From Natronococcus sp. A-GB7 (GTDB lineage Archaea > Halobacteriota > Halobacteria > Halobacteriales > Natrialbaceae), in the NCBI RefSeq assembly GCF_029688865.1, contig NZ_JARUKV010000013.1, forward strand, positions 62,001-126,000: 64,000 nt of DNA, given 5' to 3'. The position numbers were made by a program, and so were the translations under genes. A model generated the notes under the pieces. It saw only the letters and a program-made list of their open reading frames with translations. It did no database searches and was not told where the DNA came from. The number at the start of each line of letters is the position of its first letter. The stretch's first letter is position 1. Shown in pieces: positions 1-64,000 of the stretch.

Positions 1-1
1 C

Positions 2-865
2 GAGACGATCAAACTCGCCTCTACCATAGGGACGCCGGTTCCACCGACGTACTTTCCGGAACGGATCGACGTCGATTCGATAGCATCCGAGGTTTCCTAC
101 CCCGCACTGATCAGACCTCGGCGAAGTTCCGGTTCGCGGGGCATCAGACGGGTCGACTCTCCCGACGAACTCCGCAGCGAGTACCCCTCGATAGCGTCCG
201 AGTACGGCACGCCCATCATTCAGGAGTTCATCGAAAAAACCGGCTACACTACCGCGTGTGTCCTGTTAGATGACAACCAGAACGAAATCGCATCCTTCTC
301 GTACGAACGGGTGAAGGAGTACCCGCTCAGTGGCGGTCCGACGGTCGTCGGAGTGAGTACGGACGATGCTCGAGCGAAGCAGTTCGCAATCGACCTTCTC
401 GAGGAAGCGGGGTGGAAGGGTCCCGCCGAAGTCGAGTTCATCATCGACGAGGACGGACGACCACGTCTCCTCGAGGTGAACCCGAGGTTCTGGATGCCGG
501 TTCACCTCGCGGTCGTTTCCGGCGTCGACTTTCCGTATCTCGTCGCGGAACTGGCTCAGAACAATCCGGTAAATCGCCACGAGAGGTACGACACCGGAGT
601 CACGTACCGATGGGTGCTTCCGAACGAGATACTCCGTCTCATCGATTCCGGCGACAGGGTTCCCGACTTCGTCGACATGGTCCGGTTTTGGGACGGGACG
701 GTCTGCTACGGTGTTCTCTCGGCTACCGACCCCTCTCCCGTGGTCGGAACCGCCGTACAGAGCGTCCAGTTCTTGCTGGATAGGGACAAAAGGGACGCGG
801 TCTTGAATCGTGACACGAGCGGAGGTACCGCCGAGGCCGCGAGAGCCCCGTCGAGAAAGCAGTAG
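2..865 (+). CDS. ATP-grasp family ligase, C-terminal part
   Basis: The gene enters from outside the window, so the 287 readable residues lack the N-terminus. ATP-grasp enzymes use ATP to activate a carboxylate and join it to an amine, thiol or other nucleophile. The C-terminal half carries the family's metal/ATP-binding signature (VEFIIDEDGRPRLLEVNPRFW region, near positions 430-495), with the Glu and Asn that hold Mg in the fold. The reading frame is open back to base 2. Together with the following formyltransferase and FemAB-like genes it suggests modification of a surface glycan or a peptide-like precursor. The substrate cannot be read from sequence, and a carbamoyl-phosphate-synthase-like or amino-acid ligase are both possible. 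Confidence 0.8.
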   Translation, partial: ETIKLASTIGTPVPPTYFPERIDVDSIASEVSYPALIRPRRSSGSRGIRRVDSPDELRSEYPSIASEYGTPIIQEFIEKTGYTTACVLLDDNQNEIASFSYERVKEYPLSGGPTVVGVSTDDARAKQFAIDLLEEAGWKGPAEVEFIIDEDGRPRLLEVNPRFWMPVHLAVVSGVDFPYLVAELAQNNPVNRHERYDTGVTYRWVLPNEILRLIDSGDRVPDFVDMVRFWDGTVCYGVLSATDPSPVVGTAVQSVQFLLDRDKRDAVLNRDTSGGTAEAARAPSRKQ

Positions 866-1003
866 TCTCCACGAGTGGAGCGTGAGGAACCCCGTTCGAG
901 TTCCGCATTCGGCACACGTGCGCTTCCTCCGACCTTCCATCGAAGCGTCTCAGCGTTGGTAGACGGGAGGCGTGCGGTGTCGGAACCCCCCGTGCTCGAG
1001 CGA

Positions 1004-1876
1004 TCAACGCGTCGAGAGGCTCGAGCCGGCTCTCCCCTTCACGTTCTTGAGGAGCGTCCGACCGGCAAACGAGATGCTCTGACGGGACTGTGTCGGATAG
1101 TACGGTCCGAGCGAGTCGGGCTCTACCGGTTCGAACGACGGGTCGCGGAGGTTCTCGAGGCCTTCGACGAGGACCGTCGGAAACAGATCGTAGACGTTCT
1201 CGTAGGCCTCCCAGAGCGTCGGACACTCCGTGACGTCGGTTTCGCCGCAGGCGACGATCCTTCCGCCGTCGATCTCTTCGGTCAGCTGCTGGAGCGTGAC
1301 GCCGATGGTGTCGCGGTCGTCGATCCAGGCCTGGGGTGTTCCGAGCCCGCGGTATCGTCTGATATCTGCCGGGTGGAAGCTCAAAACACCGTACTCGGGT
1401 GCGCTGAGAACGTCACCCGCGATCAATCCGAACCCGAATCTGACGGCTACGTCGCAGTTTGCCTCGATCAGATCGACCGTCGGAGAGGGGAGCTCGATCC
1501 AGTTCCCATCCGTGATCGGCGTTACGTGGCGAATCTCTGCATCCGAAAAGCAGGAGACGGCCTCTACGGGAACGCGGTTCGTGGACGGAAAGTCGGCCCC
1601 GAACTGTTCGGTGATCTTCTTTTCGGCGTACACGAGCGCCCACGCTCGTTCGCGGAGAAGGTAGTTGGTGAAAGCCCGAACAGTTGCGAAGCCGATTCGC
1701 CCGTTCGCCGCGCTCGCCTTCAACTCAGGGTCGATATCGGGAGCGTCCGGGTTACTGACGACAACGAGGGAGATGTCGATCCCGAGTTCGGCAACTGCGT
1801 TCTCGAGGGATCGAACCTGATACGCTCTCAGATACGGATCGGCAAGCACACAGAGGTCGTTTGGGGCAGAGGTCAT
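1004..1876 (-). CDS. Formyltransferase family protein (Fmt/ArnA-like)
   Basis: A 290-residue protein of the formyl transferase fold, which moves a formyl group from 10-formyltetrahydrofolate to an amine. The central segment LSFHPADIRRYRG corresponds to the family's HPS-LP-RG loop, and GVTLQQLTEEIDGGRI matches the conserved strand and turn that follow it, including the usual catalytic Asp region. An initiator-tRNA formyltransferase is not expected in archaea, so an amino-sugar N-formyltransferase for surface polysaccharide is the better guess. An upstream ATG at 1900 is in frame, but a TATATA box at 1907-1912 lies about 31-36 nt before the chosen start, which fits leaderless transcription from 1876. 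The gene is divergent from the acyltransferase gene at 2032. Confidence 0.8.
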   Translation of the reverse strand: MTSAPNDLCVLADPYLRAYQVRSLENAVAELGIDISLVVVSNPDAPDIDPELKASAANGRIGFATVRAFTNYLLRERAWALVYAEKKITEQFGADFPSTNRVPVEAVSCFSDAEIRHVTPITDGNWIELPSPTVDLIEANCDVAVRFGFGLIAGDVLSAPEYGVLSFHPADIRRYRGLGTPQAWIDDRDTIGVTLQQLTEEIDGGRIVACGETDVTECPTLWEAYENVYDLFPTVLVEGLENLRDPSFEPVEPDSLGPYYPTQSRQSISFAGRTLLKNVKGRAGSSLSTR

Positions 1877-1906
1877 GCGTCGTGCAACTCGCTGGTTCAC
1901 CGCTGC

Positions 1907-1912
1907 GTATAT
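1907..1912 (-). promoter_or_regulatory. TATA box of the formyltransferase gene
   Basis: The sequence TATATA lies about 31-36 nt upstream of the ATG at 1876, the normal spacing for a haloarchaeal leaderless promoter. It argues against the alternative start at 1900, which would sit almost on top of the box. Confidence 0.6.
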
Positions 1913-1993
1913 AGAGATTGCAGCGTCCGCACGACTAGTACCGACGAAAGCGAATTACCGGATCGCAGGACAGCTGCCCCGGTACGTTGCAGT

Positions 1994-2000
1994 TATAAAT
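1994..2000 (+). promoter_or_regulatory. TATA box of the FemAB-like gene
   Basis: TATAAAT lies 32-38 nt upstream of the ATG at 2032 and supports leaderless transcription of that gene. With the box at 1907-1912 it makes the 131-base gap a compact divergent promoter pair. Confidence 0.6.
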
Positions 2001-2031
2001 AGCCGAGAACCGTACCTGCCGAGGCACGGAT

Positions 2032-3096
2032 ATGGAGATACGAGAGCTCGAATTCGACGAATGGGAAGAGATGCTTCCGGATACTGGCTTCGACGTGTTT
2101 CACTCGACGGAAGCACTCCGGCTTCTGAACAGGCACACTACCGCTGATCTGCATCTGCTCGGGGGGTTCAAGGGTCAACAACCGATCGGACTGTTCCCGG
2201 TGTTCGAACGAAACTACACGGTCGGACGGCTCGTCAGCTCTCCACCACTGGGGTACGGAGTCGTCAGACTCGGTCCGTTAGTGATGCCGACCAGTCCGAA
2301 ACCGCGGAAGCGCGAATCCGTGAACAAGAAATTTGTTCGGAGCGTTATCGAACACCTGGAAGCGAACAGCAGGTCGACGCTCTTCCGCATCGCGTGCGAT
2401 CCCCGGTACGGGGATCCCCGTCCGTTTCGGTGGACCGGTTTCAGCATCGAACCCTCGTTCACTTACCAACTCGATCTCGAGTCGACTACTCCCGACGACG
2501 TACTACACTCGTTCAGTAGTGACCGACGCAAGGAGATCCGGAACTGGGACGACGACCTCCTCGTCGTTCGGACGGGAGGGATGCGGGACGCAAAGCAGAC
2601 GTACGAATCGATACGGGCGCGGTATCGAGAGCAGAATCTGAAAGTTCCGCACGAGTGGGCGTTTGTTCGTGACCTGATCGAAACGCTCGACGACCGGGTT
2701 CGGATGTACGTAGCCGAAACCGCCGAGGGGGAGTTCGTCAGCGGAGTGCTGGTCCTTTACTCGAACGATACGGCGTACAACTGGAAGGGGAGTACGAAAA
2801 ACGCAAACAACGACTTCCCGGTGAGTCCGAACAGCGTGCTTCACTGGAGGATCATCGAAGATATTCTCGAGGATCCGGCGCTGGACTCGATCGAACGGTA
2901 CGATATGTACTCCGCGAACGAAGAACGGTTGTCCCCGTACAAGAGTTCGTTCGGTGGAAAGCTGGAACCGTACTACATTATCGAGTCGCCCGGCCTGGGA
3001 CTGAAAGCCGCCAAGGGTGCCTACCAGTTGGCTGCTCACGGAAAAACTCCGTTCGGGCGGAGTCCGGTAAAATCTCTAAACCTCCTCGGTAACTGA
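2032..3096 (+). CDS. FemAB/GNAT-type acyltransferase
   Basis: A 354-residue protein resembling the FemAB/BioF2-like acetyltransferase group (two GNAT folds), which transfers aminoacyl or acyl groups to cell-envelope precursors or sugars. Recognisable family features are the N-terminal part with FHSTEALRLL, the middle block with TPDDVLHSFSSDRRKEIRNW, and the C-terminal part with ALDSIERYDMYSANEE and a motif like KSSFGGKLEPYY, which in the family ends the second GNAT domain. There is no signal peptide, so it acts in the cytoplasm or at the membrane face. The start is fixed by a TATA box 32-38 nt upstream. The neighbouring ATP-grasp and formyltransferase genes point to glycan decoration. The acceptor is unknown. 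Confidence 0.8.
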   Translation: MEIRELEFDEWEEMLPDTGFDVFHSTEALRLLNRHTTADLHLLGGFKGQQPIGLFPVFERNYTVGRLVSSPPLGYGVVRLGPLVMPTSPKPRKRESVNKKFVRSVIEHLEANSRSTLFRIACDPRYGDPRPFRWTGFSIEPSFTYQLDLESTTPDDVLHSFSSDRRKEIRNWDDDLLVVRTGGMRDAKQTYESIRARYREQNLKVPHEWAFVRDLIETLDDRVRMYVAETAEGEFVSGVLVLYSNDTAYNWKGSTKNANNDFPVSPNSVLHWRIIEDILEDPALDSIERYDMYSANEERLSPYKSSFGGKLEPYYIIESPGLGLKAAKGAYQLAAHGKTPFGRSPVKSLNLLGN

Positions 3097-3320
3097 TGAA
3101 GCGACGGACGAAACGAGCGCTGGCGTTCTCTCCCCGCCGGCTCGTCGAGCACGACCGGAGCCCATGAGGTACGGGAGTTTCCGATGACGCCGGACACGTG
3201 TTCAGCGACAGTTTCCACTCTCGTCCCGTGAGCCACAGCCCCATCCGTGCTACACCGTACGACGAATACCGGTACCCGCTCGAGTCGTCCGCCGGCGAGG
3301 AGAGGCGTTCGATCCGCCTC

Positions 3321-4931
3321 TCACTCGAGATACCCTAGATCGGCGAGGCGCTGCTCGACGGTGGTGCTGTCGGTGCGAGCCGGTTCCTTCGGTTCGAAGG
3401 ACACGTACTCCGTCCGTCCGATCGGCTCGACGATCGGAAGCGGCGCTCCGTCCATTCGGTCGCTGCTCGGGAGACCGAAGGTCGCCAGTACCGTCGGTGC
3501 GATGTCGAACACGTGGGGGTCCGTGAGGGTCGCGTCCGTCTCGACGCCCGCTCCGCCCGCCATGACGATCCCGTCGAGTTTGTGCTCCCACGGTTCGGTC
3601 GGCTCGCCGAAGCGACTCTCCTTCAGGTTCGCTACCAGGAACTGGTCGAACCCGTTCGGAACGGTCACGATATCGGGTGCGTCCTCGAGGTACGGACCCT
3701 CGTAGACGTCCTCGCGCGGGTATACGCCCTCGAAAACCGGATCACCGTCGGGCGTCGTCACTCCCTCGAGGACGTCGATCACCGCGGTTCGGGTTCGCTC
3801 GTACTCCGTAGGGGACACGACGCCCGCCGGCTCTCGGCCCTCGAGGTTGAGTCGAACGCCCATCTCGGTTCGCGAGCGCATGTACGCGACCGACGACGCG
3901 AAGTCGACCTGTTCGCCGCCCGCCCTGACGACGTCGTCCGGCGCGAGTTCGAGAACGACGTCGTCGATCCCCAGTCGCTTCGCCGCGGCGCCGATGCGCT
4001 GGCTGGTGATACCCGCCCGGGCGAGCCCCTCGACCGCTCGCTCGAGGACCGTCGGCGTCGTCGACCCGCCGCTCTCACCTCGACGCGATCGCTTCCGCGA
4101 GACGCTCTTCCAGGAGGGCATCCCCTCGCCCGAGGCCGTCGCGGTCACGAACCCCGTCTCGCGGAGGTAGTTGTTCACCCGGAACTCGTAGCCGTTCATC
4201 GGGCCGATTCCGTGGTCGCTGACGATCAGAACGACGTCCGGATCGCACGCGGTGAGGATCGCCCCAACCTCCCGGTCGATGGCCTCGAAGACGCCGCGGA
4301 CGACGTCGTCGTCCCCCGGAAAGTCGTGGAAGACCGAATCGCACTGCTGGAACTGTACGAATCCGAAGTCGGGATCGTGTTTCTCGACGAGCGTTCGGAA
4401 CGCCACGCCGCGCATCCGGGTGAGCCGCTCGTAACCGCGTACGCGCTCGCGCTTCGTGGTGCTCGCGCCGGGGGTCTCGGTGTAGAGTCTGTACTCCCCG
4501 AGTTCGGCCTCGAGCTCCGTCCGGACGCCGCTCGGGTGACAGTCGGCCTCCTCCGGGGCGGTGTAGCCGGGAACGAGGACGCCGTCGAACCGTCGTGGCG
4601 GGTGCGTGACCGGGACGTTGAGGACGACGCTGGTGTACCCCTCCATCGACAGGAGCTCCCAGACCGCGTGCTCCTTGACGTGGTCCCGGTTCGCGATGGT
4701 CCAGTCGTAGCCGTCGAAGCGGAGGAAGTCGTACACGCCGTGTTTGCCGGGGTTGACGCCGGTATAGATCGACGGCCACGCGCTCGGCGTCCACGGCGGC
4801 AGCTGCGACTCGAGCGGTGCGGCGGCGCTTCGATCGCGGAACCGTCCGATGTTCGGAACGACGTCCCTCTCGATCAGTGGATCCAGCACGGGGAATCCGA
4901 CTCCGTCTAACCCGATCACGAGCGTTCTCAT
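3321..4931 (-). CDS. Alkaline-phosphatase-superfamily phosphodiesterase
   Basis: A 536-residue member of the type I phosphodiesterase/nucleotide pyrophosphatase branch of the alkaline phosphatase superfamily. The N-terminus MRTLVIGLDGVGF holds the first metal-binding Asp. TPSAWPSIYTGVNPGKHGVYDF contains the region of the Thr/Ser nucleophile. DVVLIVSDHGIGPM gives the Asp-His metal pair. HVFDIAPTVLATFGLP near the end is the conserved C-terminal signature. No signal peptide is visible. The ATG at 4931 is chosen over an in-frame GTG at 4943 because GGAGG lies just before it and a TATA-like ACTTATC lies about 30 nt upstream. In haloarchaea such genes are common in polysaccharide clusters. The substrate is unknown. 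Confidence 0.85.
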   Translation of the reverse strand: MRTLVIGLDGVGFPVLDPLIERDVVPNIGRFRDRSAAAPLESQLPPWTPSAWPSIYTGVNPGKHGVYDFLRFDGYDWTIANRDHVKEHAVWELLSMEGYTSVVLNVPVTHPPRRFDGVLVPGYTAPEEADCHPSGVRTELEAELGEYRLYTETPGASTTKRERVRGYERLTRMRGVAFRTLVEKHDPDFGFVQFQQCDSVFHDFPGDDDVVRGVFEAIDREVGAILTACDPDVVLIVSDHGIGPMNGYEFRVNNYLRETGFVTATASGEGMPSWKSVSRKRSRRGESGGSTTPTVLERAVEGLARAGITSQRIGAAAKRLGIDDVVLELAPDDVVRAGGEQVDFASSVAYMRSRTEMGVRLNLEGREPAGVVSPTEYERTRTAVIDVLEGVTTPDGDPVFEGVYPREDVYEGPYLEDAPDIVTVPNGFDQFLVANLKESRFGEPTEPWEHKLDGIVMAGGAGVETDATLTDPHVFDIAPTVLATFGLPSSDRMDGAPLPIVEPIGRTEYVSFEPKEPARTDSTTVEQRLADLGYLE

Positions 4932-5134
4932 ACGGCCCTCCACAGCACGCCGTCGGTGATAAGTGGTCTCTAGGATCGAACGGGCGTGTCCGCCGCAACC
5001 GAGCCGAAGATCACCTCGATCGGCGACGACGGGATCGCGGGACCGCAGCGGCGGTCGTCGGGATCGCCCGAGAAGCGGAGCGAGCGACTAGTGGACTAGG
5101 GTCGATTCGAGGAACACTCGAGCGCTCCGCCCTC

Positions 5135-6739
5135 TCACCACTCCCGTCCGTGCAGGTGTACCGACGCCCCCTCGCGAAAGACGGCGCCCTCGGTGAACAG
5201 CTCGATCGTCTCGAGTTCGCCCGCCGTCTCCCGCGAGAGCCCGTGCCACAGGTCTGTCCCCTCGGCGAGATCCCGCCCGCCGACGGCCTGTGCGAAGATT
5301 CGATGCCGGCCTCCCGTCGTGTCGATTCGCACCTCGCCGGTGTAGTAGTGCTCGAAGGAGGTTCGCAGATCGTCCGTCAGCAGGATGCTGGACTCGTCGT
5401 CGTGGACCTCGCCGTCCGTCGTTCGGAACTGGTACTCGTCGTCGTCGTTGCCGTTCAGCCGCATCCGAAATGCTTCGTCGTTGTCGTCCGCGAGGCGCAG
5501 CCCGTCGAAGCCGAGGTAGTACGCGTCGAAGGAGCCGGGAACCTCGAGTTCGACCTGGGACTCGCCGGCGAGGTCGACCGTCGCCAGCCGCTTTCGCTGG
5601 GAATCCTCGGCGATGTTCGCGGTGACGAACGAGCCGTCCTCGGCCTCGAGGGTCGCGAGGACGAGTTCGACCAGTTTCGCCGTCGTCCCCTCGAGACTCC
5701 CCGACACCGCGAGGTCGGTCTCCAGTTCGGTCCGGTCGCTGAACTGTCGCATCGCGCTGAACTCGCCGAGTTGCCACGCCTGGGTCGCCGTCACGCCGCG
5801 GCCGTTCACGAGTTCGGCCCTGACGTAGCTCCCGAGTTCGTCGGTGATCCGGACGGTTGGACCCGTTTCGACGACGACACCGTCGCTGATCCAGCGTGTC
5901 TCGTCGGCGTCGCTCGACTCGATCGAGAGGGTACCGCCGACCACGTCTACGTCGATCGAGTCGACCGACGGGACCGACGGTGAGCGACCCTCGTCGAACG
6001 GGTCGCGTTCGTGTGCGAGGAGCCGTCCCCGGGTGATCGCCTCGACGATCGCCGCCCGAGAGTCCGCCTGTTCGGCGGGGTCGTAGCGCTCCGGCTCGAG
6101 GAGGACGCTCGTCCACCGGCGATCGACGTCCTCTCCGACGACGAACTCGTCTCGAGGATCGTCCGCGCCGAACGCCAGTACATCCCCTCGGACGTTCGCG
6201 AGCAGTTCGTCCCACAGCTCGACTGCATCACCGTCCCAGCCGTTGTACACCTCGACGCCGACGAGCCCCCGCTCCCGGGAGAACGCCACCAGCTCGTCCT
6301 CGTACCGACCCCACTCGTCCGGGTCGGCGTACCCCTGCGGGTGCGCGTATACCGCCAGCGCGCGCGGCTCGTCGAATCGTCTCCGGCCGAGAATGTGGCG
6401 GATCGTCTCGGATCGGGGATCGTGCGCGTGGATCCTCGAGTCGTCGATTGTCGAGAACAGCGCGTGGACGTGCTCGTTCGGACGGGACTCCATCGCGGGG
6501 AAGGCGATCACGCCGTCGGCTTCGGGATCGATACCCTCGTCCTCGAGCGGCCAGACGGTCTCCCCGACGCCGTTGATAGACATGACGTCGTAGCCGAGTT
6601 CCCCCACGTACAGATCCCAGACGTCCCTCGGCGTCTCGTGTTCGTCTCCGCGCGGATGAGCGTGGATCTCGGTTCGATACTGCTCGACGGACTCCCAGTC
6701 AACGTCGCGGTACGGATCGCCGACGATGCCGAACGTCAT
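5135..6739 (-). CDS. PHP-domain phosphoesterase-like protein
   Basis: A 534-residue protein. The N-terminal 200 residues or so look like a PHP (polymerase and histidinol phosphatase) metal-dependent hydrolase: EIHAHPRG gives the His-x-His pair, later blocks ESRPNEHVHALFS and ALAVYAHPQGY supply further His ligands, and FGADDPRD ends the domain. The remainder is rich in beta-strand-like sequence and acidic residues and may be sugar- or ligand-binding sandwiches. No signal peptide is seen at this start. The start codon overlaps the stop of the upstream Tat protein (ATGA), so the two are translated together and may work as one unit, or may be one gene split by a frameshift. The long open frame upstream of 6739 is arginine-rich shadow sequence. 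Confidence 0.75.
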   Translation of the reverse strand: MTFGIVGDPYRDVDWESVEQYRTEIHAHPRGDEHETPRDVWDLYVGELGYDVMSINGVGETVWPLEDEGIDPEADGVIAFPAMESRPNEHVHALFSTIDDSRIHAHDPRSETIRHILGRRRFDEPRALAVYAHPQGYADPDEWGRYEDELVAFSRERGLVGVEVYNGWDGDAVELWDELLANVRGDVLAFGADDPRDEFVVGEDVDRRWTSVLLEPERYDPAEQADSRAAIVEAITRGRLLAHERDPFDEGRSPSVPSVDSIDVDVVGGTLSIESSDADETRWISDGVVVETGPTVRITDELGSYVRAELVNGRGVTATQAWQLGEFSAMRQFSDRTELETDLAVSGSLEGTTAKLVELVLATLEAEDGSFVTANIAEDSQRKRLATVDLAGESQVELEVPGSFDAYYLGFDGLRLADDNDEAFRMRLNGNDDDEYQFRTTDGEVHDDESSILLTDDLRTSFEHYYTGEVRIDTTGGRHRIFAQAVGGRDLAEGTDLWHGLSRETAGELETIELFTEGAVFREGASVHLHGREW

Positions 6740-7224
6740 GGGTTCGAAGTCGGGTCGAACGCGATCCGAAGGTGCGGTTCGCCGTCGTCGGTTTCGTCCT
6801 CCCGGATCGTCGAGTGATCGCCGACGTGGGCCGAGTCCGTAACCCGAACCGGCCGCTCGTCGACCGGCACCAGCGTCCCGTCGTCGTCCGTCTCCCACCG
6901 GTCGTCCCCTGTGACGAACTCGAGTCGAACCCACTCCGTTCCGGTGTCGCGGAGCACCGTTCCCGCGGGGTAGTCGGACCCGCCTTCCTCGACGTAGACG
7001 ACTCGGTTTTCGATACCGGGGTCGGGAAGCGCGCCTTCGGAGTCGCGGTACCACTCGAGCCGGAGGTGAGAGCGTTCGGTATCCATCGTACTACTCCCCC
7101 GATCGACGCCTGTATCGCCGTCTCCCCTCGCGGCTGGAGTCGCTCCGAGGGCACCCGCGACGATCAGTGCGGTCAGTAGCTGTCTTCTGTGTAGCTCGAT
7201 CGCGTCGGTTCGTGTGTCGGTCAT
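6736..7224 (-). CDS. Tat-exported protein coupled to the PHP hydrolase
   Basis: A 162-residue protein with a Tat signal (HRRQLLTALIVAGALGA) ending near residue 35, followed by an acidic, beta-rich domain with no motif I recognise. The ATG at 7224 is preferred because it places the twin arginines about 13 residues in; longer frames add sequence unlike a signal peptide. The stop overlaps the start of the PHP gene by ATGA. Its end (PHLRIAFDPTSNP) runs naturally into the text of the next protein (MTFGIVGDPYRDVDW), so the pair could descend from one exported protein. Function unknown. Confidence 0.65.
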   Translation of the reverse strand: MTDTRTDAIELHRRQLLTALIVAGALGATPAARGDGDTGVDRGSSTMDTERSHLRLEWYRDSEGALPDPGIENRVVYVEEGGSDYPAGTVLRDTGTEWVRLEFVTGDDRWETDDDGTLVPVDERPVRVTDSAHVGDHSTIREDETDDGEPHLRIAFDPTSNP

Positions 7225-8320
7225 CCATCGTCGCCTCCCGGCGGACGGACGGTCGGATCGGCTCGGAACGTGGGTCGTCCTCTCGGTACGAGCGGAACGC
7301 TGTTCGTGGGCATGGTCCCGGAGTACTTCGGGGCCGATCCAAATGAACATTGCGTGCCAGAGCTCACACAACGCGTGGAAAGCCGAGGGAACGACGCTCG
7401 TTACGTTTCGGCCGTCGGAACGATGATTTCGAGCGACCGCTTCGCTGGAAGCCCGACCGGTTCTGGCGGATACCGAACTACCAACGCGAGTGGAACGGCC
7501 GTACTCGCGGTATCAGCGTCCTCGATCGCACGGTATGTCAATAATATTCCTATCTGGAAATAGTATTGCAAAGTATATGGACATCCAAGGAGGGGGGTGC
7601 GGAGAAGCCGGACCAACAATTGGCGAGTAACGAGGGCGATAGCTCGAGCGTCGCGGAGGATAGACCTCTCCAAGTTCCGTTTGTCCTCGAGACGCGTCAC
7701 GGGCTCGGTCAGTTGGGTGGTGATCGAACATTGCGTCTCTCGACAAGCGTGCATTCGGAATCCAGGTGTATGGAACCATTGAAGCGCTCCTCTTCCGGAT
7801 AGTTGGCTACTCGATCGCCACCCTGCATCCTGATACCTAATATTGTGCTTTCTTTGGCATACTATCGTTGTTCCGAACTGGTAATTCTGCGCATTCGAGG
7901 GCGGAGAGGTTCGCGTCCGGATCTCCCGTTCGAACGACCCACCGTGCTCGCCGCTACCTCTGAGCTGTCGAATCGACGAGTCGGTACCACGGCGACGGGC
8001 GTCGAAACTGGTAATTCGGTATTATCGCCGCCAGTCACGAGTAATCGGTCGTAGACACCGTTCCGATCGATCGTCCGCGCGAAACGAGAGAGTGAAGTCG
8101 GCCGTGACGCCGTCACGGTCTCCTCGTCCCGACACGGATCGCAACCGTTTCATCCGAAATGCGACCGTCGACACCTCGAGTGACCGCCGGCCCGCACGGT
8201 GCTCTACGAGCGGGCCTCTACCGGTAACGGTGCGCCGGAACGCGATTCACGCCGTATATCGACGGTTGACTCGAGAGACTGTCGACGGGTCCCAAGAGGG
8301 CGCCGCATCTACTGCCGTGT
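7225..8320. other. Divergent intergenic region of about 1.1 kb, no convincing gene
   Basis: Between the Tat gene (leftward) and the glmU-like gene (rightward) only short frames exist and none has recognisable protein character. AT-rich patches lie near 7540-7580 and 7840-7880. The 12-mer AACTGGTAATTC occurs twice, at 7876-7887 and 8006-8017. A TATA-like GTATAT lies near 8253, about 65 nt before the glmU-like start. Parts may be decayed genes or regulatory sequence. Confidence 0.5.
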
Positions 8321-9502
8321 ATGTCGATCGACTCCGCGATCGTTCTGGCCGCCGGAGAGGGGATCCGGCTCCGACCCCTGACCCAGAACCGTCCGAAACC
8401 GATGCTGCCGGCGGCGACGAAACCGATCCTCGAGCACGTCTTCGACCAGCTCGTCGACGCGGGCGTCTCGGAACTCGTCGTCGTCGTCGGCTACCGGCGC
8501 GAGCGCGTTCAGTCCTACTTCGGCTCGACCTACCGAAACGTTCCGATCAGCTACGTCGTCCAGGAGAAACAGCTCGGAACTGGCCACGCCCTGCTCGCAG
8601 CCGAGTCCGAGGTAACCGGTACCTGTCTGGCGATCAACGGAGACCAGATCGTCGACTCTCGGATCATCGGCGACGTGGTGCGAGCTCACGACTCGAGCGC
8701 CGCCGCGACGGTCGCGTACCTCCATCGGCCGAACGTCCAGTCCTACGGCGGCGTCCTCGTCGAGGACGGACTCGTGACCGATATCGTCGAGAACCCGCAG
8801 GACGGGCGGGACTACCGACTCAACGCGGGCGTCTACGCGCTCGAGCCGGCGGCGTTCGACGGCGTTCGAGCGGCGGACTCGAGAAACGGGGAGCACCTCC
8901 TCGTCGACGGTCTCTCGACGCTCGTCGAAACCGGCGAGATCGTTCGGGGAGTCGCCTCGGAGGGGCTCTGGACCGACGCGACCTACCCCTGGGACCTCCT
9001 CGAGGTCTCCGCCGAACTGTTCGAGGCGGGGTTCGTCAACGGCGATCCGGAGATCGGCGGCCGAGAGGCGACGGTCCACGACGACGCAGTCGTCCGTGGT
9101 CCGGTCGTGATCGATCGGGACTGCGCGATCGGACCCGGGGCCGTCGTCGGTCCCGGCGTCTGCCTCGGCGAGAACGTGACGGTCGGCGCCAACGCCGTCG
9201 TCGAACGGAGCGTCGTCGACGCCGACACCACGATCGGCGCAAACGCGACCGTCGTCGAGTGCGTTACCGGAACCGGCGTCGCGATCGGCCCGGGATCGAC
9301 GATCCCGGGCGGCCCGGGCGACGTCCGCGTCGGCGACACCGTCTACGAGGACGAAGCCCTCGGCGCATTGCTGGCCGACCGCGTTCTCGACCGCGGCGGT
9401 ATCGACTACGTCCCCGGAGCACTCGTCGGGCCCGAAACGGACATCCAGACCGGGACGACGGTCCGCGGAACGCTCGCCGGCGGAACGGAGGTGCGTTCCT
9501 GA
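8321..9502 (+). CDS. Sugar nucleotidyltransferase/acetyltransferase, archaeal GlmU-like
   Basis: A 393-residue two-domain protein. The N-terminal domain (about 1-230) is a nucleotidyltransferase with the signature LAAGEGIRLRPLTQNRPKPM, GTGHAL and a later metal-binding INGDQI. The C-terminal part (about 240-393) is a left-handed beta-helix made of hexapeptide repeats (VVRGPVVIDRDCAIGPGAVV and so on), as in sugar acyltransferases. Archaeal proteins of this build convert glucosamine-1-phosphate to UDP-N-acetylglucosamine or make NDP-sugars. The stop overlaps the glmS start by one base (TGATG), which strongly supports an amino-sugar role. Pure glucose-1-phosphate thymidylyltransferase activity is the alternative. 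Confidence 0.85.
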   Translation: MSIDSAIVLAAGEGIRLRPLTQNRPKPMLPAATKPILEHVFDQLVDAGVSELVVVVGYRRERVQSYFGSTYRNVPISYVVQEKQLGTGHALLAAESEVTGTCLAINGDQIVDSRIIGDVVRAHDSSAAATVAYLHRPNVQSYGGVLVEDGLVTDIVENPQDGRDYRLNAGVYALEPAAFDGVRAADSRNGEHLLVDGLSTLVETGEIVRGVASEGLWTDATYPWDLLEVSAELFEAGFVNGDPEIGGREATVHDDAVVRGPVVIDRDCAIGPGAVVGPGVCLGENVTVGANAVVERSVVDADTTIGANATVVECVTGTGVAIGPGSTIPGGPGDVRVGDTVYEDEALGALLADRVLDRGGIDYVPGALVGPETDIQTGTTVRGTLAGGTEVRS

Positions 9503-11295
9503 TGTGTGGCATCATCGGATACGCGGGTGGACAGGCGGACCGGAACGTCGTCGAGGTGCTCTCGAGCGGACTCTCGAAGCTGGAGTACCGCGGCTACGAT
9601 TCGGCCGGAATCGCGGTCGCTCCGGAGGTGTCGGTCTACAAACGGAAGGGCGAACTCGAGGCCCTCGAGGAGACGCTCCCCGACGGAACCGTCGACGCGC
9701 TGGCGGGAATCGGCCACACTCGCTGGAGCACTCACGGGCCGCCGTCCGACGAGAACGCCCACCCTCACACTGACTGTGAGGGCCGCGTCGCCGTCGTCCA
9801 CAACGGGATCGTCGAGAACTACCGCGAACTTCGCGAGGAACTCGAGGCGGCCGGCCACGTCTTCGACAGCGAGACCGATACCGAGGTCATCCCCCACCTG
9901 ATCGAGACGGCCCTCGAACAGGGTGCCGACGAGGACGCTGCGTTCCGGCAGGCGATCGAGCGCCTCGAAGGGAGCTACGCCGTCGCCGCGGTGTTTCACG
10001 GCCGGGAGGAGGTGTACGCGACGCGCGACCAGTCGCCGCTCGTGCTCGGTATTGACGACGGCTGCGCGCTACTGGCCAGCGACGTTCCGGCCTTCCTCGA
10101 GTACACCGATCAGGTAGTGTACCTCGAGGACGGGCAGTTCGCGACGATCAGACCCAGCGGGATCGAGGTCCGAGACGAGCGAGGGGCGCTCGTCGACGTC
10201 TCGGTCGAAACCGTCGACTGGGATCCCGAGGACGCGGGCAAGAGCGGCTACGACCACTACATGTTGAAGGAGATCTACGAACAGCCCCGGTCGATCCGGG
10301 AGTGTCTCCGCGGACGGCTCCGACCGCTCGAGGGGTCGATCGCGATCGAGGAACTCGACGGCCTGGCGCGGCCGACCGACGTGCAGTTCGTCGCCTGTGG
10401 CACATCTTACCACGCCTCGCTGTACGCCGCGAGACTGTTCCGCGAGCGAGGCGTTCGGGCGACGGCGTTTCTCGCGAGCGAGTACGACGTCGAGCGGCTC
10501 CCGCTCGACGACCGAACGCTGGTCGTCGGCGTCACTCAGAGCGGCGAAACCGCCGACACCCTGCGCGCGCTCCGGACCGCGAGCGGAGTCGGTGCGCAAA
10601 CGCTCGCCGTCACGAACGTCGTCGGCAGCTCGGCCGCACGGGAGGCTGATCACGCGATGTACATCCGCGCGGGACCGGAGATCGGCGTCGCCGCGACGAA
10701 GACGTTTACCTCCCAGCAGGTCGCCCTGGCGACGCTCTCGAGCGCGCTCACCGACGACTGTTCGCGGCAGTTCGTCGAGGCGCTGCGCGAGCTTCCCGAC
10801 GGGATCCAGTCGGTCCTCGATACCTCGAACGCGCGAGCCGTCGCCGAGGAGTACGTCGGCGCCGACGCCTACTTCTTTATCGGCCGGGGGTACGAGGCGC
10901 CCGTCGCCCTCGAGGGCGCCCTGAAGATGAAGGAGATCACGTACGAGCACGCGGAGGGGTTCGCGGCTGGCGAACTCAAACACGGACCGCTCGCGCTCGT
11001 GAGCGAGGCGACGCCGGTGATCGCGCTGGTCAACGGCCGGAAGAACACCGATCGGATGCTCGGCAACGTCACGGAGGTCGAGGCTCGAGGGGCGCCGATC
11101 GTCGCGGTGACGGACGATCCGGATGCGGTCGCGGGCCACGCCGATCACGTCCTTCGGGTCCCCGAGACCCACTGGCGGTTCTACCCGATCCTGGCGAACG
11201 TCCAGTTGCAACTGCTCGCCTACTGGGTCGCCAACCGACTGGGCCGATCGATCGACAGACCGCGCAACCTCGCGAAGAGCGTCACCGTCGAGTGA
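9502..11295 (+). CDS. glmS: Glutamine--fructose-6-phosphate aminotransferase
   Basis: A 597-residue enzyme making glucosamine-6-phosphate from fructose-6-phosphate and glutamine, the entry step to UDP-GlcNAc. MCGIIGY places the catalytic Cys at residue 2 of the glutaminase domain; GIGHTRWSTHG and HNGIVENY are glutaminase motifs. Two SIS domains follow: FVACGTSYHASLYA, VVGVTQSGETADT and then FFIGRGYEAPVALEGALKMKEI. It ends with the family-typical RPRNLAKSVTVE. An open frame continues over 400 codons upstream of this ATG, but that part is an arginine-rich shadow of the glmU-like gene. The stop is followed at once by an 80-bp palindrome (11295-11375). Confidence 0.97.
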   Translation: MCGIIGYAGGQADRNVVEVLSSGLSKLEYRGYDSAGIAVAPEVSVYKRKGELEALEETLPDGTVDALAGIGHTRWSTHGPPSDENAHPHTDCEGRVAVVHNGIVENYRELREELEAAGHVFDSETDTEVIPHLIETALEQGADEDAAFRQAIERLEGSYAVAAVFHGREEVYATRDQSPLVLGIDDGCALLASDVPAFLEYTDQVVYLEDGQFATIRPSGIEVRDERGALVDVSVETVDWDPEDAGKSGYDHYMLKEIYEQPRSIRECLRGRLRPLEGSIAIEELDGLARPTDVQFVACGTSYHASLYAARLFRERGVRATAFLASEYDVERLPLDDRTLVVGVTQSGETADTLRALRTASGVGAQTLAVTNVVGSSAAREADHAMYIRAGPEIGVAATKTFTSQQVALATLSSALTDDCSRQFVEALRELPDGIQSVLDTSNARAVAEEYVGADAYFFIGRGYEAPVALEGALKMKEITYEHAEGFAAGELKHGPLALVSEATPVIALVNGRKNTDRMLGNVTEVEARGAPIVAVTDDPDAVAGHADHVLRVPETHWRFYPILANVQLQLLAYWVANRLGRSIDRPRNLAKSVTVE

Positions 11296-11375
11296 TACGG
11301 TTTGCTGTACCGAGTTGCCGGTGGGACCGCAGGCCGGATCGCGGTCCCTCCGGAACTGGCGTCCAGCAGACAGTA
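11295..11375. repeat. Two-level palindromic element, copy 1
   Basis: The element begins at the glmS stop codon (TGATACGG). The inner arms CCGGTGGGACCGC and GCGGTCCCTCCGG differ by one base from perfect complementarity across a 10-base loop. The outer arms pair TACGGTTTGCTGTAC with CAGCAGACAGTAT. It fills nearly the whole gap between the convergent glmS and PQQ-repeat genes and may serve as a bidirectional terminator. The other copies are at 26179, 42616 and 53039. Confidence 0.75.
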
Positions 11376-11387
11376 TGAGAACTCGAG

Positions 11388-13208
11388 CTACTCGCGGTCG
11401 TCTTCCTCGACGCTCGCGCGTCGGCGCAGCCACTCGAGGCCGAGCGCGCCGCCGGCGATCCCGGCGCCGGCCGTAAAGCCGGGCATTCCCTCGGTGTCGT
11501 CGTCCTCGTCGACGGGGTCACCGTCGTCCGGCTCATCGACTTCGTCGCCGTCCCGGCTACTCGCGGAGCTGTTCTCCTCGGTTTCTCGAGTTCCGTCGTC
11601 GTCCGAGCCGTCGGCCGTCACGTCGTCATCGCCAGTGGTCGTGTCGTCCGTCGCTCCGGCATCGGTTTCGTCGCTGCCCGTCGTTCCGTCGTCGGTGTCC
11701 TCGGAGTCAACAGTGGCGTTCCCGTCGGCGTCGCCGTCCGTCTCCTCACCGGTGTAGCCGTCGTCGGTTTCGGAGCTATCGTCGCCGTTACCGTCCGCTA
11801 TCTCCTCGGGGTCATCGCTCTCCGAGTCAGCAGCCCCATCGTCGCCGTCCGAACCGTCGCTTCCGTCCCCGTCGGAGCCGGCCTCGCCGTCACCGTCGTC
11901 GCTCTCGGACTCGTCTGCGGAATCGTTTCCGTCGTCGCTGGCGGGCTCCTCGGATTCCTCGTCCTCGCCGCCCGATCCGGAGCGGACGGCCACCAGCCGC
12001 TCGTCACCTGCATCCTCGCTTGCTGCGACGTAGACGGTGTCCTCGCTGGCGGCGTACCAGTCCGAGAGATCGCCGATATCGAGGTCGTCGTGGGTGAACG
12101 TCCACTGCTCGGTACCGTCCTCGAGGTCGAACCCGTACAGCGCGTTCACGTGGTCGTCGCCCGGATAGTAGGGGACGATGACGGTCTCGCCGACGATCAC
12201 CGGAAGACGCCAGGCGTCCGTCCCGCCCCCCTCGCTCCAGTTCTCGCCTGCTCCGTGGTCGGCGCTCTCGAAACCGTGTCGACCCGCCGTTACACGCGTC
12301 CCGTCGGTCATCGCGGGCGGGAACCTGAACGTGAGCCGCTCGACTTCCGCTCCGGTCTCGGCGTCGAGTACCGGATAGGTGTCGCCGTCGGCGATCGAGC
12401 CGGTGTAGACCCTGTCGGCGGTCGCCATCACGTAGCCGTGGGGATCCCACCGCCACTGCTCCCAGTAGGTCCACCGGGTTTCGCCGGTTTCCGCATCGAG
12501 CGCAGCGAAGCCCGCGGTGCCGTCGGCGCCGGTTCCGTCGCCGACTGCCGCGTATATCGACCCGTTCGCGACCGCGAGGGGGACGGCCGCGAACGAAACT
12601 GTCGCGTCGTCGATCTCGGGCGTTCCGGTCTCGGCCTCTCGCTCGAGGGCGACCGACTCGCGGCGCCACTCGACGTCGCCGTCGGCCGCGTCGACCGCGA
12701 GCAGTTCCCCGTCGGCGACGAGGTAGACGGTTCCGTCGGCGACCGTCGGGGACGTCGACTCCCCGCCCTCGAGGTCGGCCGTCCACCGCACCTCGCCGCT
12801 GTCGGCGTCCAGGGCCGTGAGTTCCTCGCCACCGACGTAAACCGTGTCGTCCGCGACGGCCGGCGTGCCGTCGGCGCCGAGCCCCTCCGCGGTCCAGGCT
12901 ACCGATCCCTCGCTATCGTCGAGCGCGTGGACGCCCGCCCCGGTTCGGAGGTAGACCGTCCCGTCAACGGCCGCGAGGTCGCCCGCCCGGCCGTACGTCC
13001 ACGCTACCGTCTCGGGTTCGGCGAATGCACCGTTCGCTGGCACGAACGCGGTGTTTCCCGCGTTCCCGCGGTAGGACGACCACCCGTCCGCTTCCGCAGC
13101 CGTCGTCCCCTCGAACTCCGTCTCGGCCGTTCCGGCGGAGGCCAACACGCCTCCCGCCGCGAGCGCTACACCGGTCGACAGCACCGATCGACGACGCCAG
13201 TTTGCCAT
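11388..13208 (-). CDS. Tat-exported PQQ-type beta-propeller with PGF-CTERM-like tail
   Basis: A 606-residue extracellular protein. Residues 1-33 form a Tat signal (NWRRRSVLSTGVALAAGG). About 45-400 contain repeated PQQ-like propeller blades (AAVDGTVYLRTGAGVHALD, DGTVYLVADGELLAVDAADG, and others). About 410-575 is a low-complexity Asp/Glu/Ser/Gly/Thr linker. The C-terminus PGFTAGAGIAGGALGLEW followed by RRR has the PGF, hydrophobic and basic layout of archaeosortase substrates, so the protein is probably lipid-anchored at the cell surface. GGAGG lies just before the ATG. PQQ-like blades here need not bind PQQ; such proteins often act in outer-surface assembly or sugar oxidation. Confidence 0.85.
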   Translation of the reverse strand: MANWRRRSVLSTGVALAAGGVLASAGTAETEFEGTTAAEADGWSSYRGNAGNTAFVPANGAFAEPETVAWTYGRAGDLAAVDGTVYLRTGAGVHALDDSEGSVAWTAEGLGADGTPAVADDTVYVGGEELTALDADSGEVRWTADLEGGESTSPTVADGTVYLVADGELLAVDAADGDVEWRRESVALEREAETGTPEIDDATVSFAAVPLAVANGSIYAAVGDGTGADGTAGFAALDAETGETRWTYWEQWRWDPHGYVMATADRVYTGSIADGDTYPVLDAETGAEVERLTFRFPPAMTDGTRVTAGRHGFESADHGAGENWSEGGGTDAWRLPVIVGETVIVPYYPGDDHVNALYGFDLEDGTEQWTFTHDDLDIGDLSDWYAASEDTVYVAASEDAGDERLVAVRSGSGGEDEESEEPASDDGNDSADESESDDGDGEAGSDGDGSDGSDGDDGAADSESDDPEEIADGNGDDSSETDDGYTGEETDGDADGNATVDSEDTDDGTTGSDETDAGATDDTTTGDDDVTADGSDDDGTRETEENSSASSRDGDEVDEPDDGDPVDEDDDTEGMPGFTAGAGIAGGALGLEWLRRRASVEEDDRE

Positions 13209-13460
13209 ACACGCCCTCCCGTCGAGACGACTATTGCTATCAGGTTGCTACGGGAGAACTTATTCTATGCACAACAGTTGCGCACAATTGTATCTAGAAT
13301 AAGCCCATCAATATATACTCGAACAGCGCGGATCGAACTATCCGGGTCGGTGGAGGCTCTTCGACCCCGAATCGCCATAGTAACCACCAAATAATCGATC
13401 GAAAAAAGTACGAATCGCGCCCGGCGATTCCGGAGCGCTATCACCGACACCGATGCCCGA

Positions 13461-14198
13461 TCAATCGTCGAAGCGTCGAGCGACCGCCTCGCGGACACGC
13501 TCGAGCACGGCCGGATCTGTACTCGGTCGCCCGACGCTGACAGCGTCGGCCCCGTAGTCGGCGTACTCCCGGACCGCCTCGTCGTCGCGGACGCCGTTGT
13601 TCGCGATCACGTACAGGTCGGTCGCCGCGACGACCTCGGCGATCACCGACTCGGTGTCCATCGTATCGACGTGGACGAACGACGCGCCCACGCCCTCGAG
13701 TTCGGCGGCGAGCGCGGGCAGGTCGACGCCCGGAACCTCTGCGCGGACCTTGACCCCGACGACCGCGCCCGTCTCGGTCGCGCGAGCGACGTACTCGTGG
13801 AGGCGTTCGGTATCCCGCAGCAGCGTCTCGCCGCAGCCGACGGCACAGAGCTCGTCCTGACGGCAGTGGGCGTTGATCTCGAGGACAGCCCCCCGATCCC
13901 GACAGACCCGCGCCGCGTCGACGACCGGTTCGGGAGTCGCGCTGCGGACGTTGAATCCCGGACGGATCGGAACGTCCTCGAGGGCGGCCAACTCGTGATC
14001 GATGAACGCGAGGGGGTCCTCGGGGAGGAACTCGGTCCGATCGCGGTCGCGGACCATCTCGCGGGCCGCAGCTCTCGACTCCGCGTCGAGCGCGATCCCG
14101 CCGAGGAACGCGGCGCCCGCGTAGTCGGCGCCGGCGCGGGCCCAGTCGGCGTCGGCCTCCCCGCTGAGACTCGCCAGCGCGAGCGGTGGCTCGAACAT
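13461..14198 (-). CDS. Dihydrouridine-synthase-like FMN TIM barrel
   Basis: A 245-residue protein with Dus-type landmarks in order: a strand ending FNVRSATPE, VLEINAHCRQDELC with a Cys where Dus enzymes have the catalytic NxGCP Cys, GVKVRAE (phosphate-binding Lys-Val-Arg), FVHVDTMD, LYVIANNGVRD and ADAVSVGRPS (C-terminal phosphate-binding loop). Dus enzymes reduce uridine to dihydrouridine in the tRNA D-loop using FMN. It is shorter than bacterial Dus proteins (about 320 residues) and lacks their helical RNA-binding tail, so another flavoenzyme role is possible. It starts 1 base after the cofD stop and is co-transcribed with it. Confidence 0.7.
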   Translation of the reverse strand: MFEPPLALASLSGEADADWARAGADYAGAAFLGGIALDAESRAAAREMVRDRDRTEFLPEDPLAFIDHELAALEDVPIRPGFNVRSATPEPVVDAARVCRDRGAVLEINAHCRQDELCAVGCGETLLRDTERLHEYVARATETGAVVGVKVRAEVPGVDLPALAAELEGVGASFVHVDTMDTESVIAEVVAATDLYVIANNGVRDDEAVREYADYGADAVSVGRPSTDPAVLERVREAVARRFDD

Positions 14199-14199
14199 C

Positions 14200-15192
14200 T
14201 CAGCGCACCCGCTCGAGGGCGTCCTCGACCGCGCCGATGACGCGCTCGGCGTCGGCCGGGTCGTCGGTTCGGATGTCGGTTCGGACCGTCGGCGCCTCGA
14301 GGCTCGTCCCGTCGTCCGCGTCGAGTACGAACGCGTCGGCGAAGGGGTAGGCCTCGGGAAGCCCCGCCGTCCCGGGTTCGTAGCCGACCGCATCCATCAG
14401 CTCCGCGGCGGGCCCCGAGAACGCCTCGTCGCCGAGGAAGGGGGAGACGGCGACGACGGTCGTCTCCACGAGCGCGTCGGCGATCCCCGGCACGGCGAGC
14501 ATCGGACCGATGCTGGTGATTGGGTTGGAGGGTCCGAGGACGACGGGCTCGGACAGGGCCTCGAGCACGCCCGGTGCGGGTTCTGCCGTTTCGGCGCCGC
14601 GGAACTCGACGTCTTCGACGGTCGGTTCCCCGCGCTCGGCGACCCAGTACTCCTGGAAGTGCATCGGGCCGTCGGGGGTGTGGACAATGCTCGCGACGGG
14701 GTCGTCGCTCATCGGCAACAGGTCGATCTCGAGATCGAACGCCTCGCCGAGCTTGCGGGTCGCCTCGCTCAGCGAGCGTCCCTGATCGATGAGACTCGTC
14801 CGCGTGATGTGGACCGCACGGTCGCGGTCGCCGATCGTCATGAACTCCGCGACCCCCGAGAAGCGCCGCCAGTTCGCGAGCTCCCGACCCGCGGTCTGTC
14901 GGGCGGCGGCGAGGTACTGCGGTCCCGTCGGCAGCTCCGCGGCGTCGGCGATCGCCATCAGTTCGGCGTTCGTCTCGTGGCTGTCGTCCGCGATTCCCCA
15001 CCACGTCTCGCGGTCGAGGACGTTCCCGCCCTGGAAGAGGACGGTGTCGACGTCCGGCGAGACGAACAGCCCGCCGAGTTCTATGTCGTCACCGGTGTTG
15101 GCGACGACCGTCGTCTCCGACGGCGAGAACGCGGCCTCGAGGCCGTCGAGCAGCTTCGGCGTCCCGGTGCCCCCGGAGAGAAACGTAACCAT
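14200..15192 (-). CDS. cofD: 2-phospho-L-lactate transferase
   Basis: A 330-residue enzyme of coenzyme F420 biosynthesis that transfers the phospholactyl (or phosphoenolpyruvyl) group from its GDP-activated form to the deazaflavin Fo. Family motifs are clear: [17 protein letters not shown] at the N-terminus, [24 protein letters not shown]-like [26 protein letters not shown], and [21 protein letters not shown]. The length matches the family. The next gene follows after a 1-base gap. The presence of cofD shows that this organism makes F420. Confidence 0.95.
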
Positions 15193-15442
15193 ACGCGAGT
15201 CTCTCGAGCGAGGGCGTCTAATGCGTTGCGACCCTGCGCGACCAAGGGTGTGAGGAAACCATCAAACAGCTCATAGATTCCAGCTGCGAGAACGGTACGT
15301 ACAGGGCAAGTAGGTAACGGCGTAGCAATTGATCCCTCCGATGGCTGTCAAGAGGAGGCTGCTGAATATAGAGGATAAGTTCAGCACAACGACTGGACTA
15401 ATCACCCGATCTGTATTCGGGTGTTCCGGTGACTGAAGCTGC

Positions 15443-15784
15443 TTATCGAGCGTTAGCTTTCGCCTCTTCAAAAAATAGATACAGTGCGATCACGGTAAGC
15501 CCGGTGCTGAGAATCCCGGTAGCAATCCCGAAAGCTAGGAACCGCATACCGTCAAGAAACCAGATAATGCCTAGAGCCACGATGTGGAGAACCCCCAGGA
15601 GGTACAGAATCGGGTTCCAAAATCGAGTCATGAACAACACGACACCGAGGAGAAAACTGGCACCGATAACAAAAAACGGCGATTGACTCTCCGTATACCC
15701 GATATAGATATTTATCGCTGCAACGCATACCGACAGTAACAGTCCCGTCCAGTGAAGCCAGTTCCACGAGGAAACATCCGCCAT
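15443..15784 (-). CDS. Small four-helix membrane protein
   Basis: A 113-residue protein with four hydrophobic segments (around residues 10-28, 35-50, 58-75 and 83-103) and very few charged residues until the Lys/Glu-rich end (FEEAKANAR). I recognise no family. An in-frame ATG 9 codons upstream is possible. It lies in a patch visibly less GC-rich than the flanks. Function unknown. Confidence 0.55.
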   Translation of the reverse strand: MADVSSWNWLHWTGLLLSVCVAAINIYIGYTESQSPFFVIGASFLLGVVLFMTRFWNPILYLLGVLHIVALGIIWFLDGMRFLAFGIATGILSTGLTVIALYLFFEEAKANAR

Positions 15785-16094
15785 TACTCCATTGAACTCG
15801 GTATCGTGCATATTCGAAATCTATGCCGGCTATGATAAGTGACTGTGGAATTCCGGTTTTGAGCGGTTCCTGAGTTATTAGTGAGTTTCCTCCGATCACT
15901 CTGAGCTAACCCCTCCTGAACGAGACTCTGTGCGAGATACGCACCGTGTATCAGCGAGCCCGCTAAAACCAATTTCCGACTGAGAATTTCAGCAAGGCCG
16001 CTTATTTCGTCCACCCAAGTCGAAGCTAACCGATTCACGCGGAGCTGAAAGTAACACTACGACAGATATTATACACAATGCTGTAGGGGTCGGA
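15785..16094. other. Intergenic region, nothing recognised
   Basis: About 310 bases of mixed composition between two leftward genes. The short frames here have no family resemblance, and no strong hairpin or TATA box stands out. Confidence 0.4.
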
Positions 16095-16601
16095 TCAGAG
16101 TGAGGTCTCATAAACGTACTCCTCGACGTCCGGTTTGAGATTGCTACTCTGGGTTCCGATCCGTTCGAAGCCGGCCGATTCGTAGAACGAGACGGCCACC
16201 TCGTTGCCCGCGAGGACGGCAAGATACAGCCGATCGTACTCCCCGCGGAGGGAGTCTTGTATGCGCGTAAGGAGCGACATGCCGATCCCCTCGCCCCATC
16301 GGTCAGGACGAACGTAGATCCGGTTCAGCGACGCGACCGATGGGCGCTCGCGGTGCGGACCGGCATGCGCGAAGCCGACGGGTTCGTTCGCTTCCTCGGC
16401 GATCAAGAAGACGGCGTCCTCACGGGTACATGCCTCAGTAATCGATGCCCTGAGGTCCTCGAGTGCGTACCACTGGTCGATCGTCTCTGTGACGATCTCG
16501 GCTCCGAGAATCGAGTCGTAGGCGGCGTGCCAACTCTTACGAGCGATTTCCTGGATTGCCGTCGCGTCGTCTGGGACTGCACATCGAATGTTCGGAGACA
16601 C
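16095..16601 (-). CDS. GNAT family N-acetyltransferase (RimI-like)
   Basis: A 168-residue acetyl-CoA-dependent acetyltransferase. IRCAVPDDATAIQEIA is the typical first beta-strand and helix. IYVRPDRWGEGIGMSLL holds the pyrophosphate-binding loop R-x-x-G-x-G. LAVLAGNEVAVSFYESAGFERIG is the conserved B-motif end. The start is GTG. The substrate, protein N-terminus or small molecule, cannot be told. It stands alone in a low-GC patch, with no operon partner. Confidence 0.85.
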   Translation of the reverse strand: MSPNIRCAVPDDATAIQEIARKSWHAAYDSILGAEIVTETIDQWYALEDLRASITEACTREDAVFLIAEEANEPVGFAHAGPHRERPSVASLNRIYVRPDRWGEGIGMSLLTRIQDSLRGEYDRLYLAVLAGNEVAVSFYESAGFERIGTQSSNLKPDVEEYVYETSL

Positions 16602-16892
16602 GTCCCTTTGTTTGAGATCCTGGCGATAAGCTATTTCTCTACTTCACTGATTGGTCATCAGGATTATCGAAAGACTCCTCATCGCTAAGTGGGTGATCAC
16701 TGGTAGCTATCTGGAGAGGCGCATTCCTTGGTAGCCGCCCTTCCATTTGTGCTACACTCGCGCTCTGTATCTTGCGCGCTTCGCTCGACCTATTCAGTAG
16801 TTGGCAGAAATCGTATGCAAGATACGGAGGATTGATGCAGCAGAGTGGTCGCAATGTTCGATCAATACCAGATAAAGCGGTTGTTTGAGACG

Positions 16893-17354
16893 TCACAGTT
16901 CCGTTATTGTCTCTTTGCGACCGGTGAGGGTCTCTGGAACGAGTCGGTAGAACGAAAAGCTGATATCTTTGGGTGGATCACCGAATATATCCACAAACGG
17001 AATCGTGACTCCTTCGAGCCCTGAGAGCGCTTCCGTGGCAGTTTCGGCACCTGTCGTCGGTTCTAGAGAGCCTTGTGCGACGATGCTAACGTAGCCACCG
17101 ATTTCTCCATCATCACCGTAGGTGACGAACGTCACAGATCTCTCTTCCAGGTTACCTTTCTGTTGGGGCGGGAGATCTGCAACCCGGAAAAAGAAGGCAG
17201 TCTGGTCGGCGTTGTATCCAAACGAAACGGGGACGCTGTGTGGTGGCTCGTCGGCTGGTGTCGACAACGAGAGAACTCCGGTATCGACACGAGCTAAGAA
17301 CCCGTCTATCTCCGACTCGCTCAGCTGATTCTCCTCTGGACCATTACCAACCAT
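16893..17354 (-). CDS. Pyridoxamine-phosphate-oxidase-like flavin-binding protein
   Basis: A 153-residue split-barrel protein of the PNPOx-like superfamily common in haloarchaea. The pattern IDGFLARVDTGVLSLSTPAD followed by PHSVPVSFGYNADQ matches the start of such FMN- or F420-binding barrels; FRVADLPPQQKGNLEE and YGDDGEIGGYVSIVAQG fit later strands. The ATG at 17354 is preferred over one nine codons earlier because it gives the usual N-terminus length. The cofactor and substrate are unknown. Confidence 0.75.
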   Translation of the reverse strand: MVGNGPEENQLSESEIDGFLARVDTGVLSLSTPADEPPHSVPVSFGYNADQTAFFFRVADLPPQQKGNLEERSVTFVTYGDDGEIGGYVSIVAQGSLEPTTGAETATEALSGLEGVTIPFVDIFGDPPKDISFSFYRLVPETLTGRKETITEL

Positions 17355-17638
17355 ACGCCTATGTAGATGATCGAATACCAAAAGGTAGAGGGTAGTATGT
17401 AGGAGTAGTCTCGATGATGGGCTGAACCCCCTATACTCCTTTCCGTCATCGACGGAACTGAGATCGCGCGTATTCTGCCCCCGGATCGTGCAAGATTCGC
17501 GCTATGTATTCACCACGGCTTTGTCAAAAACTCAGATACCTAACGAATTCAATCGCGTTAGATTCGCACTGCAGATGTATCGCCGGCTGTTCCTTTCACA
17601 CGCATACTGAGGCTGAGTCATCGAAATCGAGAGCGCCG

Positions 17639-18439
17639 CTACCGGTTCCAGGCGGCCTCGTCGGGGTCGACCAGCCGCTGGCCGCGGTCGAGCGCGTCGA
17701 TGCGTTCGCGCTCGTCGTCGGTCAACTCGAGTTCGAGGGCCGCGTAGTTCTCGCGGATGTGGTCGCCGGTCCCCTTTGGGATCGGGACGACGCCCTCCCG
17801 CCCGTAGTGCCAGGCCAGCGCGACCTGGATCGGCGTCGCGTCGTGGGCGTCGGCGATCTCCCGGAGCTCGTCGATCTCGTTGACCTCGGCCTTCGCGATG
17901 GGACAGTACGCGACGGTCGTCACGTCCCGCTCGCGCGCGGAGGAAACGAGATCGTCCTGCTGGAGCTCCGGATGAAGTTCGACCTGGTTGGCGAGGACGG
18001 GTGCCTCGAGGATCTCGATCGCCTCCTCGAGCAGGTCGGTCGTGAAGTTGCTAACCCCGACGTGGTCGGTCCAGCCGCGGTCGCAAACCTCGTCGAACGC
18101 GGGCAGCGTCTCCTCGGGGTCGTAGGCGCCCGTCGGCCAGTGGACGTACAGCAGGTCGACCCGCTCGACGCCGAGGCGCTCGAGACTCGCCTCGGTCGTC
18201 TCGAGGACGTCCTCGCGCGCGAGGTTCTCGGGGTGGACCTTCGTCGCGAGGAAGATGTCCTCGCGGTCGACGTCGCTCTCCTCGAGCGCGCGGCCGACGG
18301 CGGCCTCGTTGTCGTACATCTGTGCCGTGTCGATGTGGCGGTAGCCGGCCTCGAGCGCAGTCAGGACGGCCTCGGTGCAGGCCTCGTCCTCGTGACCCGA
18401 GGTGCCCAGACCAGGCTGTGGGATCTCCGTCGGTGGCAT
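17639..18439 (-). CDS. Aldo/keto reductase
   Basis: A 266-residue NADPH-dependent oxidoreductase with a (beta/alpha)8 barrel. The catalytic tetrad is readable: Asp and Tyr in YRHIDTAQMYDNEAAVG, Lys in LATKVHPENL, His in LLYVHWPTG. VGVSNF and IPKGTG are family signatures, the latter in the NADPH-binding loop. It is a paralogue of the gene at 39059. The end contains VDPDEAAWNR. Physiological substrate unknown. Confidence 0.92.
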   Translation of the reverse strand: MPPTEIPQPGLGTSGHEDEACTEAVLTALEAGYRHIDTAQMYDNEAAVGRALEESDVDREDIFLATKVHPENLAREDVLETTEASLERLGVERVDLLYVHWPTGAYDPEETLPAFDEVCDRGWTDHVGVSNFTTDLLEEAIEILEAPVLANQVELHPELQQDDLVSSARERDVTTVAYCPIAKAEVNEIDELREIADAHDATPIQVALAWHYGREGVVPIPKGTGDHIRENYAALELELTDDERERIDALDRGQRLVDPDEAAWNR

Positions 18440-18574
18440 GGGATCCGCTACGTCGACCCGTCACTCGGGGGTGAGGAAAGCGGCAAGGTGGGATCGGGGA
18501 ACGCGGCGAGGCGGGCTCCGAGTGCGGCGACGCACTGGAATCGGTCGGCCGAGGAGGATCGATCGAACCGCGGC

Positions 18575-19108
18575 TCAGGGAACCTTGATGTAGCCGTACC
18601 CCTCCGCCTGGAGTGTCGCAATCTCGCCGACCGAGGCGGGAACGATCGTCGCCTCCTCGAGCAGCTCCGACTCGTCGATCCCGAACCCCTCGAGGGAGTT
18701 CGCACAGCCTTTGAACGCGACGCCGTCGTCGGCGAGCGCGCGGATCCGATCCGCGTGCTCGGTCTCGTCGGCGACGTAGACCGAGATGGCGGGCCCGTTG
18801 ACGACGAACTCGACCGCGTCGGTGTCGGTCGTCTCGTCGGCCAGCAGGTTCTCCAGATTGTTCAGCGCCCGGTCGTGATCGGCCTCGTCGCCGCTGGTCA
18901 GGTGGAGGATCGTCCTGATAGGCGGCTCCTCGTCGTCCGTGGCGGGTTCCTCCTCGGACTCCTCCGGGGTCGTCTCCCCGTCGCTCTCCGTCTCGGTCGG
19001 ATCGGCGTCGTCCTCGTCGTCACCGCCCGCGCGCCCGACCGCGTAGCCGCCGGCCGTTCCGACCGCGACCACCGATCCGGTTCCCGCGAGGTAGCGTCGT
19101 CGGTTCAT
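18575..19108 (-). CDS. Tat-exported DsrE-family protein
   Basis: A 177-residue protein. MNRRRYLAGTGSVVAVGTAGG is a Tat signal or signal anchor, followed by an acidic Asp/Glu/Thr linker (about 35-70) and a DsrE/DsrF-like domain (TILHLTSGDEADHDRALNNL to the end). The domain keeps a Cys at KGCANSLEGFGID, the position of the sulfur-carrying Cys in DsrE relatives. Intracellular DsrE proteins relay sulfur; an exported form is unusual. The ATG at 19108 gives the correct signal position. The downstream neighbour is an aldo/keto reductase. Confidence 0.8.
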   Translation of the reverse strand: MNRRRYLAGTGSVVAVGTAGGYAVGRAGGDDEDDADPTETESDGETTPEESEEEPATDDEEPPIRTILHLTSGDEADHDRALNNLENLLADETTDTDAVEFVVNGPAISVYVADETEHADRIRALADDGVAFKGCANSLEGFGIDESELLEEATIVPASVGEIATLQAEGYGYIKVP

Positions 19109-19207
19109 ACGTACGAATGCACGCGAGTTGATAAAAGAGTTGTAGATGACTGTCGGCCTCGAGTACACTTCCGGCGGAATCGGCCTGTAGTGGACTCTTC
19201 GAGAACG

Positions 19208-20770
19208 CTACCGATCGACGAACCAGTCGGCGAAGCTCCCCTCGAGCAGCGTCTCGGACTGGTTCTCGACGTAGCGCTGTTGCATCGATTCGATCGCCGT
19301 CTCGAGGTCGGCGCCGTCGTCGACCGCCTCTCGGACCCGGTCGTGCTTCCAGCGGGCAGGGGTCATCTTCTGGCGAACCCGCCGCCGGAGCGGGTAGAGG
19401 TACTTCGCGGCCTCCTCCTCGGTGAGCCCGCGGTTCGTGAGCCCGTCCTCGGCGTGGGCGAGCAGGTCCTCGTACAGTTCGAGTCGGTCGGTGGTCTCCC
19501 GTCCGTCGTTGGTGATCCAGGTCAGTTCGGCGTCGAATCCCTCGCGCATCGCGGCGTAGAAGTTCTCGCGGGCGACCTCCCAGTCGAGTTCGACGATCGG
19601 ATGCTCGAGTCGGGTCAGGCTCTCGAGCAGGCCGGCGAAGGCCGCGAGGAAGGCGATCGAATCCCTGACCGTGGGCTGGGCGGCGACGGGCCGGAACTCG
19701 ATGCGGGCGTTGGCGGCCGAGCGGGTCGGCCCGCCGAACACCGGGCGGATCCACCGCCAGTAGGTGCCGTGCTTGCGCCGGAAGTGAGAGAAGCTGTCGT
19801 CGAAGCGCTCGCCGCCCTCGACGGGCATCGGGACGATAGTGTCGTCGGTGGCGATGCGATCGATCGCTTCCTCGACGCTCTGTAAGTCCTTCGGGAACCG
19901 GACCTTCCCCTCGCCCGTCGCCGGATCGTTGAGCACCGTCTCGAAGACGCTGATCCGGTGTTCCATCCAGGCGTCCGCGAGGACCGCTTCGGCCGTCGCC
20001 GACTCGTCGTACAGATCGGGCGGAAAGAACGGGGAGTTGACGCCGAGTGCGAGCAGCGGGCCGGCGACGCGCAGCGCGTAATTGAAGTAGTACGGGAGGT
20101 CCGACGCGTGAGCGACCTGGTAGTGGGGCTGGATCGATGTGATCAGGCTCTCGGGCATAACGGTGTCGGCCTGCAGGGAGACGTTTGGCGCCTCGATACG
20201 CATCCCTGCGGTGTCGGCTCCGCTCGTGTTCGCCATCGCGTGGTAGCGACCCGAGTCGCTCATGTTCGTCGCGACGCGGATCGTCCGTTCGGTGCCGTTC
20301 TCGGCCGTGATCGTCTGCTCGATGCTGTCGGTGAGGTAGGTCCGGGCGTCCTCGCCCTCCGGCGGGATCGTCCACAGCGAGTCGCTCACCAGTCGCATCC
20401 TCTCCGAGCGAGTTACCCGCAGCGCGGTCTGCAGACGAGCTTTGATCTCGGCTTCCTGGGCGACCAGCCCGTACGCGCTCAGCGGCTGGGGGCTGGTCGT
20501 CATCTCGGCGTTGTGCAGCCCCAGCTCCTTCTCGAAGCCGATCAGCTCGAGCAGCCGTCGGGGGACCCGCCGGAGCGTGCAGTCGTCGGATTTGACGGCG
20601 TAGAACTCGTACTCGAAACCGACGATCGCCTGCGGGTTGTCGAAGACCCCCTCCTCGACGGCCTCCTTGATCACCTCGGCGTCGGCCTCGGCTCGGTCGC
20701 GAAACTCGTCGGCGTCGACGGACAGCACGTCCGCGACCCGCGACGCGAGCTCCGCCTCTCCTGATGGCAT
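19208..20770 (-). CDS. Glutamate-cysteine-ligase-superfamily (GCS2-like) protein
   Basis: A 520-residue protein resembling the GCS2 carboxylate-amine ligase fold. IVGFEYEFYAV fits the metal-binding G-x-E-x-E-F start; HNAEMTTSPQPLSAYG and the later ANARIEFRPVAAQPT match the spacing of further active-site blocks (the family's R-P motif). Haloarchaea make gamma-glutamylcysteine as their main thiol, but the true GshA is shorter and differs in detail, so the substrate here is open. There is no signal peptide. It starts 97 bases from the divergent DNA ligase gene. Confidence 0.65.
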   Translation of the reverse strand: MPSGEAELASRVADVLSVDADEFRDRAEADAEVIKEAVEEGVFDNPQAIVGFEYEFYAVKSDDCTLRRVPRRLLELIGFEKELGLHNAEMTTSPQPLSAYGLVAQEAEIKARLQTALRVTRSERMRLVSDSLWTIPPEGEDARTYLTDSIEQTITAENGTERTIRVATNMSDSGRYHAMANTSGADTAGMRIEAPNVSLQADTVMPESLITSIQPHYQVAHASDLPYYFNYALRVAGPLLALGVNSPFFPPDLYDESATAEAVLADAWMEHRISVFETVLNDPATGEGKVRFPKDLQSVEEAIDRIATDDTIVPMPVEGGERFDDSFSHFRRKHGTYWRWIRPVFGGPTRSAANARIEFRPVAAQPTVRDSIAFLAAFAGLLESLTRLEHPIVELDWEVARENFYAAMREGFDAELTWITNDGRETTDRLELYEDLLAHAEDGLTNRGLTEEEAAKYLYPLRRRVRQKMTPARWKHDRVREAVDDGADLETAIESMQQRYVENQSETLLEGSFADWFVDR

Positions 20771-20866
20771 ACACCCGTGTCCGCGCCCGACTGTCTTGAA
20801 AGCACGCCATCGAGGATCGACCGGTCTCCGAACGGTTTTACACCCGCCGACGGCTACACGCTACCG

Positions 20867-22660
20867 ATGGAGTTCGCCACGTTCGCCGACCGAGCCGCCG
20901 CGATCGAAGCCGAGCCCGCGGACCTCGAGATCGTCGCCCGCGTCGCGACCCTGCTCGAGGACGCGGCCGACGGGGACGGGGGCCGGACCGTCGAGGTCGT
21001 CGCCCGCTACGTCCAGGGGCGAGTCTTCCCCGCCTGGACCTCGAGAACGCTCGACATCGGACCCAGCGCCTGCTACGAGGCGATCGCCCGTGCGGCCGGG
21101 ACGAACGTCTCCACCGACGACGTCGAGGATCGGCTCGCCGAGGTCGGCGAGATCGGCGACGTGGCCGCGAGCTACGACTTCGGCGGCCAGCGGGGACTGG
21201 GCGCCTTCGGGAACAGCGACAACGCGAACGGAGGCGGCGACCTCACGGTTCTGGAAGTCGACGACACCTTACGCGAGCTCGCGGCCGCCGAGGGAGCAGG
21301 CAGCCAGGACCGCAAGGTCGACCTGCTGTTCGGCCTGTTCAACCGCTGCTCGAGCGACGAAGCTCGGTACCTCGCCCGCCTCGTGCTCTCGGAGATGCGC
21401 ATCGGCGTCGGCGAGGGGACGGTTCGGGACGCGATCGGCGAGGCGTTCGACGTCCCCGTCGAAGCCGTTGCGCGCGCTCTGCAGGTGTCGAACGACTACG
21501 GCGAGGTGGCTCGGGTCGCGCTCGGGGACGGCCGCGAGGGACTCGACGCGATGGAACTCGAGGTCGGCCGACCGGTCCAGGCGATGCTCGCCCAGGCCGG
21601 CACCGTCACGGACGCGCTCGAGGACTGGGACGAGGCAGGGGTAGAGTGGAAGTACGACGGAGCGAGGGTGCAACTCCACCACGATCCGGACGGCGTAGCG
21701 GTCGACGACGCGGATGCGACCGTCGTCGACGATTCCGCGGGCGACACCCGAGTCTTCTCGAGAAACATGGAGGACGTCACCGACGCGCTCCCGGAGGTCG
21801 TCGAGTTCGCCGACGACCACCTCGCCGAACCCGCCATCCTCGACGGCGAGGTCGTCGCGATCGACGACGACGGCTCCCCGCTGCCGTTTCAGGAAGTTCT
21901 CAAGCGCTTCCGTCGCAAACACGACGTCGCGAAGGCCCGCGAGGACGTCGCCGTTCGGCCCGTCTTCTTCGACTGTCTGCACGCCGACGGCGAGGACCTG
22001 CTCGAAGAGCCGCTGACGACTCGCCACGACCGTCTCGAGGCCGTTCTCCGCGAGGAATCCGGACAGGAGCCCGACGAGGTCGAGGGGCTGTCCCTGTTGT
22101 GGCGCACCGACGATCCCGACGAGATCGAACGGATCGATACCGACGCGCTCGAGGCGGGCCACGAGGGGATCATGCTCAAAGACCTCGACTCGACGTACTC
22201 CCCGGGCCGTCGCGGGAAGAACTGGCGAAAGCGCAAACCCGACGTCGAGACGCTGGACTGCGTCGTCACGGGCGCGGAGTGGGGCGAGGGGCGTCGGGCG
22301 ACGTACCTGGGCACGTTCGAGCTGTCGGTGCGAGACGACGACAGTGAGGAACGACGTTCCGCTGGCTCTGCGGTGGAACCGCAGAACCTCGAGACGGTCG
22401 GCAAGGTCGCGACGGGCATCACGGACGAGAAGCTCGCGGAGCTGACGGAACTGCTCGAGCCCCACGTCGCGAGCGAGGACGGCCAGACGGTCGAGCTCGA
22501 GCCCGCGGTCGTCTTCGAGGTCGGCTACGAGGAGATCCAGACCTCGCCGACGTACTCGTCGGGCTACGCCCTGCGGTTCCCGCGATTCGTCGGCGTGCGC
22601 TCGGACAAGGATCCTGAGGACGCAGACAGCGTGGGGCGGCTCGAACGACTCCATGAGTAG
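20867..22660 (+). CDS. lig: ATP-dependent DNA ligase
   Basis: A 597-residue archaeal ligase sealing nicks during replication and repair. It has an N-terminal DNA-binding domain (about 1-220), an adenylation domain with the nucleophile Lys262 in EWKYDGARVQ, then FSRNMEDVTDALPEV, EPAILDGEVVAID, HEGIMLKDLDSTYSPGRRG and the OB-fold lysine motif WRKRKPD, closing with RFPRFVGVRSDKDPEDAD. An open frame extends 30 codons upstream, but MEFATFADRAAAIE is the family-typical start. The insertion around EERRSAGSAVEPQN in the OB domain looks lineage-specific. Confidence 0.96.
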   Translation: MEFATFADRAAAIEAEPADLEIVARVATLLEDAADGDGGRTVEVVARYVQGRVFPAWTSRTLDIGPSACYEAIARAAGTNVSTDDVEDRLAEVGEIGDVAASYDFGGQRGLGAFGNSDNANGGGDLTVLEVDDTLRELAAAEGAGSQDRKVDLLFGLFNRCSSDEARYLARLVLSEMRIGVGEGTVRDAIGEAFDVPVEAVARALQVSNDYGEVARVALGDGREGLDAMELEVGRPVQAMLAQAGTVTDALEDWDEAGVEWKYDGARVQLHHDPDGVAVDDADATVVDDSAGDTRVFSRNMEDVTDALPEVVEFADDHLAEPAILDGEVVAIDDDGSPLPFQEVLKRFRRKHDVAKAREDVAVRPVFFDCLHADGEDLLEEPLTTRHDRLEAVLREESGQEPDEVEGLSLLWRTDDPDEIERIDTDALEAGHEGIMLKDLDSTYSPGRRGKNWRKRKPDVETLDCVVTGAEWGEGRRATYLGTFELSVRDDDSEERRSAGSAVEPQNLETVGKVATGITDEKLAELTELLEPHVASEDGQTVELEPAVVFEVGYEEIQTSPTYSSGYALRFPRFVGVRSDKDPEDADSVGRLERLHE

Positions 22661-23216
22661 GACCGTCAAAAGTCGTCTGCGGTCTCGAGTCTACGCCGAA
22701 TGAGTGGGACGACTGGCAGTCAATTCGGTGTGACACTTCCGGATCGTTATTTCTCGCGAGCCACACGGTACCATCCTGTCTCCTTATCCAATTCGTCCAC
22801 TCACGACTCGTACCGCCCGGTACTCACTCGGCTCTGCTGAAGTCCGCTGTAGATTACAAATAACTGTCTGCGGATACAGAGACTGAATTCAGCAAAAAGT
22901 GGTCTATTCCTCGTTTTTTCGGAGGATCTGGATGAAGTGCCTACCAGGCAAATAAGTTAACAAACACTAACCAGAAGTAGTAAAGTCAACAATATGATAT
23001 TATTGAGATTTATAGCATTTTGAAACAAGACCGAGTGGCCAGTATACTAGGAGAATTGTATTCATAACAATGTCACCCTCCTCTTCATACATACGAACAT
23101 CATCAATCACCTGATAGGAAACAGTTATATTTTGAGGGAATTCACACATTTCTGTCTCTAAAAAGAGATAGATTGTAACCATGGAAAAGAGATTGAGAGG
23201 GGAAGGCGGTAGTATA
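22661..23216. other. AT-rich intergenic region at the left edge of the accessory islet
   Basis: After the ligase gene the composition drops to clearly AT-rich from about 22850. Only short frames without family character occur. An imperfect inverted repeat at 22830-22902 resembles insertion-sequence ends. The tract directly before the asparaginase gene carries the purine-rich GAGGGGAAGGCGG at 23197-23209, a plausible ribosome binding site for the ATG at 23217. Confidence 0.5.
22830..22902. repeat. Possible MITE or insertion-sequence remnant
   Basis: GGCTCTGCTGAAGTCC at one side and, on the opposite strand, TTTGCTGAATTCAGTC at the other form an imperfect inverted repeat about 70 bases apart. 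The perfect core is TGCTGAA/TTCAGCA. Ends of this kind are seen in IS5-like haloarchaeal elements, but no transposase or target duplication is visible here. Confidence 0.3.
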
Positions 23217-24380
23217 ATGCCGAATAGGCGTACATTCTTGCAGTTGACTGGTGCAGCAGCCGGATCCGGATTCATGTTTGCGAGCAGTACAGCAGCGAGC
23301 GACCAGGTAGAGAACGCAGAACTTCCTGACTACGAAGACCGTCCAGAGGTCAGAGTCGTCGGAACCGGTGGAACGATCGCAAGTACCCAAGAGGCGGCCG
23401 AAGATGGCGGCTATTCGCTCGACGAGCAGGCAGAAGCAATCGTCGACGCTGTCCCAGTACTTGACGATTTCGCTGAGATTACCTTCGATCAACCCGTCCA
23501 AAAACCAAGTCCATTTCTCAACGCTGAAGATTTTGTCGAAATTTCGAAGGCGATAATGGACGCCGCGAGAGAGGGAGTTGACGGTATACTTGTCACTCAT
23601 GGGACAGACGCGATCGAAGAGAACGCGTTCTTTCAGGACCTCGTTCTCGATCTTGATATTCCGGTCGTGTTCGTTGGAGCGATGCGTCCGGCGGACGCAA
23701 TAAGCGCTGATGGACCGGCAAACCTCCTCTCAGCCGTTCGCCTCTGCACTCGTGAAGAGTTCCACTTAGCGGACGAACCGAGCGGGGTCTACATGGTGAT
23801 GAACGATACGATCCACGCAGCTCGTGACGTCCGGAAATCGCACACATCGATGGTCGATACGTTCGAATCCGGACCTGCTGGCCCGATCGGCATCCTCACA
23901 GATAGCGAAATCGTCCTGTATCGTGAGCCGGGAAGTTATACCGCAGACCTCTCCTGTGAAAACCTCGATGAGGTACCGAACAAGACCGTTCCAATCGCAG
24001 ACACAGGTGCCGGATACGATCCATTCATCTTCGAGCAGGCAACCGCGGGTGAGTACGATGTGGACGGCATCGTTCTACATACCACTGGCAATGGAGGGGT
24101 GCAGCCACCAATCACAGAGGCACGGGACAAAGCACTCGAGGCAGGTATCCCAGTCACTGCGAGTACTCGCGTCTACTGGGGCCCGATGAGTTCAGGCCCT
24201 ACCCCCGCTGACGAAGAAGGGTCGCTCGTCACGATGGAAGACATACCAGCGTGGAACGCGCGGCTACTGATGATGGTAGCTTTGACAGCTTTGGAAGACG
24301 AGCCCGCTATTGAGGCAGTCCGCCAAGCGGTGTACGAGAGCAAGTACGCGAGCGAAACCGTCAGTCCGTCGGCTCTGTAA
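23217..24380 (+). CDS. Tat-exported L-asparaginase (type II-like)
   Basis: A 387-residue exported enzyme hydrolysing asparagine to aspartate and ammonia. PNRRTFLQLTGAAAGSG is a Tat signal. VGTGGTIAST carries the first catalytic Thr and ILVTHGTDAIEE the second Thr-Asp pair of the asparaginase fold; FVGAMRPADAISADGPANLL and VLHTTGNGG are conserved blocks. Many A/T third positions set it apart from the neighbouring ligase gene, so it may be acquired. The ATG at 23217 is chosen because it puts the Arg pair at residues 4-5 and follows a purine-rich tract. A hairpin terminator candidate follows the stop. Confidence 0.9.
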   Translation: MPNRRTFLQLTGAAAGSGFMFASSTAASDQVENAELPDYEDRPEVRVVGTGGTIASTQEAAEDGGYSLDEQAEAIVDAVPVLDDFAEITFDQPVQKPSPFLNAEDFVEISKAIMDAAREGVDGILVTHGTDAIEENAFFQDLVLDLDIPVVFVGAMRPADAISADGPANLLSAVRLCTREEFHLADEPSGVYMVMNDTIHAARDVRKSHTSMVDTFESGPAGPIGILTDSEIVLYREPGSYTADLSCENLDEVPNKTVPIADTGAGYDPFIFEQATAGEYDVDGIVLHTTGNGGVQPPITEARDKALEAGIPVTASTRVYWGPMSSGPTPADEEGSLVTMEDIPAWNARLLMMVALTALEDEPAIEAVRQAVYESKYASETVSPSAL

Positions 24381-24385
24381 TACGC

Positions 24386-24411
24386 GGTTCGCCGCTCGGT
24401 CGCGGCGAGCC
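24386..24411 (+). terminator. Hairpin after the asparaginase gene
   Basis: GGTTCGCCGC and GCGGCGAGCC form a 10-bp stem with one mismatch across a 6-base loop, starting 5 bases after the TAA stop. There is no T-run, so its role as a terminator or mRNA 3' stabiliser is inferred. Confidence 0.45.
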
Positions 24412-24559
24412 CACTAGAGCACACACCACTGCGAGCAGACCGCGAGGACGACACCTCAGCCGGTGGCAATCCGCTTTCGGGTCCTGCTCAGCCGATTCGG
24501 CAGGACGAGTCCCGGGCTACTCGAGCACATGAGTTGAGCCGGAAACGACGACAGGCGAG

Positions 24560-24712
24560 CTATCCGAAGTTCTCGATCAGCGCCTCGTCGGAATCGCCAC
24601 CAGCGTCGTCGATCGTTTCGGCGACGAACGTGACAAAGTCGTAGAAGCCGAAGGCGTAGAGCTGGCCGCCCTCGAGGTGGGGTCCTCGATTACCTCGTGC
24701 AGCGTCTCGTCG
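24560..24712 (-). pseudogene. Broken copy of the 3' end of the flavoreductase gene
   Basis: About 150 bases align with the 3' end of the intact reductase gene at 26335, with roughly 10 mismatches in the first 115 aligned bases. It includes the codons for DEALIENFG and its own stop TAG. A 2-base insertion (GGTGGGGTCC against GGTGGTCC) near 24680 breaks the frame, and homology fades at about 24712. It keeps the same orientation as the intact gene, which lies about 1.8 kb to the right. Confidence 0.85.
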
Positions 24713-24880
24713 CGTCAGCGATTTCTCGGTCGAGCAACTCGAGCATGCCCCCTAACCGCGTGTTCGTAATTAGAAGCTGATTCAGCGATACGTTGGCTGT
24801 TAGATCGCCTCTATATCTGGATAATTATACTTAAATATTAATGCTATAGTATAAATAGAAAAGTAGTACCAAACTGAGTG

Positions 24881-25786
24881 ATGTCTACCGACAAGCGGAC
24901 ATCTCGGCGACGTACCGTACTTCGAGCAATCGCGGGGTCGGCCTCTCTCGGTGGCGTAGGTGTCGCTACGGGAGAAGACAATCGAGGCCGAGGAAACAGC
25001 CGAGAACACTCGCAAAGCGACCGAAGACGAACGATGGAACTCTCGGGATCGAACTCGTACGAGAACGAATTGACGAACGAGAACAGCGCACCCGGAGAGA
25101 GTTACGAGGAGCTACAGGAAGAGCGCAAACGACGATTCGAGGAGCGAGTCGATTTCGACTTTGGTGCGCTAGCGACTGTCGGAGAAAACGATGATAATCT
25201 GGAGTACGTCGATCACTGGGAACACGATTACGACGTCAATTCGGACCAAACTGGAGCGACTATCGCCGAAACCGACCACGTAATAACGCTTCTAGAGTTG
25301 ATCGACGACTACGGCAATCGAGTGACGGATTACGAGGGACGATACGTCTACGTTTTCGAACACTATTCGAAATCGGAGGGGCAACATAGGTGGTGGCACG
25401 GTGATCCGAAGACAACCCACCTGGATAATCACTTGGACATCAGTAACAGCAATGTTGAACTAACTGACCGGGATCCAAGTACGACACGGACTATCGACGG
25501 CGACTACGCCACTGTTAGCCTCGAAGGAAGCGCCAGATCGGTCGGATTCTCCCTTTCCTATCCTGTGTACGTAGATAACGGTCAAATCGGCCCTGGGAAA
25601 TATTCACCAGGTAGCGCCGGAGAGTACTCGGTCAGGTTCTCCGGGTGTAGCGAAAGAGACGTCACCGACACCATCGGTTATTCCGAACTTCGAAGTTCGG
25701 TGGTCATTCCGGACCTCGAGAGCGGAATCGGCCTCAGTTGGTCGACGGAAGCCAAGGCACAAACGACCAATTCAGGTCCCTGCTGA
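24881..25786 (+). CDS. Tat-exported protein of unknown function
   Basis: A 301-residue protein beginning with a Tat signal (SRRRTVLRAIAGSASLGGVG), then a hydrophilic, charged stretch (about 30-90) and a domain rich in aromatic and Asp/Ser residues (EHYSKSEGQHRWWHGDP around 165-180) ending TNSGPC. It has no family I recognise. A GTG directly precedes the ATG; the ATG is taken as start. Mixed third positions and an AT-rich upstream tract suggest acquired DNA. Confidence 0.7.
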   Translation: MSTDKRTSRRRTVLRAIAGSASLGGVGVATGEDNRGRGNSREHSQSDRRRTMELSGSNSYENELTNENSAPGESYEELQEERKRRFEERVDFDFGALATVGENDDNLEYVDHWEHDYDVNSDQTGATIAETDHVITLLELIDDYGNRVTDYEGRYVYVFEHYSKSEGQHRWWHGDPKTTHLDNHLDISNSNVELTDRDPSTTRTIDGDYATVSLEGSARSVGFSLSYPVYVDNGQIGPGKYSPGSAGEYSVRFSGCSERDVTDTIGYSELRSSVVIPDLESGIGLSWSTEAKAQTTNSGPC

Positions 25787-25934
25787 CTTCCCCGAAATAG
25801 TAGCGAGTGCCCTCCGTTCGATGACGATGACCTCAAAGAAATCTTATATTCATAGATATAGATATATTAAATAACCACGCTAAAATGAATGTAAATGGAA
25901 TGTCGATAGAACTGCAGCAATAACAAATGAAATT

Positions 25935-26180
25935 ATGGCACGAACAGGGACAAACACACGCGAACTGTTGGGAGAAAGCATCGAAATGTTCAAATTGTTG
26001 GCAGCTTGGTCAGCTATTGCCGTCGTTCCGCTGGCCTACTACGCGTTCGTCGATTCGGACAGCGTAATCGGTCTCGGCTCTCGATACGTCGGGTACTTCG
26101 TGCTCGTTCTCGGCGGCGCCAACGTGTTGCTGTACGTGATCGCAAGAGGTATCTCCCTCGCACGGACCGACCGCGTCTGA
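25935..26180 (+). CDS. Small two-helix membrane protein
   Basis: An 81-residue protein with two hydrophobic segments (about 20-40, LLAAWSAIAVVPLAYYAFV, and 50-70, YVGYFVLVLGGANVLLYVI) and a short basic tail. No family recognised. An AT-rich promoter tract lies just upstream (25840-25930). Its stop is followed directly by a palindromic element (26179-26265). Confidence 0.6.
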   Translation: MARTGTNTRELLGESIEMFKLLAAWSAIAVVPLAYYAFVDSDSVIGLGSRYVGYFVLVLGGANVLLYVIARGISLARTDRV

Positions 26181-26265
26181 GACAGATCGCTGTACCGATG
26201 TTCCGGCACAACCGCCGCCCCGGGTCGCGGGCGCGCCGGAAACGACAGAATCCAGTAAACCGTCC
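26179..26265. repeat. Two-level palindromic element, copy 2 (degenerate)
   Basis: It abuts the stop of the small membrane protein. The inner arms CCGGCACAACCGC (26203-26215) and GCGGGCGCGCCGG (26227-26239) pair imperfectly, and the outer arms run from GACAGATCGCTGTAC to CCAGTAAACCGTC. It is the most decayed of the four copies and lies between convergent genes. Confidence 0.6.
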
Positions 26266-26334
26266 GAGGGGTTCTCGTCGACAGCGCTGACGAATCTGAT
26301 CGAGCGAAAACGACGGAACCGGATTCGAGAGGAC

Positions 26335-27003
26335 TCAGCCGAAGTTCTCAATCAGCGCCTCGTCGGAATCGCCGCCGGCCTCGTCGATCGTCTCGGCGAC
26401 GAACGCGACGAAGTCGTGGAAGCCGAAGGCGTAGAGCTGGCCGTCCTCGAGGTGGTCCTCGATCGCCTCGCGCAGGCTCTCCTCGTCGTCCTCGTCGACG
26501 AAGACGACCGTCGCGCCGGCATCCTCGAGGGCCTCGAGGCGGTCGACGTGGGCCGGTTCGTCGTCCTGGTAGACGACGACGGCGTCGTGGCCCGCGTCGT
26601 GAGCGGCCTCGGCGATCGAGACCGCGGGACCGACACCGGGGCCGCCCGCGACGGCGACGATATCCCGGTCCTGTTCGTAGGTGATCTCGCCGAACGGGCC
26701 CTCGACGTGGACGACCGCGCCCGGTTCGAGGTCGGCGAGCCACGGCGAGAGGTCGCCGTCGGGATCGACGCCGACGGTGAGTTCGAACGTGTCCTCGACC
26801 GAGGACGACGAGAGCGTGTAGTGGCGCGCGACGACGTCGTCCTCGTCGTGATCGGCCTGCTGGTCGTCGGCTCCCGGCACGGCCCGGAGCAACACGAACT
26901 GTCCCGGAAGCGCGTCGAACCCGTCGGGTGTCTCGAGTTCGAGCGCGACGGTTTCGGGGCCGACCTCGCGTACGGCGTCGACGGCGACTGGCGTCCCTTC
27001 CAT
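26335..27003 (-). CDS. Flavin-dependent ferredoxin/NAD(P)H reductase-like protein
   Basis: A 222-residue protein of the ferredoxin-NADP reductase superfamily. It has an FAD-binding beta-barrel (GQFVLLRAVPG, then the R-x-Y-T/S motif in ARHYTLSSSS) and a nucleotide-binding domain (VAVAGGPGVGPAVSIAEAA, VVVYQDDEPAHVDRLEALED). It ends SDEALIENFG. No iron-sulfur domain is attached. The ATG at 27003 is chosen because it precedes the barrel directly. It is divergent from korAB across 148 bases, so it may pass electrons between KorAB-reduced ferredoxin and NAD(P). A broken copy of its 3' end lies at 24560. Confidence 0.85.
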   Translation of the reverse strand: MEGTPVAVDAVREVGPETVALELETPDGFDALPGQFVLLRAVPGADDQQADHDEDDVVARHYTLSSSSVEDTFELTVGVDPDGDLSPWLADLEPGAVVHVEGPFGEITYEQDRDIVAVAGGPGVGPAVSIAEAAHDAGHDAVVVYQDDEPAHVDRLEALEDAGATVVFVDEDDEESLREAIEDHLEDGQLYAFGFHDFVAFVAETIDEAGGDSDEALIENFG

Positions 27004-27151
27004 GTTCGATAAGTTCGGGAGGAGCGTGAAAAGCGGTTCCGTTCCGTCCAGGCCGAACGGAGCCGACTTGCGGATATACTCACGCTCGAGTAAGCCTCTA
27101 TGAGGGCTTTCAGAAGCCTTTTCATTTACTGGGAGCAAGGTTCTGCATAAC

Positions 27152-28909
27152 ATGGCAGCGGACCTCAACTGGGCGATCGGAGGCGAGGCTGGCGACGGCA
27201 TCGACTCCACCGGCAAAATCTTCGCTCAAGCACTCTCGCGTGCCGGGCGACACGTATTCACCTCGAAGGACTTCGCGTCTCGGATCCGTGGCGGTTACAC
27301 GGCCTACAAGATTCGAACGTCTGTCGACGAGGTCCAGAGCGTCGTCGACCGACTCGACATCCTCGTCGCGCTTACACAGCGAACGATCGACGAGAATCTC
27401 GACGAACTCCACGACGGCAGCGCGATCATCTACGACGGCGAACGCTCCTGGGACGCCGAGATCCCCGAGGAGATGAAGGGGATCGACGTCCCGCTGAAGT
27501 CGCTGGCCGAGGACGCCGGCGGCGCGATCATGCGTAACATCGTCGCGCTCGGGGCCGCCTGCGAGATCACCGGCTTCGACGTCGAGTACCTCGACGAATC
27601 CCTCGAGAAGCGCTTCGGTGGGAAGGGGACCCAGATCGTCGAGAACAACAAGGAGGCCGCCCGCCTGGGCCAGGAGTACGTCCAGGAGCACTACGACGTC
27701 GGCGACCTCGGCTACGACATGGAGACCACCGACAACGACTACGTCCTGCTCAACGGCAACGAGGCGATCGGTATGGGTGCGATCGCCGCCGGCTGTCGCT
27801 TTTATGCGGGCTACCCGATCACGCCCGCGACCTCGATCATGGAGTATCTAACGGGCCGAATCGAGGAGTACGGCGGCCACGTCGTCCAGGCCGAGGACGA
27901 GCTCTCGGCGATCAACATGACGCTGGGTGCCGCCCGATCGGGCGCCCGCTCGATGACGGCGACCTCGGGTGCCGGAATCGACCTCATGACCGAGACGTTC
28001 GGCCTGGTCGCGACCAGCGAGACGCCGATGGTCATCTGCGACGTCATGCGCTCGGGTCCCTCGACGGGGATGCCGACCAAACAGGAGCAGGGCGATCTGA
28101 ACATGGCCCTGTACGGCGGCCACGGCGAGATTCCGCGGTTCGTCGTCGCGCCGACCTCGATCACCGAGTGTTTCTGGAAGACCATCGAGGCGTTCAACCT
28201 GGCCGAGAAGTACAACACGCCGGTCTTCCTCGTCTCCGACCTGGCGATGTCGGTGACCGAGCAGACGTTCCCGCCGGAAGCGTTCGACATGGACGCCGTC
28301 GAGATCGACCGCGGCAAGCTCGTCGACGACGAGGAAGTTCAGGAGTGGCTCGACAGCCAGGGTCGGTTCCGCGCCCACGCCGCGACCGAGGACGGCGTCA
28401 GCCCGCGTTCCATCCCCGGCACGACCGACGGCGCACACATGAGCACGGGGCTCGAGCACGACGAACTCGGTCGCCGGACCGAGGAACAGGAGATCCGCGT
28501 CCAGCAGGTCGACAAGCGAAACCGAAAGGTCGAGACCGCCAAAAACGAGGAGGAGTGGGAGTACCGCGAGTTCGGCAACCCCGATGCGGAGAACCTCGTC
28601 ATCTCCTGGGGATCGAACGAGGGTGCGCTGGTCGAAGCCCTCGAGTACCTCGAGGACGAAGGTGTCGACGTCCGCGTGATCTCGGTGCCCTACATCTTCC
28701 CGCGACCCGACCTCACAGACGAGATCGAGGCCGCCGAGGAGACGATCGTCGTCGAGTGTAACGCGACGGGCCAGTTCGCAGACGTGATCGAACACGACGT
28801 CCTCACCCGCGTGAAACGCATCAACAAGTACACCGGCGTCCGCTTCAAGGCGGACGAGCTGGCCGAAGAGATTACGACCAAACTCACCGAGGAGGTGCCC
28901 GCACAATGA
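27152..28909 (+). CDS. korA: 2-oxoacid:ferredoxin oxidoreductase, alpha (gamma-alpha fused) subunit
   Basis: A 585-residue subunit of the CoA-dependent enzyme that oxidatively decarboxylates 2-oxoglutarate or pyruvate and reduces ferredoxin. The gamma domain comes first (about 1-190, GGEAGDGIDSTGKIFAQAL, SRIRGGYTAYKIRTS), then the alpha/pyrimidine domain (ICDVMRSGPSTGMPTKQEQGD around residues 290-315) and the C-terminal transketolase-like domain. A TATA-like TTTTCATTTAC lies about 27 nt before the ATG. Its stop overlaps korB by ATGA. KorA is preferred but PorA (pyruvate) cannot be excluded by eye. Confidence 0.88.
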   Translation: MAADLNWAIGGEAGDGIDSTGKIFAQALSRAGRHVFTSKDFASRIRGGYTAYKIRTSVDEVQSVVDRLDILVALTQRTIDENLDELHDGSAIIYDGERSWDAEIPEEMKGIDVPLKSLAEDAGGAIMRNIVALGAACEITGFDVEYLDESLEKRFGGKGTQIVENNKEAARLGQEYVQEHYDVGDLGYDMETTDNDYVLLNGNEAIGMGAIAAGCRFYAGYPITPATSIMEYLTGRIEEYGGHVVQAEDELSAINMTLGAARSGARSMTATSGAGIDLMTETFGLVATSETPMVICDVMRSGPSTGMPTKQEQGDLNMALYGGHGEIPRFVVAPTSITECFWKTIEAFNLAEKYNTPVFLVSDLAMSVTEQTFPPEAFDMDAVEIDRGKLVDDEEVQEWLDSQGRFRAHAATEDGVSPRSIPGTTDGAHMSTGLEHDELGRRTEEQEIRVQQVDKRNRKVETAKNEEEWEYREFGNPDAENLVISWGSNEGALVEALEYLEDEGVDVRVISVPYIFPRPDLTDEIEAAEETIVVECNATGQFADVIEHDVLTRVKRINKYTGVRFKADELAEEITTKLTEEVPAQ

Positions 28910-29772
28910 GCTCCGACGTTAGATTCACAGACTTCAAGTCCGACAAGCAGCCGACCTGGTGTCCCGGATGCGGCGACTTCGGGACGATGAACGGCATGAT
29001 GAAAGCCCTCGCCGAGACCGGAAACGACCCGGACAACACGTTCGTCGTCGCCGGGATCGGCTGTTCCGGCAAGATCGGGACCTACATGCACAGCTACGCC
29101 CTCCACGGCGTCCACGGCCGTGCACTACCCGTCGGTCAGGGGGTCAAGATGGCCCGCCCCGACATCGAAGTGATGGTCGCCGGCGGGGACGGCGACGGCT
29201 ACTCGATCGGCGCCGGCCACTTCGTCCACGCCGTCCGCCGGAACGTCGACATGACCTACGTCGTCATGGACAACCGCATCTACGGGCTTACGAAGGGCCA
29301 GGCCTCGCCGACCTCGCGGTCGGACTTCGAGACCTCGACGACCCCCGAGGGCCCCAAACAGCCCCCGGTTAACCCGCTCGCGCTCGCGCTGGCATCCGGC
29401 GCGTCGTTCGTCGCCCAGTCCTTTGCCTCCGACGCCCTGCGCCACCAGGAGATCGTCCAGAAGGCGATCGAACACGACGGGTTCGGCTTCGTCAACGTGT
29501 TCAGTCCCTGTGTGACGTTCAACGACGTCGACACCTACGACTACTTCCGCGACTCGCTGGTCGATCTCCAGGAGGACGAGGACCACGATCCGAACGACTA
29601 CGAGGCCGCGAAGGAGGTCATCCTCGACAGCGAGAAGGAGTACCAGGGCGTGATGTACCAGAACGAGAACTCGGTGCCGTACAACGAACAACACGGCGTC
29701 ACCGAGGACATGTCCGAGATTCCCGACGGCGCCCCCGAGGACGCGATGGACCTCGTCCGCGAGTTCTACTGA
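28906..29772 (+). CDS. korB: 2-oxoacid:ferredoxin oxidoreductase, beta subunit
   Basis: A 288-residue thiamine-diphosphate-binding subunit partnering KorA. WCPGCGDFGTMNG begins the conserved core, GIGCSGKIGTYMHSY follows, and GDGDGYSIGAGHFVHAVRRN with VVMDNRIYGLTKGQ is the ThDP/Mg motif (GDG...N). There is no separate 4Fe-4S domain, as usual for this two-subunit type; Cys residues in WCPGCG and GCSG may bind the cluster. Translation is coupled to korA through the 4-base overlap. Confidence 0.9.
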   Translation: MSSDVRFTDFKSDKQPTWCPGCGDFGTMNGMMKALAETGNDPDNTFVVAGIGCSGKIGTYMHSYALHGVHGRALPVGQGVKMARPDIEVMVAGGDGDGYSIGAGHFVHAVRRNVDMTYVVMDNRIYGLTKGQASPTSRSDFETSTTPEGPKQPPVNPLALALASGASFVAQSFASDALRHQEIVQKAIEHDGFGFVNVFSPCVTFNDVDTYDYFRDSLVDLQEDEDHDPNDYEAAKEVILDSEKEYQGVMYQNENSVPYNEQHGVTEDMSEIPDGAPEDAMDLVREFY

Positions 29773-29952
29773 CGACAGCCTCCAGCAGCGGTTTGATTTT
29801 CGCCGGCGACAACGCTCTCTGACCCGCACACTCGATCCTCCTGGGGCAGCGTCGTCAGCGTCCGACTCGAGGGGACGACCGACTGGCCGATGACCGACAG
29901 AGCGTGAGACGCCACCCCACGTTCATAGGGGTTGCCGTCGTACTCCGCTCCG

Positions 29953-30783
29953 ATGAACGGGGACATTCTCGTCGCGACCGACGGCAGCGACATCGCGGCG
30001 ACCGCCGCCGACCAGGGACTCGAGATCGCCGAACGGCTCGAGGCGACGGTCCACGTCGTCTCGGTCGTCGACCGAGCGGACGCCGACGACGAGTCGGTCC
30101 ACGAGCGCCATCGGGAGTTCGTCGAGCGCGTCGAACGCGATTGCCGCGATCGGGGCCTCGCCGTCGAGACGAGCGTTCGCTCCGGTCGACCCGGCCAGGC
30201 ACTGCTCAAGTACGCCGACGAGCGCGACGTCGGACTGATCGTCATGGGAACCCACGGTCGAACCGGCCTGAAGCGCTGGCTCATGGGGAGCGTCGCGATC
30301 GCGGTCGTCCGCGAGGCACAGTGTCCGGTGCTTACCGTCAACGCGACCGTTGTGGAGCCGATCCAGGAGATCGACGACGTGCTCATCGCGACCGACGGCC
30401 GGCCGGGGGTGGAAGCGGCCGTCGACCGGGGGCTCGACCTCGCGGCGGCCTGCGGCTCGCGCGTCCACTCGCTGTACGTCGTCGACGACGTTCACTCGAG
30501 TATGAACGTCGTCCTCGACGCGTTCGAGGAGATCGGCGAGCGCTCGACGAGCGCGATCGCCGAGCGGGCGAGCGAACGCGGTCTCGAGACCGAACGCGCG
30601 ATCGAGCGGGGGATCCCTCACCGGGAGATCGTCGCCTACGCCGACGAGCGCGACGTCGACCTCGTCGTCGTCGGCACGGAGAGTCGCTCGGGACTCGATC
30701 GGGTCGTCGCCGGAAGCGTCTCCCAGCGGGTGATCGGCACCGCACCGGTGCCGGTGTTGTCGGTTCGGACGCTCGAGCGGTAA
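29953..30783 (+). CDS. Tandem universal stress protein (two UspA domains)
   Basis: A 276-residue cytoplasmic protein with two Usp domains. Domain 1 (about 1-135) opens ILVATDGSD and has the ATP-binding G-x2-G-x9-G-S pattern in GTHGRTGLKRWLMGS. Domain 2 (about 140-276) opens VLIATDGRPG and has GTESRSGLDRVVAGS, where the second Gly of the pattern differs. ATP binding is therefore clearer for the first domain. The ATG at 29953 fits the family start; one 7 codons earlier is also open. Confidence 0.9.
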   Translation: MNGDILVATDGSDIAATAADQGLEIAERLEATVHVVSVVDRADADDESVHERHREFVERVERDCRDRGLAVETSVRSGRPGQALLKYADERDVGLIVMGTHGRTGLKRWLMGSVAIAVVREAQCPVLTVNATVVEPIQEIDDVLIATDGRPGVEAAVDRGLDLAAACGSRVHSLYVVDDVHSSMNVVLDAFEEIGERSTSAIAERASERGLETERAIERGIPHREIVAYADERDVDLVVVGTESRSGLDRVVAGSVSQRVIGTAPVPVLSVRTLER

Positions 30784-30810
30784 CCGGTCCCGGAGCGGGA
30801 CTTTGACAGA

Positions 30811-31453
30811 ATGGTTCTCCCCGGGAACCTCGCGCTGGCGTCCCTCGCGGGACAGGTCACCGCATTAGCGACCGGTCTCGGCGCGATTCCGTTCTATTGC
30901 TTCGACGAGATCAGCGATCGACGAAACGTCTGGGGCTTTTCTTCCGGAGTCGTGGCCTCGGCGTCGGTCTTCGGAACACTCGTCCTCATTCCAGGAGTGT
31001 CGACAGTTCACAGCTTCCCGAGGTGAATCGCCATCGGCATCTCCTTTGCCGATCTCGGCCGCGAAGGTGGGGTTTCCCTGCTCGGCGTTACCGTCCCGCT
31101 GCTGGTGTTCATGACGGTCGGATCTCGATTCACAACGTTCCGGAGGGGACCGCCATCTCGATCCCGCTAAATTCACTCGGGTGGCGACCCGAAGGCTGGT
31201 CCGGAGGGACGATCTTCTCGAGCCCTCTGCAGCCGATCGGCGCCGTCCTTGCGTTCGGATTCGTTCAGGTTGCACGGGAGCTGCTCCCGTTCGGGTTCGG
31301 CTTCGCCGCCGGACGATGAGTTACTTCGTTCTCACGGAGTTCGTTCCGGAGCTGCCGGCAGTCGGCGAGGAGCTGCGCCGCGGCGGAAAGGCCGGGCTGG
31401 TAGGTGGCACCCCCATCGGTGTGCTCGTTATGCTCCTGCTCGCGTTCGTCTGA
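30811..31453 (+). pseudogene. ZIP family metal transporter, broken
   Basis: Pieces of a ZIP-type divalent-metal permease are spread over three frames. The N-terminal part (GLGAIPFYCFDEISDRRNVWGFSSG) runs into an internal TGA at 31024 after TVHSFPR, where the family has HSFPEG. The same frame resumes with AIGISFADLGREGGVSLLG, then shifts near 31120 to SIHNVPEGTAISIPL (a ZIP signature with metal-binding His/Glu), and shifts again near 31313 to SYFVLTEFVPELP and GVLVMLLLAFV. The segment between the first helices and HSFP is also too short. With at least three disruptions it cannot make a full-length protein. Confidence 0.88.
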
Positions 31454-31725
31454 CCGACGTATTCCGGAGCGGCCGATCCCGGTGGTTCGGTCCGACCCGA
31501 CCTCGCTTCTAGAAGACTTATACCTATCAAGTGACCAGGCTGTCCACGCTAAGGATAGTCCGTAGATATAGACTGTGTTCTTGTCCTGAATGTTTATATT
31601 GCTGCAGTTATATTATATCTAAAACGACTAACAAAATCTGAAACTAATCGGAGCCGACTAAGATCAAGGAAGGACAGCAGTACGAAATTGCCACACGCGG
31701 TCAACGGAAGCGAAAACGCGAAACG

Positions 31726-34700
31726 ATGACACCACAAATTCACAATCGAACCACTGACGCCGATGGGGTAGAGATCGACAGCGACTCGGAGACGCTCGAT
31801 CTCGGCAGCGACGACGAAGCACAACACCACCAGAGCAACCGATCCGGTTTTGCATTCGTAACAGCAGAACCACTCGACGGCCTCGAATGCCGTATTTCTA
31901 CGAAGAGCGAGGGCCTCATTACGGCGTATCTGGCGACCAGTTCCGGAACAGTTCTCGAACGGCAGACAGTTGCGGCCGTCGATCCGGGAGGATCCTTCAC
32001 GTTCGAAACGGCACTCGAAGCGAACGAATCCTATCAGATCCTATGCGACGCCCAGGGACGCAACTACGTTCGGGGACGAGCCGAGGTCGAGTACCCCCTC
32101 GAGAACGACTCGTTTACCGTTAGTCACGGGATCTACACCGGAAGCGGTCTCGAGTCGGACAGTTACCGATACTGCATCGACCGGATCGGACCGATCCGCG
32201 AGCGGGAACGGGAGGGAGCGATCGATCTTGCAAGTGACGACGAGGGCCAATCCTGGCGTTCGCTGACCGGCCGTTCGGGGATTCGAATCCGGACCACGGA
32301 GGCCGTCGACGGACTCGAATGTCGCCTCTCGGAACGTTCGGAAAACCTCATTACGGCGTATCTCACTACGGACTCGGGCGACGTACTGGAGCGACAGATG
32401 ATCGGCGCGTTCGACGCCGGGGACTCGTTCGCGTTCGAGGCGGAACTCGAGGCCGACGAAACCTACCGAGTCGTCTGTGACGCGCGAGGGCGGAGCTACG
32501 TTCGCGGACGGGCTGCGGTCGACTACCCCCTCGAGTCGGAGTCGCTTTCGGTCACCGACGGGATCTACGGCAACGGCCAGCGGTCCGATAGCTACCGGTA
32601 CTGTTTCGACCGAATCGTACCCGGCGACGCCGGAGCGGTCTCGGATACCGGCTACGAGAGCGAGAACGAATCGGAAACCGACGACCCGGAGACGGACACG
32701 CTCGACCTCGGAAGCGACGAGGAGGGCCAGGCCTGGAGTTCGCTCGACGAGCCCTCCGGCGTCCGGTTCCGGGTCGACGAGGCCGTCGACGACGTCACGT
32801 GTCGGCTCTCAGCGGAGACCGACGGTGTCACGACGGCGGTCCTGACCGACGACGGCGGCGACGTCCTCGACGAGCAGTCGATCGACGATCTCGAGGCCGG
32901 CGACACGTTCGCCTTCGCGGCCGAGCTCGAGGCCGGCGAAACCTACGGGATCCTCCTCGACGCCGACGGCGAGAGCTACGTTCGTGGCCGAACCGCGGCC
33001 GACTACCCTCTCGAGAGCGCCGTCCTCGAGGCGGTCCACGGGATCTACAGCGGCGACTACGAGTCAGATAGCTACCGCTACTGCGTCGATCGAATCACCG
33101 TTTCGATCGCCGACTCCGAACCGAGCGAACCCGAGGAGTCCGAGCCCGAGGAATCCGGGTCGACGGAGAGTACGATCGATCTCGGCGACGACGAGGAGGG
33201 CCAGTCCTGGGGATCGCTGGATCAGCTGTCCGGCGTTCGGTTCCGGGCCGAAGAGGACCTCTCGAGGATCACGGGTCGACTCTCGCCCGAGACCGACGGC
33301 GTCACGACGGCGTACCTCACCGACGATGACGGCGACGCCCTCGAGGAGCAATCGATCGACGGTCTCGAGGCCGGAGAGACGTTCGCCTTCGACACCGCCC
33401 TCGAAGCTGGCGAAACGTACTGGATCGGCTGCGACGCGGATGGCGAGAGCTACACCCGTGGACGAGCCGGAGCCGACTACCCCCTCGAGGACGATCTGCT
33501 GGAGATCTCTCATGGGATCTACGGCGGCTACCTCGAGACCGACGACTACCGCTACTGTCTCGATCGGCTCTCCGTCGAGAGCGCCGGTTCGGGCGGCTAC
33601 GAGACGGAGACCGAGGAGACCGAACTCGACCTCGGGAGCGACGAGGAGGCCCAGTCCTGGAGTACGCTGGACCGCCGCTCCGGCGTTCGGTTCCGGACCG
33701 AAGCGGAGCTCTCGAGGGTAACGGGCCGGCTCTCGGCGGAGACCGACGGCGTCACGACGGCAGCCCTGACCGACGACTCGGGATCGGTGCTCGAGGAGAA
33801 GTCGGTCGACGACCTCGAGGCCGGCGAAACGTTCGCCTTCGACGCCGCCCTCGAGGCCGACGAGGCCTACCGCATCCTGCTCGACGCCGACGGTGAGAGC
33901 TACGTTCGCGGCCGGGCCGAAGCCGACTACCCCCTCGAGGACGACCTGCTTTCGGTCACTCACGGGATCTACGGCGGCGAGTACGAGTCCGAGAGCTACC
34001 GCTACTGCGTCGATCGGATCGCCGCCGAGCGGGAGTACGAGGTTCCGGTCGAGAACGAGGAGGAGTCCGAATCCGAACCCGAACCCGAGGTCGAGACGAT
34101 CGATCTCGGCGACGACGAGGAGGGACAGTCCAGGGACTCCCTGGACAGTCCCTCGGGCGTTCGCATCCGGGCGACCGAAAGCGTCGACACACTCGAGTGT
34201 CGGCTCTCGGCGGAGACCGACGGCGTCACGACGGCGTATCTCACAACCGACGACGTGACGACGGCCACTCCCGCCGAGGACGACGTCCTCGACGAGCAGT
34301 CGATCGCCGACCTCGAGGCAGGCGACACGTTCGCGTTCGACGTCGACCTCGAGGCTGACGACGTCCGCTGGATCGTCTGTGACGCGGAGGGTGACACCTA
34401 CGTCCGTGGACGAGCCGGGGCCGACTATCCGATCGACGGCGACCTCCTCGAGGTGACCGACGGGATCTACGGCGGCTACCTCCAGTCGGAGAACTACCGG
34501 TACTGCGTCGATCGGATCGTCGTCGAGGGCGGTTCGTCGTCCGACGAGGCCGAGAGCGAACCGACCGAACCGGAGGTCCCCGCGCTCGAGCTCGGCGACG
34601 ACGAGGAGGGTCAGTCCTGGAGCTCGCTGGACGACCGCTCCGGCGTTCGCCTGGTCGCGACCGAGAGCGTCGACGCGCTCGAGTGTCGGCTCTCGGCGGA

Positions 34701-36219
34701 GACCGACGGCGTCACGACGGCGGTCCTGACCGACGACGGCGGCGACGTCCTCGACGAGCGCTCGATCGGGACCCTCGAGGCCGGCGACGCGTTCGTGCTC
34801 AACGGCGAACTCGAGGCCGACGAAGCCTACAGAGTTCTCCTCGACGCCGACGGTGAGAGCTACGTTCGGGGTCGAACCGCGATCGAGTACCCGGTCGAGA
34901 GCGACTTCCTCGAGGCGACACACGGGATCTACGGTGGCGACTACGAGTCCGACAGCTATCGGTACTGTCTCGAGCGTATCGAGCCGACCGAGCCGGAGGA
35001 ACACGAGCCGGAGCCGGAGTCGGCTCCGGCGCCGTCCGGTGCGACTCACGGACTGTTGGCCGACGTTAAACGGCGTCCTGACGACGTAACGACCGTCAAC
35101 GTAGTCGACGAACCGTCTATCGACGAAGACGGCGATCTGTCGGCGGAAATACTGGCGTATCTCGACTCTCAGAGCGTCGTCAACCACGAGATCGTCATTC
35201 CGACGGGAACCTACCGCTGGAACACGGAGTTCTACGTCACTGATCCCGTCGAGTATATCGAAATTCGAGGCGACCTGCGGGCGACCCTCGAGATCCGCGA
35301 CGAAGACGTCGATTTCGCGTTCGGGTTCGGAACGTGGGACGACAGCAACCCACCACAGCACGTCGTCGTTCGGAACGTCGACGTCGACATCGACGATCGA
35401 GACGAGCGGGACGCCTCGCTGATCACCGCCCACGTCGGGCGGTGTCTGATCGACAACGTCGAACTCATCGGACAGCGCATGCCGTACGGGCCCGAGGGGG
35501 GCGTCCGATACAGCTGTCTCATTAACACGCTGGATGAAGATGCGCTCTCGTTGATCCGCAACGTAACTATTCCGGACGGCGACATCGCGAACCCTGATCT
35601 GCAGCCAGTCGGCAACCACTCGATCGGCATCAGTGCTGACCCACCTCACGACGGAATAAATATCTGGCAGCAGTGTTTCGTCGAAAAGACCGTCGGAAAC
35701 GGGTTCTACGTGCGAAACAGCCCCGGCGAGAACGTTCTCAACCGATGCGTCGCAGCGAACTGTGGTAGCGGGAACATTCGACTCGGTGTTGGGGATACGG
35801 CTCGTGATTGTAAGGTCTTCCTCGACAAAGGGTCAGAGCAGCTGTATCCAGGTGCGGCGCTCTGGCTCAACGGCGGTCAGCCGATCGCCGAACGCATCGA
35901 GATCGACGGCAGTGACGCCCAGAACGACATCGTCAGGGTCAACAGTGATGCCGATGGTGGCCATATCAAGGGTCTCGATCTGTTCTGTGGTGCCAACGTC
36001 GAAGCCCCCGCAATCCGCTGTACAGAGACGAGTAGCACGGACCCGAGAGGAGTCCTCATCGAGGACTTCGATGTCGAGGACATCACTACTTCCGGCGGCG
36101 GTAGCGTTCAAATACGTCGCTCCGACGTAACCCTCAAGAACGGCGCTATCGATGCGTCGTATCGGTCGGCACTCACCGGGAGCAGTGACCCGGACCTCGA
36201 AAACGTCGACATACTGTAG
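31726..36219 (+). CDS. Giant protein: seven beta-rich repeats plus parallel beta-helix
   Basis: A 1497-residue acidic protein. Residues about 24-1085 hold seven repeats of 142-162 residues, beginning at bases 31795, 32221, 32701, 33175, 33625, 34099 and 34585. The repeat consensus runs LDLGSDEEGQSWSSLD, SGVRFR, CRLSAETDGVTTA, LEAGDTFAF, YVRGRA, ADYPLE, GIYGGDYESDSYRYC. The final YRYC is present in all seven; CRLS becomes TGRLS in repeats 4 and 5. Acidic Glu/Ser/Pro linkers join the repeats. From about residue 1105 a pectin-lyase-like beta-helix follows (ITAHVGRCLIDNVELIGQ, NGFYVRNSPGENVLNRCVAANC). There is no signal peptide, and in-frame upstream sequence (stop at 31645) offers none. It resembles adhesins or viral tailspikes; its function is unknown. 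Confidence 0.85.
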   Translation: MTPQIHNRTTDADGVEIDSDSETLDLGSDDEAQHHQSNRSGFAFVTAEPLDGLECRISTKSEGLITAYLATSSGTVLERQTVAAVDPGGSFTFETALEANESYQILCDAQGRNYVRGRAEVEYPLENDSFTVSHGIYTGSGLESDSYRYCIDRIGPIREREREGAIDLASDDEGQSWRSLTGRSGIRIRTTEAVDGLECRLSERSENLITAYLTTDSGDVLERQMIGAFDAGDSFAFEAELEADETYRVVCDARGRSYVRGRAAVDYPLESESLSVTDGIYGNGQRSDSYRYCFDRIVPGDAGAVSDTGYESENESETDDPETDTLDLGSDEEGQAWSSLDEPSGVRFRVDEAVDDVTCRLSAETDGVTTAVLTDDGGDVLDEQSIDDLEAGDTFAFAAELEAGETYGILLDADGESYVRGRTAADYPLESAVLEAVHGIYSGDYESDSYRYCVDRITVSIADSEPSEPEESEPEESGSTESTIDLGDDEEGQSWGSLDQLSGVRFRAEEDLSRITGRLSPETDGVTTAYLTDDDGDALEEQSIDGLEAGETFAFDTALEAGETYWIGCDADGESYTRGRAGADYPLEDDLLEISHGIYGGYLETDDYRYCLDRLSVESAGSGGYETETEETELDLGSDEEAQSWSTLDRRSGVRFRTEAELSRVTGRLSAETDGVTTAALTDDSGSVLEEKSVDDLEAGETFAFDAALEADEAYRILLDADGESYVRGRAEADYPLEDDLLSVTHGIYGGEYESESYRYCVDRIAAEREYEVPVENEEESESEPEPEVETIDLGDDEEGQSRDSLDSPSGVRIRATESVDTLECRLSAETDGVTTAYLTTDDVTTATPAEDDVLDEQSIADLEAGDTFAFDVDLEADDVRWIVCDAEGDTYVRGRAGADYPIDGDLLEVTDGIYGGYLQSENYRYCVDRIVVEGGSSSDEAESEPTEPEVPALELGDDEEGQSWSSLDDRSGVRLVATESVDALECRLSAETDGVTTAVLTDDGGDVLDERSIGTLEAGDAFVLNGELEADEAYRVLLDADGESYVRGRTAIEYPVESDFLEATHGIYGGDYESDSYRYCLERIEPTEPEEHEPEPESAPAPSGATHGLLADVKRRPDDVTTVNVVDEPSIDEDGDLSAEILAYLDSQSVVNHEIVIPTGTYRWNTEFYVTDPVEYIEIRGDLRATLEIRDEDVDFAFGFGTWDDSNPPQHVVVRNVDVDIDDRDERDASLITAHVGRCLIDNVELIGQRMPYGPEGGVRYSCLINTLDEDALSLIRNVTIPDGDIANPDLQPVGNHSIGISADPPHDGINIWQQCFVEKTVGNGFYVRNSPGENVLNRCVAANCGSGNIRLGVGDTARDCKVFLDKGSEQLYPGAALWLNGGQPIAERIEIDGSDAQNDIVRVNSDADGGHIKGLDLFCGANVEAPAIRCTETSSTDPRGVLIEDFDVEDITTSGGGSVQIRRSDVTLKNGAIDASYRSALTGSSDPDLENVDIL
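31795..34985 (+). repeat. Seven in-frame tandem coding repeats (426-486 bp)
   Basis: Repeat starts are 31795, 32221, 32701, 33175, 33625, 34099 and 34585. Repeats 3-7 are closest to each other in wording; repeats 1 and 2 are more diverged and less G/C-rich at third positions. Repeat 6 carries an insertion (TTDDVTTATPAEDD) in the loop after TTAYL. The pattern suggests expansion by unequal recombination. Confidence 0.9.
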
Positions 36220-36315
36220 ATTCGCGACTGATCCGGATCTCACACCGTTTCTTTTCGGCCCCACGGGATCGCGACTCGAAAAGGTTGAAGCCGACGCCGA
36301 CCGACGGTAACGATA

Positions 36316-37998
36316 ATGTTCGATCCCGATGAACTCGAGGAGATCCGCGAGAGCCACGAGCAGTGGCACGAGGAGGAGGTCGAGCCGGTGCTCGAGCGCT
36401 TCGGCGAGCGCAAGGATCGGTTTACGACCGACACGGGCGGCCAGGAGGTCGACCGCCTCTACACCCCCGCGGACGTCGACGATTTCGACTACCAGGAGGA
36501 TCTCGGAAACCCCGGCGAGCCGCCGTACACGCGCGGGGTGTACTCCACCGGATACAGAGGCCGGCTGTGGACGATGCGCCAGTACGCCGGCTTCTCGACG
36601 CCCGAGGACACCAACGAGCGCTACCACTACCTGCTCGATCAGGGTCAGACCGGGCTCTCGATGGCGTTCGACCTGCCGACCCAGATGGGGTACGACTCCG
36701 ACGACGCGATGGCCGCCGGCGAGGTCGGGAAAGCGGGCGTCGCGATCGACTCGCTTGCCGACATGGAGACCGTCTTCGACGGCATCCCCCTGGACGAGGT
36801 CTCGACCTCGATGACGATCAACGCGCCCGCCTCCGTCCTGTTGGCGATGTACATCGCGGTGGGCGACCAGCAGGGCGCCGACCGTGCGGAGCTTCGGGGG
36901 ACGATTCAAAACGACCTCCTGAAGGAGTACATCGCGCGCAACACCTACATCTACCCGCCCGAGCCGTCGATGCGGATCATCACGGACATCTTCGAGTTCT
37001 GCGCCGAGGAGACCCCGAAGTTCAACACGATCTCGATCTCGGGCTATCACATCCGCGAGGCCGGCTCCACCGCGGCCCAGGAGCTCGCCTTCACCCTCGG
37101 CAACGGCATCCAGTACGTCGAGGCCGCGCTCGAGGCAGGGCTCGACGTCGACGACTTCGCACCCCGGCTCTCCTTCTTTTTCAACGGGCACAACAACATC
37201 TTCGAGGAGGTCGCGAAGTTCCGCGCCGCGCGACGGATGTGGCACGACATCATGGAGGAGCGCTTCGACGCCGACGACCCGAAATCGAAGCAGCTGAAGT
37301 TCCACACCCAGACCGCGGGCTCGATGCTGACCGCCCAGCAGATCGAGAACAACGTCGTCCGGGTCGCCTACCAGGCGCTCGCGGCGGTGCTCGGCGGCAC
37401 CCAGTCGCTGCATACTAACGGGAAAGACGAGGCGCTCGCCCTCCCGACCGAGGAGTCGGTCCGAACCGCCCTGCGGACCCAGCAGATCCTCGCCCACGAG
37501 TCCGGTGCCGCCGACACGATCGACCCCCTGGCGGGGAGTTACTACGTCGAGTCGCTGACCGACGAGGTCGAGGACGACGCCTACGAGATCCTCGAGGAGG
37601 TCGACGAGCGCGGCGGGATGCTCGAGGCCGTCGATCAGCAGTGGGTCCAGCGCCAGATCCAGGATACGGCCTTCGACCGCCAGAAGGAGATCGAGGAGAA
37701 AGAGCGCGTCATCGTCGGCGTCAACGAGTTCGAGGTCGACGAGGACCCCGAGATGGACGTCGAGGAGGTCACCGAGGAGGACGAACGACGACAGGTCGAT
37801 CGGCTCGAGTCGGTCCGCGAGGACCGAGACGACGAGGCCGTCGACGCGGCCCTCGAGTCGCTGCGGGACGCCGCACGCGGCGGACAGAACGTCATGCCCC
37901 ACATCGTCGACGCGGTGAAGGCGTACGCGACGGTCGGCGAGATCTGTAACGTCCTGCGCGAGGAGTTCGGCGAGTACCAGCCCGGCAGCGCTGTTTAG
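36316..37998 (+). CDS. Methylmalonyl-CoA mutase, large (catalytic) subunit
   Basis: A 560-residue enzyme interconverting methylmalonyl-CoA and succinyl-CoA with adenosylcobalamin. Family blocks include [107 protein letters not shown] and [20 protein letters not shown]. The sequence ends at the catalytic barrel and has no cobalamin-binding domain, so a separate B12-binding subunit is needed; it is not in this window. The epimerase gene lies at 42753. In haloarchaea this serves propionate/odd-chain or methylaspartate-linked metabolism. Confidence 0.95.
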
Positions 37999-38341
37999 CG
38001 TGAGGCGCCCCGTCGGTCGACGGAGTCGTCAGACGATCCCCTCGAGATCCCTTCGGGACCACCGAACGCCCTCGCGCCTCGAGCGGCGAGACGACGCGAG
38101 CCGTAAATAGCGCACTAGTCGGGACCGGACGCCGAACGCACCGCTGTCGAAATGCCACGGACGCGAAATCGGTCCGCTGGGAGCCGCATACCTTCGAGCG
38201 AGGGTTTACATAACAGTTCCGTTAGACGCTGTATGTAGGTAGAAACGACGGTCTTCCCATTGGGACTGTATTCGATAAAGAGGTCATCGAAGGCGAGCAG
38301 GTTCGGGGCAACGGAACGAGCGCGACGCGACCGGGCGCGAG
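37999..38341. other. Intergenic region between convergent genes
   Basis: It holds no recognisable gene. TATA-like GTAAATA near 38104 and TTACATAAC near 38206 have no gene at a fitting distance. No strong hairpin was noticed. Confidence 0.4.
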
Positions 38342-38839
38342 TCAATCCGATCGACCGACGTCACCGTACGCGAACGAGGCGGGATCGGTCGACGGGCGAC
38401 CGACGGGTGCGGTCGGCTCGAGGCGCCCGAGGTAGTCGTCGAGCGAGAGGGCGAACTCGCGGGCCGGCGGGAGCTCCCGCCAGGCGTACTCGAACTCCAT
38501 CCCTCGCTCCTCGCCGTCGCCGGTGACGACGTGGGTCCAGCGGTCGCGGTCCTCCTCGACGGAGACGTGAAAGAAGTGGCGGCGATAGAGCTTCGGCGGC
38601 GAGAGCCGACGTATCCAGACGTCCTTGGCCAGCCGTCTGATCGACTCCAACTCGGTAAGCCCGCTCTCCTCCGCGATCTCTCGGCGAAGCGCCTCGAGGG
38701 GTGATTCGCCGGGTTCGATCGTCCCCTTGGGGACCTGGAGGCCGTCGTGACCGTTCGCCTCGAACGTGAGCAGTTCGCGATCGTTACGGGTGATGTACGC
38801 ACAGACCTTGGGGACGCACGGTACCTCGGTTCCAACCAT
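38342..38839 (-). CDS. Nudix hydrolase
   Basis: A 165-residue pyrophosphohydrolase. The Nudix box is complete: GTIEPGESPLEALRREIAEE followed by SGL, with the Mg-binding REIAEE glutamates. VPKVCAYITRNDRELLTFEA is the usual first strand. The C-terminal 40 residues add a helix and an acidic tail. A TATA-like TTTTATGG lies about 30 nt upstream of the ATG, fitting leaderless transcription. The substrate, a nucleoside diphosphate derivative, is unknown. Confidence 0.9.
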   Translation of the reverse strand: MVGTEVPCVPKVCAYITRNDRELLTFEANGHDGLQVPKGTIEPGESPLEALRREIAEESGLTELESIRRLAKDVWIRRLSPPKLYRRHFFHVSVEEDRDRWTHVVTGDGEERGMEFEYAWRELPPAREFALSLDDYLGRLEPTAPVGRPSTDPASFAYGDVGRSD

Positions 38840-39058
38840 AACACGTTCCTTTACGACCGTCCATAAAACCTTTTCGAGGATTGAAGCTAGCCAACTATAT
38901 ATTCCTAAAGGGTGACGACTAGGCTCGAAACTAGGTTACTAGGCTGGAAAACGAAATCCTCGTATCGAGGTCGACACGGCCGACGAGACGACGATCCTGA
39001 AACGGATCCCGCTCGTCTGTGGGGAGGACTGAAGCCCGCTGACATCGAACGAACCGGC

Positions 39059-39886
39059 GTGACCGACAGCCACACTATCGACGCCGGGAACGCGGCGATT
39101 CCGGCGCTCGGATTCGGGACGGCACGGATGACCGGTGACGAGTGTCGACGGGCGGTCGCGGCCGCTCTCGAGGCCGGCTACCGCCACCTCGACACCGCCC
39201 AGATGTACGACAACGAGGACGCGGTCGGCGACGCGCTCGCGGCGAGCGACGTGGCCCGCGAGGACGTCTTCGTCGTGACCAAGGTCGATACGGACAACCT
39301 CGCTCGCGATGCCGTCCTCGAGTCGACCCGTCGGAGTCTCGAGCGACTGGGTGTCGAGACGATCGATCTCCTCCTGATCCACGCGCCCCGCGACCACACG
39401 CCCCTCGAGGAGACGCTCGGCGCGATGAACGAACTGCAAGAGGAGGGGCAGGTCGACCATATCGGCGTCAGCAACTTCTCGGTCGCACAGCTCGAGCGCG
39501 CTCGGGAGCTGTCGACGACGCCGATCGTCGCCAACCAGGTGAAGTACCACCCCTACTACCGCCAGGACGAACTGCTCTCGTACTGCGTCGACAACGACGT
39601 CTGCCTGACCGCCTACAGCCCGCTGGCGGAGGGGGCCGTCGTCGGCGACGACCGCCTGGCGAAGATCGGCGAGCGGTACGACAAGTCGGCCTCCCAGGTC
39701 GCGCTTCGGTGGCTCGTCCAGCAGCCCGCCGTGGCGGCGATCCCGAAGGCCTCGAGTCGCGACCACCTCGAGGCGAACGCCGCCATCTTCGACTTCGAAC
39801 TCTCGAGCGAGGAGATGCGGACGGTGTTCGAGCTGACGGATCCGCGTCTCACCGCGAGAATCGCGTCCAAGCTCGGCTTCGACTGA
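39059..39886 (+). CDS. Aldo/keto reductase
   Basis: A 275-residue NAD(P)H-dependent reductase paralogous to the one at 17639. The tetrad residues are in YRHLDTAQMYDNEDAVG (Asp, Tyr), VVTKVDTDNL (Lys) and LLLIHAPRDH (His). HIGVSNFSVAQL and AIPKASS are family signatures. The GTG at 39059 is chosen because upstream in-frame codons, open to 38912, read as an Arg-rich tail unlike the family. A TATA-like CTATATATT at 38895-38903 would then leave a leader of well over 100 bases. Confidence 0.88.
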   Translation: MTDSHTIDAGNAAIPALGFGTARMTGDECRRAVAAALEAGYRHLDTAQMYDNEDAVGDALAASDVAREDVFVVTKVDTDNLARDAVLESTRRSLERLGVETIDLLLIHAPRDHTPLEETLGAMNELQEEGQVDHIGVSNFSVAQLERARELSTTPIVANQVKYHPYYRQDELLSYCVDNDVCLTAYSPLAEGAVVGDDRLAKIGERYDKSASQVALRWLVQQPAVAAIPKASSRDHLEANAAIFDFELSSEEMRTVFELTDPRLTARIASKLGFD

Positions 39887-39898
39887 GGTTCGTGCAAG

Positions 39899-39907
39899 AA
39901 CTTATCC
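39899..39907 (+). promoter_or_regulatory. TATA box of the PAS histidine kinase gene
   Basis: AACTTATCC lies about 25-32 nt before the ATG at 39931, the expected place for a leaderless haloarchaeal promoter. It sits 13 bases after the aldo/keto reductase stop. Confidence 0.5.
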
Positions 39908-39930
39908 GCCTCACTCGTCACTGAACGCAT

Positions 39931-42615
39931 ATGTGCGACGGTGTGGGGGCACCTGACGAGGCGGATCGAGAGCGCGCAGTCGGAGGAGTCTCGCCGGAGC
40001 AGTATCGAACGGTAATGAATGCGGTCGATGACGGTATCTACCAGCTCGACGCCGACAACCGGTTCGTCGCGGTCAACGACGCGGCCCTCGAGCGGACGGG
40101 GTACGATCGCGAGGAGCTGCTCGGCGAGCACGTCTCGGTCCTCCTCGACGACGAGGACGCCGCCCGCCTCGAGCGGGAGCTCCGCGAACGGCTCGAGATC
40201 GGCGAGGACGCCGAGGCGACGTTCGATCTCGCGATCGAGACCGCCGACGGTGACAGCCTCCCCAGCGAGGCGCGGTTTAGCGTCCTCGAGGCCGACGGCG
40301 AGTTCGACGGCGTCGTCGCCGTCGTTCGGGACGTCGGCGAGGATCCCGAACGCGACCGATCGGAGTTGATCTGGGAGACGAACGAGTCGATTACCTCGGT
40401 CATCGACGAGGCCGACGTCGGGGTGTTCGTCCTCGACGAGTCGTTCGACGTCGTCTGGGCCGACGAGACCGTGGAGACGTACTTCGGCGTGGATCGCGAC
40501 GAGATCATCGGCCGGGACAAACGGACCGTCATCGAGGAGACGATCCGCGACCGCCTCGCCGATCCGGAGGTGTTCGCGGAGACCGTGCTGGCGACCTACG
40601 ACGACAACACGTCCGTCGAGCAGTTCGAGTGTCGGATCGCGGACGGTCCCGACCGGGAGGAACGCTGGCTCGAGCACCGAAGCAAGCCGATCGAGTCCGG
40701 GCGGTACGCCGGCGGCCGCGTCGAGCTGTACTACGACATCACCGACCGAAAGGAGTCACAGCTGGCGCGCCGCGAGAGCGAGCGGCGCTTCGAGTCGCTG
40801 GTCGACGCGGTCGACGAGTACGCCATCTTCATGCTCGATCCCGACGGACGGGTGCAGAGCTGGAACGAGGGGGCGAAACGGATCAAGGGGTACGATCCGT
40901 CGGAGATCCGTGACGAGCACTTCTCGACGTTCTACACCGAGTCCGATCGAGCGGCCGACGTTCCCGCGCGGAACTTGGAACGGGCCGACGCGGAAGGGAC
41001 CGTCGAGAACGAGGGCTGGCGCGTCCGCGCGGACGGCTCGCGGTTCTGGGCGAACGTGACGCTTACGGCGATCAGGGAGGACGGCGAACTCCAGGGGTAC
41101 GCGAAGGTCACCCGCGACATGACCGAACGCCGGGAGCGCGAACAACAGCTGCAACGGGAGCGCGACCTGGTCGAACGGATCCTCGAGACGAGCCCCGTCG
41201 GCATCGCGGTCGTCAACGCCGACGGGTCGACCAACCGGGCGAACGAACGGATGGCGACCCTGCTCGGCGTCCCGCCGGACGAGTCCTCGGGGTACGCCGC
41301 AGGCCGTCTGGACATGTACGACGCCGAGGGGCGGCTGCTCCCGGTCGAGGATCGACCGGCAGGTCGGGTCTTCGAGACGGGCGAGCCCGTCTACGACCGA
41401 GATATCCGTCTGGATCGGCCCGACGGAACGCGGACGTGGCTGTCGATAAACGCCACACCGATCGGCACCGAGGGGGAGACTCCCGAGCAGGTCGTCGTCA
41501 CTGCAACCGACATCACCGACCTGAAGGAGCTGGTCGAGCGACGCAAACGGGAACTCGAGGAACGCGAGAAGGAGATCGCAGGGGTCCGGCTCGCGACGAA
41601 CCTGCTCGAGACCGGCGACCGACCGGTCGAGGAGCTGCTCGAGGAGTTCGTCTCGGAGCTCCCCCAGTCGTTCCGGTACCCGGACCGAACCGCGGCCCAC
41701 GTCTCCGTCGGCGATCACGAGGCGGCCACCGACGCCTGCGACACCTTCGAGCGCCAGATCACTGCCCGTACCAGCACGGCCAGCGGGACGCCGATCCGGA
41801 TCGACGTCGGCTTCGTGGAACCGCCGCCCGAACGCGAGCCCGACCCGTTCGTCGACGAGGAGCGGGAGCTGATCGACACGCTCGCGACGCTGATGACGTT
41901 TCACTTCGAGCGCCAGGAGTACATCGACGAGCTTCGGGCGGAGACCAGACGCCTGGAGCAGTTCGCCTACGCGGCCTCTCACGACCTCCAGGAGCCGCTG
42001 CGGATGGTCTCGAGCTACCTCCAGCTCGTCGAGCGACGGTACGCCGACGAGCTCGACGATGACGGCCGAGAGTTCCTCGCCTTTGCCCTCGAGGGAGCCG
42101 AACGGATGCGCAACATGATCGACGGGCTGCTCGCCTACGCCCGGGTCAAGACGCGAGGCGAACCGCTCGAACCGGTGGATCTCGACGCCGTCTTCGAGGA
42201 TGCCCGCTCGGATCTCAAGATGCGAATCTCAGCGACGGACGCCGACATCACCGTAGACCCTCTGCCGACGGTCGAGGGCGACGAGAGTCAGCTCCGACAG
42301 GTGTTCCAGAACCTGCTGGACAACGCGATCGAGTACAGCGACGGCCCACCCCGGATCCACGTCTCGGCCGAGCGACGCGACTCGGTGTGGGAGATCTCGG
42401 TACGCGACGAGGGGATCGGGATACCGGCCGACGAGCGCGACCAGATCTTCGAGATGTTCCAGCGCCTGCACGGCCGCGGCGCCCACGACGGCACCGGGAT
42501 CGGGCTCGCGCTCTGCGAACGGATCGTCGAGCGCCACGGCGGGGAGATCCGCGTCGACTCCGAGCTCGGCGAGGGGTCGACGTTCTCGGTTACGCTTCCG
42601 GCCGTCGACGACTGA
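39931..42615 (+). CDS. Multi-PAS sensor histidine kinase
   Basis: An 894-residue cytoplasmic sensor with no membrane segment. Four PAS/PAC units lie at about 24-140, 155-275, 285-405 and 410-545 (for example YQLDADNRFVAVNDAALERT and FMLDPDGRVQSWNEGAKRIK). A coiled stretch and a GAF-like segment follow (about 545-665). The HisKA phospho-acceptor is His684 in AASHDLQEPLRMVSSYLQ, followed by an HATPase domain with the N box NLLDNAIEYS, G1 DEGIGIP and G2 GTGIGLAL. It probably senses redox, light or a small ligand. No response regulator gene is adjacent, so its partner must be elsewhere. A palindromic element abuts its stop. Confidence 0.95.
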   Translation: MCDGVGAPDEADRERAVGGVSPEQYRTVMNAVDDGIYQLDADNRFVAVNDAALERTGYDREELLGEHVSVLLDDEDAARLERELRERLEIGEDAEATFDLAIETADGDSLPSEARFSVLEADGEFDGVVAVVRDVGEDPERDRSELIWETNESITSVIDEADVGVFVLDESFDVVWADETVETYFGVDRDEIIGRDKRTVIEETIRDRLADPEVFAETVLATYDDNTSVEQFECRIADGPDREERWLEHRSKPIESGRYAGGRVELYYDITDRKESQLARRESERRFESLVDAVDEYAIFMLDPDGRVQSWNEGAKRIKGYDPSEIRDEHFSTFYTESDRAADVPARNLERADAEGTVENEGWRVRADGSRFWANVTLTAIREDGELQGYAKVTRDMTERREREQQLQRERDLVERILETSPVGIAVVNADGSTNRANERMATLLGVPPDESSGYAAGRLDMYDAEGRLLPVEDRPAGRVFETGEPVYDRDIRLDRPDGTRTWLSINATPIGTEGETPEQVVVTATDITDLKELVERRKRELEEREKEIAGVRLATNLLETGDRPVEELLEEFVSELPQSFRYPDRTAAHVSVGDHEAATDACDTFERQITARTSTASGTPIRIDVGFVEPPPEREPDPFVDEERELIDTLATLMTFHFERQEYIDELRAETRRLEQFAYAASHDLQEPLRMVSSYLQLVERRYADELDDDGREFLAFALEGAERMRNMIDGLLAYARVKTRGEPLEPVDLDAVFEDARSDLKMRISATDADITVDPLPTVEGDESQLRQVFQNLLDNAIEYSDGPPRIHVSAERRDSVWEISVRDEGIGIPADERDQIFEMFQRLHGRGAHDGTGIGLALCERIVERHGGEIRVDSELGEGSTFSVTLPAVDD

Positions 42616-42695
42616 TGCGGATCGCTGGAGCGGTTTACCGGCGCAACCGCCGCTCGGGTCGCGGTTGCGCCGGAAACGGCGTACAGTAGACCGTA
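42616..42695. repeat. Two-level palindromic element, copy 3
   Basis: The inner arms are perfect: CCGGCGCAACCGC (42638-42650) and GCGGTTGCGCCGG (42661-42673) across a 10-base loop. The outer arms run from TGCGGATCGCTGGAGCGGTTT to the complement of GGCGTACAGTAGACCGTA. It directly follows the kinase stop and precedes the epimerase gene by about 57 bases. This is the only copy between two genes of the same direction. Confidence 0.8.
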
Positions 42696-42752
42696 CGAAA
42701 TCGTCGCCGGAAGGACAACACTCAGGCCCCGCGGGCTCGAATCCGTCTTCCG

Positions 42753-43136
42753 ATGCACATCGACCACGCGGGGATCGCGACCGACGACGCCGCGGCGCTG
42801 GCGGCGCTGTACGGCGAGCTGTTCGGCCTCGAGACCGTCCACGAGGAGACGTTCGACGGGATGGAGGTCGTCTTCCTCGACTGCGGAAACGGCTACCTCG
42901 AGCTGCTCGAGCCCGTCGAGGACGGGACGATCGCCGACTACCTCGAGGCGAACGGGCCGGGGATCCACCACCTCGCGCTCGCGACCGACGACATCGAGGC
43001 TGCCCTCGAGCGTGCCCGCGAGCACGACGTTGCCCTCGTCGACGAGCAGCCCCGCCCCGGCGCATGGGGCCATACGGTCGCGTTCCTGCACCCGAAGGAC
43101 ACGGGCGGGATCCTGCTCGAGTTCGTCGAGCACTGA
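42753..43136 (+). CDS. mce: Methylmalonyl-CoA epimerase
   Basis: A 127-residue VOC-fold (glyoxalase-like) enzyme that racemises methylmalonyl-CoA at C2 so the mutase can use it. MHIDHAGIATDD supplies the first metal His; GIHHLALATDDIEAALE the second; GILLEFVEH the C-terminal Glu. ELLEPVEDGTIADYLEANG is typical of MCE. The mutase gene at 36316 lies in the same direction about 4.8 kb upstream, with three unrelated genes between. Another VOC activity is less likely given this context. Confidence 0.88.
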   Translation: MHIDHAGIATDDAAALAALYGELFGLETVHEETFDGMEVVFLDCGNGYLELLEPVEDGTIADYLEANGPGIHHLALATDDIEAALERAREHDVALVDEQPRPGAWGHTVAFLHPKDTGGILLEFVEH

Positions 43137-43281
43137 GTATCGGTAGGGACGGATCGCGAGGCGCTCGAGCGGGCAGTCCTCGAAGAGCGGTCGCGGACGA
43201 GCCGAACGCTCGAGCCGACGGCTGCTTCGAACGAGGCAGTGCGAAAATCGGGAATCCGGTCCGGGACGTTGCGCCGCCGAG

Positions 43282-43428
43282 CTAGTACCCGAGCAACCGG
43301 AGGATGATTCCCAGCACGATCCCCGTGAGACCGACGAGGATCCCCACGCCGGGGATGACGGGGATCGGCAGGAGGCCGATGCCGAGCACGATCGCGAGTA
43401 CGATGACGATCGTCGAGATTCTGACCAT
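43282..43428 (-). CDS. Very small hydrophobic protein
   Basis: A 48-residue protein consisting almost entirely of two hydrophobic stretches separated by PIPVIPGVG, ending LRLLGY. An open frame continues upstream, but the ATG at 43428 begins the hydrophobic part, and upstream sequence is Arg-rich shadow. Such mini membrane proteins are common in haloarchaea; the function is unknown. Confidence 0.5.
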   Translation of the reverse strand: MVRISTIVIVLAIVLGIGLLPIPVIPGVGILVGLTGIVLGIILRLLGY

Positions 43429-43694
43429 ACCCCTCTTACTCCGCTGCTCCGGGTAGGCGTTGGGCTTGCGATTTCGGGCGCTATCGGACTCGAGGCCCCG
43501 ATCGAATCCTCGTCGGACGCAGGCTCGAGCGAGCCACACATCGAGGTACGTGCGGGACGCCGGTATCCGGAACGTGAGCGAAACGAGCGTTCTACCGGCC
43601 ACGGTCCGCTCGTCCACGCCAATCGAGAGGAGCCGACGGGTATCGCGGGGAGCGACGGACGACAAAGCTTTTGCGACGGCGACGAGGTGTGGAA

Positions 43695-45032
43695 ATGATG
43701 GCCACCGAGACCGATGATCGGGTCTACTACGTGATCAGCGACCTCCACATCGGCGGCGACGAGCAACTCGAGGACGTCGAGTTTCTCGACGAGCTGTTGG
43801 CCTTCCTCGAGCGGCTCGAGGAGACCGACGAGAACGCCGAGCTGCTCATCAACGGCGACGCGTTCGGGCTCTGGGAGTTTACGACCGTCGAGGGGATCGA
43901 GAAGTTCGAGGTGCTCGAGCGCACCTATCCGACGCTGTTCGAACAGTTCCGGGCGACCGGCGAGAACGTGCCGATCACGCTGTTGCCGGGCAACCACGAC
44001 CACGAGCTGGCGGCCTACGACGAGTACGTCGAGCGCTTCGCCGAGTACAACGTCGAACTGGTCCAGGAGCGGTGGCTCTCCCGGGAGATCGGCGATCAGG
44101 CGATCCACTTCGAGCACGGCCACCAGCACGACGCTAACAACCGGATCGAGGACTGGGGGAACCCTCACGCGACGCCGCTTGGCTACTACTACAACACCCT
44201 CGTCACGAGCCGAGCGGGGCAGCTCTCCGATCGGGGACGGTACAACTGGATGAAGGACGTCCAGGCGGTGACGCCGACCGAACGGATGCCCGTCTGGCTC
44301 CTCTCGAAGTACTTCTACCGGGAGATGAACCCGCTGTTGCGGTACTCGATGTTCCCGTTCCTGTTGCTGTTCAACATCAGCGTCCTGCTGGCGGTGCTCG
44401 CGGGGCTGGATCTCGCGGGGATCTGGTCGATGCCCGTCGACCGGACCGAAGCCTTCCTCAGCCAGTTCGGCGCGGCCGGGACGGCGGCCTGGTTCTTCCT
44501 CGCGCTGAACGTCACCGTCGGCGGGCTGCTGACGCTCGTCGGGATCCCGCTGTACTTTATCCGCCGGGATCTCAGGAAAACTATCGACCGGTTCGGCGTC
44601 TTCGAGACCGATCTCACCGTCGATCCCCAACAGCCCTACGAGGCGGCGGCCCGCGAGGTCTTCTCCGAACAGCCGAAGACGACGATCTTCTGCTACGGAC
44701 ACACCCACCGTCCGGGGGTCCGCGAGGTCGACGGCGGACTGCTGGTCAACACCGGAACCTGGCTCAAGCGGCTCCACCGTCGGGACGGAATCATCGGGCT
44801 CCTCCCGCCGGTGTTTTACCCCTCCTACCAGCTGCCGGCGGTTCGCATCGCCGAGGAGCCCGAGGGCGTCGTCGTCGAGTACGAGCGAATGGCGAAACCG
44901 AGCCCCGCCTCCGAGGAGCTGACCCGCACCGAGCGCTTTTTCACCGTCGGTCGGGAGCCCGAACCGGATCTCCCTGACCGCTACGTCGTCGAATCGGAGC
45001 ACAGGGCTCCGATCCCGGAGACGGCCGAGTAG
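43695..45032 (+). CDS. Metallophosphoesterase with internal membrane helices
   Basis: A 445-residue calcineurin-like phosphoesterase. Metal-binding motifs: ISDLHIGG (about residues 14-21), NGDAFGLWE where the family has GD-x-x-D, LPGNHDHE, FEHGHQHD, and near the end FCYGHTHRPG. Between the last two blocks lie two clear transmembrane segments (MFPFLLLFNISVLLAVLAG and AAWFFLALNVTVGGLLTLVG), so the catalytic domain is split by a membrane hairpin. ATG ATG at 43695/43698 follow a TATA-like AGCTTTTG about 27 nt upstream. It may act on membrane lipids such as a UDP-sugar lipid or cell-surface precursor. Confidence 0.85.
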   Translation: MMATETDDRVYYVISDLHIGGDEQLEDVEFLDELLAFLERLEETDENAELLINGDAFGLWEFTTVEGIEKFEVLERTYPTLFEQFRATGENVPITLLPGNHDHELAAYDEYVERFAEYNVELVQERWLSREIGDQAIHFEHGHQHDANNRIEDWGNPHATPLGYYYNTLVTSRAGQLSDRGRYNWMKDVQAVTPTERMPVWLLSKYFYREMNPLLRYSMFPFLLLFNISVLLAVLAGLDLAGIWSMPVDRTEAFLSQFGAAGTAAWFFLALNVTVGGLLTLVGIPLYFIRRDLRKTIDRFGVFETDLTVDPQQPYEAAAREVFSEQPKTTIFCYGHTHRPGVREVDGGLLVNTGTWLKRLHRRDGIIGLLPPVFYPSYQLPAVRIAEEPEGVVVEYERMAKPSPASEELTRTERFFTVGREPEPDLPDRYVVESEHRAPIPETAE

Positions 45033-45036
45033 CGCG

Positions 45037-46464
45037 TCAGTCCGCGGGTTCGGTCGTTCCGCTCGGCTCGTCGCGATCCGACTGACGGAGGTAGAGGACG
45101 AACGGTCCGAGCGTCACCAGCGTCGCGAGCAGCAGGTGTTCGGTCTCGAGGGCGAGTCCGACCAGCGCCGCGGCGTCGGCGTAGAACGTAAAGAGCAGGA
45201 ACGCCGGGAAGACGGTCCCGATCGCGTACCGCCAGGGGACGACGAGCGGGCGCGAGACCGGACCCGCCCCGTCGAGGTACTCGTCGACGGCGTCCGGCCC
45301 GAGCACCCAGGCGGTGTAGAGCATGAACCCGGTGAGTCCGAGGACGAGCAGCAGGTCGACGAGGTGGTCGGCGAACAGCGTAAACACCGCGGGACTGAAC
45401 GCGTTCAGCCCGCCCGTGAGGACGACCAGCCCGAACAGGCTGCGCGTCGCGGTCTTCCGCTCGAGGTCGAACTCGTCGACCAGGAACGAAACCGGGATCT
45501 CGAGCATGCTGATCAGGCTGGTCAGGGCCGCGAGCAATACGACGAGGAAGAAGATCAGGCCGAGAATCCGCCCGCCGGGAAGGCTCGCGAACGCACCGGC
45601 CATGCCGACGAACAGGGCGCCGGGACCGCCCTCGGTCGGCCCGGCGGCAAAGGAAAACAGCAGCGGAAAGAGCACGAGCCCGGCCAGCACGCCGATACCG
45701 AGGTTGAGGACGGCGATGACCGAGGCGTCCAGCGGCAGCGATCGGTCGTCGTCGACGTAGGAGGCGTAGGTGATCATCGTTCCGCCGCCGATCGAGAGGG
45801 TAAACAGCGCCTGGCCGGCGGCCGAGCCGAGCACCGACGTGAAGTTCTCCGCGAGATAGGCGCCGTCGAAGCCGAGGTAGAACTCGTACCCCGCCGCGGC
45901 GCCGGGCTGGCGGGCCGCCCAGACGGCCAGGGCGATCAGCAGGACGACGACGCCGGGCATCATCAGCTTCGTCGTCGCCTCGATACCGCGTCTGATCCCC
46001 GCGGTGACGATCACGGCGGTGGCTGCGAGGACGGCGAGCTGGTAGGCGAACGCCTCGGCGCCGTAGCTGATCGTCTCGAAGTGGGCACCAGGGTCGGCGA
46101 AGTACGCGCCCGTCGCGCTCTCGAGGAAGTACCGGAGGATCCACCCCCCGACGACGCTGTAGAACGACATCAGCATGATCGCGGTGACGACACAGAGCAC
46201 GCCCAGCCCCGTCCAGGCCCGCGATCCCGCGAGCGATCTGAACGCCCCGACCGGGTTCCGATTCGAGCGTCGACCGATCACGAACGCGGCCAGCAGCCCG
46301 GGAACGCCGACGAAGAGAACGATGAGCAGGTACAGCAGTAGAAACGCGCTCCCGCCGTTCTCGGCGGTCATCCACGGAAACCGCCAGATGTTCCCCAGTC
46401 CGATCGCGCTCCCGACCGCGGCCAGGATGAATCCGGCGCGGCTCGCCCAGCTCTCTCGTGCCAT
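45037..46464 (-). CDS. Sodium-dependent neurotransmitter-symporter (NSS) family transporter
   Basis: A 475-residue membrane protein of the LeuT/SNF fold, importing amino acids or other small amines with Na+. SRAGFILAAVGSAIGLGNIWRFPW is the signature of helix 1 with the unwound Na/substrate site. QALFTLSIGGGTMITYASYVDDD is the helix 6 region. About twelve hydrophobic segments can be counted, and the tail is short and charged. A TATA-like CCTTATG about 30 nt upstream supports the start. It converges with the metallophosphoesterase gene, with 4 bases between stops. Confidence 0.93.
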   Translation of the reverse strand: MARESWASRAGFILAAVGSAIGLGNIWRFPWMTAENGGSAFLLLYLLIVLFVGVPGLLAAFVIGRRSNRNPVGAFRSLAGSRAWTGLGVLCVVTAIMLMSFYSVVGGWILRYFLESATGAYFADPGAHFETISYGAEAFAYQLAVLAATAVIVTAGIRRGIEATTKLMMPGVVVLLIALAVWAARQPGAAAGYEFYLGFDGAYLAENFTSVLGSAAGQALFTLSIGGGTMITYASYVDDDRSLPLDASVIAVLNLGIGVLAGLVLFPLLFSFAAGPTEGGPGALFVGMAGAFASLPGGRILGLIFFLVVLLAALTSLISMLEIPVSFLVDEFDLERKTATRSLFGLVVLTGGLNAFSPAVFTLFADHLVDLLLVLGLTGFMLYTAWVLGPDAVDEYLDGAGPVSRPLVVPWRYAIGTVFPAFLLFTFYADAAALVGLALETEHLLLATLVTLGPFVLYLRQSDRDEPSGTTEPAD

Positions 46465-46797
46465 CCTGTCTCAGGCGAGCGGGTCGTCGCGCATAAGGGT
46501 TATCGTTAAATTGAGATGAACGATCGTAATGATTCCTCGGAAACCGAAATATTTGCCTCAAGGGGCGATCAGTGGAGGGTCTGATCTCCGGTTTATTAGT
46601 GTGTGGTATTTTATGGTTTTGTCCCCAGTCGATTCCGCGACTCGAGTCGGAAGCCGGAACGATCGCGACGGATCCGCGCCTGGTCGCCGGCTATGCCGGG
46701 GCTCCCACACCGGTTTGGACCGTTACGTTCACCTTTCATAATCATTGCTAACTATTATCACGGGATTCGTCGAACGTACTCGACGGAGTGACAGTAC
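46465..46797. other. Divergent intergenic region
   Basis: It contains the TATA-like box of the NSS transporter (46492-46498, reverse strand) and AT-rich tracts near 46590-46615 and 46735-46765. The latter, with GGAG a few bases before the GTG at 46798, probably drives the dipeptidase gene. No gene seen. Confidence 0.5.
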
Positions 46798-48549
46798 GTG
46801 GCTAAGAGACGACTTTCGAGACGTGGCTTCGGAGCACTGGGCGTGAGCGCGGCGCTGTTCGCCGGCGCCGGGCGGGGCGACCGCGGATTCGACACGGACG
46901 CCGGCCTCGAGAACCCGAGCGATCCCCGCAGCCTCGACGGGAAGAGCATCGGGTTCTACGTCGGCAGCGAGCTCACCGAGGACGGATCGACCCTACTGGG
47001 CGGGTTCGGCCACGAGCCCTCGAGCCACTGGCTCGAGGTCGTCCCCCGCCAGGACCACGGCGAGGACGCGACCGTGACCGTCGGCGTCACCGAGGACGCC
47101 GATATCCCCGGCGAGCTGACCGAGATCCCGCAGGCCGAGACGACGAACAAGTACGTCGCCTCGATGTACTCGGAGTGGGCGGGGTTCCCGCCGCCGCTGA
47201 CCAACGGTGGGCTCAACGAGCACGGCGTCGCCGCCCGGGACATCTGGTCGCCCTCGCGGGCGGAACTGGTCGAACTGGCCGAGGAGGAGGCGCCCCAGAC
47301 GGGGCCGCAGTACTCCGACCTCGCGAAGGCGGCGATGGAACGGGCCTCGAGCGCCCGCGAGGCCGTCGAAGTCGTCGGCGGGCTGATGGACGAGCACGGC
47401 TACTCGACCTACGGCGGGAACTCCCACCTGTTCGCCGACGAGGACGAGGGATGGGTGTTCATCAACTTCGCCCACCCCGACGGCGACCTCTGGGCAGCCG
47501 AGCGGCTCGGCGCCGACGAGGTACGGGTGTCCTACTTCGGTTACATCCGCGAGTTCCCCGTCGATCACGAGGACGATCCGGGCTTCATCGGCTCGGATCG
47601 GTTGGTCGACTTCGCGGAAGAACAGGGGTGGTGGGACGGCGAGGGCGACACCCTCGACCTGTTCGAGGTCTACGGCCTGGGGGAGTTCCCCGCGGAGGCC
47701 GACGAGTACACGGCTCCCGAGTTCTACCAGGACGCGCGCTACCCGCCCGCACGGGAGGAGGAGCTGCGGGAGCTGGCACCGGTCAGCCTCGAGGACATGC
47801 TCGCGCTGGTGCGGGACCCGCGCTGGGCGACCGACCACGCGGGCTACGGCCAGGTCGCTCACCTGCGGCCCGACGCTCGAGAAGAGCTCCAGACGCTGTG
47901 GACCGCCGTCACGAGCGCCGTGACGACGCCGTACGTCCCGGTTCCCGTCGGCGTCGAAGAGGTCCCCCCGGAGTTCCGCCAGCACCGGTATCTCACCACG
48001 AACTCGGCGGCGAACTTCCTCGACGACGAGTGGAAGCTCCAGGAGGCCACTCGGTACGCGACCCGGGAGTTCAAGCGCCTGCTGTACTTCACCTCGGCCG
48101 ATCCGGAGGCGTTCTACGCCGACGTGGTGGGCACCATCGAGGGGTTCGAACGAGAGCTGCTCGAGGAGCGTGACGCCGTCGAGGCCAACGCTCGTGAACT
48201 GTTCGAGGTCGGCGAGGAGCGGGCGGCCTGCGAGTACCTTACCGAGGACACCTCGAGACGGTTGCTCGAGAGCCTACGACTCGGGACGACGCTGGCGATG
48301 GACGTCGAGGCCGACCTCCGCGAGCGCATCGAGATCCCGAAACCCGAGGGCCGACCCGAGCCAGGCGAGACGACGCCCCCAACCAGCCAGTCGATGGACG
48401 AAGGGCCCGACACCGAGAAGGTCCACGTCTACAGCGAGGATCTCCACGCGGACTACCCGCGAGAACACGGGGTTTACACCGACGAGGGCGACGAGGAGCG
48501 GGCTGCTCGCTCGAGGCCGACACTCGAGTACGAGCACGAGGGCGAATAG
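46798..48549 (+). CDS. Tat-exported C69/U34-type dipeptidase-like protein
   Basis: A 583-residue exported protein starting with GTG. SRRGFGALGVSAALFAGAG is a Tat signal. The following region (IGFYVGSELTEDGSTLLGGF) aligns with the start of C69 dipeptidases, which read C-T-T-I-L-V-G-x5-DGS; later blocks NEHGVAARDIWSPSRAEL, YSTYGGNSHLFADEDEGW and YIREFPVDHEDDPGFIGSDR fit the same family. At the position of the catalytic N-terminal Cys the residue is Ser (KSIGFYVG), so the protein may be inactive or may use Ser. The C-terminal 100 residues are acidic and Pro-rich. Confidence 0.75.
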   Translation: MAKRRLSRRGFGALGVSAALFAGAGRGDRGFDTDAGLENPSDPRSLDGKSIGFYVGSELTEDGSTLLGGFGHEPSSHWLEVVPRQDHGEDATVTVGVTEDADIPGELTEIPQAETTNKYVASMYSEWAGFPPPLTNGGLNEHGVAARDIWSPSRAELVELAEEEAPQTGPQYSDLAKAAMERASSAREAVEVVGGLMDEHGYSTYGGNSHLFADEDEGWVFINFAHPDGDLWAAERLGADEVRVSYFGYIREFPVDHEDDPGFIGSDRLVDFAEEQGWWDGEGDTLDLFEVYGLGEFPAEADEYTAPEFYQDARYPPAREEELRELAPVSLEDMLALVRDPRWATDHAGYGQVAHLRPDAREELQTLWTAVTSAVTTPYVPVPVGVEEVPPEFRQHRYLTTNSAANFLDDEWKLQEATRYATREFKRLLYFTSADPEAFYADVVGTIEGFERELLEERDAVEANARELFEVGEERAACEYLTEDTSRRLLESLRLGTTLAMDVEADLRERIEIPKPEGRPEPGETTPPTSQSMDEGPDTEKVHVYSEDLHADYPREHGVYTDEGDEERAARSRPTLEYEHEGE

Positions 48550-48673
48550 CTCGGCGCTTCGGCCGATAGGAGATTTTCGAACACCTCCTTGGAACAGCGG
48601 TGCAGGTCTTGACCATCGATCGAACGACCTGCAGTGGCCGGAGTTTCGTACGTCACGCCGGCGTCTCCCGGCC

Positions 48674-49468
48674 TCAGACTGGAGATGTTCGCTCGAGGTC
48701 CTGTTCGAGGACCGCGTTGACGACCGCACCGAGGAGAAGGAGGGTACTGGCGAAGTACAACCACGTGAGAAACAGCAGGACACCGCCGATGACTCCGTAC
48801 GCCTCGAACCCGGCAGCATAGCTGCTGTACAGCTGGAAGCCGGCCTGGAGGAACAGCCACCCGACGGAAACGACGAGCGTTCCCGGCAGCGCTGCGGCGA
48901 GACTCATCTGTTGCGGTGGCATGACGTAATACATCGGGAGAAACACGATCGTGAGTCCAACCACCAAAACGGTCCAGCCGACGATATCGACGTACGGAAG
49001 GTCGACGATGGTCGGACGACTGATGAACGTTCCAATGCCGACCATGAGACTGACGCCGACGCCGACCAACCCTAACACCACGATCCCGTCGAGAATTTGG
49101 CGTGTGAACGGCGTTTCCACGTCCGCTGCGTAGACCTCGTCGAACGCCATATCGATCGCTCGAACGACTTTGACCGCCGACCACGCTAAGCCGAGAACGC
49201 CGACGATCGACGCGCCGACCTGTCCTGATTGGTTCTCGAGCGTCTGACTCACGATCTCGCGGCCGGACGCCGAGAGATGCTCTTCGACCGCAGCGATGAT
49301 TCGCTCGGCGAACGCTTCCTGGCCGACGAACGATCCGATCGCCAGCGTTAGCAGTAACAACGGGATGACCGAAAAGAACGCATAGTACGCAATGCTGGAA
49401 GCGTAGAACGTAATGTGTTCGTCGCTTGCTCGCGAGGCGATCGTTCGGATACTGTCGAAACGGCTCAT
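48674..49468 (-). CDS. YihY/BrkB-type membrane protein
   Basis: A 264-residue protein with six hydrophobic segments. YASSIAYYAFFSVIPLLLL near the N-terminus and AAALPGTLVVSVGWLFLQAGFQLYSSYA with GVIGGVLLFLTWLYFASTLLLLGAVVNAVL near the C-terminus are hallmarks of the family once called ribonuclease BN. The molecular role is unsettled (envelope or transport). The ATG at 49468 is chosen because the longer frame adds hydrophilic Arg-rich sequence. Gene order gives no further clue. Confidence 0.9.
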   Translation of the reverse strand: MSRFDSIRTIASRASDEHITFYASSIAYYAFFSVIPLLLLTLAIGSFVGQEAFAERIIAAVEEHLSASGREIVSQTLENQSGQVGASIVGVLGLAWSAVKVVRAIDMAFDEVYAADVETPFTRQILDGIVVLGLVGVGVSLMVGIGTFISRPTIVDLPYVDIVGWTVLVVGLTIVFLPMYYVMPPQQMSLAAALPGTLVVSVGWLFLQAGFQLYSSYAAGFEAYGVIGGVLLFLTWLYFASTLLLLGAVVNAVLEQDLERTSPV

Positions 49469-49638
49469 AGAGGGTCTACAGGAGAGTCGAAAAAATCGCT
49501 GAGCGTGGACGTTGCAAGGCAGAAACGTCGAAGAGGGAGGAGGTGGCCGCTTCCACCTCTCGGAACCCACGGTTCCAGCTACTACTGTACCAAAAATACC
49601 GACGAGCTCCGCAGCTATCAGGACGGACCGCGACGGAG

Positions 49639-50028
49639 TTACTCCTCGCGACGAGCCTCGAGCACCAGCTCGGCGATCCGTTCGGGCTCCTCGGTCGCCA
49701 GTCGGAGCACCGCATCGTGGATCTCGCGGGTCTCCTCGTCGACGACGTCCTCGCGGGCCAGCGTCGGCGTGATGGTCGTCCGCAGCTTCTTCTCGAAGGC
49801 GTCCCAGGTCTCGCCGCGGGCGTACAGCGGCCGCTGGCGGACCGCGTCGTACTCGAAGGCGGGACCGCTCTCGGCGGGCGAAGCGGGCGTCGACTCGACC
49901 GCACTCGCGGATTCTTCCGTCGAGGGCTCGAGCGACTCGTCGACGGACGCGGCCTCGGTCGTTCCCTCGTCCTCGACGTTCGGCGACTCGGCGGTCTCGG
50001 CCTCGAGATCGTCAAACGGGTTGCTCAT
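49639..50028 (-). CDS. ParA partner protein (acidic N-terminus)
   Basis: A 129-residue protein translated from an ATG overlapping the parA stop (ATGA). Residues 1-57 are disordered and acidic (Glu/Ser/Ala/Pro-rich); the C-terminal half (RPLYARGETWDAFEKKLRTT onwards) is predicted helical. It is not a recognisable ParB. The coupling suggests it is the adaptor or DNA/cargo-binding partner of the ParA ATPase. The long open frame upstream of 50028 is shadow sequence. Confidence 0.7.
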   Translation of the reverse strand: MSNPFDDLEAETAESPNVEDEGTTEAASVDESLEPSTEESASAVESTPASPAESGPAFEYDAVRQRPLYARGETWDAFEKKLRTTITPTLAREDVVDEETREIHDAVLRLATEEPERIAELVLEARREE

Positions 50029-50906
50029 CGATCGACACCTCCGCTCGCGACGATCTCGGCGAGCTCCTCGTAGGAGGCGATCTGGTCGGAGTCGGGGGCG
50101 TAGTCCTGGAGGGGCTGTTCGTGGCTCAGCGATCGGGACAGCGCCGCCCGGTGGCGGATGCCCGGTTTCGGGGGCTCGAGCTCGCCGGCGTCGATGCGCT
50201 CGAACTCGGCGGCGGTGATCCGGGCGAACCCGGGGACGACCTCCGGCAGCGGCTGACCGGGGTTGACCTCGTGTTCGGCCGTGTTCAGGCTCTCGAGTAG
50301 CTCCCGGGCCTCGGTCTGCTGATCGATGCGGTCCTCGAGCTTGTTCGGAACGATCGCGAGGACCTCGACGTCGATGTACTCGCGGGCGGGCTCGATCAGC
50401 CGCTCCATCGTCCGCTTGTAGCCGCCGATCGCGCTCGAGCCGGGCTCGATCGGGATCATCACGTTGCCCGTCGCGACCAGGGCGTTGTTGTTGAGCATCC
50501 CGGGATAGGCCGGGCAGTCGAAGACGACGTAGTCGTAGACGTCGCCCAGCAGGGGATCGACGATCTTTGACTTGACGCGGGCCGACCCCTGCATCGCGCC
50601 CGCCAGTTCGGTCTCGACGTCCTCGAGGGAGTCCGAGGAGGGAAGCAGGTCGAACCCGTACTCCGTCTGCCGAATGATGTCGTGGGGCGTGGCGTCGCCC
50701 TCGAGGACGACGTTTCCGAGATCCGTCTCGCTGTGGTAGGCCTCCTCGAACCCGAGGCCGTTCGTCGCGTGGCCGTTCGGGTCCAGATCCACGAACAGCG
50801 TCGATCCGCGCTCCGAGAGCTGCCGTGCGAGGTTGATCGAGGTCGTCGACTTTCCGACACCGCCTTTCAAGATGACTACGCTTACCGCGCGTGGCTCGTC
50901 TGTCAT
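50025..50906 (-). CDS. ParA/MinD-family ATPase
   Basis: A 293-residue P-loop ATPase with the deviant Walker A motif VILKGGVGKSTTSINLA, the switch/Walker A' Asp in STLFVDLDPNGHATNGLG and the Walker B-like YDYVVFDCPAYPGML. Such proteins move DNA, chemoreceptor arrays or other cargo along the nucleoid or membrane. The ATG at 50906 is chosen over one four codons earlier. It lies on otherwise chromosomal-type sequence without replication genes nearby, so cargo positioning or a chromosomal segregation role is as likely as plasmid maintenance. Confidence 0.9.
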   Translation of the reverse strand: MTDEPRAVSVVILKGGVGKSTTSINLARQLSERGSTLFVDLDPNGHATNGLGFEEAYHSETDLGNVVLEGDATPHDIIRQTEYGFDLLPSSDSLEDVETELAGAMQGSARVKSKIVDPLLGDVYDYVVFDCPAYPGMLNNNALVATGNVMIPIEPGSSAIGGYKRTMERLIEPAREYIDVEVLAIVPNKLEDRIDQQTEARELLESLNTAEHEVNPGQPLPEVVPGFARITAAEFERIDAGELEPPKPGIRHRAALSRSLSHEQPLQDYAPDSDQIASYEELAEIVASGGVDR

Positions 50907-51010
50907 AGTGTGTCTCATCCACTGAATGATAGCTCCCTATTCGTCCGTGAACGTCACTCTCAGCGGATACTGGACACAGCTGATGAGAGGAACATAATCC
51001 TGCCGACTTC

Positions 51011-51066
51011 GGTACAATAGCTCACATAGCTTCAATAGGTGTAGTAGCTCAGCCACCTATTGTGCC
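51011..51066 (+). other. Nested inverted repeats with alternative pairings
   Basis: CAATAGGTG (51033-51041) and CACCTATTG (51054-51062) form a perfect 9-bp stem with a 12-base loop. GGTACAATAG (51011-51020) can instead pair with CTATTGTGCC (51057-51066), with one mismatch. The two stems share bases and exclude each other. The site lies between parA and the acetyltransferase gene, and could be an operator, attenuator or part of a small RNA. The loop text TAGTAGCTCAGC resembles a tRNA D-arm by chance. Confidence 0.4.
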
Positions 51067-51160
51067 GCGAGTCGGCGACTCGAGCCCGCTCCGGCGCGTC
51101 GTCGCGGTCGCCCGCGTGGACTCGCAAACCCTTTTGGTAGCAGATGGCCTAGGTCCGATC

Positions 51161-51754
51161 ATGTACGTCCGAGACGCCAAAAACAGGGAGGAGGTCTGGC
51201 TGCTCGACCACATCGAGTCGATGGGACTCGACGACACGGCGTTTCGCTCCCGCGACTACGTGGTTGCCGTCGACGAGGTCTCCGGCCAGAAGGCGGGGTT
51301 CGGGCGGATTCGGATCCACAGGACCGACCCCGAGGAGGAGGGACCGAACGAGGTCTGCGAGCTGACCAGCATCGGCGTCCTTGAGGGGTGGCGCGACCAG
51401 GGTGTCGGCGCCCACGTCGTCGAACGGCTGCTCGAGTACGCCGGCGACGAGGGGTTCGACACCGTCTACGCGCTCACCGGCGAGAGCGCCTATCTCGCCC
51501 GGTTCGGCTTCCGCCGGATCGACGCCGAGCAGTTGCCCGCACCGCTCGAGAAGCGCCACGGTGAAAAACGCGAGCGGATCGATTCCGACGCGGTGCCCCT
51601 TCAGATCGAGACCGATCGGTTCCGGATGCCGGAGCGACTCCGGGAGGCGTTCAAGGGGGCGACCGAACAGCCCGAGGAGGACGACGACGAGAGCGCCGAG
51701 GACTTCGGTATCGACCCGGAAACGGCGACGTACAAGTACGATACGGGTCGGTAA
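51161..51754 (+). CDS. GNAT family N-acetyltransferase
   Basis: A 197-residue acetyltransferase. The acetyl-CoA pyrophosphate loop is in SIGVLEGWRDQGVGAHVVERL, and YALTGESAYLARFGFRRIDAEQLP is the end of the fold. The last 40 residues are an acidic tail (EEDDDESAEDFG). The ATG at 51161 follows a TATA-like CTTTTGG about 28 nt upstream; the frame is open further upstream but Arg-rich. The substrate is unknown. Confidence 0.85.
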   Translation: MYVRDAKNREEVWLLDHIESMGLDDTAFRSRDYVVAVDEVSGQKAGFGRIRIHRTDPEEEGPNEVCELTSIGVLEGWRDQGVGAHVVERLLEYAGDEGFDTVYALTGESAYLARFGFRRIDAEQLPAPLEKRHGEKRERIDSDAVPLQIETDRFRMPERLREAFKGATEQPEEDDDESAEDFGIDPETATYKYDTGR

Positions 51755-52168
51755 TCAGGCTCGAGTGTCCTCGACCGCCGGCGTCCCGTCCTCGACACCC
51801 TCGTACTTGTCCTCGAACTCCTGGATGAGCTGTCCCATCTTCGCGTACCAGTCGTTCAACATCCGCTGCATGTCGTTTGCGATCTGGGTCGGGTCGGTCG
51901 GGTAGTAGACGTGGTAGTAGCCGCCCTGGTCGTAGTTGATCTGTTCTTTCTGGATGAACCCGCTCTGGAGCAGCCGCTGGATCGCTCGATACGCCGTCGA
52001 GCGCTCGCGGTCGACCCGTTCGGCGACCTCGTCGATCGTCAACGGCTCCTCGCTCTCGACGAGCGCCCGGAAGCAGTCCTTGTCGAGCTGTTTGAGACCG
52101 TGGATACACTCGAGCAGCCCCTCACACTGCATGTCCTGCTGGAGTTGTTCCGCCATCGAGTTTGCCAT
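51755..52168 (-). CDS. Winged-helix regulator, probably redox-responsive
   Basis: A 137-residue DNA-binding protein. Two Cys lie near the N-terminus (MQCEGLLECIHGL). A winged helix covers about 25-90 (EPLTIDEVAERVDRERSTAYRAIQRLLQSGF) with the wing IQKEQINYDQGGYYHVYYP, followed by a C-terminal amphipathic helix that likely dimerises. It resembles conserved haloarchaeal TrmB/MarR-type regulators of oxidative stress, such as OxsR, but identity was not tested. The palindrome at 52205 sits on its own promoter, suggesting autoregulation, and the divergent gene encodes OsmC. Confidence 0.8.
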   Translation of the reverse strand: MANSMAEQLQQDMQCEGLLECIHGLKQLDKDCFRALVESEEPLTIDEVAERVDRERSTAYRAIQRLLQSGFIQKEQINYDQGGYYHVYYPTDPTQIANDMQRMLNDWYAKMGQLIQEFEDKYEGVEDGTPAVEDTRA

Positions 52169-52192
52169 TACTGAATCGAGGTAGGAGCCGCG

Positions 52193-52223
52193 CCGGTATA
52201 AGGGTTGTGCGAATATTGTACAA
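52193..52223 (-). promoter_or_regulatory. Promoter and palindromic operator of the winged-helix regulator
   Basis: Read leftward, CTTATACC (52194-52202) is a TATA box about 28 nt from the ATG at 52168. Just upstream lies the imperfect palindrome TTGTACAATATTCGCACAA (52205-52223), with arms TTGT and ACAA and 12 of 19 symmetrical positions. It overlaps the expected BRE side of the promoter, a classical repressor site. Confidence 0.5.
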
Positions 52224-52455
52224 AGTCGAGGAACCGTTTCGTGGCCCGTCGAGCTCCGGCCGAAACGCAGTACCTGGACCGATCGTCGTCGAAGGCGTGG
52301 TCGCGTTACCTTCGAGACCCGGTCGAGGCAACGAGCGAGATTGAAGTGTTCATTTTCCGATAGCGTGGTCGAAAAGCGACCGTTGACAGCGCACGAGTGT
52401 CCTCGTTTGGGCATCACCGTCCTCGTCGAACGACGCGATGACGTCCCGAGAGGCC

Positions 52456-52492
52456 GATTCTTGGAATTGTAGAATCCGACCAAGACTTATTC
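52456..52492 (+). promoter_or_regulatory. osmC promoter with inverted repeat
   Basis: GATTCT (52456-52461) and AGAATC (52471-52476) form a perfect 6-bp inverted repeat with a 9-base spacer, directly upstream of the TATA-like ACTTATTC (52485-52492), which lies 37-44 nt before the osmC ATG. The repeat is placed where an activator or repressor would act. Confidence 0.45.
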
Positions 52493-52528
52493 GGTGAGAC
52501 GGACGACCTAGTAGCAGGAGCCGTACTC

Positions 52529-52954
52529 ATGACACGATCGAACGAACCGACGACGTACGAACTGACGGGCGAGCGGCTCAGTCCGAGACGGACGCGAATC
52601 GACACTGGCGACGCCGAGTTCGTCGTCGGCAAGGACGTCAACCCCGTCGAGTACTTCCTGGGTGCAGTCCTGGGCTGTCTCAACTCGACGGCGACGATGG
52701 TCGCCCGCGACATGGATCTGTCCATCGAGGAGCTGGAACTACGGGTCGAGGGCGACGTCGACTACGCCAGCTATCGTGGCGAGCCCTCCGACGCTCGTTC
52801 CGGACTTCAGGATATCGAGGTGACGATTCAGGTGGAGTCGGATGCCGACGACGACGCTCTCGAGTCATGGCTCGAGGCTGTCGAGGAGCGCTGTCCGGTC
52901 ACCGACAACGTGGAAAACGAGACTTCACTCGAGATCGCGATAGAATCGGCCTGA
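52529..52954 (+). CDS. OsmC/Ohr-family peroxide-stress protein
   Basis: A 141-residue OsmC-fold protein that reduces organic peroxides through a Cys pair. The first Cys is in YFLGAVLGCLNSTATMVARD and the second in EERCPVTDNV, the usual OsmC layout. The length matches the family. An ATG start with GGAG about 10 nt before it. Its location opposite a probable redox-sensing regulator and close to a metal-export ATPase and thioredoxin suggests an oxidative-stress island. Confidence 0.92.
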   Translation: MTRSNEPTTYELTGERLSPRRTRIDTGDAEFVVGKDVNPVEYFLGAVLGCLNSTATMVARDMDLSIEELELRVEGDVDYASYRGEPSDARSGLQDIEVTIQVESDADDDALESWLEAVEERCPVTDNVENETSLEIAIESA

Positions 52955-53038
52955 AGCGACCGTTCCGAACGGTGAACCCGCCTCGAGGACCTGCAACTGT
53001 CCGATCGGGGACGACCGGAGCGCGTCGACGGCCCTCTC

Positions 53039-53120
53039 ATACGGACTACTGTAGGTCATTTCCGGAGCGACCGCGAGCCCTCCTGCGGTCGCCCCGGTAC
53101 ATCGGTACAGCAGACCGTAT
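53039..53120. repeat. Two-level palindromic element, copy 4
   Basis: The outer arms ATACGGACTACTGTA and TACAGCAGACCGTAT pair at 13 of 15 positions. The inner arms CCGGAGCGACCGC and GCGGTCGCCCCGG pair with one mismatch across a 10-base loop. The right end touches the stop codon of the leftward ATPase gene; osmC converges from the left. It is the best example of the full element in this window. Confidence 0.8.
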
Positions 53121-55135
53121 CAGCCGTCGAACCGGAGCAGCCGCAACCCGATCAGGCTGACCAGCACGGTCGAACCCTCGTGACCGACCACGGCGACCGG
53201 CAACGGGATCCCAGCCGTGAGGATCGCCACGATCATGATCGCGATCGCGCCGAACGCGATGGCGAAGTTGATATACAGCGTTCGGCGCGTCTCCTTGCTG
53301 AGCGCGAACGCGTACGGCAACCGATCGAGCCTGTCCGACATGAGCACGATGTCGGCCGTCTCGAGGGCGACGTCGGTTCCCGCACCACCCATTCCGATGC
53401 TGATGTCGGCCGTCGCGAGCGCAGGCGCGTCGTTGACCCCGTCGCCGACCATCGCAACGGCCTCGTGGCGCTCCTGGAGCGCCTCGATGTGGTCGACTTT
53501 CTCCTCGGGAAGCAGCTCCGCGTACACCTCGTCGATCCCGAGCTCCTCGGCGATGTAGTTGGCGACCCGTTCGTTGTCGCCCGTGAGCATGACGATCCGC
53601 TCGACGCCGCGCTCGCGGAGCCGTTCGATGGTCTCGGCCGCGTCGGCCCGGATCGTATCGCTAAAGCCGAGCCAGCCGAGGACGCGGAGCCGCTCGTCGG
53701 TTTCCTCGACGACGAGGACGCTCGTCTTCCCGTCGGCTTCCAGTCGGCGAACGGCCTCGAGACTGTCCTCGAGACCTGCGATCGATCGTCCCTCGAGTTC
53801 GGTCCGAACGTACCGGGGATTGCCGATATGGAGCGTTCGCTCCTCGACGGTCGCGTGGACACCCTTGCCGACGACCGCCTCGAACCCGGTCGCCGCGGGG
53901 ATCTCGAGGCCCCGCTGTTCGGCGGCGTCGACGGTCGCCTCGGCCAGGTGGTGTTCGGACCGCGACTGGACGGCGGCCGCAAGCGCCAACAGTCCGTCCT
54001 CGGGGTCCCCGTCGAAACCGCTCGCGGCCGCCACAACGTCGCTCGAGCCGCCGTCGGTAGCAGCGCTCCCTCGAGCGCTCACGTCGGTCAGCCGAGTGTT
54101 GCCCTCGGTCAGGGTCCCGGTCTTGTCGAAGGCGACGGCGTCGACGTTCCCCGCCGTCTCGATGTGTTCGCCGCCCTTGAACAGGACGCCCTGTCGGCCG
54201 CCGGCGGAGATCGCTGAGAGCACTGCCGCCGGCGTCGAGATAATGACCGCACAGGGCGAGGCCGCGACCATGAGCGTCATCGCGCGGTAGAACGTCGAAT
54301 CGAACGGCTGGTCGAGGATCACGATCGGGAGTGCGATCGCGACTGCGGTCAGTGCGAGGACGCTCATCACGTAGGGCTGCTCGAAGCGGTCGATGAGCTG
54401 CTGGGTCGGCGCTCGCTTCTCCTGGGCCTGCTCGACCATGTTGATAAGTCTAGAGATCGCCGACTCCTGGGCCTCGCGGGTGACTCGCACCTCGAGACTG
54501 CCAGTCTCGTTGATCGTCCCGCTGAACACCTCGTCGCCGGGTGCTTTCGTCACCGGCACCGACTCGCCGGTGAGCGAGGACTGGTCGACCGTGCTCTCGC
54601 CGGACTCGACGACGCCGTCCAGCGGCAGCCGATCGCCGGGGCGGACGACGAACACGTCGCCGACCTCGACGTCGTCGATCGGCGTCGTCACTTCCCTCCC
54701 GTCGTTGAGGATCCGGGCCGACTCCGGGCGCATCTCGATGAGCGACCTGATCGCGGTTCGGGAGCGGCCGATCGCGTACTCCTCTAAGACTCCCGACAGC
54801 GAGAACAGAAACAGCAACATCGCTCCCTCGAAGGGTGCGCGGATAAACAGCGCCCCGAGCGCCGCGAGGATCATCAGGAGATCGATCTCCACTGCGGGTT
54901 CCCGGATGGCCTTGACGCTCTCCTTGAGCCCGTACCAGCCGCCGAAGACGTAGGCGACCGCGTAGCTGCCCCACACGAACGACTCGGGAGCGCCGAGCCA
55001 GCCGCCGAGCAGCCCGCTCATCATCCCGAAAAAGGTAAGCACGACGAACGCTGCCTGCCGCCGGACGACCGGTCGGTCCGTCGGTACCGTCGACCGGTCG
55101 GACGCGGTCGAAACCGCGTTCGAGGACGTCTCCAT
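53120..55135 (-). CDS. P1B-4-type heavy-metal ATPase
   Basis: A 671-residue membrane pump exporting transition metals. The metal-site motif SPC is at residues 293-295 (VAASPCAVIIS), the phosphorylated Asp337 in DKTGTLT, the ATP-binding HP-like EHHLAEA, the hinge GDGVNDAPAL, and the C-terminal His-Glu motif HEGST at about 652-656. SPC plus HEGxT and the lack of an N-terminal metal-binding domain mark subgroup P1B-4 (Co, Zn, Cd or Fe). The ATG at 55135 is preferred because a more upstream start would overlap the TATA-like AATAAGTATT. Confidence 0.92.
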   Translation of the reverse strand: METSSNAVSTASDRSTVPTDRPVVRRQAAFVVLTFFGMMSGLLGGWLGAPESFVWGSYAVAYVFGGWYGLKESVKAIREPAVEIDLLMILAALGALFIRAPFEGAMLLFLFSLSGVLEEYAIGRSRTAIRSLIEMRPESARILNDGREVTTPIDDVEVGDVFVVRPGDRLPLDGVVESGESTVDQSSLTGESVPVTKAPGDEVFSGTINETGSLEVRVTREAQESAISRLINMVEQAQEKRAPTQQLIDRFEQPYVMSVLALTAVAIALPIVILDQPFDSTFYRAMTLMVAASPCAVIISTPAAVLSAISAGGRQGVLFKGGEHIETAGNVDAVAFDKTGTLTEGNTRLTDVSARGSAATDGGSSDVVAAASGFDGDPEDGLLALAAAVQSRSEHHLAEATVDAAEQRGLEIPAATGFEAVVGKGVHATVEERTLHIGNPRYVRTELEGRSIAGLEDSLEAVRRLEADGKTSVLVVEETDERLRVLGWLGFSDTIRADAAETIERLRERGVERIVMLTGDNERVANYIAEELGIDEVYAELLPEEKVDHIEALQERHEAVAMVGDGVNDAPALATADISIGMGGAGTDVALETADIVLMSDRLDRLPYAFALSKETRRTLYINFAIAFGAIAIMIVAILTAGIPLPVAVVGHEGSTVLVSLIGLRLLRFDG

Positions 55136-55228
55136 ACTACTACTCGTACCGTCGATGGAATAAGTATTCATCAGTAGACGACTCACGGCGACGTCCTCGG
55201 GTCGGGACAGCGCCGATTTCGAGCCCCG

Positions 55229-55570
55229 TCACTCTCTTCTGCCCCGAAGCGTCCGGCGTCGTCGCTCGAACTCCTCCTCGGCGATGTCGCCGCGGGCGTA
55301 GCGTTCGCGGAGTTCCTCGAGCGTCCGGTCCGTGGTCCCGGTTCGCTCGCGTGCGGTCGAGCCTCCGTGACGGCTCACGGCCCAGCCGGCTGCGAGCGCG
55401 AGCAGACCGACTGCCAGCAGCGGCCAGAACAGCCAGACCCATCCACCCCGGCCGCCCATCGTTCCGCCGTGGCTCTGTGCGACGGCGGTTCCCGTCGCGA
55501 CGACGAGGACGGCGACGGTCGCTGCGAGCACCGATACGTCCCGTCCGAACTGTTCACGTGCGGTCGTCAT
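55229..55570 (-). CDS. SHOCT-domain small membrane protein
   Basis: A 113-residue protein with two hydrophobic segments (about 12-32 and 47-65) and a C-terminal SHOCT motif (LEELRERYARGDIAEEEFERR), the short helical module that mediates oligomerisation or protein contacts. A longer open frame upstream lacks protein character. It lies upstream of, and in the same direction as, the metal ATPase gene with 93 bases between, so they may be co-expressed. Confidence 0.85.
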   Translation of the reverse strand: MTTAREQFGRDVSVLAATVAVLVVATGTAVAQSHGGTMGGRGGWVWLFWPLLAVGLLALAAGWAVSRHGGSTARERTGTTDRTLEELRERYARGDIAEEEFERRRRTLRGRRE

Positions 55571-55787
55571 CACTCGATCACGTTCGAACGTACGGTGTTG
55601 TGGATCATAACCACGGCCACAGGTTCCCTCCGAACCGGAATAGTCGAAGGAAATATCCCGAAGAGCGCTGCTGGCGGCGAGCCTAGAACTGTCCGCCGAA
55701 TCACCTCCGATCGAAAGTCGGTTACGACCTGTCTGTATTGTTTTAATCCTACACAACCGTTATGCCCGACGAGCGCGTACCGTCGTT

Positions 55788-56219
55788 ATGATGAGCGACA
55801 CTGCTGACGACGAGCGAGCGCGGATCCGCGAACGGAAGAAACGGGAACTACAACGGCGCCTCGAGGACGGCGTCGACCCGAGCGAAGACGGAACGGAGAC
55901 GCCGACCGAGCCGATCGCGATCGAGGGGCAGAGTCACCTGCAGGCGGTCGTCGACGACCACGAGGTCGTGCTGGTCGACTGCTACGCCGACTGGTGTGGC
56001 CCCTGCAAGATGCTCGAGCCGACGATCGAGTCGCTAGCTGCGGAGACGGACGCCGCGGTCGCGAAAGTCGACGTCGACGCCCACCAGCGCCTGGCCCGGC
56101 AACTCGGCGCTCGCAGCGTCCCGACGCTCGTGCTGTACGCCGACGGCGAACCGGTCGAGCGACTGCTCGGGGCCCAGGACCGGGCAACGCTCGAATCGTT
56201 GATCGAGCGACACGGCTAA
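55788..56219 (+). CDS. Thioredoxin
   Basis: A 143-residue thioredoxin with the redox pair Cys70 and Cys73 in ADWCGPCKMLEP, the cis-Pro in RSVPTLVLYADGE and a charged, helical N-terminal extension of about 45 residues (RIRERKKRELQRRLEDG) absent from the basic fold. It would reduce disulfides in the cytoplasm. ATG ATG start at 55788; a TATA-like CCGTTATGC at 55757-55765 fits leaderless transcription. Confidence 0.95.
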   Translation: MMSDTADDERARIRERKKRELQRRLEDGVDPSEDGTETPTEPIAIEGQSHLQAVVDDHEVVLVDCYADWCGPCKMLEPTIESLAAETDAAVAKVDVDAHQRLARQLGARSVPTLVLYADGEPVERLLGAQDRATLESLIERHG

Positions 56220-56300
56220 CTGGTGCCGGAGCGAGCGACCGCGTGACAGCGTCGGCTGCGTGACGATACACCGAAAAGGCTCCGCTCGAAAGGACGGATA

Positions 56301-57581
56301 ATGAAGGTCGGTATCGTCGGAGCAGGGATCTCGGGGCTCTCGCTCGCCCACGCACTCGCGAAGCGAGACGTCGACGTGACGGCGTTCGAGGCGCGCGAGG
56401 AACCCGGCGGAGTCGTACGGAGCCGACGCGTGGGCGATCACGTCGTCGAGCTGGGGCCACAGCGGCTCCGGTTGACGCCGGGACTCGAGTCGATGGTCGA
56501 CGACCTCGGGCTCCGCGATCGCCTGGAGTTCGGCGACGACGAGCAGCCGATCTACGTCTACCACGACGGCGAGCTGAAGGTGGCGCCGCTGTCGGTTCGC
56601 GAGGCGCTGACGACCGACCTGCTCACCCCCACGGGCAAGCTCCGGATGCTCCTCGAGCCCCTGATGGGACCGCCGCGGCCGAACGATACCGTCGACGAGT
56701 ATCTGGTTCGAGCGTTCGGGACGCAGGCGGCGCGACGGTACCTCGGACCGCTGTATAGCGGACTGTACGGGACCGATCCCCGGGATATGCTCGTGGAGTA
56801 CTCGCTCGGACGCGTCCTCGAGAAGGCCGGCATCGAGCGAAGCGTCCTCCTGTGGGTCGCCAGGAAGCTGCTCGAGGATCGCGACACCCCGCCAATGTGT
56901 ACCTTCGAGGACGGGCTGGGCGAGCTGACGAACGGCCTGTACGAGGCCCACGCCGACTCGATCCACCTCGAGACGCCCGTCGAGTCGATCCGCGAGCGAG
57001 CCGACGGGTACGAGCTCCACACCGCCGACGGGAGCGAGCGCGTCGACGAGGTCGTCCTGACGGCGCCCGCCGAGATCTGCGCCGAGTTGCTCGCACCGAT
57101 CGACGCCGAGCTGGAGGCAACGCTGCGCCGGTTCAACTACAACCCGATCGGGATGGTCTTTCTCGAGTCGGCGTTCGACGGCACCGGGATCGGGACGCTC
57201 GTCCCGCCGGGATCGGACGTCCGGATCAGCGGCCTCACCTGGAACTCGAGCTTCCTCGACCGGGATGGGCTGTTTACGTGTTACATCGACCCGCTGAGCT
57301 ACCCGCCGCTGGCCGAGGCCGACGACGAGGAGCTGGGTCGGGTCGGCGCCGCCGAGTTCGAGCGGATCACCGGCGCCCCGGCGACGCCGATCCACGTCCA
57401 CCGCTGGGAACCCGGAATGCCGGCGTACGACCGCTCGTGGACGGCGACCGACGACCTCGAGCTTCCCGACGGGATCCATCTCTGTACGAACTTCGTCGGC
57501 CGGCCCGGGATCCCGGGACGCATCCGAACCGCGAGGGCGATCGCCGACGAGCTCGCCGGCGAGGCGACACCTGCCAAATGA
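56301..57581 (+). CDS. Proto-/coproporphyrinogen oxidase (HemY/CgoX-like)
   Basis: A 426-residue FAD-dependent amine-oxidase-fold enzyme oxidising a porphyrinogen to a porphyrin. It opens with the Rossmann motif MKVGIVGAGISGLSLAHALA, followed by EAREEPGGVVRSRRVGDHVVE and the RLRLTP/LGPLYSGLYGTDP blocks typical of HemY, and closes with the FAD-binding VGRPGIPGRIRTARAIADEL. It is about 92 bases upstream of the ferrochelatase gene in the same direction. In Halobacteria a coproporphyrin-dependent route would make it CgoX. Confidence 0.88.
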   Translation: MKVGIVGAGISGLSLAHALAKRDVDVTAFEAREEPGGVVRSRRVGDHVVELGPQRLRLTPGLESMVDDLGLRDRLEFGDDEQPIYVYHDGELKVAPLSVREALTTDLLTPTGKLRMLLEPLMGPPRPNDTVDEYLVRAFGTQAARRYLGPLYSGLYGTDPRDMLVEYSLGRVLEKAGIERSVLLWVARKLLEDRDTPPMCTFEDGLGELTNGLYEAHADSIHLETPVESIRERADGYELHTADGSERVDEVVLTAPAEICAELLAPIDAELEATLRRFNYNPIGMVFLESAFDGTGIGTLVPPGSDVRISGLTWNSSFLDRDGLFTCYIDPLSYPPLAEADDEELGRVGAAEFERITGAPATPIHVHRWEPGMPAYDRSWTATDDLELPDGIHLCTNFVGRPGIPGRIRTARAIADELAGEATPAK

Positions 57582-57672
57582 GGGGACGAGCCGGTCGTGA
57601 TGGGTGCAAGCGGGGAGGGAGTCGGGTTCCGGCTTCGAAGTACCTATACCGGCACCGTCCTAACGGCCGGCT

Positions 57673-58734
57673 ATGACAACCGGCGTCGTCCTGTTGAACT
57701 TCGGCGAACCGGCCGTACCGGACCGCGGCACGGTACTCGAGTATCTCTCCCGGATTTTCTTCGACAACGCCGACCTCGAGGAGGCCGACTCCGAGGAGGC
57801 GGCGTGGGAGCGCTCGCGTGAGCTGGCCGAGCGACGGCTGCCGAGCCTGATGGAGGAGTACGAGTCGATCGGCGGCTCGCCGCTCCAGGAGCAGGCGGGC
57901 GCCCAGGCCGCAGCCCTCGAGGACGCCCTTACCGAGCGCGGCCACGAGGTCGAGCTCTACCACGCGATGCAGTTCATGGAGCCGCTGATCACCGACCTCC
58001 CGGCGACGCTGGCCGACGACGGCATCGACTCGGTGATCGCCGTGCCGATCTACCCGCTGTGTGGCCCCTCGACGACGGTTTCCTCGATCGACTCGCTCGA
58101 GTCCTCGATCGAGGACATCGACGGCTACGAGCCGGAGTTCACGGCTATCACCGGCTGGCACCGGGTTCCCGTCTACAACCGGCTCAGAGCCGAGGGGATC
58201 CGCGAGTTCGTCGACGAGGAAGGCGTCGATCTCCAGGACCCCGACACCGCGTTCGTCTTCTCGGCACACGGAACCCCGAAGAAGTACCTCGCGGAGGGCA
58301 GCCGGTACGACCAGTACGTCGAGGAACACGCCACGGCGATCGCCAGCCTCCTCGGAATCGACGACTACGAGATCGGCTACCAGAACCACGCCAACCGCGG
58401 GATCGAGTGGACCGAACCCGACACCGAGGACGTCGTCGAGGGCCTCGAGGGCGAGGCCGAACGCGTCGTCGTCGAGCCGATGAGCTTCATGCACGAGCAG
58501 TCCGAGACCCTGGTCGAACTCGACATCGACCTGCGCGAGGACGCCGCCGACGTCGGCCTCGAGCTCCACCGGGTCCCGGTCCCCCACGACGACCCGCGGT
58601 TCGCGACGCTGCTCGCCGACACCGTCGAGCCGTTCCTCTCTGGCTTCGAGCCGTCGTACTACCAGCTTCGCCAGTGCGAGTGTCGGCCCGAACCGGGCAC
58701 GTACTGTTACAACGCGGGACTGCCGCCGCAGTAA
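57673..58734 (+). CDS. hemH: Ferrochelatase
   Basis: A 353-residue enzyme inserting Fe(II) into a porphyrin. VVLLNFGEPAVPD begins the family, YESIGGSPLQEQAGAQ follows, TVSSIDSLE and FVFSAHGTPKKYL carry the catalytic His, and PMSFMHEQSETLVELDID contains the second metal-side His/Glu block. The last 20 residues hold three Cys (QCECRPEPGTYCYN), a possible metal or cluster site. It follows the HemY-like gene closely. Whether the substrate is protoporphyrin or coproporphyrin cannot be told from sequence alone. Confidence 0.93.
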   Translation: MTTGVVLLNFGEPAVPDRGTVLEYLSRIFFDNADLEEADSEEAAWERSRELAERRLPSLMEEYESIGGSPLQEQAGAQAAALEDALTERGHEVELYHAMQFMEPLITDLPATLADDGIDSVIAVPIYPLCGPSTTVSSIDSLESSIEDIDGYEPEFTAITGWHRVPVYNRLRAEGIREFVDEEGVDLQDPDTAFVFSAHGTPKKYLAEGSRYDQYVEEHATAIASLLGIDDYEIGYQNHANRGIEWTEPDTEDVVEGLEGEAERVVVEPMSFMHEQSETLVELDIDLREDAADVGLELHRVPVPHDDPRFATLLADTVEPFLSGFEPSYYQLRQCECRPEPGTYCYNAGLPPQ

Positions 58735-58945
58735 GACTCGCTCGAGTACTGCTACCGAGTCCGGGAGTCGTCGACTTCGAGGAGTCCGATTGGAACGTGC
58801 AACCGAGCCCGCAGTCGCTCGTTGACAAGGCGGGTCAGGAAACGTGCAGCCCTCTCCCGTCCGGGAGTAGTAGCGTCCTTCTTTCGAGTGGCAGTCGGTG
58901 AGTACAGGAGAACGCACATCAGCCATGCCGTCGTAGCTCGACGAG

Positions 58946-59548
58946 ATGACGACGAGGGCGATATTCTTCGATCTCGACGGAACGCTGCTCGAGTGGCGCC
59001 GCGGCTATCGCGAGATTCTGGCCGAGACGTTTGAATCGGTAGTAAACGAACTGCGGGCGGAGTGGATCGAGCAGTACAACGACGCCTTCTACGAATCGTT
59101 CGAGGCCCACGAGCCGAATCCGGTGAGGCGAGCGTTCACCAGCGTTATCGGGTGTTCGAAGTCGGACCAACTCGCCGAGGAGCTCCGCAGGCGGGAGGCT
59201 CGAGCCTGTCACCCGCCGGAGGGCGCCGACCGCGACCTCGAGAGACTGTCGGCGGACGGCTCGCTCGGCGTCCTCACGAACGGCGTCCCCGAGTGGCAGC
59301 GGTACAAACTCCGCGAGCACGACCTCGAGCAGTACTTCGACGCGGTCGTGGCCTCCTACGAGACCGGCGCGCACAAACCGAACGCGGCCCCGTATCGGGC
59401 CGCCGAACGGCGTCTTCCGGCTGACACCTACGCGATGATCGGTGACGACGGGGCGGATACCGACGGCGCCAGAAACGTCGGGTGGACGGCGTATCGGTAC
59501 GATGGCGGCGGGTTCGGAGACGTCCCCGCCGTACTCGAGCGAGAGTGA
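58946..59548 (+). CDS. HAD-superfamily hydrolase
   Basis: A 200-residue phosphatase of the haloacid dehalogenase fold. Motif I FFDLDGTLLEW has the nucleophile Asp; motif II VLTNG; motif III K in THKP-like GAHKPNAAPYRAAE; motif IV IGDDGADTDGARNVGW. The cap is helical (about 20-90). The substrate is unknown. It lies between haem genes, about 210 bases after the ferrochelatase stop. Confidence 0.9.
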   Translation: MTTRAIFFDLDGTLLEWRRGYREILAETFESVVNELRAEWIEQYNDAFYESFEAHEPNPVRRAFTSVIGCSKSDQLAEELRRREARACHPPEGADRDLERLSADGSLGVLTNGVPEWQRYKLREHDLEQYFDAVVASYETGAHKPNAAPYRAAERRLPADTYAMIGDDGADTDGARNVGWTAYRYDGGGFGDVPAVLERE

Positions 59549-59647
59549 TCGATCGGAGATCTACGGGCGGACGGCGGTTGGGTCGTCGATCCGTGCGTTC
59601 CGATCCCGAGGGTGGCCCCCGTCTCACCCTCGAGTTCGGGACGTCCG

Positions 59648-60661
59648 CTACTTCTCGTGTGAGACCGATTTCGCCGCCTCGAAGAACGCCTCGACGTTCT
59701 CGACGGGGACGTTGCGGTCGACGCCGTGGCCCAGATTCAGAATGTGACCCGTATCGCCCGCGGCCGCGATAACGTCTCGAGTTCGGTCCCTGACCGTCTC
59801 GGGATCGCCGTACAGCAACGCCGGGTCGAGGTTGCCCTGGATCGCCACGTCGCCCAGCTCCTCGCGGGCCTCCTCGAGTTCGACCGTCCAGTCGAGGCTG
59901 ACTACGTCCGCGCCGGTCTCCTCGAGCAGGTCGAGGTTGCCGCTGACGTTGCGGACGAAGACGATCGTGGGGACGTCGACCGCGTCGACGATCTCCCGGT
60001 GGAGGGGGAGGAGGAATCGCCGGTAGTCCGCGGGAGAGAGCAGGCCGCCGTAGGTGTCGAACAGCTGGATCGCGTCCGCCCCCGACTCGACCTGGAAGCG
60101 GACGTAGTCGACGATGATGTCGGTAAACGCCCGGAGCAGGCGCTCGAACGCCTCCGGGTGCTCCGCGCGCAATCGGCGGACGTCCATGAACGACCGCGAG
60201 GGGGTTCCCTCGCAGACGTAGGCTGCAAGCGTGAACGGCCCTCCAGTAAAGCCCAGCACCGCGGCCTGCTCGCCGAGTTCGTCGCTCAGCCGCTCGAGGA
60301 GCTCGCCGACGTACCACAGTTCCTCCTCGACGTCGCCCCGTTCCCGGCGGGTGTCGTCCGGGGACTCGACGGGGTTCTCGACGACCGGGCCGACGCCGGA
60401 CTCGAGGTGATACGAGAAGTCGAGCGGCTCGAGTACGGTGAGAATGTCCGAGTACATGACGATGCCGTCGGGCCGAAACCGCTCCCAGGGCTGGAGGGTG
60501 ATCTCCGTCGCGATCTCGGGCGTCGAGATCGCCTCGAGAAAGGAGTAGTCCTCGCGCAGTTTGCGATACTCCGGGAGGTACCGGCCCGCCTGTCGCATCA
60601 TCCACACCGGCGGGCGCTCGGTCCGTTCGCCACGTGCCGCCCGGAGGAATAGCTCTTCCAT
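59648..60661 (-). CDS. hemE: Uroporphyrinogen decarboxylase
   Basis: A 337-residue enzyme converting uroporphyrinogen III to coproporphyrinogen III. PPVWMMRQAGRYLPEYR holds the substrate-binding Arg; MYSDILTVLEPLDFSY has the catalytic Asp; YVCEGTPSRSFMDVRR, DAIQLFDTYGGLLSPADYRRF and GHILNLGHGVDRNVPVENVEAFFE are further signatures. The ATG at 60661 matches the family start, and upstream open sequence is Arg-rich. It converges with the HAD gene. With HemY-like and HemH genes next door this makes a haem locus. Confidence 0.96.
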   Translation of the reverse strand: MEELFLRAARGERTERPPVWMMRQAGRYLPEYRKLREDYSFLEAISTPEIATEITLQPWERFRPDGIVMYSDILTVLEPLDFSYHLESGVGPVVENPVESPDDTRRERGDVEEELWYVGELLERLSDELGEQAAVLGFTGGPFTLAAYVCEGTPSRSFMDVRRLRAEHPEAFERLLRAFTDIIVDYVRFQVESGADAIQLFDTYGGLLSPADYRRFLLPLHREIVDAVDVPTIVFVRNVSGNLDLLEETGADVVSLDWTVELEEAREELGDVAIQGNLDPALLYGDPETVRDRTRDVIAAAGDTGHILNLGHGVDRNVPVENVEAFFEAAKSVSHEK

Positions 60662-60731
60662 AGCCGATGGTTGGCTTCTCGAGCGCCTAATAGTTGCGAA
60701 ACCGGGCGATGGCGCCCCTTCGAGACGGTCC

Positions 60732-61898
60732 TCAGAGAGCCAGCAGGGCCATCGTCCCGTAGCCGAGGCCGAACGCGAGCGCGAACGAGCCAATCCAGGC
60801 GACCACCGTCACGCCCAGCTTCCGGGGGCTAACGCCGGCGCCTCCGCCGACGGCCAGCCCGGCACCGATGACGGCGCTGACGATGATCTCGTTGAACGAG
60901 ACGGGAACGCCGAGCAGGACCGCCGTCTGGGCGATCAGAAACGAGGGGACGAGCGTCGCGATCGACCGCCGGGGGCCGAGCGAGGCGTACTCCTGCGAGA
61001 TCGCCTTGATCATCCGCGGTGCGCCCGTCCAGGAGCCGGCGAGGATTCCGACCCCGCCGCCGAGCAGGACGACGATCGGCGAGACCATCGAGACCTCGTC
61101 GAGCAGCGGGAGCAGCGGGCCGACGGCGAGTCCGACCTGGCTCGCCCCCGCGGAGAACGCGACGAGCCCCCCGAGGACGAGCAAAAACCGTCGCAGCCCG
61201 CCCGCCTCGTCCCGGGTGACGTCCCACCGGACGGCGAGCGCCGCGAGGACGCCGGCGCCGAGCGTGAGCGAACCCGCGACGACGGGACTCTCGAGCGGGA
61301 GGACGTCGGCACCCGTCGCGACGAGGGTTCCCCGCTCGAAGAACGCGAACTCGAGGTTGGCGACGACGGCCCCGACGAAGCCGGCGAGCACCGGAACGCT
61401 GTCGCGTTCGGCGACGTCGGAACGCGGAAGGACGCTGGCGATTGCGTAGGCGAGTCCGCCGCCGACGAAGGGGGTGAGCAGCCACACGGCGCCGATCTCG
61501 GCGTACTTCGCCCAGGCGGGATCGCCGCCCAGCGCGATGCCGACGCCGATCACCGCACCGGTGACGGTAAACGCCGTCGCGACGGGGTAGCCGGTGTGGA
61601 TCCCGATCGCCATCAGCCCCGCGCCGATCAGCAGGACGACGATGACGCTCGAGACGGGCAGCGAGACGCCGTGAATCAGATCGCGTCCGACGGCCTCGGA
61701 GACGCTCGCCCCCTGCGTGACGGCCCCGGCGAAGCCGAGGAGGCCGACGACGAAGGCGGCCCGCATCGTCCCGATCGCGTTGGCGCCGACCGCGGGCGCG
61801 AAGGGGGTCGCGCCGCTCGAGCCAGCGCCGATCACCCAGGCCATAAACAGGCTCGAGACCGCGGCGACGGCGAACAGCAGTAGCGTCGTTGGATCCAT
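60732..61898 (-). CDS. Inorganic phosphate/sulfate permease (Pit family)
   Basis: A 388-residue membrane protein with about ten hydrophobic segments. The N-terminal FAPAVGANAIGTMRAAFVVG and the later SWTGAPRMIKAISQEYASLG are the two halves of the Pit-type repeat (GAND-like motif). Pit relatives carry phosphate or sulfate with cations. The position 27 bases after a YeeE/YedE gene, and downstream of a rhodanese-type gene, favours sulfate or another sulfur anion over phosphate. Confidence 0.85.
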   Translation of the reverse strand: MDPTTLLLFAVAAVSSLFMAWVIGAGSSGATPFAPAVGANAIGTMRAAFVVGLLGFAGAVTQGASVSEAVGRDLIHGVSLPVSSVIVVLLIGAGLMAIGIHTGYPVATAFTVTGAVIGVGIALGGDPAWAKYAEIGAVWLLTPFVGGGLAYAIASVLPRSDVAERDSVPVLAGFVGAVVANLEFAFFERGTLVATGADVLPLESPVVAGSLTLGAGVLAALAVRWDVTRDEAGGLRRFLLVLGGLVAFSAGASQVGLAVGPLLPLLDEVSMVSPIVVLLGGGVGILAGSWTGAPRMIKAISQEYASLGPRRSIATLVPSFLIAQTAVLLGVPVSFNEIIVSAVIGAGLAVGGGAGVSPRKLGVTVVAWIGSFALAFGLGYGTMALLAL

Positions 61899-61925
61899 CG
61901 TGTAGCTGGGAGCGTGAGAATCGGG

Positions 61926-62384
61926 TCAGTCGGCGCCCGTCGGCGTCGATTCGCTGGCGGCGCGCTGGCTGCGCCAGACGCCCTGGACGTAGGCGCCGAC
62001 GAACATCCCCGCCAGCGCCCACAGGATCGTGACGTTGCCGACGCCGAGGCTGGCGTAGGCCGCGCCGGGACAGATTCCCGAGAGGCCCCAGCCGACGCCG
62101 AAGATGCCGCCGCCGATCAGCACGTTGCGGTCGAACGACTTCAGCCGTCGACCGTACGTGTCGCCGGTCAGCGGCGCCCGCTCGCGCAGTCGCGGAACGA
62201 GCGCGAACGCCAGGCCCGTGACGACCGCCGCGCCGCCCATCACGAACAGCAGCCCGAAGTCCTCGAACTGCAGGAAGTTCAGCACGACCTCGGGACGGGC
62301 CATGTGACTGAAGCCGAGCCCGAAGCCGAAGATCAGGCCGCCGACGAAGATCAGCGGCATGAACAGGGGGTGTCGGTCAGCCAT
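61926..62384 (-). CDS. YeeE/YedE-family (DUF6691-like) membrane protein
   Basis: A 152-residue membrane protein with four hydrophobic segments. It has the half-channel motifs FGFGLGFSHMARPEVVLNFL and GVGWGLSGICPGAAYASLGV, where the Cys in ICPG matches the sulfur-handling Cys of the family. YeeE/YedE proteins import thiosulfate or other sulfur compounds. It starts 2 bases after the stop of the longer YeeE/YedE gene, with which it probably forms one two-part transporter. Confidence 0.9.
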   Translation of the reverse strand: MADRHPLFMPLIFVGGLIFGFGLGFSHMARPEVVLNFLQFEDFGLLFVMGGAAVVTGLAFALVPRLRERAPLTGDTYGRRLKSFDRNVLIGGGIFGVGWGLSGICPGAAYASLGVGNVTILWALAGMFVGAYVQGVWRSQRAASESTPTGAD

Positions 62385-62386
62385 GG

Positions 62387-62944
62387 TTACGGGCTCACCC
62401 CCAATGCCATCACGATCTGGGCCGTCCCGATCGCGACGGTCAGGAACGTGATCACGCCGACAATCGACGTCTTCGAGGCCGAGCCGACGCCGCAGACGCC
62501 GTGGCCCGAGGTACAGCCCTTGCCGATCCGGGTGCCGATTCCGACGAGGATCCCGCCGAGGAACAGCCGCCAGGGCTGGACGTCGGTCAGCCAGATCGTG
62601 AATCCGCCAACCTCCCGGAGTTCGCCGGTCGTGCCGGGCTCGTACAGTCCGCTCGAGACGAGCCCCGACTGGAAGGTAAGGGCATAAAGTGCCGCACCGC
62701 CGACGATCCCGAGCGTGAACACGACCCGCCAGTCGCGCGAGCTGACGTACCGCTGGAACCGCGACTGGTCCGAGACGTACGACAGCGTCGACTCGAGGAA
62801 CGTGCTCGCGCCGGCGGCGATGCCGGTTCCCAGATAGATGACGACGGCCCCGAGGCCGACGAGCAGTCCCCCGACGGCGTACCGACTGATTCCGGCGGGG
62901 AAGAGGGTCTCGTACAGCGCGGGAGCGATGAGTTCAGGTGCCAT
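62387..62944 (-). CDS. YeeE/YedE-family sulfur transporter half
   Basis: A 185-residue membrane protein with five hydrophobic segments. GIGTRIGKGCTSGHGVCGVG is the signature of the family, with the Cys in GCTSGHG and CGVG at the pore of the thiosulfate carrier fold. It lies in the middle of a leftward operon: rhodanese-MBL gene (17 bases upstream), this gene, the shorter YeeE/YedE gene and the Pit permease. Confidence 0.9.
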   Translation of the reverse strand: MAPELIAPALYETLFPAGISRYAVGGLLVGLGAVVIYLGTGIAAGASTFLESTLSYVSDQSRFQRYVSSRDWRVVFTLGIVGGAALYALTFQSGLVSSGLYEPGTTGELREVGGFTIWLTDVQPWRLFLGGILVGIGTRIGKGCTSGHGVCGVGSASKTSIVGVITFLTVAIGTAQIVMALGVSP

Positions 62945-62961
62945 TCGGCTGGTCGAGGAAG

Positions 62962-64000
62962 TTAGTCACCGGCCAGCGAGTCCTTGCTGGCGGCGCAGTT
63001 GTTCGGGCCGAGCTCGAGTTCGAACGCCTCGTCGTCGTCGGTCTCCTGTTGCCCGAGGTTCGTCGCGATGATCTTCTCGTGGTTGGCGGGCCGTGGCGGC
63101 ATATCCGAGAGGATCAGATCGACGAACTCGTCTTCGTCCATCGACAGCGCGGCCATCTTCTCGCGAAGCTCGCCGATCGGCGCGGTGTAGGTGCCGTCCT
63201 CGGCGGGCTCGGCAGCATCGCTGTAGTGTGCGCCGCCGATAAGCGTCTCGTCGGGCAACGAGAGTACGCGCTCCTGTAGGGTCTCGTAGAGCTGCCGGGC
63301 GGCGTCCTCGGCACCCTCGTCGCCCTCCTCTAAGTCGGGGCGGGCGACGCTCTCGACGAAGAGGCCGTCACCCGTTGCGAGCAACTCGCCGTCGATCAGA
63401 TAGGAGGTCATCCCGGACGTGTGACCGGGCGTGTAGACCGTCTCGATGACGGCGTCGCCGACCCGGAACTCGTCGCCGTCCTCGGCCAGCGTCATCTCGT
63501 CGGCGTAGGTGACCCCGCGGTCGACCGCTGCATCGGGGACGACGCCCTCGACGCCCTCCTCGGCGAGGTCGCGGACGCCCGAGATGTGATCGGCGTGGAC
63601 GTGCGTGTCGACGGCGTACGTCAGGTCGACGCCGAGTTCCGCGGCGTCGTCGAGGTAGCGGTCGGTGAACGCGCGCAGCGGGTCGATGACGGCCGCCTCG
63701 CCGTCGTCGTAGACGAGGTAGCCGAGACAGCCCGAGGACGGACGCTGGTACTGCAGCAGCGTTCCGCTTCCCTCGTAGCGCTCGACCTCGACGGCCTCGT
63801 AGATCCGCGCCCAGCCGTTCATCCCCTCCTCGAGGTGGTTCACGTCGTAACCGCGGTCCTTCAGCGCGCCTGCGACGAACTCGCTGGCGCCGCCTTTCGC
63901 GCAGAGAACCGTCACCTCGCGGTCGTCGGGAATCTTCGCGAGAACGTCCTCGTCGATCTCCTCGTCGAGGAACTCGAAGTAGGGAACGTTGATCGACTCG
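62962..64000 (-). CDS. Rhodanese-metallo-beta-lactamase fusion (persulfide dioxygenase-like), partial
   Basis: The 5' end lies beyond the window; about 345 codons are readable. The visible N-terminal part is a rhodanese-like domain whose active loop is VLCAKGGASEFVAG (catalytic Cys), then a metallo-beta-lactamase domain with VDTHVHADHISG (H-x-H-x-D-H metal motif), TPGHTSGM and IGGAHYSDA. This build matches sulfur-metabolising proteins related to persulfide dioxygenase (ETHE1). It heads an operon with two YeeE/YedE genes and a Pit permease. The order rhodanese-then-lactamase is unusual, since many fusions have the rhodanese at the C-terminus. Confidence 0.88.
   Translation of the reverse strand, partial: ESINVPYFEFLDEEIDEDVLAKIPDDREVTVLCAKGGASEFVAGALKDRGYDVNHLEEGMNGWARIYEAVEVERYEGSGTLLQYQRPSSGCLGYLVYDDGEAAVIDPLRAFTDRYLDDAAELGVDLTYAVDTHVHADHISGVRDLAEEGVEGVVPDAAVDRGVTYADEMTLAEDGDEFRVGDAVIETVYTPGHTSGMTSYLIDGELLATGDGLFVESVARPDLEEGDEGAEDAARQLYETLQERVLSLPDETLIGGAHYSDAAEPAEDGTYTAPIGELREKMAALSMDEDEFVDLILSDMPPRPANHEKIIATNLGQQETDDDEAFELELGPNNCAASKDSLAGD

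Follow-up and report, generated by a model that had tools for sequence, protein, structure and literature searches.

How did the 3′ end of one reductase gene come to lie twice on the same DNA, once as part of an intact gene and once as a broken piece, with two uncharacterised genes between the copies? The question is posed by a stretch of 64,000 nucleotides from the haloarchaeon Natronococcus sp. A-GB7 (GCF_029688865.1, contig NZ_JARUKV010000013.1, positions 62,001 to 126,000), in the following referred to as the window. An earlier note based on the letters of the DNA had offered two answers, namely that a second reductase gene was destroyed by an insertion of foreign DNA, or that the genes in between arrived by recombination through the reductase 3′ end. 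The gene order in related genomes favours the second answer in a more specific form, according to which the locus probably arose when two of its versions were spliced within the tail of the reductase gene, the broken piece being the old 3′ end left beside the asparaginase gene.

The duplicated 3′ end and the genes between the copies

The features of the locus are arranged in the order lig, asparaginase gene, reductase fragment, aldo-keto reductase (AKR) piece, genes for a 302-aa and an 81-aa protein, palindromic element and reductase gene, followed by korA and korB, both on the + strand:

20777–22660, +, ATP-dependent DNA ligase gene lig (Pfam DNA_ligase_A_N/M/C), left frame of the variable site
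23181–24380, +, asparaginase gene aspA (Pfam Asparaginase, 5.5e-50; 92.7% amino acid identity in G007)
24563–24716, −, frameshifted 3′-end fragment of the reductase gene, stop codon included, that is collinear with the asparaginase-reductase junction of G007
24712–24750, +, 39-nt piece of an AKR gene, joined to the fragment
24878–25786, +, gene for a 302-aa protein, cargo, no match in Pfam, NCBIfam or PHROGs
25935–26180, +, gene for an 81-aa protein, cargo, with a 60% homologue adjoining the 302-aa homologue in G001
26177–26263, +, dispersed GC-rich palindromic element of ca. 85 nt at the stop codon of the 81-aa gene
26267–26312, +, tentatively, what may be left of the C-terminal end of an HTH regulator gene
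26335–27003, −, intact FAD/NAD-binding reductase gene (Pfam FAD_binding_6, 4.8e-08), adjoining korAB

A repeat search in the window aligned positions 24564–24680 with 26339–26455 without gaps over 117 nt at 92% identity and a spacing of 1,775 nt, and the match extends to 24712 when gaps are allowed (149 nt, 88.6%, E 9e-45). Positions 24563–24712 thus correspond to the last ca. 150 nt of an FAD/NAD-type reductase gene in the same orientation as the intact copy. The fragment ends in frame with the stop codon TAG, that of the intact gene being TGA, and its 39 codons counted from the stop share 90% protein identity with the intact reductase; beyond these codons the frame is disrupted by a 2-nt insertion. 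The broken same-orientation duplicate described before is hereby confirmed, and so is its bracketing of two uncharacterised genes, as the 302-aa and 81-aa genes lie between the repeats and neither protein matches a family in the three collections. The intact gene is complete and its product presumably unaffected; the open-frame list places its start at a TTG at 27216, while the alignments of its relatives begin at the ATG at 27003.

Within the last 120 nt, fragment and intact gene differ at 12 positions, eight of them third codon positions, and the changed codons comprise seven silent and four non-silent ones. Third positions likewise account for 8/10 differences from G007 and for 10/12 from G004, two relatives of the same genus. 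Because of this concentration, most of the differences probably date from a time when the sequence still encoded protein. The fragment as such reads as a relic without function.

Among 125 genomes of the family, the 302-aa protein has matches in 12, its own genome included, and a close gene only in its own genome and in G001 (66%), where the copy resides elsewhere in the genome. The N-terminus of the protein appears twin-arginine-like, and the 81-aa protein is probably a small membrane protein, both as judged by eye. In G001, the gene of an HTH regulator and the homologues of the 302-aa and 81-aa genes form one cluster (G001:C15, L090, 5262–7494) away from the reductase, adjoining genes that by eye resemble guaA and carA; its HTH protein is 32% identical to that of G070, a genome of another genus. 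In the window, the stretch 26267–26312 attains a local score of 39 against the HTH protein of G070, a value reached by 14 of 2,997 controls, and its part 26267–26305 matches the HTH DNA at 74% (E 0.04), while a longer DNA alignment placed the stretch differently, outside the HTH gene. We therefore only tentatively assign it to an HTH remnant. Queries of the viral, plasmid and phage collections with the 302-aa protein, and a pattern-based scan of GTDB genome contigs, yielded no relative, a weak negative since the scan also missed the 66% homologue of G001 present in that collection, and records very close to the window may be absent from the collections searched.

In 500-nt windows, the GC content amounts to 48–55% over the two cargo genes and to 59–71% to their right. 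On the left the low-GC islet is not sharply delimited, because the asparaginase stretch itself has a GC content of only 48–62%. An AT-rich stretch (22750–23250, 42% GC), part of which is missing from G007, is found ahead of the asparaginase gene, whose product carries a signal-like N-terminus as judged by eye. The recommended look for an integrase gave no recognisable candidate in the islet, both genes of which lack any family match, no tRNA was found in the window, and the region 22600–27200 gave no match to RNA families up to E 1.

The palindromic element at the end of the 81-aa gene recurs in the window at 11293–11379, 42612–42698 and 53036–53123. In the own genome 27 matches correspond to 23 distinct copies, because a palindrome can match on both strands, and all six other genomes tried contain it with 18 to 86 matches each; these counts include both strands and are based on scoring at most 40 of 28 to 320 first candidates per genome, and are thus not copy numbers. 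From the six genomes, 29 loci were read, selected as the best matches to a consensus with TGA at both ends. Their left triplet is TGA in 25 and TCA in four, and the same triplet is present on the right in 28/29, the pattern expected from a 3-nt target duplication. A stop codon that closes at least 100 open codons forms the left triplet in 14/29 loci, compared to 17% of 1,235 control TGAs, and all four TCA copies represent a stop after at least 100 open codons on the other strand. In the own genome a stop codon is found at the left of 18/23 copies, 16 of them after at least 100 open codons. Matching triplets are weak there (7/23; shuffled mean 4.6; 46/2,000 shuffles as high) and clear only in the best-matching copies of the six other genomes. 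Flanked by TNA triplets, the palindrome resembles a MITE that regenerates the stop codon through its target duplication. Among the titles and opening lines of abstracts on haloarchaeal palindromes, no report recognisable as this element was encountered, and such an abundant palindrome, often at stop codons, may deserve a study of its own.

Gene order around the reductase in related genomes

A search with positions 24500–28500 of the window in 61 genomes, the own genome included, gave matches in 59 and revealed the reductase-korA block to be widespread; among the matches listed, the part 24500–26160 adjoins the reductase only in the own genome. Nine genomes of the genus were compared on the basis of 35 scored candidate places per genome. 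G001, G003, G004, G006, G007 and G008 each yielded a single place of the reductase type, the window alone yielded two, and G002 and G005 offered only a 33-nt match. The latter two genomes are also those of the nine without a good match to reductase-korAB (best E 1e-16 and 8e-18 over a short part). The duplicate fragment is present in none of the eight other genomes of the genus. A search for a second 3′ end of each genome's own reductase gene covered the window and 44 other loci, which stand for at most 39 other genomes, at least five being included twice; among these 45 stretches, only the window has such an end (at least 100 nt at 75% identity or more), the longest matches elsewhere reaching 157 nt (62%) and 149 nt (63%).

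These data bear on the idea that a second, paralogous reductase gene occupied the site until the islet inserted into it and destroyed it. Such an event is in keeping with a truncated gene end next to DNA of low GC content. However, neither the eight other genomes of the genus nor the 44 other stretches contain a second copy, and the flank of the fragment is that of the reductase gene itself in G007, in the place of which the fragment is found. We consider a destroyed paralogue very improbable, and the first answer of the earlier note finds no support. Site-specific integration of a small element that carried a copy of the reductase 3′ end, rebuilt the gene upon insertion and later lost its integrase would explain a direct repeat of a gene 3′ end with its stop codon, cargo in between and the intact gene on one side. 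The predominance of third-position differences and the presence of an 81-aa gene remnant close to the reductase of G070 (see below) are compatible with this process as well. However, there is neither a recognisable integrase between the repeats nor a tRNA in the window, no second reductase 3′ end recurs in the 44 other stretches, and the 302-aa protein has no relative in the viral, plasmid and phage collections, which leaves this route with little likelihood.

The gene order itself was compared in 24 loci besides the window, that of G070 being included owing to its match to the 81-aa gene. The 3′ ends of lig and of the reductase gene point towards each other, and in G004, G006 and G007 lig precedes either the reductase or the asparaginase gene. 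In G004 the two ends are only ca. 50 nt apart, a nearly empty site and thus one of the two arrangements that the earlier note had named as telling in relatives, and G007 has lig, asparaginase and reductase genes in one stretch uninterrupted by the islet. In G006 ca. 950 nt of other sequence separate lig and reductase. The gap between the two genes (22661–26334 in the window) consequently has a different content in each of these four close relatives, the window's being asparaginase gene plus islet. An ancient, vertically inherited order with both fragment and cargo, which the earlier note had named as refuting its reading, was not observed among the relatives.

An AKR gene of the type found at 38912 in the window is located on the + strand left of the reductase in 14 of the 24 loci, in 12 of them within 4.6 kb and in two at 10–11 kb. 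It was not seen in the compared stretch of the other ten, three of which are lig-type loci. These lig-type loci possess the 38912-type AKR gene and a histidine kinase gene right of korAB, and a different AKR gene on the − strand 4–7 kb to the left. The window, G004, G006 and G007 thus have the AKR and kinase genes (38912–42615 in the window) on the far side of korAB, to its right, and G001 and G003 have them left of the reductase; G008 has the AKR gene left of the reductase, the kinase gene not being seen in its stretch. Judged from these arrangements, the relocation of the AKR/kinase pair seems to mark the lig-type clade.

In G070 an AKR gene (+), a remnant of the 81-aa gene (+), an HTH gene (+) and the reductase gene (−) follow each other in the order and orientation found in the window from 24712 to 27003. 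What remains of the 81-aa gene is its C-terminal part, with 82.6% identity over 132 nt. The agreement is partial, as no 302-aa gene turned up in the stretch of G070 and the HTH remnant of the window is tentative. G025, which belongs to the genus of G070, has the AKR gene there, and no 81-aa remnant.

Two proposed versions of the locus and the join between them

Positions 23039–24716 of the window align to G007 in a single alignment of 1,684 nt at 86.5% identity, which runs through the gap between asparaginase and reductase genes into the reductase tail. The homology to G007 ends at 24712–24716, where the 39-nt AKR piece begins, and the overlap at the join is at most 5 nt. Positions 26311–27008 then align a second time to the same G007 reductase. 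Since both blocks match one gene, the window contains the reductase 3′ end twice, once with the neighbour it has in G007 and once with other neighbours, the right block partly matching the version of G070 (AKR, 81-aa gene, reductase).

The AKR piece, which reads VSDFSVEQLEHA against VSNFSVEQLERA and corresponds to the region of the conserved VSNFS motif, comprises only 39 nt singled out after a search, with a best ungapped score against eight AKR genes of 31, a value reached by none of 1,439 control stretches (highest 24). In five of the eight genes the best match terminates at the identical base of the piece. Of its 39 nt, 35 are identical in G001, G004 and G007, 34 in G003 and G006, 33 in G008, 31 in the AKR gene of the window itself at 38912, 29 in G070 and 27 in G025. 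On the basis of these identities the piece is assigned to the Natronococcus type; its fit is equally good to an AKR gene on the right (G004, G007) and to one on the left (G001). An assembly chimera of two strains might be suspected in a draft of 77 contigs with a contamination estimate of 3.52%. However, the join is located at non-homologous sequence, and both of its sides have decayed, as seen from the AKR rest of 39 nt and the frameshift, which a misjoin does not produce; the probability of such an artefact is close to negligible.

Consistent with these data, we propose the following scenario. Version 1 of the locus would correspond to G007 with the order lig-asparaginase-reductase, and version 2 would have had the order AKR-302-81-(HTH)-reductase-korAB, with the AKR gene on the left as in the 14 loci and the 81-aa gene and HTH regulator as in G070. 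No genome with a complete version 2 was found, the only close 302-aa genes among 125 genomes of the family being those of the own genome and of G001; we infer this version as a whole, like the molecular path, while the collinearity on the left, the join, the agreement of order on the right, the empty site and the lack of the fragment in relatives are observed directly. The product of the joining would follow version 1 until ca. 150 nt inside the reductase 3′ end and then continue with the inside of the AKR gene, the cargo and the complete reductase gene. A simple replacement does not yield the window, because the order fragment-then-AKR is the reverse of the order AKR-then-reductase in version 2. 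Two paths might overcome this difficulty. Either version 2 was closed to a circle between AKR and reductase, and a single homologous crossover with the reductase tail of version 1 brought it in, or a linear fragment of version 2 recombined homologously at its reductase end while its AKR end was joined illegitimately. Later, in a presumed order of events, the frameshift would have arisen in the fragment, the AKR piece would have shrunk and the palindromic element would have inserted where the 81-aa gene terminates, at its stop codon. To the left, the limit of the version 1 block was not located, the second half of lig being nearly equidistant to G004 and G007.

The main alternative is a tandem duplication in one genome, either from inside an AKR gene to inside the reductase gene or of a whole reductase-to-AKR segment, after which one copy was largely deleted or replaced. 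It would account for the reductase/AKR join with its order and orientation and would require no second lineage for the reductase ends. An AKR gene in matching orientation is indeed present to the right at 38912, and G004 and G007 also have a right-hand AKR gene that matches the piece as well as that of G001 (35/39); duplication and deletion within version 1, where the AKR gene is situated ca. 12 kb to the right, would yield the same join. In a tree of 153 columns the fragment groups with the lig-type clade (support 83/92); a sister grouping of fragment and intact gene was not found, but is not rejected (p-AU 0.13). However, states private to the intact gene are absent from the fragment, which over 151 aligned columns is no closer to the intact gene (87.4%) than to G007 (88.7%), the values for G004 and G001 both being 86.8%. 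Moreover, a duplication alone does not account for an 81-aa gene in the vicinity of the reductase outside the genus. Based on this analysis we regard tandem duplication as rather unlikely and favour the joining of two locus versions, because part of the cargo adjoins the reductase in another genus too. The relatives' gene order thereby supports the earlier suggestion that the cargo was brought in by recombination at the reductase 3′ end.

The intact reductase gene itself displays a change of affinity at 26458/26463, its last ca. 120 nt differing from the rest. Of the sites informative between G004 and G007, 3/12 are G004-like from 26335 up to 26458 and 62/72 in 26463–27003 (Fisher 3.7e-5; 3/5,000 permutations as extreme). 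However, the change is not polarised, because four of the nine G007-type sites in 26335–26458 are changes private to G004 among six genomes, and G004 rather than the lineage of the window may be the recombinant. An interpretation of the switch as a crossover in the lineage of the window was downgraded for this reason; as read from the site patterns, the change points to recombination in one lineage, whichever it was. In the korA stretch 27641–28000 the sites are mixed as well (18 G004-like, 23 G007-like), so that exchange seems common in this region.

Comparison with known routes of gene exchange

Single-crossover integration, known as Campbell-type or insertion-duplication integration, leaves behind an intact hybrid gene and a truncated copy as direct repeats around the insert. 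The window shares the intact gene and the truncated copy flanking an insert as direct repeats. It differs in that no circle, plasmid gene or origin is seen in it, the circle being hypothetical. Other elements, such as e14 in the icd gene of Escherichia coli, integrate into the 3′ end of a protein gene and rebuild it. As in e14/icd, the cargo is bordered by a gene 3′ end that was displaced and differs mostly at silent positions; unlike there, the window has no recognisable integrase, and the duplicated end does not recur in the relatives examined.

In homology-facilitated illegitimate recombination, one end of incoming DNA is anchored by homology and the other is joined illegitimately (PMC3240628). 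The locus described here is similar in that the reductase side is homologous, and the join at 24712–24716 has no more than 5 overlapping nt. The difference is that the systems treated in that source are competent bacteria and E. coli conjugation, while here an old event in an archaeon is deduced from sequence alone.

One might further imagine the reductase 3′ end as a standing exchange platform in the family, at which the 302-81-HTH module, the asparaginase gene and others would be swapped among lineages by circles or fragments carrying a reductase 3′ end and needing no integrase, each swap renewing the tail; we consider such a generalisation quite unlikely. The mechanism is of a known kind and calls for no new system. 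The locus provides an example of how archaeal gene order changes between the facing ends of lig and reductase, a readable yet ordinary trace of gene exchange in which the broken tail would record one swap.
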